Positions 1 through 64,000 of a stretch of DNA of 64,000 nucleotides are shown piece by piece (within the stretch, counting starts at the first letter, position 1; each line of letters begins with the position of its first letter). Position numbers and translations under genes: made by a program. The notes beneath the pieces are model-generated. The model was given only the letters and a program-made list of their open reading frames with translations, did not search any database and was not told where the DNA came from. Origin of the DNA: Prunus persica (Eukaryota > Streptophyta > Magnoliopsida > Rosales > Rosaceae). The DNA lies in contig NC_034010.1 in the NCBI RefSeq assembly GCF_000346465.2, forward strand, positions 24,936,079 through 25,000,078. The letters are read 5' to 3'.

Positions 1-115
1 CCATGACAACATCTCCCAATCTGTATGTATGTAAAACAAACACAGAAGATTTGAATGATGGTAACAATATAGTACAGAGAGATAGAGATAGGGTGATATA
101 TATTCTGTATGTGGG

Positions 116-167
<52 letters not shown>

Positions 168-1021
168 ATGCGTATTGTGGTTTTCACAGGTTTCTTGGCC
201 TGCAAAAGCAAAATCCATTTGTAACCATGTGAACTCTGAAGGGAGAAACAAAGTATACAAGAAAGAAAAGGGTAGGGGGGTTAAGACCTAATTAACACTT
301 ACCATTTCTGAGATGGGAGTGAAGAAGAAAAAGAAGAAGAAATAAATGTGGTTTGATGGCTGGCTGCCCATATGATTGGGTGGCCTAACTTAGCTTACCC
401 TGGTCTTAGTCTAGTACGTCAGTGAGGCAAGCCTTACAAGCAAACAACGTGATCCTAATAGGCAGTCCATTTGAGTGTGATTGTGTATCTCACGTCATTT
501 TTTTATTTTTGAGTTTGAAAACTGCTTGTGAGCTGTGACTCTGAGTGAGTTCTGGTGCTCGTCATTCTCCCGTATCCAAAACTAGATTGACTTAAAACAT
601 AACAAAATAAAATTTGGCCCAAATGACAACGAAGCCTAGCCCAGTGAAAAAGGACATGACTTACAGACCAATGGTCTCAAGTTTGATGTGTGTGTGAGAA
701 ACCCCCCTCCCCGTGTAGCCACTGCCACTGAATTTGGCTTGCAAATATCCAATCAAGTAGGATGCAGAATAACAAAATGAGAAAAGAAAATTCTAAGCAT
801 TTCCATTATAAAATTAGAGTTACAGCCTTCAAAATAACAAAGCAATATTGTATCAAACTACTTGTCTTCTTGTAGTTGGATCTCCGAGTATCATTACGAA
901 GGGACACGAGTCTCCACAATAGTACAGAACCCTAGTGAGCAGGTAAACTCTTCCTCATTACTTGGGAGCCTCAATTGCTATGTTCACCCACAATTTGAAA
1001 TTCCTCAAGCATAAATGGTCT
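1..1021. other. Intergenic DNA, 3' flank of ELP6
   Basis: No coding exon is recognised here on either strand. The stretch holds one long (GA)n tract near its left edge and AT-rich single-copy-looking sequence. The part next to ELP6 (roughly 800-1021) is probably that gene's 3' untranslated region. Short open frames across the GA tract are only Arg-Glu repeats and are not genes. Confidence 0.6.
118..163. repeat. (GA)n microsatellite
   Basis: An uninterrupted GA dinucleotide tract of about 22 units is read directly from the sequence. It is one of at least seven similar tracts in the window and is expected to be length-polymorphic. Confidence 0.97.
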
Positions 1022-2985
1022 TCAAGTCCTGCTTCCAGGATAGAAATATTCGACACTGTTTTCCTTTACTTTGAATTGGAAATTAGACAGCTTGTTTCTT
1101 GATCTCTCCTTCCCACTGTTCAGGACTGTCAACTGCAACCAACAAGAACAATGAGGATCATAACTTTCGTAATCTCGTTCAACTGTATGGATATCAAAAC
1201 CATTAAGATGAGACTTTTGGGAAGTAATACTAGACAGGAAAAGTACACTTGCTACAAGCATAATTGGCAGGTCACCAGCAGCAAGCCAGCAAGCAATACT
1301 AATGGAAATAGTTCAATTGCTAACACAGGATTGTCATCTAGTGGACTCGGCGGAGAAGATACGATGGGTAAAAGAGAAGAGAACAAGAAAATTCAGAAAA
1401 AGGACCATGACACAAAGCTACTATCATATGTATGAGCATAACACTTAAAAAAACAAAACTAAATATCAACCAGAGGATCAGCAGAGCATTTGCATATGTT
1501 AAAAGTTTTAAGTAGCAGATTATTCATTTCCATAACAACCAAGACTCAAAAAGTAAGTAACCACAAATGACGAGAGGGGACCATACATGAATGATTTGAC
1601 AGACATACTTTCTAGTTTCTAGCAATCTATCTTGGTGAAGAGATGCATCAAATGAAAAAAACATGGGTGAAAACCAGTGAACTCACTATAGGGACTGTTC
1701 AAATGAAAGGAAATAGACTCTTGCTTTTTCCATATTAGAGAAGCTATTTACAGAAAATTCAATCTGGTTAAGTGACAAAATGTGTTCCAGCAAATACCTG
1801 CCCATGCACATCTGATGCCAAACCAGTGGCTAGTGGTTCTGCTCGTATCAGAATGTCTGCTAGATACTCCATCTGTAAAATAAGGGAGGGCCTCACCGTG
1901 TCTGAATATATATCGTCATGATTGAGCATGACTAAGGAACAACCCTGCAATAAGAAAAGGTACACGAGATGAATAACTGAAGAAAAAGGAGTGTGGTATG
2001 AAAACCGGAGAAAATGACTGACAGTTGCCACTGATGTCTTACAAATTCTGATACTAAAGTGTGGCAGTAATGAAGAAAGTCTAAAACAAGATTTGTAGAT
2101 CCCTTAGCAGCCACCTCCATCAGAGAGATATCATCAATCATAACAGTGATACAGTTCTTGTTCTCTTGAGGTAAGGCACTTATAGTCTTTTGGATTTTCC
2201 CATACAAAGCAACAAGTCCACCATCACTGTTTTTTCCTTCTTCACCATCTGAAGATGAAAAAACGGAGGATTTCTTGTAAGAAACTAAATTACAAAACCA
2301 GCAATACTAACAATTCTTACATTTTTCTTTTAAAAGAAAAAAAAATTGATTTAACGAACTGGAACTACGGTTTATAACTTAATATCAATCCTGCACTGAT
2401 TCCTACATTGTTACAAATTCAATTGCATATTGAGCAAGTATCTAGCTTTTCTACTTTGATAGCCAATACTAGCAAGTCTTATACCTGATTTTCTCACCTG
2501 GGCAATCCACAAGCACGTCAAAGAAAAAGAATCTGTTATTGTCCTTTTGCACAACTAAGTTGCAACCCTGTTTCAAAAACACATCCAAATATCAGATATT
2601 TTCATTTATGCTTATCTGAACATTTCATCTGGTAAACATGAAACCACGAGAACTAATAATAATTCATAACAAAAATGAAATGTAAATTAACACGGATATT
2701 AGCAGCTACAGAAAAAATTATGGAAATCACTTAAAAAAGACTAATTCTTTGTGAAGAGAGAGGCAGTACCAGTCTTCGAAGGATCCGATCGTAGTGAGAG
2801 AAGGGGTGAGCGAAGGCAACAAAAACGACGACGTTGGAGGAGTGAGGAGGCTGAGAAAGAGAGCGCTTGAGAATGTGGTGCAGGACGAAAGCGGCACTGG
2901 TCTCGACGCAGTCTTCGAGGAGAACAACGCGACCACTGAGATGGAGAGACCCAAGAGCTTCGTCCAATAAGGTTCCTTGCTCCAT
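1022..2985 (-). CDS. ELP6: Elongator complex protein 6 (ELP6)
   Basis: Subunit of the Elp4-Elp5-Elp6 hexameric subcomplex of Elongator, which supports wobble-uridine modification of tRNAs. Five exons join in frame: 2985-2770, 2567-2498, 2248-2043, 1944-1798 and 1132-1022 (250 codons with stop, 249 aa), close to the roughly 260 aa I recall for the plant protein. Recognisable blocks are [18 protein letters not shown] and [16 protein letters not shown] in exon 1, [17 protein letters not shown] and [10 protein letters not shown] in exon 3, [11 protein letters not shown] and [14 protein letters not shown] in exon 4, and the C-terminal [19 protein letters not shown]. The RecA-like fold lacks Walker motifs, as usual for this family. 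The start is the first Met of the conserved N-terminus. Longer upstream frames run through CT-rich leader in other phases. It is divergent from TEN1 across a shared 1.5 kb promoter region. All introns are GT-AG. Annotation is by remembered similarity to Arabidopsis ELP6. Confidence 0.93.
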
Positions 2986-3026
2986 TTTCCTCTTCTTCTT
3001 CTTCTTTCAAGCTAAAATGCACTGAG

Positions 3027-3045
3027 CTTTAGGGTTTAGGGTTTG
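3027..3045. promoter_or_regulatory. Double telo-box upstream of ELP6
   Basis: The sequence CTTTAGGGTTTAGGGTTTG lies about 42 bp upstream of the ELP6 start codon and contains more than two plant telomere-type repeats (TTTAGGG). Telo-boxes are known plant promoter/5' leader elements of translation- and growth-related genes. The position inside the probable leader is inferred. Confidence 0.6.
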
Positions 3046-3949
3046 TGAATTTGTGATTTCAACGGTTTCTTTAATTTGATTTAAACGGTTTTTGGCTTCT
3101 CAAACAGCGACGTTATTTCACCCGCCTCTATACATAAATAAATAATGCGGTTGGGCCGACTGAGTAAAATATCCATTTTGCTGAGGTGGCAATTTTTGAC
3201 TGTTCGACCCACTATACAGTCCTCCCTAAACCCTTTCTAGGAGATAAATTATGGAGCATTATCATGAAAGCAAACCAAAGGCAAGTTAATCCAAGTTAAT
3301 CCAATAAACTTGGAGAGTTTTTTTAATTCAATCTTGACATGAGATAAAACAACTAAGATGAATCAATTCAGAAACAGCATATCACAAATAAATGTTTGTG
3401 GGAAAATGGACAGGATACTGCAATACTCTCATATCAAATATGCATATAAATCGATAGTGGAGTCCGATTGGTTTAGTCTAATTTTTTTTTAATATTTTTT
3501 AAGAATTTTTATCACAAATGGTTCATGAGGTTTGCTAAATTATCACATTTGGTCCTTTATATGTTTTTTTGTCCTTTATGTTACACCTCACACATCAAAT
3601 TAATATCACTGTAAAATTCTATTAAATTTTCTGTTAAATTGTTGATATATAATGTCCACATATCCGATGATTTTATTTTTATTTTTAAGGAGCAGGAGGG
3701 GTTTGTTACGAGCGGTGAGGAGAGTAGGTTCGCATAGAGATTTGAATTTTTTTTTTCTTCAATTTCTATTTAATTTGGATTTTAAAGTTTATCATAGCTA
3801 AATTACTAAATGCCTATATTACGTCAGCACATTTAACAGTTTTGTGAACGCCAAGTGCTAAAGTGGGAAACCATCCGTCCAGGGGTAAAAAGTAATTAAG
3901 CCTTTTTTTATTTTTTTATTCCAGTCGCTTCTCCCTACTTCTTCTTCTT
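3046..3949. other. Intergenic/promoter DNA between ELP6 and TEN1
   Basis: No exon is recognised. About 3480-3900 is AT-rich and carries phrases typical of dispersed plant repeats, such as TTTGGTCCTTTAT, but I could not find clean terminal repeats. The right edge becomes CTT-rich at 3938-3960, as expected at a plant transcription start. Confidence 0.5.
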
Positions 3950-4513
3950 CTTCTTCTCTCACTCTCTCTCCTTTTCCCGACTTACCTTCTCCTTCTTCTT
4001 CTTCCCTCTATCCTCTTCGTGATTGACTTCCTTCTTCTCCTCTATCTTCTTCTTTTCCTCTCTGCATCTCATTCTCTGTCTCAGATCTGGAAAATCTCGA
4101 CGCCTCGCCGCCGCACCTCGCCGCCTCATCTTCTTCTCCTCTCTGTCAGTGTCTCGCCGAACACCGAACCAAACCACACCGAGAAATCGGCGCCCCGACC
4201 ACATCGGTTTCAAGAGCTTCGGTCGGGCGTGAGGTCTCAGAAATTGACAAACCGTGGCCTTGCGTTCGACGCTTGGTGGAGGCTCAACCAAACCAGAGCG
4301 AGCCCAGGCCTAGTTCAAATGGCAGGTCCTTACTGGGTTTCAAAACACTTTCTCACTAATTTATTGTAATAAATCTCTCTGTGTGACTGAGATTGCACTA
4401 GACACATTCATTTTAGTACTTTTTGGTAATTAATTGCATGCAGATGCAGTCCTCAAATTCCAGGAGAGATTTGGATGCTAGGGTTTAGGGCGTGACTCGA
4501 GAGAGTTTACCTG
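3950..4513 (+). other. Probable spliced 5' leader of TEN1
   Basis: This stretch is CT-rich and holds several upstream ATGs in unrelated frames. A good donor (CAG/GTCCTT) occurs at about 4327 and an acceptor (CATGCAG) at about 4443, so the leader may contain an intron. The longest open frames here (about 116 and 110 codons) are low-complexity Leu/Ser/Arg translations of the CT-rich DNA. I regard them as non-coding. Confidence 0.4.
4478..4490. promoter_or_regulatory. Telo-box in TEN1 leader
   Basis: CTAGGGTTTAGGG lies 24 bp before the TEN1 start codon. It is the same telomere-repeat-like motif as in the ELP6 promoter, here placed in front of a gene for a telomere-capping protein. Confidence 0.55.
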
Positions 4514-5734
4514 ATGACGTCATCTGAAATAAAATCTGGGGCATTGGTTTCATTGCAAGACCTACATCCATCTTCCTCTTATTTCAAGCAAGGGGCTTCG
4601 TTGAGAGTAACTGGAAAGTAAGATCTGTGCCCTTTCAATGCTTTAGTGGTTTCATTCAATTGCATTATATAAAATATCCAGTGTTTCTTCTTCTACTTAC
4701 TTTTCAGTTACAAATATCCTCCCTGAATCAATTCTTACATTTTCATAGTTTTTAACTTGGAAGGTTCTCTTAACTATATTTGTAGATTGGCTGAGTAGGG
4801 TACAAGTAGTTTATAGTTTAGGCTGGGTTTGTTGGTCTTGGTGACAGTGTTGGTATCATAAACTGATGGAGTCGAGTTGTAGAAAGAAAGATGAACTAGA
4901 GGTGGAATTGCTGATACAGGCATTGGATATGTGATAATTTCAGCATTTCGTTTCGGGTTCTGTCACAGTATTTCTTGAAACGATTCTAGTCTAGTTTTGG
5001 TTCGTTGAGAATATCATGATCATGGTATAATAGTGTTGGAGTGGATGCAGAACTGGCCAAAAAGATCTTCTGGAGGCAAATGTGGCATCTCCAGTTGGTA
5101 GCATTGAGGCACATTGGTAGCATGATGTGGATGGAGTGAGTGTAATGCTTGGAAACATGTCACTACTACAAACAATAATTGGGAATAGGTCAAGTGATTC
5201 AAATAATTGTGGATTGTCTTACACAAGAGGGCTGGATGATTGCTTCGCTTCATTGAATTTAATTGCATTTCTCATATTTATTCCCCAATATCATTAAGAA
5301 GCTTAGTCATTAGTATCTCTTGTTTTTTTTTTTTTTCAGGTTACAAGAGTATTCTGTAGAGACAGCCATTGCCACAATTATTGATGGAAGTGACAGCTTA
5401 AAAATCAACAGCCAACACCTCAGGGAGCTTAGCTTTCGAGTCGGATCCATCTACCAGTTCATCGGCGAGCTGCTTATTCAACCTGATAATGAGGTAAGTG
5501 AGTGGCAAATTACATCCACCTGATGATTTTCAGTGCTGGGCTTCATCCCAACACATGAATGTTATGTTAATTATATTAGAGCAATAAGCTCAATTGTTCT
5601 TGCCCTTTTTTCAGGCAGTCTTGCAGGCACGTGTGGGTAGGAATGTTGATGGCATTGATCTCAATCTCTATTATCAGTCTCTCCAATTGTTGAGGCAATT
5701 TCAGGCTCATCATTTGAAGAACCCAGCAACTTAA
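4514..5734 (+). CDS. TEN1: TEN1, CST telomere-capping complex subunit
   Basis: Small OB-fold subunit of the CTC1-STN1-TEN1 complex, which protects telomere ends and helps DNA polymerase alpha fill in the C-strand. Three exons join in frame: 4514-4617, 5340-5493 and 5615-5734, giving 125 aa, the normal size for plant TEN1. Diagnostic stretches are KSGALVSLQDLHPSSSYF and KQGASLRVTGK in exon 1, LQEYSVETAIATI and LRELSFRVGSIYQFIGEL in exon 2, and LQARVGRNVDGIDLNLYYQS in exon 3. The start is the first Met of the conserved N-terminus, after a long CT-rich leader. Introns are 722 and 121 bp, both GT-AG. The neighbour ELP6 is divergent. Identification rests on remembered similarity to Arabidopsis TEN1 (MDO1). 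Being short, it should be confirmed by profile search. Confidence 0.87.
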
Positions 5735-7039
5735 AATATTGTAATTTTAGAGTCAATTTAAAGACCAAATTACCCTCAGCATCCAACCCATCAAACAGTG
5801 CAAATTGAAATCCTAATGGCAAAAAGGTCAAAGCGAATGGCCCAATGATCACTTCATAATTGAACCCAAACGAATATATTTAGTCGGGCCCTCAGATTTT
5901 TCATGGATTTGACCTTCCGACGAAAAGCTTATGAGTTTTTTTTAAATATTCTTTTATTTGATAATTGTCATTTACGAATTTGTGATCTCTATTTTGTTAA
6001 GAGGAAATCAAATATCTAATCGTTGGCTAAGAAGTCCAAAATCGAAATTTGCAAGGGTTTATAGTTCAAATAATTATGAATAATTACCCTTATATTAGAC
6101 GAATTTAATTCTCCCTCTCTCAATATCGTTTATAAATGTAATAACCAAAAAGAAAGCTCAAAGATATTATTTTGGTTTCTTAATCATTCCTCCTCCAGAG
6201 TCAAAGTGATGATGAAAAAAGTAGGTAATACTTGGGCTCACCGCCGACCTAAATAGTCACACTGTCATATTGGTCCAACCAATTCCAACGGACACGTAGC
6301 CCAAGATTCTATAATTTTATTCATAGCGCAATATTCGAATAATAAGACAACGATAATTTTACCCTCGGGGTGTGGTTGTGGTTGTTTAGTCATACTTCAA
6401 ATTACGATTTATTTGAATTTAAAACTTGGAAAAACGCGGTTAGACAAAACTTGCTCTTACTAAGCACTCATATCATGGACCGCTAAAGGCATGCCGAAAA
6501 GGATGTTTCTGAAATTGACAATTAATCTAATTCCCATTGCATCCTTACAATTTAATTTATAAATCAACATGAATTTTGATATAAATATAATATAATTGGT
6601 TTGATGTACCAAAATCCTAATTAAAAAAATATGCTTACCATCCGTAATTAGCTGTCATTAGTTTTTCTAGCTAATTTTATTTATTTATTTGGCCAGCACT
6701 ATTTCTAGCTTATTAGACGTGATTACCATCCATATAATTCATTAGTGATAATTCAAAAATAAAATAATTATTTCTAGTTGTGTATGCCTTCTTTTTTTCT
6801 TTAAATAATTTTCCTAGTTGGAATCAACTTTGGAGTTAAGTGACTGGAGTCAAAGTGAAAAAATGGAAAACTTTTTACTCTGTCGGAAGACATGCAATTT
6901 TCCAAAGACAAAAGGGTACCTTTGCAAAAAGGGTTCATGAATGAAAAGTTATATAGTGGAATGAATAGCGTCTCTGTGAAATTTTAACCAACTCTGCCTC
7001 TCAAGTAATATTTGAGGTAAAGAGATAGAAGAACAAGCC
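5735..7039. other. Intergenic DNA between TEN1 and the PBL kinase
   Basis: AT-rich and without recognisable exons. A TTATATA sequence at about 6948, some 90 bp before the kinase start codon, is a plausible TATA box. A short minus-strand open frame at 5661-5852 lies over the TEN1 3' end and has no family signature. Confidence 0.5.
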
Positions 7040-7608
7040 ATGAGTTGGTTCCTGTGTTCTGGCAAATCAAGCAAAAATGCAAAGAAGAAGAAGCAGAAGA
7101 ATAAGCCAGAAGATCAGATCCCATCAATTTCAGGTATCTCCATGAACATTTGCCGGACATATTTTGAAACACTTCCAAACTCTCAATCTAGAGTTTTTAT
7201 CATTGACACGTTTAAAGAGTTAACCTTTATGAGTCAATTGAATGCATTGTTTACCACATCGATTTACTTTAGATGAATGCAGGAATGCCGTCTTTATAAT
7301 AGCTTGAATCTTAAATATGTGCGATCCTTTTTTATTGTCATTTTTTGGATGTGGTTGTTATCACCCTTATTGGGTATATGCATTTGTTGGTATAAGCTAA
7401 TGTGGGTTTGTTGTCAATTGGTTTTTGGAATTTTAAGTTTGATTTGCTTTGGTTGTGGTTTCTCCCCGTTTGAATAGAGCCCTGTGCCATAGTACTTGGG
7501 TAATGAATTATTTTCACTGTCAAGTTCTGTTCTTTACTGCACAGGCGCTCTACTGCTAGGGACCCTTTCGTTTAATAAAATGAATTTAATAAAGTGCGTG
7601 TGTGTGTG

Positions 7609-7657
<49 letters not shown>

Positions 7658-10600
7658 GATAAATTATTGCCTTAGTTGCTCTTAGTTTCATTTCCTTGAA
7701 ACCCACTTATTTGGATTATGGAAAATTTAATTTTGAACACTGGTTATGAGTTCCAATCTACTCTACTTCTTCATCAGTTTTGATTGATAGGCATGCATTG
7801 CTTTAGAACAAGTTTCTGTGGTGTTTTGCTATTTTGAGTTGAATGCTGTTGATGGAAGTACGTGGATAATGTTTATGATGATGATTGCCCGTTTTGTATC
7901 ATTGGAAATATCTTAAGCTTAAATTCTTGCTGCTACATGTTTTGTCTTTTGTGAATCTCGTTCTCTTTCAAAACTCTCAATGATGTTCGTATGACTTTTT
8001 TGGATTATAATGTAATCCCTGTTTCTTTTGGATTTTATTGCACAGTATACTGTTTTTGTATTGTTTTATTTACTTTTTCCTTTTGTTCTTTCACGTAGAA
8101 CAACTGAAGGCAAATTCAGCACTGTCTGTAAAGGACTCTAAGGATGGAGGGTCTGATCACATTGCAGCACATACATTTACATTTCGTGAATTGGCAGCTG
8201 CAACAAAGAATTTTAGAGCAGATTGTATTTTGGGAGAAGGAGGTTTCGGTCAAGTATATAAAGGGCGCTTGGAGAGTACTAATAAGGTTCTTTACAAGCT
8301 TTGACCATCAACTGTATGAAAAGTTATAGTACCTTTTTTTCCTTTTTAAAACTTTTTTATGCCTCTCATTTCCCATGTCCAATTGGTGGTTTAACAATCT
8401 CACCTGAATTTTAAGATTTCTCGCTGGCATTGTAAATTTTTGTTTTAAAATTAAAATGAATTACATTTTTGGGGTTCAGTATATATCTGTATTTAGATCC
8501 TTTTCTAAAATATCTATTCAATATATATGCTGTATCTTCCATATTAAGTTTGTTGCGTGCTTTGAGTAAGTAGAATGTGGCAAAAGATAACTGAATTTGA
8601 AGTCATATTTTTTTGGTTAAAAACTATGGTCTTATGTAAAACTGAAAAGGTTAAGTGTTTGTGGCAAGCCTAAATCTGGACGTTCTCCAATTTAAGAGGC
8701 TCCAGTTCGCTTTCAGTCAGTGCAGATAACATGGATATACACATTAATAATCTTTGTTTAGTTAGTGCAATATGTTGGTGGGTTGGTTTTGTTTGCTGTG
8801 GGATTCTATCTACTTTCATTGAGATTTTTACCGTGAGTCTTAAAAGTCCTTTTGTTGTTGTTTCTTTGTGTTATGATATCTTTTTCTTTATATGCTAAGC
8901 TTTTGGTAAGAGCTGAACCTTGTTCCCTTTTGTGTAGGTAGTGGCCATAAAGCAACTTGATTCCAATGGGCTTCAAGGGAACAGGGAATTCCTTGTTGAA
9001 GTATTAATGTTAAGCCTACTTCACCATCCCAATCTTGTTAACTTAATAGGCTATTGTGCTGATGGTGATCAGAGGCTTTTGGTATACGAGTACATGCCAT
9101 TGGGATCTTTGGAAGATCATCTACATGGTATATACAGCAGTAACAGCACTAGATTCAATTATTTCTTTGCCCAAAGTTCATTATTTTTGTCTTGAGGTCT
9201 CTCTCTTTGTACTTGGTGATAAATTGATGTACACATACAATAATTGGGTCTTGCAATAGTAAAGATTCAAAGCTATAGAAATCAGTAGGATTTGACAATT
9301 ATAGAACTATTTAAATTAACTGTATGAAAAATAGGAAAAAAAAAAATTACTGTATAAGATAATTCTGGAAATGATCCAAAGTCATTTAATCATGCTCTTC
9401 TTAAGGTATAGAAATCTTGCAAGCTAACCAGCTAGCCATGTTGTGGAATATTAAATGTGTCAGCGGACTTAGAGTATGGGGCTTGAGCACCATTTTTATT
9501 TGTCTTCTATTTGGTATCAGTAATGTTGTTAATCACCTTCTTGATCTCACATGCTGATATATGCCAGATCTACCACCAGACAGAAAACAACTTGACTGGA
9601 ATACAAGAATGAAAATAGCTGCTGGTGCGGCAAAGGGCTTGGAGTATTTGCACGACAAAGCTAACCCCCCTGTTATTTATCGTGATCTTAAATGCTCAAA
9701 CATTTTACTTGGTGAAGGCTACTATCCTAAGCTATCTGATTTTGGCTTGGCAAAGTTAGGTCCTGTAGGAGACAACACTCATGTTTCCACTAGGGTGATG
9801 GGAACCTATGGATATTGTGCGCCTGAATATGCAATGACTGGTCAGCTCACATTGAAATCAGATGTATACAGCTTTGGGGTTGTTCTTTTGGAAATCATTA
9901 CCGGAAGAAAGGCAATTGACAATTCGAGGGCTGCTGGGGAACACAATTTGGTTGCATGGGTAAGAGAGTTATGCCTTCTGCTCTGCTTTAATATTTTTGT
10001 TTCTAAAATCATTTTCAGGAGTAAAGTTTTGTTTCTTCTTTATATATGCTTTCAACGTATTCTGTCACCTTCTTAGATTATCAGTATTCTGTCATGTTCT
10101 TATATTGGAGACCCTTCTAATTATATACCTACTTTCTGTTTTGGTAACAGTTTGAGTTTCGAATGTTATGCAACTGTGCTATGAGTTTTGATTTTCTCTA
10201 TTTGAAATATGGTATATGCAATATTGACCTACTAGACGGTGTGTACTAAAACTAATCTATTGGCAACACTCAAACGAATTTCCTTATGAGTTACCCTAAC
10301 AAGTAACAGCTGTACTATTTTACGGGTGAAAGCAACAATGGGAAGAACAAGCTCTTTCTTGCTAAATGGCAGTCTTGCGAATTTCTGCTCATTCACTCTT
10401 TGTTGCAGGCCCGCCCCTTGTTTAAGGATCGGAGGAAATTTTGGCAGATTGCTGATCCACTGCTCCAAGGTCAGTATCCGGTGAGGGGAATGTATCAAGC
10501 TCTTGCCGTTGCTGCAATGTGTGTCCAGGAGCAGCCTAATATGCGACCTCTCATAGCTGATGTTGTCACAGCCCTTACTTACCTTGCTTCCCAAAAATAT

Positions 10601-10672
10601 GATCCTGAAACGCGGTCAGTACAGAGCTCTCGCACAAGCTCATCCACTCCTAGACCTAGAAGGGAACTGTGA
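7040..10672 (+). CDS. Receptor-like cytoplasmic kinase, PBL7/CDL1-like (RLCK VII)
   Basis: Serine/threonine kinase of RLCK subfamily VII, which relays signals from plasma-membrane receptor kinases; Arabidopsis CDL1/PBL7 acts in brassinosteroid and immune signalling. Five exons join: 7040-7133, 8099-8286, 8938-9127, 9568-9959 and 10409-10672 (375 aa). Glycine loop GEGGFG is at 77-82, VAIKQ with the catalytic Lys at about 99, YRDLKCSN with Asp197, DFG at 215-217, and [11 protein letters not shown] in the activation/P+1 region. The 'YRD' form and the [14 protein letters not shown] tail are RLCK VII signatures. The N-terminus [11 protein letters not shown] has Cys6 for palmitoylation but lacks the Gly2 needed for N-myristoylation, which as I recall is present in Arabidopsis PBL7 (MGW...). 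A Lys-rich patch at residues 14-22 could aid membrane binding. A Ser/Thr/Arg tail follows the kinase domain. Intron 1 carries a (GA)n tract. Confidence 0.94.
7612..7653. repeat. (GA)n microsatellite in kinase intron 1
   Basis: About 21 GA units directly follow a short GT run (GTGCGTGTGTGTGTG). The tract lies within the first intron of the PBL7-like gene. Confidence 0.97.
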
Positions 10673-12052
10673 AGTTCATAAGGGAAGACTTATTTGATAC
10701 AGTTCCGAGATAGGAAGGTTGTGATGAGAACCTAGCTGTGGCCCTGCTTGAGGCTTTTTTATTTACTTCCAAATTGGGGTTTTATTTGTGATTCAGAAGT
10801 CAATTGGTTGGAGCTTAGTGGTATGCTTTGTTGGCTGTACATGAAATGGTGCCTGCTTATCGAATTTTGCTCACTCCGGTAGCAGGTGCTGTGGTGGCGC
10901 TCCCCCTTCCTGTTTTTCTTTCCTCCACCCTTTTCCTTCTGTCACCTTATACAAGATTCTTTTTATGTACAATTGAGCAATGGGGTTTTGTATCTATATA
11001 GAAACTGGTATCCCATAGTCACAGAAATTTATCCAAATTATTTTATAGGAATTTTACTGATTTGGTGAATGAATCGCCTTGTCCTTTGCCAACAGAGGCT
11101 CACAAATCACCCATCTTAGAGCTTTTTTTTGGTCATAACATTCATCTTAAAGCTTGAGTTGCAAAGTCTTTAGAAAATTGTGTGGTATGTGCCTAACTGC
11201 TCACTGCACCATTGTTTTATGCCAATTTTACCCCTGCTCAAAATTAGTGAAAATGGCATTATTCGAAAAACATTAAAATTGCTTTAGAACTTATTTAGAT
11301 GGAAAAATATATTGACTTGCAGACTAGTGGTTTTTTGTACTTTAAAAAAAAGGGAAAATTAGTTTTCTCGAAGAGAAATTGAACAAAATTTGTTCACCGC
11401 ACCAACTTTTTATGAGTTTTATCCCGGCTCAAAAAATGTAAGGAAATTTTGAAGAGATATATTGAACTGTTTTTTCAATGATGTTATAATTTCGGTAAAA
11501 AAAATTCTAATATACCCCACGGATAGTTTAAGCGGCCAAGAGTCTGGGTTCAAACGGAGAAAGTAAAAAATATGAGATTCAATAGGCTCATTTGAGCTTG
11601 ATTATTATTTTATTTTATCATTCTTTTTGTTCAGAGAGAGGGAGAGCAACATAACCGCCATTATTAGAAAAACCCTCGTATTAAAAGGCGAATGCTAAAA
11701 ACTGTACGTTTATCTGATTAAAACAAAAAGATACTGTACGCTTAGAAAAGTGTCATACAAATACATTTGACGAAGATTATACACCTAGTAAACCATATCA
11801 TCAATATTTTCTACATTTTTTTCCTCCCCCACTACATGATTATTACCACTACTTAATCAACAATCAAACAATGAATGGATAAAATTGGTTTCTCTATCGA
11901 AAAATTACAGACGATGAAAGAAAACAAAACTATAGCTCCCTGGACTCACAGGCACAGAAAGCATGCTATCAAGCTTTGCACATGAGAGTATTACTATCGG
12001 GGCAGCAAACATCTATAGGGATATATCAATACAGCCTCTGCTTTGATCTGCT
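10673..12052. other. Intergenic DNA between convergent kinase and Rab-GAP genes
   Basis: Contains the 3' UTRs of both flanking genes. Two related AT-rich sequences at about 11190-11275 and 11390-11460 share phrases like 'CACCGCACCAACTTTTTATG' and 'CTGCTCAAAA' and look like decayed copies of one dispersed repeat. No gene is seen. Confidence 0.5.
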
Positions 12053-15000
12053 CTACTCTTTATCTTCCACTTGAAGGCCATTCGTCTCTTTTACCTCTGC
12101 GGTGGGACTCTGTCCCTCACTGATAGACTTGCTGTCATTTGGCTCCTCATTGTTAGCAGGTTTTCCCTGTTGCATTCAACAGGTGATGAAATTAGTCAAA
12201 CAGCTCTATCAATCGTATTCTCCTATTGTTGCTTTCACACAATAGTTAGAGTTCAAGAGTGTAACCTTGTTGCGATCACGCCAGCCAAGGCCAAATGGTC
12301 GAGATAGCAAACTGATCTTTCTTGCAGGGAACTCTTGTGTCTGGTCTTGATTGGTTTGTACAGGTAAAGATAGAGATCTGCCAGACAACCACTTATTTTT
12401 CAACTAAACATACCAATTTCAACTATTGAGGAACAAAGCCACGCAAATCTGATTTTATTTTAATTTGTGTTACCATATGATTGTTGATTGTATAACTGTG
12501 TATCCTTTTTAAATGAGCACCATTTCATATATATCTAGGTGTTTTAACCTATGTTGAACAGGGAAAAAGTGTTGAAAAGTAATTTTCGATTTTTAAGAGG
12601 AATATCATTTCAAATAAAATGAATATTTGAAATATCAATAGAGAGATTAATAATGAAACAAATATCAAAAATCACATTATCTCAATCACAAGTAAGGCAA
12701 GGTCTAAATTAAGGTAGACATGGAAGAAAACCAACGGTAATGAAAGGTAACAGATTAACTTTCGGAAATGAATAAAATAAGAATGCACACAAGGTTACCG
12801 TGGAGAAGGTTGTGTTTTCTGTTGACCGGATTGGTATTGCAAAGTAGCCTCCAACATTGATTCTGCCATAACAACTCTCTTTTCCATTTCAGCAAGTGCA
12901 GCTGTGGCCTCTTCATACTTCTCCTGCAAGAATTAATATATAAAATTAAAGACATAATCTTGACCTGAAAACCGTGCACTCTGCAGTCACAGAATAGTTT
13001 GATTGAATTACATGCGCTAAATATCAATTTCATGCAGATAATGTACAAGATAAGGTAAAGCGTTAATTTGAAAGAAATGAATTGGCTACAAGGTGCATCA
13101 AATAGGGGAAAGGGAAATGGTGAGCATCCCACATTTCTCATGTTCCATGCACCCCTAAATAAACATAAATCCAAAGGCTTAAATATAACAATAACAACTG
13201 CCGTACAATATCTGTAATTTAGACCTTATCACACGTACATTCTAAGCAGAAAAATTCAACTTTTGGAAAATTCAGGTGGGTTCCAGGTGGTATTTTATGT
13301 AATTCCAATGCTATTCACACAGAGATGAAAACTTTAAAAGGAGAAGAAATGACAGGCATACTATTTAGTTGACAAAAAGGTGAAGCTCTCAGGAAAAGGG
13401 CGCCAGCAGGAGTTTGACCCTAAGCTGGGATTAAGGTTTAGGGCTTATTTCCTACATGACCTAAGCTCCCTTTCCACACTCTATTTGCAGATTTCTCTTC
13501 AGACAGCTAAAAAATTAATTCAGTTTTGAGCAATAAAGAGTGCAACTGAAGTAAGCAGCAAAGTAAACAATTATAAAACAGAAAGCATTCAAAAATTAAA
13601 TATATATTTGGTGCCAATACCATATATGGCAATTCACGACAAACCTCCATGGAAAAGAATATTATGGAAAGGGACAAGAGAAAGTCAACTTGAAGAGTAA
13701 GAAACAATTTTATGCAAGCAATTTAGTAAGCTAATCTTATAAGGGTGGTTCTAAGATAATGATTTCTTATCATTACATAACCAGAACATGCGTTCAGATA
13801 TATGGTTATCAATGAAACCTGAAGCACTTGAGCAGCATATCTCTGTGCTGCTGCATCTTGCTCAGAAAATCTCCGAGCATCTTCTGTTAGTCTCTGCTCT
13901 TGCTCTACTCGCATTAAGACCTGTAAATATAGTAAGTGATGCAATTACCATAACAAGCCCAAAACCAGTATGAAAAGAACAGAAATCCCAAGTATAAAAG
14001 AACAGGAAACAATACCTGGAGCATGACACTCTCCTGTTCCTGCTTATCAGAAAGGGCTTGGCGAAGCTCAGCAACCTCTTGCTCTAATTGCTCAACCTGA
14101 CACAATAAGAGATCAGAATGAAGTATCTTTACAAGTACTTTTTTTTTTTGGTCAAGTGAGGTATCTTTACAAGTATAAGGAAAAATAAACACAATAAAAA
14201 AAGTGGAGAAGATTATACTTTATTAACAATCCCAGAGTAAAAAAATGAAACACTAAATAGTAAAATTCCACTTTCACGACATGAAGGTCCACAGTAAAAG
14301 GGGCAGACTCGCAAGCAAGATAACCATATCTCTCACTTAGAAAGCTGCAATATATAAAAGTTTTCTGGATATACCCTGGCACTCAATTGCCGACGATTAT
14401 CTTGCTTGACCATCTCCATCAATGCTGTCTCCAGCTCCTCGGCTCTGAAAAAAGTGAAAAAAGGACCCATGATATCAACGCCACATTAGAATAAATAATA
14501 ACTGGCTCAAGAATATTTCGTGGTTGGACGTGAAGGCTGTAATATTTGGTTGTTATAGTGTTTTAAGACACCCCCAAATCCTGGTTGGCCTTGAAGGGTA
14601 AAGATCAATACCTTTCATCCCAAACTACCAAAATGAGCTATTTTAATTGTACTTAATCAAGTCAACAAATGCCATACATAGTATAAATTATATACCCAAC
14701 GTATTGAGGACACTAAGAGTTACACAGGCATCCAATATATCCAAAGAATAGATCTTTGTTGAATGAATATTTATTGAATAACCAACACAAAAAACACCTA
14801 ACACCAGAGAGAATATAAGAACCTGAGTTCAGCAGATCTTTTCTCCTCCAGCAGCTTGCATAATTCAACCTTCAACCATACCACCTGCACGTAGAACTAA
14901 TTTAAATATCAAAGTTGATTGTGAGGAAAATGCTTTAATAACGAGCCCCAGCAACTGCATATAACCCCGAACAAAATACAAATGTAACACAAAGGTTGTG

Positions 15001-18000
15001 CATGAATGTGTTTCTTTTTATTTATTTATTAAATGCAGATTAGGTGACAACCCATAGACAGGCTTATTATATGATGAAAAGAAGAAAAAATATATATACA
15101 CAAAGGTCTAATCAATGGGCTGATAAAATGGTAGAATCAATATGCAAATTCCACTATGCTAAACAAAGAAGACTATAATGAGGGTGTGGAGGGTTCAATA
15201 AGCAACCTGTTCTTGAAGATCTGGTACAGACTCTACCTCCCCATCCCCATTCAGGCTAATAAGATCTGCATTATTGGACCCAGACTCTGAACGTGATAAA
15301 TCACCATTTGTCTGTGCATCGACTAGTCGTTCTCCTTTCTTTGTCTCAATTATCATTGATTTAGGATCTTGCTTGAAATTAAACAGCTTAGATGCTAGAC
15401 CTTGAGAATCCTTCCACGCCCGAAGTCCCTTCGATCTTTCCTCGATAGCAATAAGTACAGCTGGCCGATGTTTATTTCTCAACTCTTGTAATCTAGTTTC
15501 ATTTACATTTTGGTAACCCATGCAAGCTGTCAATACCAGTTGACTGCTATCAAATGTAGAGCCAGCCAGTGATTGCAGCAGAGTAACTGCATCTCCAGCA
15601 TCCTTGGTAGTAACCAGTGCAGGGCCTACAAGTAACTGAGCCAAATTAAGTTTCGTAAACCAGAGAACATACAGGCCACTTGGTACTATATCATGTTAAA
15701 GTAACCAAGTTATAAGCCTTTTGTTCTTTAGAAAATGAAAAAAATACTATTTTTATACCCAGTACCATATAACTCCATCAAAGCAAGTGCTGTTCTAAAT
15801 AGCATAACGCGGTTTCCTTCAAAAAGAAGCACATCCCAGACTCGAAGAACTGAAGTCAATAAATCAAAATATAGGTAAGCTTCAACAAAGTACCTATAAA
15901 ATAACAGTTAGTTTATTATCTAAAGAAACATATAAAACCTGACCACTTTCCCATGGAAGCATGTTCATGAAGATGGTAAGGAACCATGGTCCACTAACCC
16001 ATGCCACCTGCACTCCCAGGTAATCTAGATGATTGACTGCAACATGATTAAAGGTGGCATTAAGTGATTGCTCAACAAATATATCAAACAAAAAGAAGTG
16101 TATACTGTATAATAATAATATACAAACCCAATCTAGGAAATCTCTCATGCACCAACTCTTCAAAAACAAGTTGATCCACCTGATAAAATACAACTCATCA
16201 GAATATTTTGAAATGCCAACATCTGCAATTATACATTTATAGCATGGTTTCCTCAATTTTGTTAATGTATCTCACTTGAGGAGAAAGAGCATAGATACAC
16301 AAAATGAAAAATGCATGAAAACTAAAGTACAGAAAATATTACCTGAGATTCTATCATTTCCTCAGAGTAATAGCCATCAAAATAATCATCAATAATCCCC
16401 ATCAAAGCCCTGAAAGGTTTAGCGGTTTTGTAATTACACAAAGCCAAACATGTGCAATCACTTTAAATGTAATTATATGCAAACACAAACTTCTATATTT
16501 CCAGGAATTTTTTTGTTCCTTTAAAAACAAACTGCTCTTTGGTTTCTTCACACTAAGCCTCCAAACAAAAGAAAAGGCAACAATATCTGGGAATTATCCT
16601 TTCCTGGAAGTTAATAAACAGTCAATTGAGTTTAGATCTTACCAGAAGGCATTTTCTTCGGGCATGAGAAGCAGTAATAAGCCAGCAAAGAAATTCATGG
16701 CCTGCGTGTAGATTAAACCCAACAAGCATTAAAGTCGGGAAAAGTGAAACAAAGATAGTAATTGATATCATTGATCAAATTTCAAAAATCAAATAAACCT
16801 AAAATTAGAAATGGTTTATTGAGAAGCATCACAAGAAGCTAACTTGACACATTGCAATCTCTCAAAAGTCATCCAAACGGAGCTCATCTCAATTTTATCC
16901 AATCATCCTCTGTAAGATGTACACTTACTGTGGCTAATTATCTCAACATTTAGAAGTCAATTTTGGCTAAAATTCTCTGTGGATCACAAGCTATCCTATA
17001 GCCTTTCAGGCCTACATTGCCAGATCATGCATTAATCAAAACTACTTGGTTCACATAAAGACCAAAGAACACTTTATGCTTTCATGCATTGGTCTGAACT
17101 AATTCGTAAGATGTTCTTCGCAATATACAACTCTATAAAAATAAATAAAATAAAATAATTCAAAATATCACACATAAGCAGTGACAAACACGGGATTTCC
17201 CAGATGTTATTCACAGATACATTCATCAACATCATAAATAAATCTAACTCATGAGCACTACAGTGTCAGTATTATTGTATTAACAGTCACAAAAAGGTAA
17301 AGTGTCATGTCTATGAAAATAATTACTATATTGATGAATAAATCTCACAGCCACTTACAGTAATGGCAACTCTAAAAAGTTGCAGTTACCTGAGCACATA
17401 ACATGTTCCAGAACCAATTACCTGACAGTACCCAACAGAGGGATTATGCCGCGCATATGCGGTAAGCAAACGCCTCAAAGCATTTCTACCATCTTCATCT
17501 AGAGCAGGGTGACCTGGAAATGTTCTAGGTAGATCCTGCAGTACAGATCATTGCCAATAAGTTAAGAAGTTGGATTGTTAATATTTTCAAATAAAGGAGC
17601 AGCCAGACTGAAAACTTAATTTTTTATTATAAATAAAGTGGGAACAACCTTCTCAATCTGCCCTTTCCATTTTTCAGGTGCACATACAGAATCTGTTGCT
17701 GACAACTTGCTATTTCTGTCTGAGTCCAAGCTATTTAGTTCCACATTATTACCAGCATTAGTTTCTGAAGCTAGCAGATCCTTGTAATAGTTATCCACAC
17801 GCCGTGCCTTCACACCAACAAAAGCTTGCCAGAGCTGAAAGTTGGAAGTAAAGCAGTTATAAAGTTTACTCATAACAAAGATATTCATGAATTCAAAAAA
17901 CAAAAAAAACAAAAAATAACAAGAGGTAACTTGAGAACATAATATGCACCTCTCCCCTGAGAGCCATTGGTACTCCCCCACGAACAAGAACCTCCAACTC

Positions 18001-19586
18001 TTCTTTCCAAGGAAATAAAGATTCTGAAGGGACAGTGTCAGAAGCAGCACCTGTTGCAGATGCACTCACACTGTCACTTGAAAGGACATCCTGGTCTGAC
18101 CTCTCCACATCATAGAACTCATCCTCGGAGTCCTCCTCAGATGCTCCTTTTGGGGATCTAGCCTCTTCAAGAGGAGTAAGCGGCTTCCCAGTTCCTGTGT
18201 CCTGCTCATGCTTTGACAAATTGTTCTTCTTCTTTATACGAACACTCATCATGGTCTCAATGGCGTGAAGAGATGGTCTAATTTCATTCCATATTTGAAT
18301 CCCATGAGTTTTTGTGTCCTTAGCTTCCAGTTCCTCCTTTTCGTTATCATTTTTGGTCAGAGAATCAGAACCTGCCTTCTGGTCACTTAAATCATCACCA
18401 TCAACACCCTTCTCCGAATTGGAGTCTGGTTCATGCTCTGAGGCTTCAGAAAGCAAGGCCTTGTTATCTTGTTCCTTAGATAATCCAACTGCAGGCAATT
18501 GAGCGGACTCTGCTTGTAGTTCCAGGAAAGACTTCCACCTTTCTGATCTTTCCTCCTCTTCTTCCTGAAAACAAAAGTAAATTACATGGAGTACAACATG
18601 GCCGGAATCTGTGCTTTCAAGTCTGTTTGTTTCGTGAAAATAGTAGATATTAAAATTTGAAAAATAAGAGTCACTCCTCTAGTCTTCACTGTAAGACCAG
18701 AAAAAAAGAAGTGAAAACACCAGCCAAGGATTTTAAGAGTTTAAGAATTTAAAAGAACAAAAAAAGTAAAATATAGCTTTTGTTTCTCTTTTCCTTTATT
18801 TCCATCATCATGAATTTTTCTCAGTAACCAAAACAAAAGACGTTAAGATAGAAAGAAGAAAATAAAAGAAGAACAAAACCTTGTAGATAGTGGCATATTC
18901 TCGGTATCGTTGTACATGCTGAGGTCTCACAGCAAATCCATAAGCATCCCTGTCCAAACACCAATGCCGATTCATTCCAATTTGTTAATAAATGATAAAC
19001 AAATCTACCTAACACGTTACATTTTCTTTGACAAGCAGTAATTCTATCTAACCTTAACATAACAACAACTCCATACTGAGATCACAATCAGTTCACAATC
19101 ATATGCCAATCGAAACAGCCCAATTACGAAGATTACCGAACCCAAACCATGAAAAAATGAAATTCCGCGCACAACGGTGCTCGGATTACCAGAAATCGGC
19201 CTCGAGCGATCGCCTGATTCATGCTCGAGAATTCTACTAGCCACAGAACTCGGCATTGCCTCATCGCAATCTCAATCTACTGTAAACCACACCGCATTTC
19301 ACATTCACACTAGCAATCTAAAACCAAGCCATTCACAAGCAAACGAACACACAAATCCTACCAAATTAGATTACACACTAAGCAGCATCCTACGGTCAGG
19401 ATCTTAAACTCGGACGCATAATTAACTCAGTTTAAGAAGTCAATGTGATCGAAGAAGACGGTGAAATTAGAAGACCTAGGAGGGACGCGTGGCGGGAAGG
19501 GGGAGGGGGTAGCACGGAAGAAGCGTATACCTCTTGTGCTCGTAGGCGACAAGCGGGTTGAGAGAGACTTTGGTGGCGGATTTCAT
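12053..19586 (-). CDS. TBC-domain Rab GTPase-activating protein with C-terminal coiled coil
   Basis: Gyp1/EVI5-type Rab-GAP that stimulates GTP hydrolysis by a Rab in membrane traffic. Eighteen exons close to one frame of 826 aa: 19586-19531, 18949-18880, 18564-17950, 17834-17649, 17535-17422, 16701-16643, 16409-16343, 16179-16128, 16036-15944, 15849-15766, 15625-15207, 14884-14823, 14444-14375, 14096-14016, 13920-13819, 12923-12799, 12377-12266 and 12166-12053. An acidic linker (about 60-220) precedes the TBC domain (about 230-500). Both catalytic fingers are present: IEKDLPRTFPGHP (Arg finger) and GYCQAMNFF (Gln finger). A coiled coil rich in Glu/Gln/Leu follows (about 605-760), with a basic FGLGWRDRNK near the C-terminus. 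I start at MKSATKV because plant orthologues begin there; an in-frame ATG 33 codons upstream (19685) is an alternative. Which Rab it targets cannot be read from sequence. All introns are GT-AG. Confidence 0.95.
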
Positions 19587-19790
19587 TTGGATCCGGTTCG
19601 ATGCGCGGGGAGATAGGAGCGATCCGCTGGCGAAGATCTTCGTGCTCCGCGGCGCGCCCTTGAATTTCTGCAACTGAATTTTCAACTATGTGCGTGGGAG
19701 AGAGTCAGAGAGAGAGGACTGTGGCTGAGGGAGGGAGGGAGGGAGAGTTAAGATGGGTTTTGTTGAGGGAGTGGTAGAGTGTGATGTGTG

Positions 19791-19793
<3 letters not shown>

Positions 19794-19828
<35 letters not shown>
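19794..19828. repeat. (GA)n microsatellite upstream of Rab-GAP gene
   Basis: About 17 GA units with GGGA-rich flanks sit some 210 bp upstream of the Rab-GAP start codon. This is probably in its 5' leader or core promoter. Confidence 0.95.
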
Positions 19829-19833
<5 letters not shown>

Positions 19834-22532
19834 GCACATGCATAAGAGAGCGAAATTGCCGTCACATTATTACATGTGCTCCATGTCTCTAACACGGATT
19901 TCGAGATGAGGGAGGGAGAGAGGGTCTTATTTCCTGCTGAAGCTAATCAATAGAAAATTAAAAAAAAAAAATTCTTATACAAGCAGGATTTTTTTTTTTT
20001 TCAGAAATTATACCAGCGGTATTGAAAAATACACAAAATCTCATATGCACAGTAACTACAAGCTCACTGCATTATTTTTTATTAAAACAATAAGATGACA
20101 GAAATCAAACAATTGCCCTAATGTGAGTGTTTTTTTTTTGTTCAATACCTTATCATTATAGTTAAAAAACCTCTTTAAAAGAGGGAATATTTGATTGAGG
20201 ATTTTACCTAATGTTATAAATTTTCTTTTAAAAAATTGGGAGAAATTAAGTATGATGTTATAATAGGAAATGGTTTAAAGGAATTTACTTATTTACAGAA
20301 ATTTTAATGAATGAAAATATTTTTAGACAATTATGATGATGTTAAATTACCTTGTTGGTTCATTTAATTAGTTGACTCGTGGCCAAGCCTATGAGCCATC
20401 ATTTGTGACTGACTCACTTTTATGAGTCATTCTACAATCCCGAATTTGATAACATTTTTTATACTAATTATGAGTGGGTATAATTTCGAGTCAACCTGAT
20501 TGACATATCCAACCTAATTATAATGGATTGGATTGAGTTATATTAAAAATGAGTGGGTTTCGGGTCTAAAAATTCACAAACCACTATGTACGGATTGGAA
20601 TTAAAACTTAAAAGTAAGCTTAATTTTGAGTTAACTTGACTGAACCGTCTAACTTGATGACAAAAGGTTTATATTGGGTTGGATTGGCCAAATATTGAGC
20701 AAGTCTTTTTTAGTGTAAAAAATTATAAACCGTTATATAATGGGGTGGGACTAAAATCGACCCAACCCACCTATGCCCACTCCTACTAATTTTTTAGGGA
20801 AAAATTTTGTTAGCTAGTGAATTTTGGTTTACAGTGGGAGATGTAAAAAGATCAAGTCAATAATCAGCTTGCCAAAAATCTAATGAATTATTGATCATAT
20901 TTCTATACATATATAGAATGGACTGTGAGAATTCAAGGCCCTACCAATCATGTTTATAATATCATCCTAGTTAAATTTGTGTTATAAACATGCATTATAT
21001 ACGTAATTTTCATTTATTATTAAAGTAAAGGACTATAACCCACAAATTTTAAATAATAATTATTACTACATATGTATTTTATTCTTATTTTTCCGTCACG
21101 TTGTTTGCTAACTATAGTAAAGGGTAATGAAAATTGAAGGCATTATGCATATTTCTATTTCTAAATATGTTAATAAACCTTTTGTTTTGGTCAGATGAAA
21201 AAAGTAATAATCAAATTACCATAAAAAGGACTTATCCTCAATTGGTGCGCTCGAAATGAGCACAAAACAGAGAGGCCCACAATCATCATTAGTGACAAAT
21301 GAGAATGGCCTCACCTAGCTGGGCATCCAATATTTTGCCTCCCCTCGGAGGCCAACGAATGCGTTCCTCACCTTGGAGGCCTTCATATATCAGTTATAAG
21401 GAACGAGGAATTTGTACACAGTACTTCAGATGCATGAGTAAATATATTTAATTATTATAATTATAAATTTCGTATTTTTATATTAAACTGATAATATAAG
21501 ATATCCATGCTACTACAAAATTATTTTAGGATGTATTTGGATGAAATAATTTAAACCAAAGTATTTGGATTTAGGCAAGAAGATTATATTAGTATTAAAA
21601 AAAAAAAACTGCAGTTAATTCGAATATATCAATATAGCAAAGTAATTGATTGTATTTGAGTGTTTTTCCTCACGATTCACATGGTAAGCAAGGTGGCTGT
21701 AATTATTTGATTTGATTTTGTACTGTTTGGTTTCTTACTCATTTGTGACTTGTAACTTGTTGCCTGCTGTGACCTGTCGGTGGTGGGGTTTGCTTTTTGT
21801 ATAAAGATCCTTTTTATCGTAAATGCCAAATGTAACTTTTTTTAAAATAATCTCAAACTCGAAAGCGTTTATATGTCGGCAGAAGACAACAACTGAGACA
21901 ACGTTTTTACTCAGCAAGATATTTGTTCTATAGTATTTTTATTGTAATTTGCAAGCATTCTTCTGTAAAGTAACCATTTTTGTCTTATAATTAAAATACT
22001 TTTATTTATTTTCCAATAAAGCTTAAATTAGTCCCGATTAAACAAGTTATTATGCTTTCAAATCAAGCGAAATTAACTTTTGATTAAGACTCTCACTGGT
22101 TTCTTCTTGCAAAATTAATTTTTATTTTCGATAGAGGAGTCTTTCTTCCTTTGAAGTTACAACTGCGTTTTTCCTAACATTTCTGCTGAGTTTAAGGCTT
22201 AAGGTAAGCATCGTGCCTTGGGGGACATATAATGGCATGAGGTCATTGTGCATATGGGGGTCGGAAAATCTTAAGGTTTGGTTGGGTATTCAAATTATGA
22301 CGGTCATATTTTAAGAGATTTTAAATGTTAAACTGTTAATGTATTTTCTCTTCTCGGTACATTATATATCTGTTTAGTAGCTTTTTGGATATTGGTCCTT
22401 TGCCTCTCATCTCAAGAAGAAGAAAAAAAAGGAAGGCAATGCACGTTTTAACCTTTGCATTGCATATCACCATATCTAATTTTGATATTCCCATATTCAA
22501 ATTTATAATTAACAATTTTCCAAAAAAGCTAA

Positions 22533-23434
22533 GCGGTTGTTTGATAACTATTTCATTTTCACTTTTTTTGAGAACTGAAAACTGAAAACATCTTTTGTAA
22601 CATATTTCGTTTTTAGTTTTCAAAATCACCCTTATTTTTTAAAACAATTTGAAAGTGTTTTAAGTTTTAAGTTTTCATTTTCATTTTTTTTGCGGTCCTA
22701 TTTCATTCATTAATTTTACATCAAGACATATGGAATGCATTCCAGTTATCAAAATTTGGTATTTGGGACCTCTCGATTTGAACCCAATCGCTCAATTCTT
22801 GTGTTTGGCCACGGAGCCAATCCAAGCCTCGGGAACTCCATCTCCAAAATTCACCAAAAAATCATCCTATTTGCAAAAATTTCACTGAAAAATACTATGA
22901 ACTCTTTGTAGCATGCAATTACATTTTATGATATTAAATTCACAATTTGACCTCAAAAACTTCCACTTTCAAGTTTCACATAAAATTGAAAATTGAAATC
23001 AGTTACTGAACAACTTTTGTTCAGTTCTCACTTTATGAAAAACTAGCCTCTCTGCACGCGCTTCCGCGCTTGCGAGAGGTTTTTTTTAAAAAATAAGTAA
23101 ATTTATTTTAGAATTAAAAAAGATAATGGGTAGTTGTGTTCCATAAAAATAGGATCCATTATCTGCCTTTTCTTTTTCTTTTAATTTTTTTAAATATGAA
23201 AAAGTGTGAATTTATCATATTATCCTCATTTAATTAATAATTTGAATTCTTAATGTTTGCATTAACCAAGGGCATTTTCTGGTATTTTGAATGTTTCACC
23301 ATTCTCTGCCTTTTGCTTTATATATATAGATGAAATGAGTTACCAAACAAGTTTTCAGTTTTCAGCTTTTGAAAAATAAAAAATAAAAAATGAAAATCGA
23401 AAACCAAAAACCGAAATGGTTATAAAATGACCCT
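22533..23434. mobile_element. Non-autonomous TIR element (MITE-like), about 0.9 kb
   Basis: Left end GGTTGTTTGATAACTATTTC and, inside it, GAGAACTGAAAACTGAAAAC are matched on the opposite strand at the right end (GGTCATTTTATAACCATTTC; AAGCTGAAAACTGAAAACTT). This gives imperfect terminal inverted repeats of about 70-100 bp. The interior has no transposase frame. A GC-rich hairpin-like core (CCTCTCTGCACGCG...CGCTTGCGAGAGG, 23048-23079) lies inside, plus a probable SINE. Target duplications were not clear, so family assignment (hAT-like?) is open. Confidence 0.5.
22689..22855 (-). mobile_element. SINE-like tRNA-derived insertion nested in the TIR element
   Basis: Read on the minus strand it shows an A-box-like GGATTGGCTCCGTGGCC, a B-box-like GGGTTCAAATCGAGAG about 40 bp later, and an A-rich tail (GCAAAAAAAATG). 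This is the order of a pol III-type SINE. Target duplications were not identified, so the boundaries are approximate. Confidence 0.4.
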
Positions 23435-24023
23435 TTTAAAACTAACCCGTCTTGGGCTTGAAATAATGATTATGAGATCAAGGTGATCAGGGTCAACCTT
23501 GACATTTTGGAAGCCCAAACTGAATTACCAAAATGGGCCTGGCCCGATATATATAATAGAAATTATTTTTGAATTTTCAAGGAAAATTGTATTATAATAT
23601 GCTGACTTTTATGTGAACAAGTTATTCGTCAAAGTAACCCAACAAAAAGCATCCACATCTTTTTGCTTTGGCTCAGAGAAAAATGAAAATTCCAAAGGTT
23701 CTCTTTTTCTTCATTTTTCCTGAGAAAACAAAGTACAAGGATTGAAAGATTGGCACCAGACCGAACAAAACTTCTGCTGAAACAGAGGGAGAAATCAGAA
23801 ACAGAGAGGCCTAACTAAACTATATAAAGTTATAAACCAAGCTCACAGCAAAAACAAGAAAGAAAAGAAGAAAGAGCTTTTAGCAAAAGTCGGTTTGTAG
23901 ATAGAATTTGTAACTGTTTCCCCTGAGAGCCGTGCTGAAACGAAAAGCACTAAAGCCCACGTTGTAGATTTTGTGGTAGTAGAAGTTGTGTGTAGGTGTG
24001 TGTAGGTAGGAAGCGAGCCAGCC

Positions 24024-26441
24024 ATGTCAGCCCTGGTGCTCAAAATGACCACAGCAGCCTCGTCTATATACCCCAAGAAGAAGCCCTACCACCAAAAGCT
24101 CTCCAATTGGGTTTGGGTCTCCCCACAACGCCCTACCTCTTCCACCACCACCACTCCCTCTCCCTCTTCCCCTCCAGCCCTAAATACCCCCATTCAGGCA
24201 TTTACGCAAACACATAATAAATACGGGTGCAGGATAACCCCATGCGCACCCCTAGCGCACCCCAACCACCCTCACCCTCCTCACATTCTTCTTCAAAACC
24301 TAGGGCCCAGATTTCTTAAATGCCTCTCCGTCTCCTCTCGCAGCAGCAGCAGCTCTAGTGGGGGTTTCTCCGAGGACAAAGGAGAGTCTTCTGGGTCTGG
24401 GTCTGGCTCTGAGCCTGGCCCTGCCGCTGGTCTTATGGCCGATATGGGTTCGGACAATAAAGGCACTGATTGGTACGAGAGCCAATTGTACCAAAACCAC
24501 GACGAATTGTTATCTCCTCTGAAACAGCGCCAACAACAACAACAACAGCATTCTTCCTCCAAATTGCTCACCTTGCCCACCATTCTAACGCTCGGCCGCG
24601 TTGCCTCTGTGCCGATTCTCATTAGCAGTATGATTTGCTTTTGTTTTCATTGGCAATTGTGTATCTGGCTGATTTTTTGATTACCCATGTGGGTTTTATT
24701 TGTTTTTCGTTTACATTGATGCCTATCGGAGCTCCAATAAAATTGGAGCAGTCATATTTTGGCAATTGGTTATGTTCATATATCTGGGTTTTGTCGGCAT
24801 TCTAGGTTTCTGCAGATTTTGATTTGGATGCGTAATGCCCTTGCATTTTCATTTGGCTTACGTGGGTTTTTTTTTCCCCCTTCATTGTCCTAGCTTTCTA
24901 CGTGGATAGTCGGTGGGGAACAACTGCTACAACAAGTATTTTCATTGCTGCAGCAATTACTGATTGGCTTGATGGGTACATTGCTCGAAAGGTTAACTTT
25001 TTTACTCTGTCTCGACTCTGAGATCAATTTTCAATTGATTTTGGGAATTTTAATGCTTGAGGTTTTATTGGGGACAATTTTATTGACTTCTTAAGAATTT
25101 ATTTGCATTTCAGATGAGGTTGGGATCTGCTTTTGGTGCTTTTTTGGATCCCGTAGCTGACAAGGTATTTTTCTTTCTTATCAAGTTCAAATTTAACACG
25201 TTCATTGTCAATTTCAGATTGTTTCTGTTTATTATTATTCTTTAAAACTGTTTTAGAGTTCTAAATTTGATTGTCATCCTGCTGAATGCAGCTCATGGTT
25301 GCAGCCACACTGGTTTTGTTGTGTTCCAGGCCTTTGGATGTTGCTATGTTTGGGCAAGTTCCATGGTTGCTGGTTGTTCCTTCAATTGCCATAATCGGTA
25401 GAGAGGTATTATATAATTCTACTTACCTTCTTTATTTCCTTAGTTATTGATTCATCGATTCAGGACTTGCGTTTCTTGCCCTTTTTTCTTGTGATGACTG
25501 ACCAATAAAATATTTCACTGGTATGTTAGTAATTGTCAAAATGGAATTTGATTGGATTTTTGGCACCTAGGAAATCATAGTTAGTAGAAAATTTGCATTT
25601 GCCTGTATTTAACATGAAATTGTACATGCATGATGTTGCATGTAGAAAGTACGAGGGTATCTTCCTAAAGATGTGGGGTCTAGGGTATCATGTATTTGGA
25701 CGGCATATTGAATTGGGGTTTGCAAATATCTTGTCATGATCTCTTCATCCATTTTTTGTGTATGAATGTGCATGTTGTTCTTGTGAGTTCCTGCTGATCA
25801 AGTTTTACTGTTTTAGGATCATGTTTGCTCAAATAAGCAATTATCAACTGCTCTATCTTGCCCCGTACTTGTGCAATCATTCTTGTTGTGTAGTTTTATT
25901 GATTCTATTGAATTGATAGTACTGTCTTACAAATCAGTTTGCATCTTATTTTTAGATAACCATGTCTGCAGTTAGAGAATGGGCTGCTTCTCAGAACAGT
26001 AAGCTTTTAGAGGTTTGGTTTCCTTCCCCATGCCACCTTGTCATTTTAGAACTTAAAAAGCTTTTTAGCTGTAACACATATCATAAACAAAGTAGTTATT
26101 AGAATGGTGAATATTCTCAGGCTGTTGCTGTAAATAACTTGGGAAAGTGGAAAACAGCCACACAGATGATCGCGCTAACTGTCCTCTTGGCCACCCGAGA
26201 CAGCAGGTAAATTGTCTGTTTTGATTGGCTTTTGATCTTTTCTCTTTAGGTCAATACAGTTGAAAGATTTGGTAGTTTCTGACCCCTTTGCTTCCATCAC
26301 CTACCATCCAACTTTTGCAGTCTTGGAAGACCAGAGGCTCTAGTAGCTTCGGGTGTTGCTTTGCTTTATATTTCAGCAGGGCTTGCTGTATGGTCTTTAG
26401 TTGTGTATATGAGCAAGATATGGAAAGTACTGCTGAAGTAG
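24024..26441 (+). CDS. PGP1: CDP-diacylglycerol-glycerol-3-phosphate 3-phosphatidyltransferase (PGP synthase)
   Basis: Makes phosphatidylglycerophosphate from CDP-diacylglycerol and glycerol-3-phosphate, the committed step to phosphatidylglycerol in plastids and, through dual targeting, cardiolipin in mitochondria. Seven exons join: 24024-24627, 24894-24991, 25114-25164, 25292-25405, 25956-26012, 26121-26206 and 26321-26441 (376 aa). The CDP-alcohol phosphotransferase signature DG-x2-AR-x8-G-x3-D-x3-D is complete at residues 228-250 and spans the exon 2/3 junction. The first roughly 180 residues are Ser/Pro/Thr/His-rich with a short poly-Gln run. They read as a long transit peptide plus linker; the membrane part starts near LLTLPTILTLGR. 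Several hydrophobic segments follow, ending with SAGLAVWSLVVYMSKIW. A second Met at residue 8 could also serve as start. The neighbouring Rab-GAP gene is divergent. Confidence 0.95.
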
Positions 26442-27600
26442 TGTGTGTGCTGTTGCTCTGTGTCTACGGATATACATACTTCTCAACTGAGCAATCATCT
26501 CAAATGCGAAGAAGTACTTGTTAGTGCTCTGTACATGAACCCCGTAATGAGCCATTGGAGCATCCTGCTGATAGTCGATGGAGGGGATAACCGCTATTGC
26601 TAAAGTTTCTGCAGTATTAAGTAAATTGCACTTTCATATTTTGGGCGGGGTAGTATCATTTTGTTTGATTGCTCCCCTCGGCGACTTTATATTCTCACAG
26701 CTGTCAGGTTCATCTGACTTTTCAGGATAATAGAGATGTTGAAACAAAATTTCCTCTTTACATCACATTTTGGTTATTCAATTTTTTGTTCTTTGAAAAA
26801 AATATGTACACTGATTTGGAAGATGATGGTTCTTTGAAGCCGAGATGATGTTGGAGGATGTGGCATTAATTAATTTAGTTGCTGCTGCAGTTTGGCGCTG
26901 GAGATGGCTTATGTTTGTTGATTCTAGAAAGTGTAAACAAAAATAATCTACGGCTAAAGAAAGTAGCTTTCTGAGTTCCCCTTATATGCTTATGGCATTT
27001 ACTTTGCAGAGAAGCATTTTATTGATTTTTGCAGGATATTGCAAGATTGATAATATTTCCCTTATAAAAAGGGAAAAAAGCACCGTTTATGCGTTGACCC
27101 ACAACTTGTCCTCGAGGCTTTCTGAGTTACGATGCTTTGGGAAATATTGAGAGATCTCGACTTGAGTGTGCTGAAACTAGCATGAACCATCCTTCTTGGT
27201 TTCAGCCAAACATTTTACCAAAAGAAATATTGTGCAAAAACAAATGGAAGTAAACTGCTAGCAATTGATGTGCAAAATATTGATAAGAATCAAAGCAAAG
27301 GTTATTTCTCTTGTAAAACAATCAGAAAGTCAAGTAAACCAAGGCCCTGATTACTTGGTAGCATGTGATGTCCTCTGCCCATATTCAAAGGATGTTCTGT
27401 TTTGTTCAAATTATTTATATAAAATAAAAGCTGAAAATACCAGTTCAGCTAAGTTAAGATTCCATTCAATAATTACATGATTTGGTTCTCTGAAGAAGCT
27501 GGAGAAATTGAAATTGCAGCGACTCCTAACTTTGTTATGCTGATTTCATTTCTGTGCCTGAAAAACCAATGAATTAAGAAATTAGCACAAGCCATCTTCT
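26442..27600. other. Intergenic DNA between convergent PGP synthase and GSTL genes
   Basis: Contains the two 3' UTRs. A short plus-strand open frame at 27265-27480 has no family signature and is AT-rich. I see no gene, RNA or clear repeat here. Confidence 0.5.
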
Positions 27601-30137
27601 TCAATTCTCATCATTGGCAACAACTTTGGGAATTGACTCCCATGCTGTAACAAGAAAATGTACCAAAAAGCGTCTCTTGTAGCTTTCAACGAGCTCTTTG
27701 GGATCACGCCGGGTTTTTTTGTAAGCTAAATTTTTGTTCATCTCCTACACAATTGATATAGATTCACATGAGTAATATGTTCATAATTGATATAACAATA
27801 CATACATTCATGTTTTAAAACTTGGAATCGCTTCTTGAGGAAGTTCAAAAGCATGTCAAAATGTGAAGCCACTAAATTCATTCTGTACCTCAAACCATGC
27901 TGCCAGTTTAGGCCTGCCTGCAGTGATGTCATACTTCTTCACTTCCAGTGAGAAAGGCTGAAATCTTTCAAGGAATGGAGCATAAGCTATATCCACCTGA
28001 AAATTAAGGACAAAACTTAAAACTTTTCCAATGATGGAGAAAACTTCAAACGAATTTAGCAAAAAAGTATGGAAAAACTGACTGGTAAAGCAAAAATGAG
28101 AACTAAAATACTAATTGAAAGAAAGCAGATATAGCTACCATATTACCAGACTGAAAGTGCCAAGAAAGAAAGGTCCATCTTCAAATTTGGAAAGAGCAGT
28201 TTCAATATAGTCAAATGCAGCACCTGCTTCAACATACGACTACGGTTACATTAGCTCCTCAACTTTATTAACATCAAAAGAAGCAAGTAGTCATCTCACC
28301 AGCTGCCTTGGTTCCGTCCTCTTTAAATGAAGCAAACACAGATTTATTGAAGGAGTCTGTGTAGGACAGCAACTCTTCTGCAAATTCTCTCTTTGCAGGA
28401 TCCTATATTTACAGAGTATGAGCTTTTGTATAGCCTAGAGAAGTCAACATGTAGTAACAATGCATTCCTGAAATCTTACATCAGGGAACAGTGAAGGCCC
28501 TTCAAAGTGACTGTCAATATATCTAATCAAATCAAGACTCTCTCCTTTGACTTCGTTATTGTGTTCCAGCGACGGCACCTATGTTCAAATTTCATATCAG
28601 ACACACCTTGGGCAGAAAATGCAACAGTTAATCAAGTGCAATTAGCTCTGTTTTGTCTTTGTACTTTTTTCAATACAAAATGTGTGCAACTCATAGTATG
28701 ATGGCCCAAAAATATATTTATTGACTACTTTTGACATCCAAATAAGTTTCAATAACAAAACAGTGAGGATTCTTAAGCTCCAATGCGAGGGGTTATTCAA
28801 ATGTTCCATGATATGAAAACCTTCATTGCAATTTCTTATGACTCTATTTTATGCTGAGGAACTGTGCTTTCAATTGCATAACAAAAGCATGGGGAAAAAT
28901 CTTATGTTTGTGTAATCTAGGAAGCAATAACACATAATCTTATTGCAAAAGCTGACCTTGTTAGGTGGGTAGACTTTCTCCTTGTACCAAGCAGGCCTGT
29001 CTTGCAGATCAATAGGAACCAATTGTATATTTTCCTCCAGTCCCTGTTCCCAGCAAACATCAAGGATTAAAGGGAAGATCTTGTGGAGAAAACAAGGATA
29101 GCTTAAGCACCATCATAGCCAACATAGTAAGATTTGTCCACAAACAAGACAACAATAAAGACTCGTCCACAACTAGAGCAAACATTGGTACCTCAGAAAA
29201 AGGTCGTCCATAACCTCATACTAGCCCTTGCAGTTAGCCGTCTACTCTCACTCTCAGGCTTAATGTAAAGAGTTCTATTCAATTATTTTTTTTTGGAAGA
29301 AGATTCACAAAGTTCTTTTCTTCTCCGAATTTTTTGTGCAACCATTGAAAATGAGAAAAAGAGACCAAATCAAGTGAAACCAGACTGTGAAGTGCCTTTA
29401 GAAACAACCTTACAGTTCCGGGAAATCCACGCACGCTGTGCATATGGGCATTGGTAAGATATATACAACCTTCAACAATACAACAAACCCAACATTCCCA
29501 ATAGTTAGATTGACATTAACAAAATTACAAACCCAAATAATGTAAAATATGTTGCAACGGGCATTGAAACAAACAGAATTTTGGAATTACAAGAACTTGC
29601 GAACTACAAAAGTCTAACAAAAAACTAAATGCAACGAAGCAGTGAAAATCCAGCAATCTATACCAACCTTGTTTTCCCATCGAAGAGCGGAGGTGGGTCT
29701 GAGGTAGAAGTCAGAGCTGGTGGCAGAACCTCTTGCCCACTTCCCCATAAGAACAAAACCAAAAACAAAAACAAATTCTCAGCTTATTTATGAAGTAAAA
29801 TATGAACACTTTTACAGCTCTAGTTATTGGTTGGGTTCTTAGAGACGGAAAAAGGAATAAACTTTAGATTTTTCGCATTTTCGGGGCAACCAAACAGGAG
29901 ACAAGTAACATACCCAGTTGCCATAGTTGCAGAGAGTGAAGCTCTGGTTTTCTTTCCAAAAGAAGCTTGAAGTCGAAGCTTAGGAGGAGATAGTATGGTG
30001 GTGTTTGGAAATTTGGCTATCACTGGTTTATTAGAGAGAGAGAAAGGGACTGAATTTGACAGGTGTGGCCAAGAGGGCAGAGAGGATGATGAAGTAGAAG
30101 CAGCAGTGCCTCTCAAACTCACGTTCAAAATAGCCAT
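27601..30137 (-). CDS. Glutathione S-transferase, lambda class (GSTL / IN2-1 type), plastid-targeted
   Basis: Lambda GSTs are thioltransferase-like enzymes that use an active-site cysteine to deglutathionylate small molecules such as quercetin adducts. Nine exons join in frame: 30137-29914, 29739-29668, 29469-29409, 29043-28957, 28578-28480, 28402-28300, 28223-28147, 27996-27889 and 27744-27601 (324 aa). EVLPPALTSTSDPPPLFDG, then LYISYQCPYAQRAWISRNCK with the catalytic Cys106 on its own 61 bp exon, LVPIDLQDRPAWYKEKVYP, VPSLEHNNEVKGESLDLIRY and VDIAYAPFLERFQ are all class signatures. Residues 1-71 are Ser/Thr/Pro-rich and look like a chloroplast transit peptide. An in-frame ATG at 29924 (residue 72) matches the usual start of cytosolic lambda GSTs, so two forms are possible. 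The C-terminal extension after YKRRF is longer than I expect for the family. Confidence 0.93.
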
Positions 30138-30890
30138 TGCGGTTTGGGTTGGTTCGGCTGCTGGTTATGTATTTATTTATGTTGACATATTTCACAGAAT
30201 TTTTCAAAGCACAAACAAAAGACTGAAAAAGAAGGTGGTTTGGACTTTGGATTCTTAGATACCAATCAGAAAAGGTTCAGCTGGTTGTGTATTTATACCT
30301 TATTTTTAGTAAGATGCATCTCAGTCCCTGTGTATCTTAACTGTTGGCTTTGTATTTATACGAAGTGAGATCTAGCTCAGTGTAGGGCTTTGACTTGCAG
30401 ATAGTGATCTCATCTCATGTTCGAACCCATGCGAATCTCCTTTCATTTTTCATTTGTAATTTACATCGCTTATATTTTTATTAAAAAAAGAATTTATTAG
30501 AAGGGAGCACAATGTTCTTCGTTGAGAAATAAAATGCTTCCAGTCTTATATTCTCAAGGCAAGCAGCCTAATTAATTCGTATTAAGTGGTAGCTCTTTTG
30601 AAAAATATGTCATGCCCCAATGGCGGGTTAAGCCTGTTTTCTAGTCATTGACTTTCCATCTATACTGAAATTTCTTGTGGTATTATGTAAAAATAAAACA
30701 AATAAAAAAATTCATGAAGCACAGCTATACATCAGAAGAAGGAGAAAAAAGAAAAGATGTAAAAAAAGACCCAAAATTCTGCCTTTAACTCTCCTCTTTG
30801 AAAAGAAAACAAAAGCTTTTTGTTTCTTAGTACAAACGAAGAAACCAGGGGTTTGAGTGATAGATCATCTGAAGTTCTGAACCTCCCAAT
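30138..30890. other. Intergenic DNA between GSTL promoter and PP2C 3' end
   Basis: The GSTL and PP2C genes are head-to-tail on the minus strand. This gap holds the GSTL promoter, a tRNA-like SINE candidate and the PP2C 3' UTR. No other gene is seen. Confidence 0.55.
30361..30492 (+). mobile_element. SINE-like tRNA-derived element
   Basis: An A-box-like TAGCTCAGTGTAGGG at 30373 is followed about 40 bp later by a B-box-like TGTTCGAACCC at 30419. About 55 bp further on comes an A-rich tail (TTAAAAAAAG). The order and spacing suit a pol III-transcribed plant SINE. I could not define target duplications, so the ends are approximate. It is not a functional tRNA gene: I see no acceptor-stem pairing. 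Confidence 0.5.
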
Positions 30891-33073
30891 CTAGGTGCTG
30901 GCAGGGACACCGCCACTTCCCTTAACTGAAAGCAGAGGCCCATGCCAGTGGCTACGACTGACCAGATGCGAATCTAGGAACAGCACTACCACTGTGATAT
31001 CATCATGAAAATGTCTCCTCACCCCTCGGTCGATCTTTTTTAAGTCGGAGTATCTCATTTCTCTCTTCTTGGCTGCTTCGTGAAGCGCAGCTTTGACAAG
31101 TTTCCTTGCAATACCCTGCAAAAACATGGGAAATATTATAGCAGGTCCAGCAGCAACTAGAATAAAAGATGATTTCCAACTAATCTTACAATATAATACA
31201 TACAAAACAAAACCAATCTACATTTAGATTAATGATTTTGAAGGTTGAAGTTTTATAGTTGAAAATTTCTAGAATGTGCCAGTTTTTCTTAATAATATAC
31301 GAATTGTAAAACCTATTATTCCGATAGCAAGAGTAAAGGATCTTTCCTGACGTGATTTAGAAACACATCCAATCATATAACATACTCAAGTAAATTCAAA
31401 AGAAATTTAAAACTTAACATAGGAACCATACATTACGCGGATAGTTCTGGACAATGTCAACTGCCTCTTGACTGCTTAACTGCTCCCATAGGCCATCTGA
31501 TGCAAATATGAGAAACTGATCTTCAGGGTAGAGTTTTTGGACTAATATTGTTGGCTCAGCTTTAAGGATCGGCTTGTGGAAGGGTTCTGATAGTCTAAAC
31601 TTTGCCAATAGAGGTTCTTTGTTAAATTCTTGCCGCTTCAGGTAGGCATCGCCAATGGACCTTGAAACCTGCAAGACAAAACACATATCTCTAAATTAAT
31701 GCTTCTCAACTCAGGTTTAGAACTAAAAGTCAAACACATATAAACCCCACTTGTCCAATTCCAAATCCATTCCAATAATGGCACCACTCTAGTCGAGAAA
31801 TACAATATATGTCCATCATCGAAATATTGAGAAAACTAAAGGAAATTAACTGTATGTTTACTAAAAAAATCATGTAGCATAGAATTGGTGGAGTCACACA
31901 CGAGTCAAAAGGAAAAAGATCACTATGCTTAGGGTAACAGAAAATGACTCATAAGAGATTAAAAGAGATTTAAGAACAGATAAGAAAAAGAATTACCTGT
32001 ATCAAACCCTTCACGCGCCACACCTTGTGCTTTAGTACCACAATCTGTGGATCATCGGGATGCAACGAGCGCAGTTCCTCTCTCACAGATTCTATACTTG
32101 CATTGTGTTCGATTGATAACTGAACAGCTTTTACCTGTTTAACGGTCTTTTCCAGTCTTCCTAAAACCACCCGAGAATCTCCCGCATTTGCTATGTATAG
32201 CAGCCCACTACATACTACGCCTACCAAACAACATGAACCAACAGAAGCAAGCAGTGGCTTAATTATCCACTGCTTCTTTACTAGAGAGAGGAATTCCTCT
32301 TCAGTTGCCAAAAATGCTTTGGTGATAACATCAGCGGACATACCCTGATTCTCTGATGTGAATTCTGCACCATGAATAGCTGTCAAGTCAGTAAATATAT
32401 GCATTAGCTATCTAAATATTGGGAGCATCATCTACATAAAATAAGGAAGTTTAATAGTTTCCACAAAAATTGGTAACTGCAGGGATGGCACATACTACTC
32501 TTTTATCTTGCAAGACACAAGAAAATACTACTTTCCCAGTTTTTTATTTTACTACTACTTCCTTATGAGCTACTGCAGAAACATCCAGGCATTAGCCAAA
32601 AACTGACCAAAATGCATTAGAATGCGGCATTCTCCCATCACCAAAGTATATAGCAATAGCAGCATTAGTTTAGGTATAATAAGATGAATTTAGGAGATTT
32701 GGTATAATAAAAATATTAATGGTGCAAGTCAAGGGAACAACGCACTCTTAAAATTGTTGAACAAGTGCTCATTTAAAAACCGGGATGCTTCTGGACCTCC
32801 ATGTCCATCATAAATTCCAACAAATGTTCCATGAGGACCTGATTCGAGCGAGCTCAGTGGCCCTGATTCAAGTTGGCTATGGTCTTCCAACAAATTGTTT
32901 GCTTGAATTACCGCCATTGAGAAATCCCCGTTAACATGGTGTCCTGAATCTTTGTGCCACAACAAACCATCAAGCCGACCACTCACGTCCCCGCCTCTAT
33001 TATTAGAATTTTCACCCTCAACAGAAGGTTTCCAACACGGTGCCACAAGCTTCATTAGCGTAGTTGATACCAT
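30891..33073 (-). CDS. Protein phosphatase 2C, clade D (PP2C.D)
   Basis: Mg/Mn-dependent Ser/Thr phosphatase. Clade D members dephosphorylate plasma-membrane H+-ATPases and are inhibited by SAUR proteins in auxin-driven acid growth. Four exons join: 33073-32746, 32364-31997, 31668-31432 and 31115-30891 (385 aa). The N-terminus [17 protein letters not shown] is typical of clade D. Metal-binding and core motifs are all present: [61 protein letters not shown] and [12 protein letters not shown]. The first exon carries [12 protein letters not shown], another clade mark. A donor at about 33752 (ACAAG/GTATGG) and acceptor at about 33298 (TGCAG/GTTATT) suggest a 5' leader intron (inferred). The clade is clear; the exact orthologue (D1 or D4 type) is from memory. 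Confidence 0.95.
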
Positions 33074-33924
33074 CCCTTACATATTCTCAACCAAATGATC
33101 CAGCAAGTAAATTATTCATCGAGTATATGTTTGTGAACAAGATCTAATCTTGGTGTTTCCTCTAGCTTCCCTACAATTACAAAATCCAAGTAACAGACTC
33201 CACAAATCAAATACTCATTGATGAATGGGGACATTAATCTGCAGGGGTGTAAAACATCTAACGATTTGAACGATTTGATGGGTATGTGAATAACCTGCAT
33301 ATAAATTGGAGATAAAGATTAAACTGCAAACACAACCAAAGTCAAAAGTATACCCAAAATAAAAAACAGATTGAAAGGTGCGCAAAACCAGACAACATGA
33401 GTTTGGGACGACAATCAAATTGCAAGCAACCTTAAACTCAGTAGGTTTTAATTGAAAAAGACATAACAAAATGGGCATGCCCAGAAACAGCAAGAGTTTT
33501 CTAGAAAAACAAAAATGCAAACTTTATCGATGAATAGATCATCATACAAACTAAGGGGTATTTCCAGAAAATTTATCAACTTCAAAAGTGAGACAAATAT
33601 CAAAACCATAAATCCAATGTCTATACAGACATATGGGTTTGTAATAAAAATTGCATACCAAATAATTCCATTGCAATGATTAACATTGAAGCATAATATA
33701 GAACAAAAACAAGTTCTTTTCTTTAAGCATGAAATGAACAAAATCTCCATACCTTGTATTCAATATGTCGGAGGGATTCTTTTAGCCCTCTGTCTATGAT
33801 AATTCATCTGTTGCTGAAAATAACCATTTTTATATGGATTAGACTGAGAACCAATGAAACAGATTTGGAATGTTCTGACAGAAAAAAAAAGGTTGTCAGA
33901 AACGTGGAAAGGGTAGATCGAAAG

Positions 33925-33927
<3 letters not shown>

Positions 33928-33966
<39 letters not shown>
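33928..33966. repeat. (GA)n microsatellite in PP2C leader/promoter
   Basis: About 19 GA units lie just upstream of the inferred leader exon of the PP2C gene, within 900 bp of its start codon. Confidence 0.95.
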
Positions 33967-33969
<3 letters not shown>

Positions 33970-35484
33970 GAAGCAGTAATTGGTTCTCTTTCCTTTTCCT
34001 TAATGTTATTTTATTTTCTTTCTTCTAGGGAAAGAGATTATGCATACAATACAACAAACCCCTCGCCCTCGGTTTGAAAAACCATCATAAGGGAGAGAGC
34101 TGCTGAGGCCTTTTGGGTTGGATTTTCAGTTTAGGTATTCTAATTTATGGGCTGGGGTTTTGACTTTGACCTGCAACAAACCACCATTTCAGGCAACTTT
34201 TGCTCATCTTCCCTTCTCCTTAATATAGTAAACTCTAATAAGTTCTTCTTCAGAATCATTAAAGAATTTTCCCACTTTGCCAATAATATTATGTTTTGGA
34301 ATTTTTTGGGAATAAAGTTGACAACTTGCTACACTATCTATTGGCCAATCATAATATCTTGCTAATTGACCTTCTAGCTATATTTTATGGTTTTGCTTAT
34401 GCATTCGGTTGTCACTTGCAAATGAACACACTTCGCTTTATTCTTTCCAAAGTACAATGGTACTTTTCTACTCGGTGAAAATCGAAGTTTGAGTTCTCCT
34501 TTTTTTTTAGTTTTGGCACATAATCTTTTTGATGTTTATAAAAGACGTTTATATGTTCACAGATCATATAGATCTTTTTTCTTGTAGAAGATGAAGATTA
34601 ATCAGAGGTATCATACTCACTTTCGTAATCTATAAAGTAGAGAGTAATTATGAACATTAGTCATATCAACTATAAATGTTATTAATAGATAACTAGGTGC
34701 ATGCATCATGATTAATTCCATGTTTTGTTTTGTCTTAAAATTAGACACATCGTTTATATCGATGCATCATGCACTCATTGATTAAACTAAGGATTCGGCT
34801 GTCACTTGCAAAGAGAAACACATCCTTCCAAGTACATGGTACTTTATCTACCACTTGGTGAAAATCGAAGCTTCAACTTTTTATTGGGACATAAGTTTGA
34901 TGTGTTTGAATGAGTTTGTTGTTGATAGGTCTTCTCTTTTTTGTTTTCATCAGAAGAAAATTTATTGATGAGAAGATGACATGCTTGTATAATTTTTGAT
35001 TTTTAAACAAATGCTTTGAATCATCTTTCTACATCGTAAATTTATCATATTTTCTCATTACAGTCATCTGCATATTCATTAGGCCAACGAGTCTTAGCTT
35101 GGTAGAGCTGTTGGCATGTAAGTTAGCAGTCTACGGTTTGATTTCCTATAATTCTATGTATGTGTGAGAATACTTCATTCCTTTTCTAATAGTGACGGAA
35201 AAAAAAAAAAACCTAATATCCATTAACCTGCATTTTGTTGAATACAATATTATAATCCTTGGAGTAAAATTTATAAAGAAGATTCTGATACTTGTTATTG
35301 TTATCCCAATTGAAATTTAAAATTTTGTTATTCCCTTATAAAAAAAAAACCATTTGAATTAGACAGAAAAAGAAAAAGCTCTTTAAGTCCTTAAAATACA
35401 GCAAAGTCTTAAGGACTATATGCCAAAAAAGGGAAAACAACTGGCCGTTAACATTTCCCGCGGACCGTTCAATGCTACCCAACG
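33967..35484. other. Intergenic/promoter DNA between divergent PP2C and amidase genes
   Basis: AT-rich. It holds two imperfect direct copies of a roughly 85 bp sequence (about 34400-34485 and 34793-34875) sharing GTCACTTGCAAA and GGTGAAAATCGAAG. A SINE-like block lies near 35085-35215. The last roughly 100 bp become GC-rich at the amidase start. Confidence 0.5.
35085..35215 (+). mobile_element. SINE-like tRNA-derived element
   Basis: A-box-like TAGCTTGGTAGAGCTG and B-box-like CGGTTTGATTTCC are spaced about 35 bp apart and followed by a long poly-A run (35199-35211). The B box deviates (TTTGA for TTCGA) and no convincing target duplication was found, so this is tentative. Confidence 0.4.
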
Positions 35485-37852
35485 ATGCCGTTTTGTCTGT
35501 CCTTACCTAACTCTGGTATCAGTCCACTCCTCCGACACGCCCCTCCGATTCGTTGCCAGTCCGCACGTGTCATCATCGCCGGCGAGTCAAACATGGCCGC
35601 CAACTCACTCCGAGTCGCCGCCGCTCAGATGACCTCTATCAATGACCTCGCCGCCAACTTCGCCACCTGCTCTCGCCTCGTCAAAGTACCCAACTTTACA
35701 CCTTTAAAAAAAAAAAAAATCAATTTGTTAAATAATTTTTTGTTTTTCAAAGTTTGATTAATTATTGATAATATCATATTATGATAAGCGAAGGAAGCAG
35801 CTGCCGCTGGAGCAAAATTGATATGCTTTCCAGAAAGCTTCTCTTTTATTGGTGCCAAAGATGGGGACAGTCTCAAAATAGCACAACCTTTGGACGGTCC
35901 AATTTTGCAACAGTACTGCTCTCTAGCAAGGTATATACTTAGTAATTTTGAAAAAAGAAAGAAACTTTATATCAGACATTTGATTTTTGTGGGTAATTGA
36001 AGTGAACCATTGAAGAATTAATTGCAGAGAATCTGGGATTTGGTTGTCTCTTGGAGGGTTCCAAGAAAAGGGGTCTGATGATGAACATTTGTTTAACACC
36101 CATGTTGTGGTTGATGATGCTGGGAACATCAGAAGCACATACAGAAAGATTCACTTGTATGTGAGCCTTTTTTTAAGTTCACTGCTTTGCACTATTTGGT
36201 AGCTGAACTTTTTGTGAAAACTGTGGTCATGTTGCAACCTATGTGCTTATAGCAAACAAAGTTGTTAAAGTTGTTTTGTTGTTGAAGGTTTGATGTGGAT
36301 ATTCCTGGTGGAAGGGCATACAACGAAGGCAGCTTCACAGAACCAGGTAATTTGCTTCCCACATATGTAATGTTCGGATTATATGTAAGTATTGGGACGG
36401 TTTCATTTACATTGTTTTAATCCTGGCGTTTGAATGTCCTCTTTTAACCATTAACATTTTTTGTACTATTGCTGTTTGTCTGTATTTTCAGGGAAGAATG
36501 TTGTTGCAGCAGATAGCCCGGTTGGACGCTTGGGTTTGACGGTTTGCTATGACCTGAGATTCCCAGAGCTTTACCAGCAGCTCAGGTTCCAACATGAGGC
36601 ACAGGTACACGTAGATTTTTCTTAGCATTGAAGTGCAATGGGGGTTATTTATCATCTCATATTGACTTCTTGCATTACAATCTGCAGGTTCTGTTGGTCC
36701 CTGCAGCCTTCACAAAAGTAACTGGGCTGGCGCACTGGGAGATTCTTCTACGTGCTCGTGCAATTGAAACTCAATGCTATGTATGGATTCCATTGGCTTC
36801 TTCATTAACATAACCTTTTCATATTTGTTTCTAGGGAACATATTCACTGACAATGTCATCTTGGATATGGTACTGTTCTTTGCTGCTACATTTTGGGGAT
36901 GATTATGTTATTTATGCATTGTTAGGTCATAGCTGCAGCACAAGCTGGACAACATAATGATAAAAGAGAGAGCCACGGCGAAACTTTAATTATTGATCCA
37001 TGGGGAACAGTTGTTGGCAGACTGCCTGGTGAGGACTTAATTTTCTTGTACATTCTAAGCTTCTTGAGATAGCTTTCAGTGGCTGTAGATCATGGCTTCA
37101 AGTTTAGTTAATAAAAGGAAATTTTGACCTATAAACCATCAATTTCTTTGTTAATCTCTCAAAGACTCCTATAATGAAGTTCAATTTTTCTTCGAATTTT
37201 GCTTTTGAGTTTCCCTTGTTAAACCATGGCAACTATTAACAAGCTATAAAAATTGATAATTGAAGGTGTTTTGAGTGTTGTTAATTTGTTCCTTGATAAT
37301 GTGGAAGAACAGATAAGAGACTTGGTCCTCTGTGTCAACTCATGTTTTACAAGATCCAGAATGGATCAGACGTATATAACTTTACTAGAAAGGTTTTTTG
37401 GTTGAGGATATTTTCAACTCTGAAATGCCTCACTATAGGTTGAACTTCACTGTAGCCATTCTTTGAAATACTAGAGTGTGTTACCTTTCCTAAGCGTCGA
37501 AAATGAAAAATAAGAAACTATAATGTCAAATCTGCTGCTTTATTGTTTGGAACCAGTTCTTAGCCTGGTGCTACTTGTACTAGCCAATGCTGCAACATAA
37601 TTTTAACATTTCATTATCTCTGTCTTAGATCGACTGTCAACAGGGATTGCTATAGCTGATATTGATCTCTCCGTGATCGATTCAGTGAGAGAAAAGATGC
37701 CAATTGCCAAGGTATGTTCTTTGTCTAGTTTGAAAAATGAAGTATATTTGTTTTCTTGATCGAATTGTGTTGTAGTAAACTAATTCATTTTATTTTGTTT
37801 GCTATTTCAGCACCGGAAGCCCGTTGAGTTCTGGAAATCTGCATCTCTATGA
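35485..37852 (+). CDS. Nitrilase-superfamily amidase (Nit1-type, deaminated glutathione amidase)
   Basis: Carbon-nitrogen hydrolase of the Nit1/NitFhit branch, a metabolite-repair enzyme that hydrolyses deaminated glutathione. Nine exons join: 35485-35685, 35794-35930, 36028-36156, 36288-36346, 36492-36604, 36688-36780, 36926-37028, 37629-37711 and 37811-37852 (319 aa from the first ATG). The catalytic triad is visible: Glu in KLICFPESFSF, Lys in STYRKIHLFDVD and Cys in LGLTVCYDLRFPELY. Other core motifs are RVAAAQMTS near the N-terminus and LLVPAAFTKVTGLAHW. A second in-frame ATG at 35593 (residue 37) gives a compact 283 aa enzyme. The extra 36 residues are Arg/Ser/Pro-rich without acidic clusters and could be an organelle-targeting peptide. 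Expected closest Arabidopsis relative is At4g08790, from memory. It is divergent from PP2C. Confidence 0.94.
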
Positions 37853-38916
37853 TTTGCGAGATGGTTTGCCCTGTGTACCCTTTTACTCAAAATGATATCT
37901 TAAAGCCATTTTGAACAGATAAAGAATAACGTAGCAAATTGAATATTTAGGATGCTACCGAAGTGTCAGCTATGGCCTTTCTCCTTTGACCAATAAACAA
38001 ACATCAATATCAATGTAGGATCGAACTATACATTCTTCTACTTCAGCATATGGATTGTTGTATTAGACCGGTCTTACTTTAAGAGAAAAAGAATACATTT
38101 TTAGAGAGAATATGTTCATCAAACTATATCCTCTGCAAATGGATATGAAGGATCAAGTAATTGGTGCTTTTAAAGAATACATTTTTCTATTTTGCCTCTT
38201 GGTGTACAGATCAAAACATTAAATTTAAAACCCGAAAAAAGAAACCTTAAGATGGAGGCCTGGTTTGAAGATACGGGTTTTAGCCGAGTTGGCTAGAGAG
38301 GATGTGTTTCTCACTTTGCACCCGAGTTCGAATTCATCTCCTTATAGTTTAGATTAGATTAAAGTTGAATATAGCTTGAATACAAAAAGATGGAGGGCTG
38401 GTTTGGCCTCCTAACTCAGTTTTTTCTCATAGATTTCTTATTCAAAGATCAATCTTAGTAGACGTATCAAGCCTGTTTAAAGATTAAAGATATTGTTGTC
38501 CCAATCTTAATTAGGATCGTTTCTTTAATTATTGTTCATAAAGCTGAACCAAATCACATGACATGACATAGAAAAATCGATACCAATGTGTCCACACGTG
38601 CTAGGATAACTACATAGTCAGCAGGAAATTCCTGTTCAAGTTCCAAAAATTTGCCATTGGATTGGTCAGAGGTTAAAAGATGCACTATCCATTGTCGATT
38701 GAGACTGAAAGTAGTGGGGAAATGGGAATCTCTTCTTTCTCAAAGCAAATCCATTTGCATGCCTTTCTTTTATTTTCCTGTGCAACCTTTCTTTATATCT
38801 TCACAGAATCTAACCCAAATTAGAAATCTCTTGTATTATATACAAGTTCCAAACTTTCACTCACTACCTCTCACCCAAAAACAAATCACAACCAAGAAAC
38901 CCTGCTAAAGTTTCTA
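37853..38916. other. Intergenic DNA between amidase and ATS3-like genes
   Basis: Contains the amidase 3' UTR, a SINE with clear target duplications (38249-38405) and the ATS3-like promoter. A TATA-like TTATATACA at about 38834 lies some 80 bp before the ATS3-like start codon. Confidence 0.55.
38268..38386 (+). mobile_element. tRNA-derived SINE (Au-like) with target-site duplication
   Basis: An A-box TAGCCGAGTTGG at 38281 and a B-box GAGTTCGAATTC at about 38325 are followed by an A-rich tail (ACAAAA). The element is flanked by 19 bp direct repeats AAGATGGAGGCCTGGTTTG (38249-38267) and AAGATGGAGGGCTGGTTTG (38387-38405), differing at one position. The internal 'GTTGGCTAGAG...GCACCCGAGTTCGAATTC' layout resembles plant Au-type SINEs. 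Confidence 0.78.
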
Positions 38917-39420
38917 ATGAAGAGAATGAGCATTTTAACTGTCTTCGCAATTTTCTTCATCATTTCTATGCCAATCAATGCAATGCAACCTAACAACTAT
39001 GGCTTCCAAGGATCCAAAACAAACTGCACCTACTCCATTGAGATTGAGACAACATGTGCACAATCTGCCGGAACCACGGACCATGTCAGTGTCAGATTCG
39101 GGGACTCTGAGGGTAACTTGATCATAGTGAAGCATCTGAACAACCCTAAGCTATTGTATGCTCCAAAGGGTGGTTTGAGACGTAGGGGTTATGGTGGGTT
39201 TGGACGATGTGCCAAAGACATGTTTGAGGCCAGTGGACCATGCATGAGCCAGTGGGTGTGCTCTCTGTACCTGAAGAAGGTCGGCTCAGACGACTGGCGA
39301 CCTGGCCGGGTGAAGGTGCTTCATCAACAAGATGGCAGCCGTGTAGTGCCAGTTTCTTATGTGTTCTATTTTAGGACATTTGTTCCAGAAAATGTTTGGT
39401 ATGGGTTTAATTATTGTTAG
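38917..39420 (+). CDS. Embryo-specific protein ATS3-like secreted protein (PLAT-type fold)
   Basis: Intronless gene for 167 aa with a clear signal peptide (MKRMSILTVFAIFFIISMP, cleavage likely near INA-MQ). Mature-protein features are CTYSIEIETTC, DHVSVRFGDSEGN, RCAKDMFEASGPCM, VCSLYLKKVGSDDWRPGRVK and the C-terminal PENVWYGFNYC. This cysteine and aromatic layout is that of the plant ATS3 family, with a single PLAT/LH2-like beta sandwich. Molecular function is not established; family members are seed- or stress-linked secreted proteins. It lies between the amidase (same strand) and the coiled-coil gene (convergent). The start is the only Met giving the signal peptide. Confidence 0.87.
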   Translation: MKRMSILTVFAIFFIISMPINAMQPNNYGFQGSKTNCTYSIEIETTCAQSAGTTDHVSVRFGDSEGNLIIVKHLNNPKLLYAPKGGLRRRGYGGFGRCAKDMFEASGPCMSQWVCSLYLKKVGSDDWRPGRVKVLHQQDGSRVVPVSYVFYFRTFVPENVWYGFNYC

Positions 39421-39840
39421 TTTTGATGGATTTACTTATTTGTTCTTGTTTAGTCTCTATTTTCGGGTCTTTTGCTGCTTTTTTTAGCTAAACTGTTAAA
39501 TGAATTTTCTGAATCTCAGCAACTTCAATTATACCAGAAACCAGAAATAAGAAAAATAGATCCAGGAAATCTCTGGAGTGAAAACCAACAGATTCATTAA
39601 CCTCCTTGTCAAGAGAGAGAATATCTTGATCATGCCAACAAAGGCAAACCAACTATGAATAAGGACTGGTAGATTACAGTCAAATCATGATATGTTTCTC
39701 ACTTCTTGCTCTATCAAGATAAAAGGAAAAGGCGGGAAAAGTATACAAATGGGGAAGGAAAAAAAAACCTATTAGAACTTGGGGAGTATAGGACTATGAA
39801 CAATGTATTCACCCTATGAGAAAGGCCTGCTCTTTGACAG
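39421..39840. other. Short gap between convergent ATS3-like and coiled-coil genes
   Basis: Probably the two 3' UTRs. No additional feature is seen. Confidence 0.5.
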
Positions 39841-42800
39841 TTATTGAAGCAAAAAACCTCGCATAGAATCGGGACTGGATAGAAGGTCAAACGGCTTGTT
39901 CGCTATGGTATCTTTGAGGATTGTGATCTGACCTTCCTTTAGAAGTATGTCTTCATCGAGGGTTTCAATCTTCTTCTTTAACATATTAATCTCTGAGTTC
40001 AGTAACATGTTCTTCTCGTTGTATTTCTTCACCTCCTCCCACATCATATCTCTCTCCTCTGAAATTTTTGGCAGTATCCCCCTCGTAACTGTTAATTCTT
40101 TCGTAGATGCCTGGAGGTCACTTTGAAGCTGGCTTATGTTCTCATCCTTCTTAAGCATCTGCATTATTATGGAAGAAGAAGAAGAAGGAAAAAAAATAAA
40201 ATAATAATTAACCTATAGAAGGCAAATACTAGGCACAACTGGTATAACTTAATAAATAAATTTCTTCATTGTCGTTAAAACTGTTATTGGGGCCTGAAAA
40301 AAAGAATCAAATTCTGAAATGTGTGGCTAATCCTCAAGTAACATAAATTAGAGGCATTATTATGCAACTTCAAGAAATATACATAAATCAGTCGAAAACC
40401 CAAAAGAAAATTGACATCAATATAATGGAAAAAAACTGCAACTGTAGTGGAAACAGACCACATAGATAATGCACATATGCAACATTATACAGCATATTCC
40501 ATGCAATTGTGATCATGCATTTTCTCATAACAGTCTTTTATGTCTTCATTTGTCCTTGTAAAGCCCTCAACTAGTAACTCATTGGGTTAAAACATCATGT
40601 GAAGTAAATATATGAAAATTGTTATTTGTATCTCTTAAAGCACATAATCACATACGTCATAAAAACAAACAAAGCACCAGATTCATACATATTATGATCT
40701 CTAATATTAAAATTTATATCGTACGTGATATTAAGGGTTACCTGCAGTTCAAGGTCCTTCAACTTGTGGGTGACACAGGAAAGGTTGTCCATTGCATTTT
40801 GAACTTCACATCGGAGAATATCATTTCCTCTTACAGCTGCTGCAAGTTCGGCTTGCAACTGCTCAACTTCCAGCTCTTTAGAATACAACTTTTCTCTTAG
40901 TAGGCTTGTTAGTAAAATTTCTGCTTTAAGCTCATATCTCATATCGTCCTAGATAAGTAAGAGTGATAAAACCAAGCATCAATAACTGTGTGTGTGTAGA
41001 ATACAAACAAAGAACTCATTCAAAAATAATAACAGAAAAATTCATATTTAGTGTCCTTTCTCTAAGAATAACCACAGAACATGACTAACCTCTGGATTTT
41101 GATCATTTGGAGACCCATCAGCATTAATGCACTTAGATGGATATTTTGAAGAGGCCAGACTGGATTTTTCATGCAGCAAAGCAGACATGGTGTGCAAACT
41201 TCTTGCTAAACTTTCAGTTCCACGCTTTAAGCCCTGAACTTTCATTTCAGATTCAACAAAAAACTGCCCATCTAAACCATTCTTAGATTCTGGAAGTTGG
41301 CCTGCTTTCCCTTTGGCAAATTCCAGTAAATTTGAACATAACTGGGAGCTCTCGTTTAGGATCGATAGCCCTTGATTTTGCAAACAGCAGATCCGTGTCC
41401 ACATCTCCTTATCTAGCTTAAAGGTCAAAGCACCATTTTCTTTCCCACTGCCTCTCAACCGGTCTAACAAGTGTATATTCTCATGCCTAAGAGAATCAAC
41501 TTCAAGCCTATGAGATTCCAACTCCCTTCTCAAGGCCAGCTCTACTCCTGTCAATCTTATCTGCTCCATCTGCAATTTAGAAATATGCTTATCAACCCTC
41601 TCCAATGATTGGTTCTTCCTAAATTCCTCACCAAAACCTTCACGCAAGCCATCAATTGTCTTCTCTTGTTCTTTGCAGGTTCTTAATAATCTTGTAATAG
41701 ACTTCCGCAAATCCTTGCACTCCTTATCCTTCTCTTCAAAACTTTTATGGATGCAAACACGATTTTCCTCCGCTGCTCTATACTTCTCCTGTAAGTCTGA
41801 GAGATTATTTTTTAAATCTTGATTCTCCTCTCTCGTTTCCCCCAGCCTTGTTGTGAGGCCCTTAAGCTGTTGCTCTGAATTTGTTATCACACTTCTACTC
41901 TCAGTTTCTCTCGCATTAAAGGAAGAAACTTCTCTTTGAAGTGAGACATTTTGCTCTGCAAGCTCTCTAACCCGCTCACGAAGCCTCTGCTCTTCCAACT
42001 GATATTTCTCAAGCTTAAGTGACCAGTCAGTTGACCTTCTGTCTAGTTCCCTCTCCAATGCTGACTGCAACTCATTCTTCTCCTTCTCTAGTTTTTTGGT
42101 TCGTGACTCCAGTTCTCCCTTTGCCAGTCTGAGTTCTTTCTTGGCAGAAGCCCTCTCAGCAATGCGCAACTGTAGGAGGTTTGAAACCTCAAGTGCCAAG
42201 TCTATCCTCTGATCAGTAAGGTTTCTAACTGTTTGCTGAACATTGTACCCACTATCTCTAAGAAAGCTTTCCTGTTCAAGTTCTTCTGAAAGAAGCATGA
42301 CATTCTCCTCAGCTTCCTTCAATCTTCTTTCCAATTCCACATCCATGTCTTCTTGAGTCTCATCGGTGTTTAAACCGTCACAATTGTCTCCATAGATAAG
42401 TTTCTGCAAGCTTGAGTAGTCATCCCCATGATAATTTTTCTGGGCAACCAGATCTGATCTACCATATATATCCTCGATGGTGACTGGCATATCATGGTCA
42501 AACTCCTTTTCATGTGTTGGTTGAATACCATGAGACTGTGAGAGCCTCTCAACAACATTCTTTGCAAGTCTCCGGGGAGATTCATGCCCAAATCCATTTT
42601 CTGCCCAGTCTCTGGATGACAAACGAAAACGAGAACTTTTAGCCTCTCTAAATGAATGAGCCCTGGGTGAATTGGGTGCTGTAAACTGAGCTCGCGGAGG
42701 ACGGAATCCACCACCATTTCCATTCCCACATAAGTTTCTAGAGGAAGAATTGTTTTTCTGTCTGCCCCTTTCCTCCTGCTCTCCATCAATGTAACGGTCC

Positions 42801-43448
42801 AAAACTTTGGATGAGATATTACTAGAGCAAGTGGAGGAGCTCCCAGACGAATCACGGTGAATTCTAGAGGAGCCAGCAGAACATGGCCTCTCTAGTCCAT
42901 GTGTATTTTGAACAGCTGGAACTTCAACAGGTTTAGCCTCATACCTCTCCGGAGTAAGAGTCCTGCAACTGGTATGCATCACAAGCCCAACAAAATTAGC
43001 CTCGAGAATTTTTTTTATTAAACAAGACTGCAAAATATTGTACTTGCGCTTAGTCAACAAGACATAAGTTGATGCAAAAGCCTCACCAAGATGATTGGCC
43101 ACATTGTTGATGAGGAACGCTACTTGCAGGACTGCATGGAGATCTACTTTGATATCTTGAAGAGGAAAAATTGTTTTGTGCTGGCTCATTTCCAAGAAAG
43201 GCTGCTGATGATAATGACCGGCTCCTTCTAAGACCTGGACTTTTACTAGAGTTCTGTATATCAGTTACTTGCTTTCGAGATTTAGAAAAAAATCCCTTAG
43301 GGCTTCGGAAACTATTCTCGGCCATGTCACCAACTTGATTGCCATCTTCTGATGGGTTCTCCCAGTATATCTGCTTATCAGTTGATGGAGAAACATTGTT
43401 GTTTCCATTGCTAGAAGCAGAAGATCTGAAAAAGAAGAGCTTCTTCAT
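39841..43448 (-). CDS. Long coiled-coil protein of the plant At3g55060/At2g39300 family
   Basis: Four exons join: 43448-43087, 42962-41090, 40948-40742 and 40158-39841 (919 aa). The N-terminus MKKLFFFRSSASSNG and a Ser/Arg-rich low-complexity region (about 1-240, including RSRSLSSAAF and TAPNSPRAHSFRE) precede a very long heptad-rich coiled coil. It starts near residue 310 (ELERRLKEAEENVMLLSEEL) and runs with short breaks to the C-terminus. There are no transmembrane segments and no catalytic motif. The family is annotated only as uncharacterised or 'CAP-Gly domain linker'-like. A structural or scaffolding role is inferred from the coiled coil alone. The exon 1/2 junction (TCTTG/GTGAGG to TGCAG/GACTC) gives a Trp codon, and other donors nearby would break the frame. 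A leader intron upstream is likely but not located. The next gene (MAEA) is divergent. Confidence 0.86.
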
Positions 43449-44075
43449 GTTTGAATCTTCAGCAGAAAATGCTAACTGCAGCACATTAAATCTCTGTACC
43501 AGATGGGGTCTCTCTGAACCTGAAATAATTTAGGAACAAAAAAACATATGATTACCATTAATACTGTTGGGGAGTAGGGATAGGAGAAAAGCAAATGAAT
43601 CATTGCAAAGATTATCAGTGCAGCAGTGTCCACCTCATAGAAGAAAAGAAACTAAGAAATCAAGCAGCCATGGGCATAATAATAATGACAGAAATATGAA
43701 CTGGAAAGCAATAACATTGGCTGAATTAAGTACAAGAAAGCACCTGGATTAAGGCACAGAAAGTGATAGATATTAGTTATTTTATTTGCACAAGCATTTA
43801 AAAAAAGAATATGTCAGAATCCCAAAGTTAAAATCATTAGTATCTAACACCGGAAAATTTATATGGAGAAACCATAGTTGCATTTACTGTTTTTCCAATA
43901 ATAATAAAAGTACAAAAAGAATGTTAGAAATTAGAATCCCAGATGCTAAAACCAAGAAAAATCAGTGACCAATATAATGACTCCTTGAAAAGAACTATGT
44001 TTAGGGGGCGGGGGCGAAGGTGCATCCCACATTTTCTAAGAAGCCAAAACTCAGGGGCAAGTCCTAATCGTTTAA

Positions 44076-44134
<59 letters not shown>
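44076..44134. repeat. Compound (TA)n(GA)n microsatellite
   Basis: About 11 TA units (44076-44097) run directly into about 18 GA units (44098-44134). The block lies upstream of the coiled-coil gene. Confidence 0.96.
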
Positions 44135-44136
<2 letters not shown>

Positions 44137-45585
44137 AAATGCATTAGAATTCAGTATTTATGGAAGCCATGCATACCCTTCTTCTCCTAGACAAGATTCT
44201 TAAGAAGCAACCACGCAGTTTGCAGTAACAATACACCAACAGATGAAATTGCTAAACCACAGCCTGCAGCCAAAAGAAAGATGAAAGGTAGATAAATAAT
44301 GAGGAAAGCTTTAATCTAAGAATTTCTCTATGTAGAATCTTAGTCTTGTGCATCAACATCCCTACTCCTACCATTATTTCCAGCAACTAGCTCCGTGCAT
44401 ATAATAAAAAATGGAACACAAGAAGAATTAAATATAGATAAACACATAATAGCATTTTAAAAGAGGAGGTCACGTGAGCAGAAGGTGCAATATAGATTTC
44501 AGTAACGTTCCTCTGCCGTTGAAAATCACGAAATACATGACCACAGCATATGTGTCAGCAGGTCTGATTCAATTCCACTCTGGGCTTATTAGCTCAGCCA
44601 AGCTGGCGTGAAAAGACCACAATAGCCTCGTCACTTTCATTACCCTTAAACCCTAAACTACTCACACCGGGAGGTAATTTCAAGCCTATAATTAAAAACA
44701 ACTGACGATTTCTTTATACAATCTGACGCCAAAAGTATCAAATCATCAAATACTTTTCGCAATTCCACAAAAATCGACGCATTTCGTCATGATCCTATAT
44801 CCCAAAGAAACCAGATCCAGATATCCAATATTAAAAAGAAACAATAGACTCCATACGATTCCGTTTGGTTACTGAGAAAATGAAGGAAAGAAAAGTAACA
44901 ATATATGCGACTGCATACAATTTCTGCAACCTAAAGCTAAAATCTGATAGAAGAAACGATACAATTACCAAATATCTAACTCCAATCTATACGATTACTT
45001 CTTCAGTTCGAGAATTTTCTCTAAACAAGCAACTTAATTCCTGTTTGGCCACTAAGAAAATGAAAGAAAATAATGATACAAACAGACGGATTACTCACAC
45101 ACTTCCAGTGATTTCATGACCAAGAAATAAAGAAAAGCATCAGCCATGTCTCGACAACTTTTCTTTTACTAAAAAATTGAACACCAGAGAAAATGAACTC
45201 TCACAAAATGAAATTCCGTCTCAATTTCCCCAACTTTCTCTGCAACAAAACAGCAAAAAGAAAATAAAAGGAAAAAAAAAAGAAAGACTCAGAAATTCCT
45301 TACTCTGCTTTTTTTTCCCAAAAGGTCAAAAAAATTCAGTCCACAGAGAGAAGCCAGCAGCGGAGCAAATAATCCAATTCAACAAACGACTCAAAAACGG
45401 AAATTCAAAACGTGAAAAATCTAGAGAATTAAATTCTGAATATCTTTGGAGTTACTTACTTGCTAAAACATGCTGGTCCGTTTTAGGATACGCATTGGCT
45501 CAGGAAAATTCAAAATTCAAAATAAAATGAAATGGCTTCCAACTCAGGAACCCGAACTCTATGGGAAACGGATTTTTAAAAGAGC

Positions 45586-45589
<4 letters not shown>

Positions 45590-45619
<30 letters not shown>
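45590..45619. repeat. (GA)n microsatellite
   Basis: About 15 GA units sit next to the GC-richer block 45620-45720, a likely core promoter or leader of the minus-strand coiled-coil gene. A second, imperfect GAGAGG run follows at 45745-45765. Confidence 0.93.
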
Positions 45620-45621
<2 letters not shown>

Positions 45622-47050
45622 TTACTCAAAACGGCGTTAGAGGCCGGCGTTTCGACCGTTAAGCTCCAAACGGCGAGTTTTGGTTCTGCGACTGTGGCAG
45701 ACAAAATTGGGCGCTCTCAATGATGTTGAGTGAACAAATAAAAGAGAGGGAGAGGGAGAGGGAGAGTGCGTCAAACGATTTGTAAATGCCCTTCAACCAA
45801 TAGAATTATTTTTTGGTTATAAGCTTGGAGGGCAAATTAGTCCGAAAGCGAAACTTTTAAAATTTTGTCGTCTGCGGAAAAAGCGGGGGAGGAGCGGTGT
45901 CTGATAGCGCGCAAATCAGGTGAAATCAGGTACAAGTGAGATCGAAACTCTGTGCAATTATGCTTTGCCACGTTGTCAAGTAGGTGATCCTTGCTTAAGC
46001 TTGGCTAGTGACCCGTTAAGGAATTCACAAAAGTTTCCACAAAATCATTTTATTAGTTGAATACTGCTTGTATGGTCAAAATTATGTTATACCATAATAT
46101 AACACGTTAAATTATCTGATAAGATAATATTTCGAGCAAAATTTATACTAAAGTGATGTCATTTTGTTTTGTATTAATCGTTTAAATTTTGTGAGCATAA
46201 TTGATAGTTTTCTCCTTGAAATAAGATGAATGATAATGTTGCAGGAGGACAAATATCATTGTAGTTTTAAACTTTTTCAAATAGTCACACAGCAGGCAAA
46301 AGTTGGCAACTCTTGTCCCTCAAGATTGTCTGTATAAATATATATTGCATGGTGATACCAAACACTATTATTGTATTGAATGTTAAGGCCTTTTTTTAGA
46401 GTGTGGAAGTAATATATTGGGTTCTTTCAAGATTGTTTTTTTTTTTTTTCCATGAATTGAATGTACAACTTCAAACTCAAGCCATTCTTAGACTAAAGTG
46501 GAAACCCAAATCAAAGCCTGCCATTAACGAAATTTTCTCTTTTTAAAAAAAGAAAAAAGAAAAAAAGAAAAGAAAAGAAAGATAAAGTAAAAAAGGCCGT
46601 AGGAACTCAATACATAAAACTGAGATTCAAAGATTATCCATCCGAAAGCTCATCAGCGTGTACCTTCCTTTATTATGGGTCATGATGCACATCATTATAG
46701 GTCATTTTAGCTTTTTCAAATTAGAACATGTTTTTCTAATGATCGTTAACTAGGTGTATGCATTGCACATATAGATAGAGAGTGAAATGTTGTAAAACGA
46801 GCTTGTTGTCGTTTAAGTGGTGAAAAACATTTACTCATAGACTTGATGTTTATGCGAATAGTTATATGCATAGACACATTTTTATATTTTTTCGTATTAA
46901 CTTTGATATAAACACTATTATGATGACCTTTGGGGGATATGGATAACCTTCATCTTTGGGTTTTGCTTTTTGGGCCAGGCGTATCCTTGCTTAATTGGGC
47001 CTATATTAATGAAGTATTTCCTCGTGAAAAAAGAAAAGAAGTTGAGACCG

Positions 47051-47060
47051 TTATATAAAA
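47051..47060 (+). promoter_or_regulatory. Candidate TATA box of MAEA gene
   Basis: TTATATAAAA lies about 185 bp before the start codon, followed by AGCCCAC. TGGGCC motifs (site II type, common in plant housekeeping promoters) occur just upstream near 46970 and 46997. Promoter use is inferred. Confidence 0.45.
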
Positions 47061-47242
47061 GCCCACGAAATCGCAACGCGGTCGTTTTATGTCTCCCACT
47101 TCTAGTTTCACTGCAATCAACATTCTGTTCTCTTCCCCCATCTGCCTTTGTCCGCACTCTTTCCTCTCTCTGTAATTTCTCCACTCTCACACTCAAATCT
47201 CCAATCAATCCTTCTATCTCTTCTGCTTCTTCTACTTTCTCG

Positions 47243-50200
47243 ATGGAGATGGATTCGCTTCCCAACGGCTCCGCCACGTCACCGGGCCCAAGCCCAGGCC
47301 CGACCGCCGCGGCCGCTCCGTCATCGAAGCTGAGCCACCTGTCGGAGTCCCTGAAGCTCGAGCACCAGTTCCTCAGAGTCCCCTTCGAGCACTACAAGAA
47401 GACGATCCGAGCCAACCACCGCGTTGTCGAGAGGGAGATGTCCTCCGTTATTAACGGCGTCTCCGAAGCCGCCGACAGCGACGACATGTCTTCTGACGAC
47501 GCCGTTAATCATCTTAGTTCTCTTGTCTCCAGGTTGCAAGGGCTCAAACGAAAGGTATTGCATTTCTAAACCCTAGCTTAGCTTTTCTTTTTTCGCTGGT
47601 TGGTTGGCGAGGGAGTAGGAGGGTGGAAACAATTGGAATTCGATGAATTCGAGAATTTAGAATCCAGTTTTCTGTTGCTATCCTCAGGTTTTTCTCGGAA
47701 ACCAAACAGAGGGTAATTTGAAATATGCTAACTTGCTTAGCTTGGCAATGAGTGAGCTTGAGTATTGAACCATTGAAATTCCTCGATCTGAATCGACATT
47801 TAGCTTATCCAGATTGGATATTTGTGTTTGTTCATTAATTGATATTTAAAATTGAGTAATTGAATTTGGCAACTGATTGATATGTCTTCTTGTGGTTTAG
47901 TTGGAGGAAGGGAGTAGGACAGAGCACTTGCAGGCGCAAAGGTGCCGGGCTCGGCTTGACCATTTAGAATCGGCAGATGTGGAGAGTTTGTCTGATTGGA
48001 ATAACACACGCTTGAATCGGATCCTAGTGGACTACATGTTGCGGATGTCTTATTATGACACTGCAGCAAAACTGGCGGAAAGCAGAAATATTCAGGTAGT
48101 TTTAATTTTCTGTCCCAGATTAGGTGAAATTACATATTGCTCTGTCAATATTAATTATGAATTCATTGAAGGTTTGAATATCATGAATTATTGTAGTTGA
48201 AATGTATTGGGATCAAAGAACTTGGAAAGAGTGACCATGTTATCATATTTGTGGGAGTCAAATGGTTCTGTTATCATCATGTTTATCATCCAGTTATGTG
48301 CACAACTTTAGAATTTGAAGAGGGCGGTTCATCTTCACTTTTTCTAACCATGGACATAAATTATTTTATTGAATTCAGTGAAGGAAGTATTCAGCTAAAT
48401 TATAGCTTGGCCAAGAATGTTTTATGAAATTATAGGTTGGCCCAATGGTTTTATAGTTCACAAAGTTTATTCAAGGGAAGAAAAGCAGCTTATTGATTTG
48501 ATAATGGCTTCCTCTCCTTAGAAGATCTGCCAAGGTTCACTGGCATGTTAGAATGCCTTCTCTCTTATTGCTTGTGCAGATTGCAGAATTTTCCCATATT
48601 TTCAGATTATAAATGTTGGGAACTTGATTAGTTTCTTATGTGTTAGGATCTTGTTGATATTGATGTATTCCAAGAAGCAAAAAAGGTTATAGAAGCTCTT
48701 CAGAATAAGGAGGTAGGTCCTGCCCTAGCCTGGTGTGCCGAGAACAAGTCAAGGTTGAAGAAATCCAAGGTATGTACTTGCAGGAATGGGAGGGGACGGA
48801 AGCTTGCTATTAATTGGTGGGTTAGATGAGTTTGCTAATATCTGTAAAAGTATCTGTTAAGTTGCTTGTTTTTGAAAGAAAGTAGCATAGGAATATTCTC
48901 CACATAAGCTTAAGATGGTGATCGTTTCTTCTTTGTCCTGGCTCTTGGACTGCATACTAGGAGATGAAAGTAATAGGAAAATGACTTTCTTTCATAGATT
49001 CTTAGTCATTTTGCTGCTATATGGATGTGAAAGATCCCCCATAGTGGTAACTGCATTGCTTCCAATTTCCAAATTTATGTTGATTCTGCTAAATTTCTGA
49101 TAACTGCTTGTGAAGTTAAATGTGGAACGATTGGATAGTTAATTGTAATATTGGGTTTCTGGTGCAAGCAAACTAAGAGTCTCCCCATTCTGAATGATGA
49201 ATGCTGTGTATTTAAGCCAGATGCAATGGCATACCTAATCTCGTAATGTCAATTTCTGATACAATGTTCTTGAAATTCATTTATTTGAGTTGGTACCTTG
49301 AAATGCTTCTTACCTCAAATTAGATAGCTAGGAAAATGTTCCTGTTGACTGTTATACCAATTGAATTGCAGTTACCACTGCACTGCATAAAAAAACTGGT
49401 ATTAGCATGTCTAATGCTGAATGCTTTATTGATGGCAGAGCAAATTCGAGTTTCAGCTGCGACTTCAAGAGTTTATAGAGTTGGTTCGAGCTGAAAATAA
49501 CTTGCGAGCTATCACATATGCTCAGAAATACCTTGCACCATGGGGAACTACTCACATGAAAGAATTGCAGCGGGTCTTTGTAACAGTAGCTTATAAGAGT
49601 ACTACTGAATGTGCTACATACAAGGTGACTACTTTAATGCGTTGCCAGCATTGTCAGTTTCTACTTATCTGAACTGAAGTTAACTGTGCTGCAATTTTGT
49701 TGGACTAGGCAAACAGACATTTAAGGGAAATAAAGTAAACAATAAACCAAAAAAAAAAAAAAAAAAAGGCGCTTTTGAGACCATGGTCTCTCTGTTTTCC
49801 CCCATTCTTTTGTGGGAATCAACTGGACTAAATTGTTCACTAGAATAGAAATGTGCTATACGGTACCTATGTTTAGTTGAACTTACCATGTAGGAGAGAT
49901 GTTTTGTTGACCACAAGCCACAAGCTAGCACATGTCTGTCTGCATCATCTCTTATGTGTTGGTAGTAAGTACCTTTTGGGATACATTTCTCACACATTAA
50001 TTTTCATGTCTCTGTTGGTTATCCAGCCTTCAGCATACCTATAAGGAATCCTAAGATGTCACTTGAGTTCTTGTGTAACAATTGATATACAGGCCTAGGT
50101 TTTCAAGAATAATTGACTCAATATATCTGCCATCTCCTTAGGAGATATATATTTTGAACTATACATTTTAGTGAGATTTTTTGGTTTAGTGGTTTGATTT

Positions 50201-51033
50201 CATCTTTGGAACTGTATTTTACAGGTTAATCTCTGGTATGTCATTTCAATTTTGCTTTGGTTCCTTATGCTTTCCAGGTGTTATTTGAGCCGAAGCAATG
50301 GGACTACCTGGTTGACCAATTCAAACAGGAATTTTGCAAGTTATATGGCATGACTCTTGAGCCTTTGCTGAATATTTATCTGCAAGCAGGCCTGTCTGCT
50401 CTGAAAACCCCGTATCCATTAACAGTAGTTATTTATCCGCTACGTTATGAAAATTTAGTATTATCTCCCTTTTTTTTTGCTAACTTAGGGGTTGTAAGTT
50501 ATAATTTCCAGTCATCAGGTGGTCATAACGGTGGTTGACAAACCTACACTGTATCTCCCTTGATTGGTGTTTGGGCACTTCTCATTCACCTTTAGCACGC
50601 GAGTGCATGCATTATAGCTGCTAATTGTATCCCGATATGTTGTTTAGCCTTGACCTGAATCAGATACTGTTACGACGATGATTGCACCAAGGAGGATCCA
50701 CTATCACAGGAGGGTTTCCGGAAACTAGCCCAGCCATTACCGTATTCTAAGCAGCATCACTCGAAGCTTGTTTGCTACATAACTAAGGAACTAATGGACA
50801 CAGAGAACCCGCCACAAGTCTTGCCCAATGGCTATGTCTACAGCTCTAAGGTTCGCATGCATTTTACTAGTATTGTACGATCTTGGCTACTTAGTCTGGA
50901 AATATTCTTTACTTATTTTACGTTTTGGCAGGCTCTTGAAGAAATGGCCAGGAAAAATGACGGTAAGATTACTTGTCCAAGGACAGGTTTGGTCTGCAAT
51001 TATACAGATCTGGTGAAGGCATATATATCATAA
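47243..51033 (+). CDS. MAEA homologue (GID9-type subunit of the CTLH/GID E3 ubiquitin ligase)
   Basis: LisH/CTLH protein with a degenerate Gid-type RING at the C-terminus, a core of the GID/CTLH E3 ligase. Seven exons join: 47243-47554, 47901-48095, 48647-48769, 49439-49624, 50278-50411, 50664-50850 and 50932-51033 (412 aa). LisH: LNRILVDYMLRMSYYDTAAKL (first 20 residues shown within exon 2). CTLH: IDVFQEAKKVIEALQNKEVG to FEFQLRLQEFIELVRAENN. The RING-like tail includes SSKALEEMARKNDG and ITCPRTGLVCNYTDLVKAYI. The first roughly 35 residues are Pro/Ala/Ser-rich. Intron 5 (50412-50663) has U12-like splice signals (see findings). The 3' end of this gene is duplicated about 11.5 kb downstream. 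The start is the first Met of the conserved frame, after a TATA-containing promoter. Confidence 0.93.
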
Positions 51034-52019
51034 ATTAAATCCGCATATTGTGGCCTGTTCAATTATTCAAGTTTATTATCCATTCGTACCGGGCTTTGTA
51101 ACATTTAGAATGTCCTGTGCTTACTGTACATAAATCTCTTACTGCTGGATTTGGCACAAATTCCGGTGTAAGAACTTGCCCTGGGAAAATTATGGTCATT
51201 GCTCAACCTGGCATTACCATTGGGAACTTGAACATGTATATATGCAAAATTACATTTTACACTTTATTATCAAGTTCCTGACCAAAAGCTATTCTACATT
51301 GCTTTTATTGGATTTATTAGCATTCTTCGACGTGTACAATATGGGACTGTGGAGGAGTGGGGGCTTAGGGTTCAGTTTCAAGTTTCAATGAAAGTAAGAA
51401 TGATGCATTTACTAATTTGATATAGCAGGGTAGAAGAAAATAAGCCAAGTTGCTGTATATTTTGTTTGTATTTTGTAAGTTTGGGGGGTACTCGCTGACC
51501 TATAAAATGCAAGTCATTTCAAGGTCGTGCAATCATGTTGAGATATTCAAACCGCGATTAGCGAGGGATTTTCCCCTAATCACACAACAAAATAATGCTC
51601 CATAAACCAAATCCGTATGTATTAATTGGCATGTGTGAATGGACCTAAAACCAATCTCCCAGAATGTAGTAAAATTGTTTTTAAAATGAGAGTCTAGAAG
51701 TTTGTTTGGATTGTCTGGAATCTGGATCGTCATAACGCTATTAACAACTATGAAGTTTTAATTAAATAACAATTTGCATGTTACACCTGAGGTTTAGTAT
51801 TATTATTTAGATTAATTTGGGTCATCAACCAGAAAATTAATCTTTGATTTCTTGGTCACTTAGCCACAATTATTGTTTACAATGAAGTTGCCTCTCATTG
51901 GCCACACTAGTGGGAAGAGTTTGCTCATGAATTAACTACGTTATGAACAAAATTTGCTTTTAGTTGGTGAGAAAGAAGTAAACTATTAAGAAAAAAATAC
52001 TTGGCATTGGCACCTTAAC

Positions 52020-52149
52020 TTGTGAGAATGTGAAAGTAAAAAGTCCCATATTGAAAAGTTGAGAAACTTAGTAAGGGCTTATAAAGAGTTGGGCTATTTC
52101 CCCCATTGCCAATTAGTCGTGGAACTTTTTATTTCACATTCTCATAACC
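52020..52149. mobile_element. Small inverted-repeat (hairpin) element, MITE-like
   Basis: TTGTGAGAATGTGAAAGTAA at the left is matched on the opposite strand by TTATGAGAATGTGAAATAAA at the right. The arms are about 28 bp with few mismatches around a roughly 75 bp loop containing TTATAAAGAGTTGGGC. Target duplications were not resolved. Confidence 0.5.
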
Positions 52150-52415
52150 AAAAAAAGGATATGGAGACTTAAATTATTTTTTTTCTTGCCAAGCGCAGTA
52201 TGGAAAATGTTTGTTATTTTTAATTTACGACAACTAATACCATTGTTATGAATTCAAACAAGTTAGCAGAATGAAATATTATTTTATTGTAACTTGATAA
52301 ATGTGAACTAGTGCATGATTATAAGTATTTATTTGAAGTCAATTCTATTAATTGTGGATTAATGGGCATCTACCTATATCTACCATTGTTATTATAACTT
52401 GACTTCAGTTGCAGA

Positions 52416-52435
52416 AAATTTGAGATCTCAAATTT
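52416..52435. repeat. 20 bp perfect palindrome
   Basis: AAATTTGAGATCTCAAATTT reads identically on both strands, about 115 bp upstream of the CNGC-like start codon. It may be a dimeric protein-binding site or chance in AT-rich DNA. Confidence 0.6.
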
Positions 52436-52549
52436 GGTTTCGAAAGGGATTTGCTCCGTCATTTGCAAACTCCAGACTTCTAGCTAGCAAGATTCAGCTT
52501 CTGCAAAACAAACACAAAAAAAAGAAGAAAAAAGGAGTTTGAGTTCTGC

Positions 52550-55500
52550 ATGGCGCCTACCGGTGAAGAGAACGTTGCAAGGTTTAGTTTCCACAACTTT
52601 AAGTACGTGCACCATTTTCATTTTTCCTTTCTTAAAAAAATGTTCTATCAAACAATAGGACCTGCATAACTGCATATACGGCTGTGTTGCAATTTAACGA
52701 CAGCCAAATATTTAATCATTTTAAAGTTATTCTCTTATCTGGACGTGCAAAATATTTCACACGCTTATAAAGAAAGTTCTTACATTATCAAACTTTCTCC
52801 CTCTTAATAGGATTTTGTTATTTTGGTTCCTTTTTTTTGTTGAGAGAGTTACTTGGGTTCCTTAAAATGCTTTCTTCTATCTGATAGCCGTAATTTTATA
52901 TGTTCTTTGTGTCTCTTACCCAGCAGTTTAGCGGATGATCCGAATTCAAACACGGTAACGGAAAATCCTGCCCCGCCCGAAGATTTACAAAAATCATGTC
53001 TAAAGTGGAATTTCATATTTATAACATCATGTGTGTTTGCCGTTTTACTGGATCCTTTGTTCCTCTACATTCCTATCCTCAACGACGACATCAAGTGTCT
53101 GAAGTTGGACAACAACTTAAAGATTACAGCTCTCATCTTACGATCGGTCACAGATCTATTTTATATAGCCAATATTATTTTTCAAGTTTGTAGATTTGAA
53201 AATTGTTCACCTTCGATCAAGCGATTTCTTCCCGAAAGTTGCTCCTCCAACTTAATAACATCACTCATCAAAAGCTTTCGTGAGTTATTACCTGAAGTAA
53301 GCAACGAAGTTCCAAAACCAAGTATAACTAAAGAGATACGGGAGTCGTCCATCATAGTTGACATTTTAGCTATTCTTCCTCTTCCACAGGTACGAACAAA
53401 AGCCTTCGCTTTGATCTAGACTCTAGATCGAGTAGTTAATTGCTTTTCCAATCTCACTGTTTTTGTCTGCATGCAATGGTGGTGTGCTAGTATATATTTC
53501 ACTATGAATAATTGAAATGTGATATATTATATTGCACCCCAATACATGAAATGTGATACAGGACAGGCAAATATCTAAATTAATTCAATATTTTGTCTCA
53601 CGATATGTTAACAGTTGATATTAACATTGCAATGTGTCCTGGCCAGGTAGTAATTCTCATTTTCTTTTCAAAAATGAGGGCCTCAAGATCTTTCAGGAAG
53701 CTCATGAACTTTCTTGTTATGGTGCAATATGTACCACCACTACAAGAAAAAAGTCATTCAACAACACACATTGTGCATTGTTGAAGGGTATTAACAACAT
53801 GCGGTGCACGTTGTTGAAGCCGATGTCGTTAAAAAGTTCACAGCTTTCAACAACACGCTTCGCATGTTGTTGTTGATATTAGTGCTCGTTGTCAACACCA
53901 GTAAATGCAACGCACGCATGTTGTGGAAGAGGCTGACAACAACTTGTTCAGCGTGTTGTTGAATACCTAATTGACAACGTTCATATGCACGTTGTTGTTA
54001 ACTTTTTAACAACAGCCTTTGCACGTTGTGATATTAAATATTATTATGTTATAATTATTTCCAATCGCTATAATCACCTTATTGCATGAAAAATACATAA
54101 TCCGTTTCATTTTTTGTTGCCTTTCCATCAACAAAAAACCGTATCAATTACTTATTAATATTCAAAAGCATACAATATCAAAAGTACAATAAAATAAAAT
54201 AAAATCTAGAAGATTGAAGTATTCTAGGACTTCTAACTACATGCCTAATTACAAGAATAAACCTAAACCAAATTGATATACATGATTATCCTACAAGTCA
54301 AGTTCTACATATATAAATGTATACCTTCATAATCACTAAATAAGGTACACTTAAGCTTCTCCTTTATAGTTCTTTCACTTGTACCAATATCAACAAACTC
54401 TTCATCACATAATCTACCAAGCTGATCCTTACCATGCTTCCAAGCTTTTTTCACCCTCTTAAATATCTTCTGAAAAGGTTTGGACAATAAAAAACAGAGA
54501 TAATGATTTTCTAAACATAAACTATGTGCATTGAGAAAGAAAAAAAAATGCACACGTAAGTTTCAATAAATAGTATAAGAAAATATGAATAATACTTACA
54601 ATTCGGGATGAAGCTGCTAATGGAACCCATCTATCCAACCCACATTGAGAACATATATATATAATTGCTAGTAGTTAGTTTGTTAGGATTTGATCCAATA
54701 GTTGTGGATGATAAACATTCACATTGAGCTCTTCAATTATCTCGTGTTTTGTAATTCACACTATCTTCATTACAAACTTGATTTCGCATCGTTAAAGTAA
54801 TCTTTTATGTCTGTTAAATCATGCACTTTTTCTAATATCACATAGAACCAAACACAAAATGCCAGAAAATCCACCAAAAAGAGAAAGAAAAAAACATGTA
54901 AAAGTTTAAAATATGATAAATAAGAACGATGACACTTAAATGAATGTGCGAACGAAGGACTTGCTTTTCCCTTCACTAGAAGCAACGATCCTCATTCTGG
55001 TCTCCACCTTCTAGATTCAATTTTACAAGTGTTAAAAGACAAGAATGCAAGGCTTTGAACAGAGAAGCATTTACTAATATATAACTGACTTCCCAAAATA
55101 TGAGGATATACCATTACCCCAATCAGTAGTACTTATAAAATTAGGATAAAAAGAAAACGATACAAGCACATGCACCACTATTGTAACCTCAGAAAAAATG
55201 TTAGAGCATAGTTTATATGAGATTACAGATTCTATGCAAATTTTGGGATCTAAGAAGGTTGTTCTAGCTTTATAAAACATACATAGAACAAGCAATCCAT
55301 ACATACCTCAAGATCAATAGCAAGCAGGGCAGCCATCTGTGTGTGAATTAGTTGACAATTGAGACAAACAAATTCTTACATGAATCAGTATATCCAGCAA
55401 AATGATTCTTTTTCTCTTATGAATTTCCTCTCTTGAATTTCCTGCAAATTGAATTGAGGTTCAGATAAAAAACACATATAAAGGAATGAATTTTAAAAAA

Positions 55501-55794
55501 AGAAATAAGAAAAAAAGAAGACATGTAAGAACTGAAAGACCAAGTCGAGATGGTTAAAGACTTGACTCTGCTCCAAGCCATACTCAACAAAACTACTATC
55601 TCAAAATTGCCACCTTTCTTCCTTTTCCTTTCTTAGCCAAAAAATTTAGGTTTTTCTCAGTAGCCTCATACTCCTAAATGATTTAGATTTGGGTAAACTA
55701 TAAACGTACTCCACAAATAAAATCAATCTATGTTTCCATCAATTGTTGGTAAAAATTCAATCACCAATAAAAGCATAAACCATGAGGAGCAAAG

Positions 55795-55843
<49 letters not shown>

Positions 55844-58800
55844 CATACATAGGTGTTCAATTGCCTAACAAAGCTGGAGAGGGTATTGTGCTTCAAAAAC
55901 TTGGGCAGGAGGTCCCTAGCGGACTCTGGTAGGTTCTAAACAAACCAAACACAAGCCTACATAGGCCAACTATCAATAGATGCCAAATCACCAAATTCTG
56001 CATTCAAGAAACCGATACAGTATATGGAAATGAAAAGCAAATTCGAAATAATTAAAAAGAATTAAGAGAAAATGAAGGGAAAACAACAAATATTGCAAAT
56101 TAAAAGAATAAGAAGAAAAAGAAGTACTCTGTAGAGGAGAGTATCGAAGGAGTACTTGGAGATTTGTTCCTAGAGACGGTTCCATAGAGATGACGAGTTT
56201 TGAAATCGATTTGTTCTGACTTACAATTCACTACCCAAATAGTTTAACCCTAAAGCATATTAGGAACATTGAAATCGATTTGTCAAAACCCCTAGACCAT
56301 AATCCTAGATTGAAATACCATTAAGCTTGATTTGAATAATCTAAATCATACATAGTTAAAAAGAGAGAGGAAGAGAAGCAAAGCTTTTACCTGTCATAAA
56401 GAGGCTGAGAGTGTTGGATAATCTACTCGGGAATGGAGGAAGAGGCTGGGAGAGAGAGAGAGCCAACGACAAACAAAAAACCAGATTGTGAGAGAGGAGC
56501 GACATAGAAGGCCAGCGCAAGAGATGGAGAGAGAAGAAATGAGAGTTTAGAAGATAAAGAGAAAGACCAAAGAAAGAGAGGAGACGATAAAACATTTGAG
56601 AGGGAGACTGAAATATTTAGTGGAACAGTGCGGGAGTTTTTCCCACAAAAAAATTCGGCTAGTTTTTTCAGGAATTTTTTTACTGTAGTAAACTGATATA
56701 GTTTTGACAATATGCGTTGCATGTTGTTGAACTCCATATACAACAACACGCACAGGTGCGTTGTTAGAACTTCCCCAAAATTCCATTTCCACAACGAGCA
56801 CTAAATGCACGTTGTTGAAAGTTGTATAACACAACATGCACCTTCTGCACGTTGTGGAAAGTCTAATTCCACAACGCTAACTTACGCACGTTGTTAATAA
56901 CGTGTTGTCATAGTATATTTTTCTTGTAGTGCACGAGTTCTTCGCATCTACCTATCATGCAAGAAATCTAAAAAACCTTTCAAAGGACAGATTGCATTGT
57001 GGGTTAAAGGTGTACTCAATTTTTTTTTGTACATCCTTGCTAGTCATGTAAGTTTCAATTTCATCATAATTTTAATTTTGAAAAGTTAATCTACTTTAAA
57101 TTAATGTCGAACAAACATTGTTTTTTTATTTGATATAAGCTATAGTCTAATTATTCTAAATTAATCTAATTTACGAGGATGAAGATTCGAACTTGAAGAG
57201 GGTGGACTCAATGTCTTGGTCAACTGGCCTAACCCACATATACTGGACTAGCATTATTTGATATCTTATTTCTTGATAAAAGTTTAGGTTCATAATACTC
57301 AACCTCATGTGAATAAAAAAACATGTATGTAAACACAAACATGGTGCAACCATGCAATATGACCATCATGACAACAACAACAATAGGAGGTGCATATTCA
57401 TATTGAATTATACTCGCAAATACAATGACGTTCCTTATAATTTAACTTCTGTGAGAACTAATCTTGGGAGGCAAATCCTTCCGTGAGAACTAATATCGGG
57501 AGGCAAATCCTCCCAAAATTTGACAACATTAATCATTTAATAACACATGAAATTTTCTTTTTATGAGAACTTATTAGTGTTGTTTAAAATTTTCTTAAAA
57601 GTTCAATCTAACTAGCTTGTTGGTTTCTTTAGGTACTTGGGGCTTTTTGGTACTTTTTTGCTATTCAACGAATAACAAGTTGCTGGCAACATGCATGTCG
57701 ATATGAAAATGGATGCGACCCTACTTCTTTTGACTGTAATGATCATCATACGTTGAGAAATATTACGGTTCTAAATGATTTATGCTCTATTAATCCATCA
57801 AATACAGCTCTATTTGATTTTGGTATATATCTAAATGTCCTTCAGTCGGGTATATTGTGGTCAACAAACTATCCCCTGAAGTTTTTAAATAGTTTTAGTT
57901 GGGGCCTGCGGAATTTGAGGTTTGTACATATGACACCCTTTGATCTTGCAGGATGAGTTATAATTACAAATGTAACTAAAAATACTTTTTTTTAAAAATG
58001 TGTTGTGATCTATTTCATTTTTGCAGTTCTCTTGCTTCAAATCTCCAGCCAAGTACCAATACATGGGAAATCCTGTTTGTGACTTTTATATCTGTAATCG
58101 GCTTGCTACTATTCGTATATCTCATTGGGAATTTGCAGGTTGGTGTCGTGAATCTTTATATAAAATTGCTTTCTTTAAGCTTATTAAATCTCCTGATGCT
58201 TCTTTTTTACGCATCTTTGTATATATTTTGGTCCGCTTTTTATATCCCTGTATCTCTGGATATATATATATATATATATATATAATAAATTAGAATTAAT
58301 GAACTGAACCTTGTTGTTGTGAAATAGACCTATGTGCTGTTAGATACAGAAAGATTAGAGTCGCACAGACGCAAGATGAAAATTGAACAGAAGTTGACAG
58401 AAAAAGTAGGCCCAGATGTAGAAAAATGGTTATTTGAAAATGGCGTCCCCATGAGTACAAAGTCGGAGGTCATGTCAAAGGTACGACAAGAACTTGAAGA
58501 AAACTCCGATATTGATGTAAAAAAGGAAATCCTCTCTATTCTTCCCCATGAACTTCTAAACTACATAGAAAGTTGCACGCCCTTGAGTAGGCTGAGGAAG
58601 GTACGTAGGCCTCATGCAAGTCTGGCCACGTCATCACTTAACGGATTCTCAAACAATAATTTTAATGGCAGAGTCACATTACAACAAAATGACAATTCTG
58701 AGGTACGTGATTGTTAAAATTGAAAGTGCAAGGATTAACATACCTTAAAGAGTACAACTACATAATTAACCATTCATTTTTTTACCACAAATATATGATT

Positions 58801-61048
58801 ACTAGAAATGCTCTTTACATTGACGATTGGAGAAGCTCTCATATATGTAACACAAACCCTTCCACAATGATTGGTTATGAACTTACTAGATTTTCAATTG
58901 CTGGTTCCATTTCTTAAATATTGTATCTAAACGTAGGTACCACTACTTCGAAACATGGACGAACAAGTTTTGAGAGAAATCTCTAAGCATCTTAAGCCCA
59001 AGAGGTATAAAAATGACATCATTATTAGAGAGGGTGAACCACTTGAAATGATGCTTTTCATCGTGGACGGATGTGCAATCATTGAAAAGACAGATTGTAC
59101 TCATAAGTTGAAGCTAAGCGAAGGAGATTTTTATGGAGAGAAACTTCTAGTTTGGCCATCATGGACGTCCTTCCATGAGGGGGCAAGACCCATAGCAACC
59201 GAGTCTGTTTCAGCTAGTTATACGGTTGAGGCCCTTGTTCTCTTGGCCAGCGACATGGCTAGTATAGGCACTAAATTCAGGTCACATTTCAACATGTTGG
59301 AAATGAGTCATCTAACGGATTCTGAGTGGGAGCTTTTGACTTGTGACAAGGTGGCTATGCTACAACAAGTAAGTTCCTCTCTCAGAAACACATATCTATA
59401 CATTTTTTTTGTACAAGTGATATGTATAGAGGGAGGGGAAAATCCAACCTAGAACCTCGTGAGTATGTTAACCACTTGAGCAACAAGCTACTTGCGACAT
59501 ATCTATACAATAATATTAATATTACTTATTTGATTATATAATTTTCTCTTTAAGATTGTTAAATTAATGGATCTACCCTAGGTGCCAAAGCTTCGAGCTA
59601 TGGATAAACAAGTATTGAAAGCAATGGCTGAGCATCTTCTACCGGTTTGCCATGGACGCAATTTCAATATCATTCAAGAGAACCGACCGCTTAGTATGAT
59701 GTTCTTCGTCACGAGGGGAGAGGTGATGATAAAAAATAATGGGAAGGGTCGTGGACCTTTTTTTGGAGAAGAACTTGTTGAGTGGGTACTGGATAAGTCT
59801 TTTCCTGAGATGCTACCCTTGTCCACCTGTACAGCTACAGTAGTCTCAAACGATGCTGAAATCCTCTATCTAAAGGCAGAAGCCTTGAAGAATTTTGCCT
59901 CTAACTTTAAGTCGCATTTCAGCAAGATCGCCTCGCCCTCAGATCTTATTACTTTTGTTCGGTTGACTAGGTTAAAGAAAGTAAGTTGCTCCATCTCTAT
60001 CATGAAATAACTATTTAAAACTTAATGTACAATATTTTTAGATTTGCTTTTTTTATATATTTGTCTGAATTAACAGTATCATATCTATCTAACTCTAGGT
60101 GAAAATATTTCAAGAAATGGACAAACAAGTGTTGGAAGCAATCTCCAAGCGTCTTAAGCCCAAGGCCTACTGTACTGCCAACGCCTATATTATTCGAGAG
60201 AACGAACCACTTGAAATGATGTTCTTCGTGGTGCAGGGAGTTGTATCCATCAAAAGCGATAGCACCATCGAAGGGTCAGAAACCCGTGAAATGGGAGGTT
60301 TCTATGGAGAAGAACTTGTACATTGGGTTACAACTTGGGCATCACATAGCTCCTTTCCTGCCAAACTACCTTTGGCAACTGGTTCTGCGCTACGCGGCCC
60401 CCGTCCTGTTAAAATCCTTGCTCTCACAGCCGACGACTTGAAGAGTGTAGTCTCTGATTTCAAGTCCACGTTGTTCACAAGGGAGACTCAGATCACCCTC
60501 CCTCCATACTTGCCGTCGGAGCCTTTGACTGGTGATCTGTTGACTATGCTAAAGAATGTAAGTTCCTTTATGTGTGTGTGTATATATATATTAATTAGTT
60601 AATGTTTATACTTAATTCTCTCTTCTTTTGTTTAAACAAATAATTTGGTATCTATTTAATCTAGGTGGAAAGGCTTAAGCATATGGATGAGCAAGTGCTG
60701 AAAGAAATAAGTGAGCATCTTAGGGTAGAAAAGTATCAAGATCAGTACATTATTAGATTGAACGAGTCAGTGGAAAAGATGTTCTTCATCGTGAGGGGAG
60801 TTGTGACGGTGACAAACGAGTACTGGACAGAACACCGCAATGAAGCAGAACGTTCAAGTCACGGTGGAGATGACCTTATAGATTATTGGGTGCGATCTAA
60901 AGATACTGCCTTTCCTAAGGAGTTGCCCATCTCTGCTTTAAGTTTTCGGGCCATCGGTGAAGTTAAAGTTCTGGTTCTTATGGCCAACGACTTGGCTAGG
61001 GTTCAGCCTTGTCGAATTCGTAGTAAAACTTTTCTTCTAAGAAACTGA
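52550..61048 (+). CDS. CNGC-type channel gene with four tandem cNMP-binding-like domains, interrupted by a CACTA element
   Basis: Plant cyclic-nucleotide-gated channel family. Exons: 52550-52602, 52927-53389, 53647-53737 plus 56935-57047 (one exon split by the transposon), 57633-57919, 58027-58138, 58328-58600, 58937-59368, 59582-59980, 60099-60557 and 60665-61048. Skipping the insertion they form one open frame of 1021 aa. S1 is in [21 protein letters not shown]3 in [17 protein letters not shown] and S4 around VQYVPRVLRIY. S5 follows [18 protein letters not shown], the pore is [11 protein letters not shown], and S6 is [20 protein letters not shown]. The C-linker ends in [13 protein letters not shown] [10 protein letters not shown]. 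The filter triplet reads ASN (GQN is usual). Four domains follow at about 465-608, 609-741, 742-894 and 895-1021, each starting with a V..L..MD.QVL motif. No IQ/calmodulin-binding tail is present. The CACTA element splits the codon of Arg203, so the reference allele is probably non-functional unless the element is spliced out or lost. Confidence 0.82.
53738..56931. mobile_element. Non-autonomous CACTA (En/Spm) transposon, 3194 bp
   Basis: Begins CACTACAAGAAAAAA and ends TTTTTCTTGTAGTG, the canonical CACTA terminal inverted repeat. It is flanked by the 3 bp target duplication CAC (53735-53737 and 56932-56934). Both subterminal zones (about 53760-54030 and 56700-56910) are packed with GCACGTTGTTG-type motifs in both orientations, as in transposase-binding arrays. 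No transposase-like frame is seen; open frames are short and low-complexity. The interior has a (GA)n tract and a GA-rich block at about 56345-56600. Confidence 0.95.
55799..55841. repeat. (GA)n microsatellite inside the CACTA element
   Basis: About 21 GA units. The tract is inside the transposon, so it could be carried to other sites with the element. Confidence 0.96.
57172..57245 (-). mobile_element. SINE-like tRNA-derived fragment in CNGC intron
   Basis: On the minus strand, A-box-like TTAGGCCAGTTGACC and B-box-like AAGTTCGAATCTTC occur about 35 bp apart. No poly-A tail or target duplication is clear, so this may be a truncated copy. It lies in the intron following the S4/S5 exon. Confidence 0.4.
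57451..57514. repeat. Two-copy 32 bp tandem repeat
   Basis: GTGAGAACTAAT.TT/TC.GGGAGGCAAATCC occurs twice in direct succession in a CNGC intron, with three or four differences between copies. Confidence 0.8.
58260..58284. repeat. (TA)n microsatellite in CNGC intron
   Basis: About 12 TA units lie between the S6 exon and the C-linker exon. Confidence 0.9.
58937..61048 (+). repeat. Array of four duplicated cNBD-encoding exons
   Basis: Exons 58937-59368, 59582-59980, 60099-60557 and 60665-61048 each start after ...TAG with GTN and are flanked by phase-0 introns. They encode paralogous units: [57 protein letters not shown] and [19 protein letters not shown]. Each continues with an II-R-E/L-NE-P-MMFF beta-roll. 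Units 1-3 keep an (F/Y)(F/Y)GE(E/K)LV-like cassette; unit 4 has lost it and ends early. Intron ends before units 2-4 are also alike (CTAG preceded by TCTA). The array arose by exon duplication. Confidence 0.88.
59403..59496 (-). mobile_element. Short SINE in intron between cNBD exons 1 and 2
   Basis: Minus-strand A-box-like GCTCAAGTGGTTAAC and B-box-like GAGGTTCTAGGTTGG, with an A tail (ACAAAAAAAATG) at its 3' end, are flanked by perfect 13 bp direct repeats ACATATCTATACA (59390-59402 and 59497-59509). Confidence 0.8.
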
Positions 61049-62164
61049 AGTCTGCAAGTCTGATTGAATTAATTGCCAAATGCAATTGCAATAATGAACT
61101 CTTAATCAAATTTTATTAACTACTTTTTGTTGAATTCGGTGTCATTTTTAGTCAATTAATTAGCAAATTATGCTTGAAATCTTTTGTGCTTTTTGTGATT
61201 GTAGTATGCATCTGATCATCCACTTGTTTGGAAAAGTTGCTAAGTTGAGTATTGGTAATTAACTAAAACGTTGGTTTGAGAGGACGAATTTATTATAAAA
61301 AGACTCTAGGAAGTCCAGATCTACTGTTGGTGCTATAACTTAACATTTCTTTAAAAAAAAAAAAAAAAAATACTGCTGGGCTCCTGACAAATATATACAT
61401 AACTATATGGGTGTTTACGCGTGATTTTATTATTTTTAAGGTGTTCGTCAATTATATTATATGATTTCTTGGTCTTTCATATGTGTTTATAAATTATAAT
61501 TCATACGGGTTGCTGCGGGCACAAGTCTTGCTGCCAATTGCCTCTCATTGGGTAGCAGGATGAGTTTTTTTTTTTAATGCGGGGTAGCCGGATGAGTTGC
61601 TAAGTTGACTTGCTTTGCTTTGATTTATTTTTTTTTATCTTGAGGGGAAGTTTATTATAGATTATTGTTTTAATATGAAATTTATTATAAATTACTGTCA
61701 TGTTTAAGGTCTTAGTCAATTAGCAACCTGCAAATTAACGTTTGAAATCTTAATTATTTGCCTTTTGTCTTCTTTGGTGTTCCTAGGATGCCTATCACTG
61801 TTTTCTTAGCCCCACATTAATTAATGGAAATATCAACATAGAAAAATCAAAATCTGGACTCATACTATCATCAAACATTCAAAACATTACAGCAGTGAGA
61901 GTAATTTAGCACACTTTTATTATCTCACAAGGCACCGACTTAAACTAACCAATTAAATATATATCATTCGAATAGTCTCATTCTCTTGACCGTTAATTTA
62001 GTCCAATTTGATCCAAACGGTTAATTTGGCACACTTGGGATGTCATTCGAATAGTCTCATTCTCATATATCAATTACCAAAGTTCTATACCAATAGCAAC
62101 CTTTCCCCCCTCTGTTTTTTTTTTTCCCTCTGTTTGTCCTCTGTTTTTTTCCTCTGTCAAACCA
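61049..62164. other. 3' flank of the CNGC-like gene
   Basis: AT-rich and without an exon. A 22 bp sequence, TCATTCGAATAGTCTCATTC plus TC, occurs twice at 61964 and 62043. No IQ-domain or calmodulin-binding exon could be found downstream of the stop codon at 61048. Confidence 0.5.
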
Positions 62165-62330
62165 AACAATGTTGCTCCCTTTATTGGCATTTAGACACTT
62201 CTCATTCACCTTTAGCACGTGAGTGTATGCATTGCAGCTGCTAATTGTTTTGCCTTATCTAAGACAAGTAGTCCGTCTCTTTATAAGCTCATGCTAAGTC
62301 TCTTAGTTTTTCAATATACTCCGAACACTG

Positions 62331-62545
62331 CCCAATGGCTATGTCTACAGCTCTAAGGTTCGCATGCATTTTACTAGTATTAGACAATCTTGGCTATGCC
62401 GTTTGGAAATATTCAGAACTTATTTTTTATTTGGCAGGCTCTCGAAGAAATGGCCAGGAAGAATGACGGTAAAATTACTTGTCCAAGTCCAAGGACAGGT
62501 TTGGTCTGCAATTACACAGATCTGGTGAAAGCATATATATCATAA
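62331..62545 (+). pseudogene. MAEA 3'-end pseudogene fragment (part of exon 6, intron 6, exon 7)
   Basis: Carries PNGYVYSSK, the intron, and ALEEMARKNDGKITCP...TGLVCNYTDLVKAYIS with the stop codon, near-identical to the functional gene. It has an in-frame 6 bp tandem duplication (CCAAGTCCAAGG) adding Pro-Ser inside the RING-like tail. Exons 1-5 and the 5' part of exon 6 are absent, so it cannot make a protein. Confidence 0.9.
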
Positions 62546-62676
62546 ATTAAATCTACATATTGTGGCCTGCTCAATTATTCAAGTTTATTATCAATTCGTA
62601 CCGGGCTTTGTGACTGTTAGAATGTCCTGTGCCTACTGTACATAAATCTCTTACTGCTGGATTTGCCCTGGAAAAA

Positions 62677-63442
62677 GAGTGCTGCTATTTCCACCCACCT
62701 ATCCTATTTTCCCACTCACCTTATCTTCCCATTCACCATGAAAATTTGAAAAATCACAATCCTATCTTTGCACCACCATTATTCCTAAAATACCCTTCCA
62801 TTCACTTAACACTTTTAACCCTAACTTAACACTATTAATTGAGTCCGAAAAAATTTAAAAGAAAAAAAAAGGTTTTCAGCAACCACCCACCGCACACTCC
62901 ATCAAACTTTAACAAGAACCACCCATACGTTCCACCTCGGGCCAAGCATCCCCTCCTCCGGCCTCCTCATGTCTCTTTCACCATTATTTCAGTTGTATTG
63001 ACCAACACCTTCAAACCCCAATCTAACATTCTTCTCCTCTCTCCATTTCAATCAACCCATGAGAAATATTATATCAATTGGCCCAGATCTAAGACGACAC
63101 TTTGACTGCATTGCCTGCCAAAGTCGCTCATCCTAGTCTTCATCAATATCAGCAACTTCATGGCCTTTATTCCTCCAAGTTTCCAATTTAACTATTTCTT
63201 AACATCAATCAATCTTGGTCGTCACGGGGTTGGGTGGGTAGTCTGAGGGTTGTTTGCTGGGCTCTTTTATTTATTTATTCTAATTTTCTGTTTTTATTTT
63301 TACTTATATTTTCTTGACTTAACAGTGTTAACTTAGAGTTAAGTCCTTAAAAGTCATTTTACAATAAGTTAAATTTGCTTTAAAAATTTTGAAGATAAGG
63401 TGGGTGGGAAAATAAGACAGGGTGGTAGGAATAGCAACACTT
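62677..63442. mobile_element. Non-autonomous TIR transposon, 766 bp
   Basis: Left end GAGTGCTGCTATTTCCACCC and right end (reverse complement) AAGTGTTGCTATTCCTACCA start long imperfect inverted repeats. These continue through TATTTTCCCAC(T/C)CACCTTATCTT for at least 45 bp. An 8 bp target duplication TGGAAAAA flanks it (62669-62676 and 63443-63450). The undisturbed paralogous site at about 51180 (CCCTGGGAAAATTATGG) confirms the insertion point. Long inverted repeats suggest a Mutator-like MITE; the 8 bp duplication would also fit hAT. No transposase frame. Confidence 0.85.
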
Positions 63443-64000
63443 TGGAAAAATTATGGTCATTCCTCAACCTGGCATTACTATTGGGAAATTGAACACGTAT
63501 ATATGCAAAATTACGTTTTGCAGTTTATTATCAAGTTCTTGCCCAAAACCTATTCAACACTGCTTTTATTGAATTTATTAGCTTTTCTTCAACGTGCACG
63601 ATAACGCGAGTGTGGAGAAGTAGGGGGCTTAGGGTTCAGTTTCAAGTTTCAATGAGAGCAAGAATGATACATTTGCTAGCTTGATAAGTTGAACCAAGTT
63701 GCTGTATTTTGTTTACCCGAAAAGGTATCCTTATAAGATGGCGGCGGTACTCGTTGACTCTATAAAATGCAAATCATTTCAAGGTCTATGCAATCATGTA
63801 GAGATCTTTAAACGGCAATTGTGTTTAGATCCCATTACTGAGAGGTTTTCCCCTAATCACAACATAATATTGATCCTTAAATCAAATAGTGATTCCTTTC
63901 TGTTTTTTATGTTGACTATATATATACATACATAGTAAATTGCATGTGTAAATGGAGCTACACTAATTTCTAAAATAATTTGTAAAATTGTTTTCAAGAT

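What the first reader, a model, noticed from the sequence alone, without database searches (positions are those of the whole stretch)
58937..61048. Channel gene with four tandem cyclic-nucleotide-binding-like domains
Seen: four successive phase-0 exons encode paralogous cNBD-like units on the C-terminal side of a six-helix channel, in one open frame. Known: plant CNGCs, animal CNG/HCN and KAT/AKT-type channels carry one cNBD per subunit. Inference: symmetric 0-0 exons let the domain be multiplied without breaking the frame, giving a channel with up to 16 sites per tetramer, or extra domains used as oligomerisation or decoy modules. Frames of all four units are free of stops despite clear divergence, which suggests selection for some time after duplication.
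Basis: partly seen in the sequence, partly recalled or inferred. Interest (0 to 1): 0.88.

Follow-up and report, generated by a model that had tools for sequence, protein, structure and literature searches.

The report
Plant channel with four repeated domains
A plum-family plant gene descended from calcium-channel genes carries four copies of the channel's usual single control domain, an arrangement also annotated in relatives such as rose and bramble, although the copies look unable to bind the small messenger molecule they are named for and this particular gene copy is interrupted by a jumping gene.

Summary
The four units are real: exons 58937-59368, 59582-59980, 60099-60557 and 60665-61048, all phase 0-0, 31-45% identical in pairs, each matching plant cNBDs weakly to clearly. 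The window is Prunus-like; the same layout is annotated in apricot, almond and other Prunus, and four-unit relatives in Rosa and Rubus. One clade for all Prunus units is rejected, so the array seems older than the Prunus-Rosoideae split. The 20 named non-Rosaceae homologues have one unit.

Two corrections. A 3,194-bp CACTA transposon (53738-56931) splits exon 3, so this copy cannot encode an intact channel unless the insert leaves the RNA. And '16 cNMP sites' is not supported: the arginine that fills the pocket of plant CNGCs is kept in none of 105 sampled Rosaceae units.

Best reading: a Rosaceae-specific, CNGC-derived channel whose cytosolic part grew by duplicating one symmetric exon into cNMP-independent contact or regulatory modules. 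A related branch fuses the channel to a kinase. No report turned up in the capped listings of 10 open-library searches; a subscription Rosaceae CNGC survey was unreadable. Transcription of the four-unit form is unproven.

The parts
52550..52602 (+). exon 1 (putative start ATG)
   Evidence: almond model P0005 begins alike
52924..53389 (+). exon 2, S1-S3 region
   Evidence: tblastn of almond P0002, 90% identity
53647..53737 (+). exon 3, 5' part, up to the transposon insertion
53735..53737 (+). target-site duplication CAC (left)
53738..56931 (.). CACTA-type transposon inserted in exon 3; terminal CACTACAAGAAAA repeats, subterminal AACAAC/GTTGTTG repeats; taken as non-autonomous
56932..56934 (+). 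target-site duplication CAC (right)
56935..57047 (+). exon 3, 3' part
57633..57919 (+). exon 4, S5-pore region
   Evidence: phmmer to AtCNGC1 9j34
58027..58138 (+). exon 5, pore-S6 (pore motif LSSLASN)
58328..58600 (+). exon 6, C-linker; a second in-frame donor at 58703 gives a longer exon (to 58702) as in the almond and apricot models
58937..59368 (+). cNBD unit U1 (phase 0-0)
59582..59980 (+). cNBD unit U2 (phase 0-0)
60099..60557 (+). cNBD unit U3 (phase 0-0)
60665..61048 (+). cNBD unit U4 and stop codon
50536..51612 (+). 3' end of the upstream gene; copy 1 of a segmental duplication flanking the channel gene
   Evidence: self-blastn, three pieces at 78-90% identity to 62155-63887
62155..63887 (+). 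copy 2 of the same stretch, downstream of the channel gene

Best explanation
This is one copy of a Rosaceae-specific gene lineage derived from CNGC1-like channels. In it the single symmetric exon that encodes the cNBD was tandemly duplicated into four diverged units, most likely before Prunus and Rosoideae separated (supported by trees, best for U1 and U3). Proposed working (inferred): U1, next to the C-linker, takes the normal place in the cytosolic gating ring. U2-U4 form a further cytosolic layer that acts by protein contacts, not by binding cyclic nucleotides. The tail also lacks the calmodulin-type IQ motif, a loss shared with a single-unit relative and so probably older than the array. 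The number of units changes by exon gain or loss and possibly by exon skipping. The copy in this window is probably non-functional as a channel because a CACTA element sits in exon 3.
For: Gene anatomy. Four-unit channel models in P. armeniaca, P. dulcis, P. campanulata, P. brigantina, P. persica, P. avium, Rosa and Rubus. Of 147 collected homologues (overlapping models and isoforms included) 30 hold four or more unit matches over 40 bits, all named Prunus, Rosa or Rubus; the 20 named non-Rosaceae ones hold one. U1 of Prunus plus Rosoideae 22 rows SH-aLRT 99, U3 18 rows 95; all Prunus units in one clade rejected, p-AU 6.2e-6. Channel-core tree: Rosaceae clade 100/99, multi-cNBD branch 91/91. 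Predicted structure of almond P0002: the unit region is mostly at pLDDT 70-94 with dips at joints and has the strand-helix order of a cNBD four times; closest solved folds are CNGC1 and CNGC15b, then tandem-CNB kinases PKG and PKA-R. Pocket arginine in 0 of 105 sampled Rosaceae units against 8 of 8 non-Rosaceae CNGC1-like proteins. No C-terminal IQ-like match in P0002 and P0020. Almond models with four units (P0002) and with U1 missing (P0005).
Against: No transcript across the units was found. Some annotations show units without a channel (P0014 P. avium, P0121 P. mume, P0126 and P0127 Rosa). Paralogue dN/dS of 0.44-0.75 shows only weak constraint; identity to Rosa is 74% for S5-pore-S6 but 55, 46, 46 and 37% for U1-U4, though S1-S3 is also only 47%. 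U2 positional grouping p 0.283 and U4 support 78; the AU groups were named after the tree was seen. IQ-like matches are absent also in single-unit P0075 and kinase-fused P0058, so the array did not cause that loss. Ion_trans was not found in P0002 at E 0.01, though the database lists it. The arrangement of the units in the model is untrusted (pTM 0.44). The contact-module role is inference.
Confidence: 0.66

Rival explanations
1. The four units are true cyclic-nucleotide sensors and the tetramer carries up to 16 ligand sites.
For: The cNBD fold is kept in the predicted model of the almond relative, as is the G-[ED] start of the cassette in all four window units.
Against: The arginine of the canonical STRT motif is replaced by E, C, G and L in U1-U4. 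MtCNGC15b, a plant CNGC, shows negligible cNMP binding and lacks the animal phosphate-binding arginine (PMC12284214, passages).
Confidence: 0.08
2. A decaying array: after the ancestral gene lost its role the units drift, and the window copy with its transposon is one stage of that decay.
For: CACTA element in exon 3; dN/dS 0.44-0.75 between units; units diverge faster than the pore; several annotated fragments.
Against: All four frames are stop-free in the window and four-unit channel models are annotated in six Prunus species plus Rosa and Rubus; grouping by position implies long retention, best for U1 and U3.
Confidence: 0.15
3. The units belong to a separate soluble multi-cNBD gene lying just downstream of a channel gene, and gene predictors fuse them.
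For: Unit-only models: P0014, P0121, P0126, P0127; no transcript joining was found.
Against: U1 follows the C-linker exon at a phase-0 junction and lies where AtCNGC1 has its cNBD; without it the channel would have none. At least 12 Prunus and 4 Rosoideae models in the listing join channel and four units. There is no stop in frame from U1 to the end of U4 and the unit introns are only 107-213 bp.
Confidence: 0.08

Closest known systems
Plant CNGC1-type channels (AtCNGC1 9j34, AtCNGC5 9j35, MtCNGC15b 9kcu/9kcv)
   Same: Six-helix core, C-linker and cNBD; closest in sequence and fold.
   Different: Four cNBD units instead of one; no pocket arginine; ASN in place of GQN in the filter region; no C-terminal IQ-like match in the relatives tested.
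Rosaceae CNGC-kinase fusions (e.g. P0054, P0058, P0031)
   Same: In the same Rosaceae clade of the channel-core tree (100/99); their placing as sister group is weak (83/47). The members sampled also lack the pocket arginine; Malus and Pyrus members have 2-3 cNBDs.
   Different: Carry a C-terminal protein-kinase domain (Pfam Pkinase E 1.4e-46 in P0054); in Malus and Pyrus the cNBDs are set apart by 60-70 residues.
Plasmodium cGMP-dependent protein kinase PKG
   Same: Several tandem CNB domains in one chain; best non-channel fold match of the model (E 4.6e-22).
   Different: Soluble kinase that binds cGMP (recalled); no channel; a domain-level fold resemblance only (TM about 0.12-0.15).
[quoted passage not shown]
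   Same: More than one CNBD per chain.
   Different: There the whole channel is repeated; here only the cNBD exon is.

Membership tests
Plant CNGC channels | Descent: channel core groups with CNGC1-like proteins | tested here: met
   Core tree with window exons 4-6; phmmer to AtCNGC1 E 5.5e-64
Plant CNGC channels | Uninterrupted six-helix transmembrane domain | tested here: not met
   In this copy exon 3 is split by the CACTA element; read through in P0001-P0003
Plant CNGC channels | One C-terminal cNBD | tested here: not met
   Four units
Plant CNGC channels | CNGC cassette motif with GEEL...STRT | tested here: not met
   GEKL/ATES, GEEL/STCT, GEEL/ATGS, GDDL/SALS in U1-U4
Plant CNGC channels | Calmodulin-binding/IQ region after the cNBD | tested here: not met
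   Pattern test on relatives, not on the window itself: no C-terminal match in P0002 and P0020, nor in P0058 and P0075; match in P0081, P0089, P0092, P0102
Plant CNGC channels | Cation conduction | not testable with these tools
   Needs electrophysiology
cNMP-binding domains (Pfam PF00027) | Score above Pfam gathering threshold | tested here: not met
   Each window unit alone 16.7-20.8 bits against 27.5; the whole almond relative, 54.2 bits, passes
cNMP-binding domains (Pfam PF00027) | cNBD fold | tested here: met
CACTA transposons | CACTA-type inverted termini and 3-bp target duplication | tested here: met
   CACTACAAGAAAA at both ends, CAC duplication
CACTA transposons | Transposase gene | not tested
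   Longest stop-to-stop frames listed inside the element are 125 and 109 aa; not searched for transposase

The most novel reading that the evidence does not exclude
Rosaceae evolved a modular signalling channel family in which one symmetric exon is repeatedly duplicated, lost or skipped to build cytosolic towers of 3 to 7 cNMP-independent cNBDs, and in a related branch a kinase domain is bolted on. The tower, not a ligand or calmodulin, sets gating or recruits partners, and the fast turnover in tandem gene clusters resembles that of immune receptor loci.
Probability: 0.3. Interest if true: 0.82.

Novelty: new variant of a known kind. Interest (0 to 1): 0.62.

Why it matters
Channels of this superfamily usually have one cNBD per six-helix subunit (recalled), and whether plant CNGCs are gated by cyclic nucleotides at all is disputed. 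A natural lineage that multiplies the domain while losing the pocket residue is a direct test case for a cNMP-independent, structural role of the plant cNBD. The related kinase fusions would join ion flux and phosphorylation in one plant protein.

Tried and rejected
Sixteen cNMP sites: disfavoured on pocket residues and the CNGC15b work. Prunus-only expansion: rejected (p-AU 6e-6; group named after the tree was seen). P. armeniaca models with eight units (P0136, P0137) look like neighbouring four-unit genes merged by annotation, since in P0136 a second partial channel stretch lies between the sets, so I do not read them as eight-unit proteins. A first motif count for the fused kinases was invalid because 'DFG' also occurs in the channel part; it was redone downstream of the last cNBD. 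dN/dS against orthologues was not done: the collections offered hold no plant DNA that I could search. The unit counts use a profile built from these same homologues, so they do not independently test domain identity; Pfam and PDB searches do. P0122 reaches four matches only with two partial ones, and P0112 (Quercus) shows a second match of 18 bits that I did not count. The protein searches score only the candidates sharing most words (7994, 7996) and one search listed 120 of 145 hits, so multi-cNBD CNGCs outside Rosaceae are not excluded. The unit tree used 111 units: 43 of the 120 listed proteins plus the window; six more proteins were added for the residue count, whose 105 Rosaceae units (one from an unnamed source) all come from hits to this clade, not from ordinary Rosaceae CNGCs. 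Literature: 10 searches listed no paper whose title or abstract start names multi-cNBD or kinase-fused CNGCs; several listings were capped (for example 15 of 477 and 15 of 63), and PMC6749817, which holds the phrase 'two CNBD', was not opened. The Rosaceae CNGC survey (doi 10.1007/s00299-021-02778-2), seen only as a reference-list entry, is not held, so prior notice there cannot be excluded.

Full report
Observation. The gene lies on the + strand. Exon borders found in the sequence are 52550-52602, 52924-53389, 53647-53737 plus 56935-57047 (exon 3, split), 57633-57919, 58027-58138, 58328-58600, then four unit exons 58937-59368, 59582-59980, 60099-60557 and 60665-61048. The last five exons join in one frame of 648 codons plus stop, and every unit junction is phase 0 with GT-AG introns. 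The units share 31-45% amino-acid identity in pairs. Each matches Pfam cNMP_binding weakly, at E 4e-4 to 7e-3, under the gathering score. Against solved structures the spliced exon 4-to-end protein matches AtCNGC1 at E 5.5e-64 over exons 4-6 and U1, U3 alone at 8e-15 and U4 alone at 9e-7. By composition the chance of 557 stop-free codons is about 1e-15; the other forward frames of the units and the introns hold stops.

Exon 3 is interrupted by a 3,194-bp element with CACTACAAGAAAA ends in inverted orientation and a 3-bp duplication CAC. This is a CACTA-type transposon with subterminal repeats; the longest frames listed inside it are 125 and 109 aa. Reading on from exon 3 meets stops inside it. 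Related proteins of apricot, almond and P. campanulata read straight through this place. The window copy is therefore probably unable to make an intact channel unless the insert is removed from the RNA. The channel gene also sits between two copies of the 3' end of the upstream gene (50536-51612 and 62155-63887, three pieces 78-90% identical), which points to a tandem segmental duplication; peach locus numbers of related proteins (PRUPE_2G222500 to 2G224000) likewise suggest a cluster on one chromosome.

Relatives. The best homologues are P. armeniaca P0001 (91%) and P. dulcis P0002 (89%) over the whole query, followed by other Prunus, Rosa, Rubus, Fragaria, Argentina, Malus and Pyrus. A unit profile run on the 147 collected proteins gives 30 with four or more matches over 40 bits, all named Prunus, Rosa or Rubus; these include isoforms, overlapping models, unit-only models and two merged models. 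The 20 named non-Rosaceae proteins have one. P. avium P0008 has six units, of which four are U1-type and none U2-type. Almond P0005 equals P0002 without U1, which suggests exon skipping, as annotated.

History. In the tree of 111 units (quick method, few columns) U1 of Prunus, Rosa, Rubus and Fragaria form one clade (22 rows, 99) and so do U3 (18 rows, 95). U4 of both groups is together at support 78, and U2 together is not rejected (p 0.283) but not shown. Holding all Prunus units in one clade is rejected (p-AU 6.2e-6). In the channel-core tree (48 rows) a Rosaceae clade of 36 rows (100/99) holds a multi-cNBD branch (18 rows, 91/91; Prunus 100/100, Rosoideae 87/77), a single-cNBD group of 4 (100/100) and a group of 14 (100/98) made of kinase fusions and two Maleae proteins without kinase. 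How these three are related is weakly supported (83/47). Within the 14, Malus and Pyrus proteins have 2-3 cNBDs that group apart from the Prunus-Rosoideae units, so cNBD multiplication probably happened at least twice. The Prunus-Rosoideae split is many tens of millions of years old (recalled).

Function. AlphaFold2 on almond P0002 with 36 sequences gives mean pLDDT 70.4 and pTM 0.44; the unit region is mostly at 70-94 with cNBD-like strand and helix order, but the relative placing of the units is not to be trusted. Fold matches are plant CNGCs first, then tandem-CNB kinases such as Plasmodium PKG. The paper on MtCNGC15b (passages) reports negligible cNMP binding, a pocket filled by its own Arg553 facing Glu533 and Glu534, and inhibition by calmodulin. 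By spacing I map Arg553 to the R of STRT (inference). That arginine is present in 8 of 8 non-Rosaceae CNGC1-like proteins chosen and in 1 of 4 Rosales/Fagales singles, but in 0 of the other 105 units, which are Rosaceae hits to this clade including the four window units (one of unnamed source). P0002 and P0020 show no C-terminal IQ-like match, but neither do single-unit P0075 and kinase-fused P0058, so that loss is not due to the array. The pore motif is ASN in the window and the Prunus relatives tested, GSN in the Rosoideae ones and in P0058, P0075 and P0089, and GQN in P0092 and P0102. I therefore expect a channel or channel-like subunit free of cNMP and of IQ-type calmodulin control, with U2-U4 as contact modules. 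This last step is inference.

Selection. Between window units Nei-Gojobori dN/dS is 0.44-0.75 with dS 0.7-1.5, so constraint is present but weak and averaged over old duplications. Identity to Rosa P0020 is 47% for S1-S3, 74% for S5-pore-S6, 51% for the C-linker, and 55, 46, 46 and 37% for U1-U4. Orthologue dN/dS could not be computed.

Limits. No transcript joins the four units in what I could search; some annotations hold units without a channel (P0014, P0121, P0126, P0127). The window's own genome could not be searched. Novelty in print is judged only from the capped listings of 10 searches in an open library; the 2021 Rosaceae survey was not readable.

Noticed in passing
P0048-P0067, P0030-P0038 and others (homologues): Rosaceae CNGC proteins with a C-terminal protein-kinase domain fused after 1-3 cNBDs. 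P0054, of unnamed source, is a 909-aa channel-kinase frame on contigs of at most 3,239 bases, which fits a transcript better than an intron-bearing gene (inference). Of 40 such proteins examined 6 keep VAIK, HRDVK and DFG downstream of the last cNBD; the other 34 lack at least one by this strict pattern.
   Followed up: partly
window 53738-56931: CACTA-type element inside a coding exon with 3-bp target duplication.
   Followed up: yes
window 50536-51612 and 62155-63887: Segmental duplication of the 3' end of the upstream gene (looks like a MAEA/GID9-type gene, recalled; no significant Pfam match) flanking the channel gene; a further copy of the array may lie beyond the window.
   Followed up: partly
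P0008, P0138 (Prunus avium): Annotated proteins with six and seven cNBD units; in P0008 four are of the U1 type and U2 is missing.
   Followed up: partly
P0024, P0028 (Rosa chinensis, Argentina anserina): By eye, a C-linker-like stretch repeated about three times before three cNBD units.
   Followed up: no
window 58601-58702: A second in-frame donor would lengthen the C-linker exon by 34 codons; the almond and apricot models P0002 and P0001 carry this stretch, P. campanulata P0003 does not.
   Followed up: partly
window 8011-10672: Kinase gene (tblastn match of kinase-fusion proteins; looks like a receptor-like cytoplasmic kinase, recalled); an ordinary neighbour, not part of the finding.
   Followed up: no
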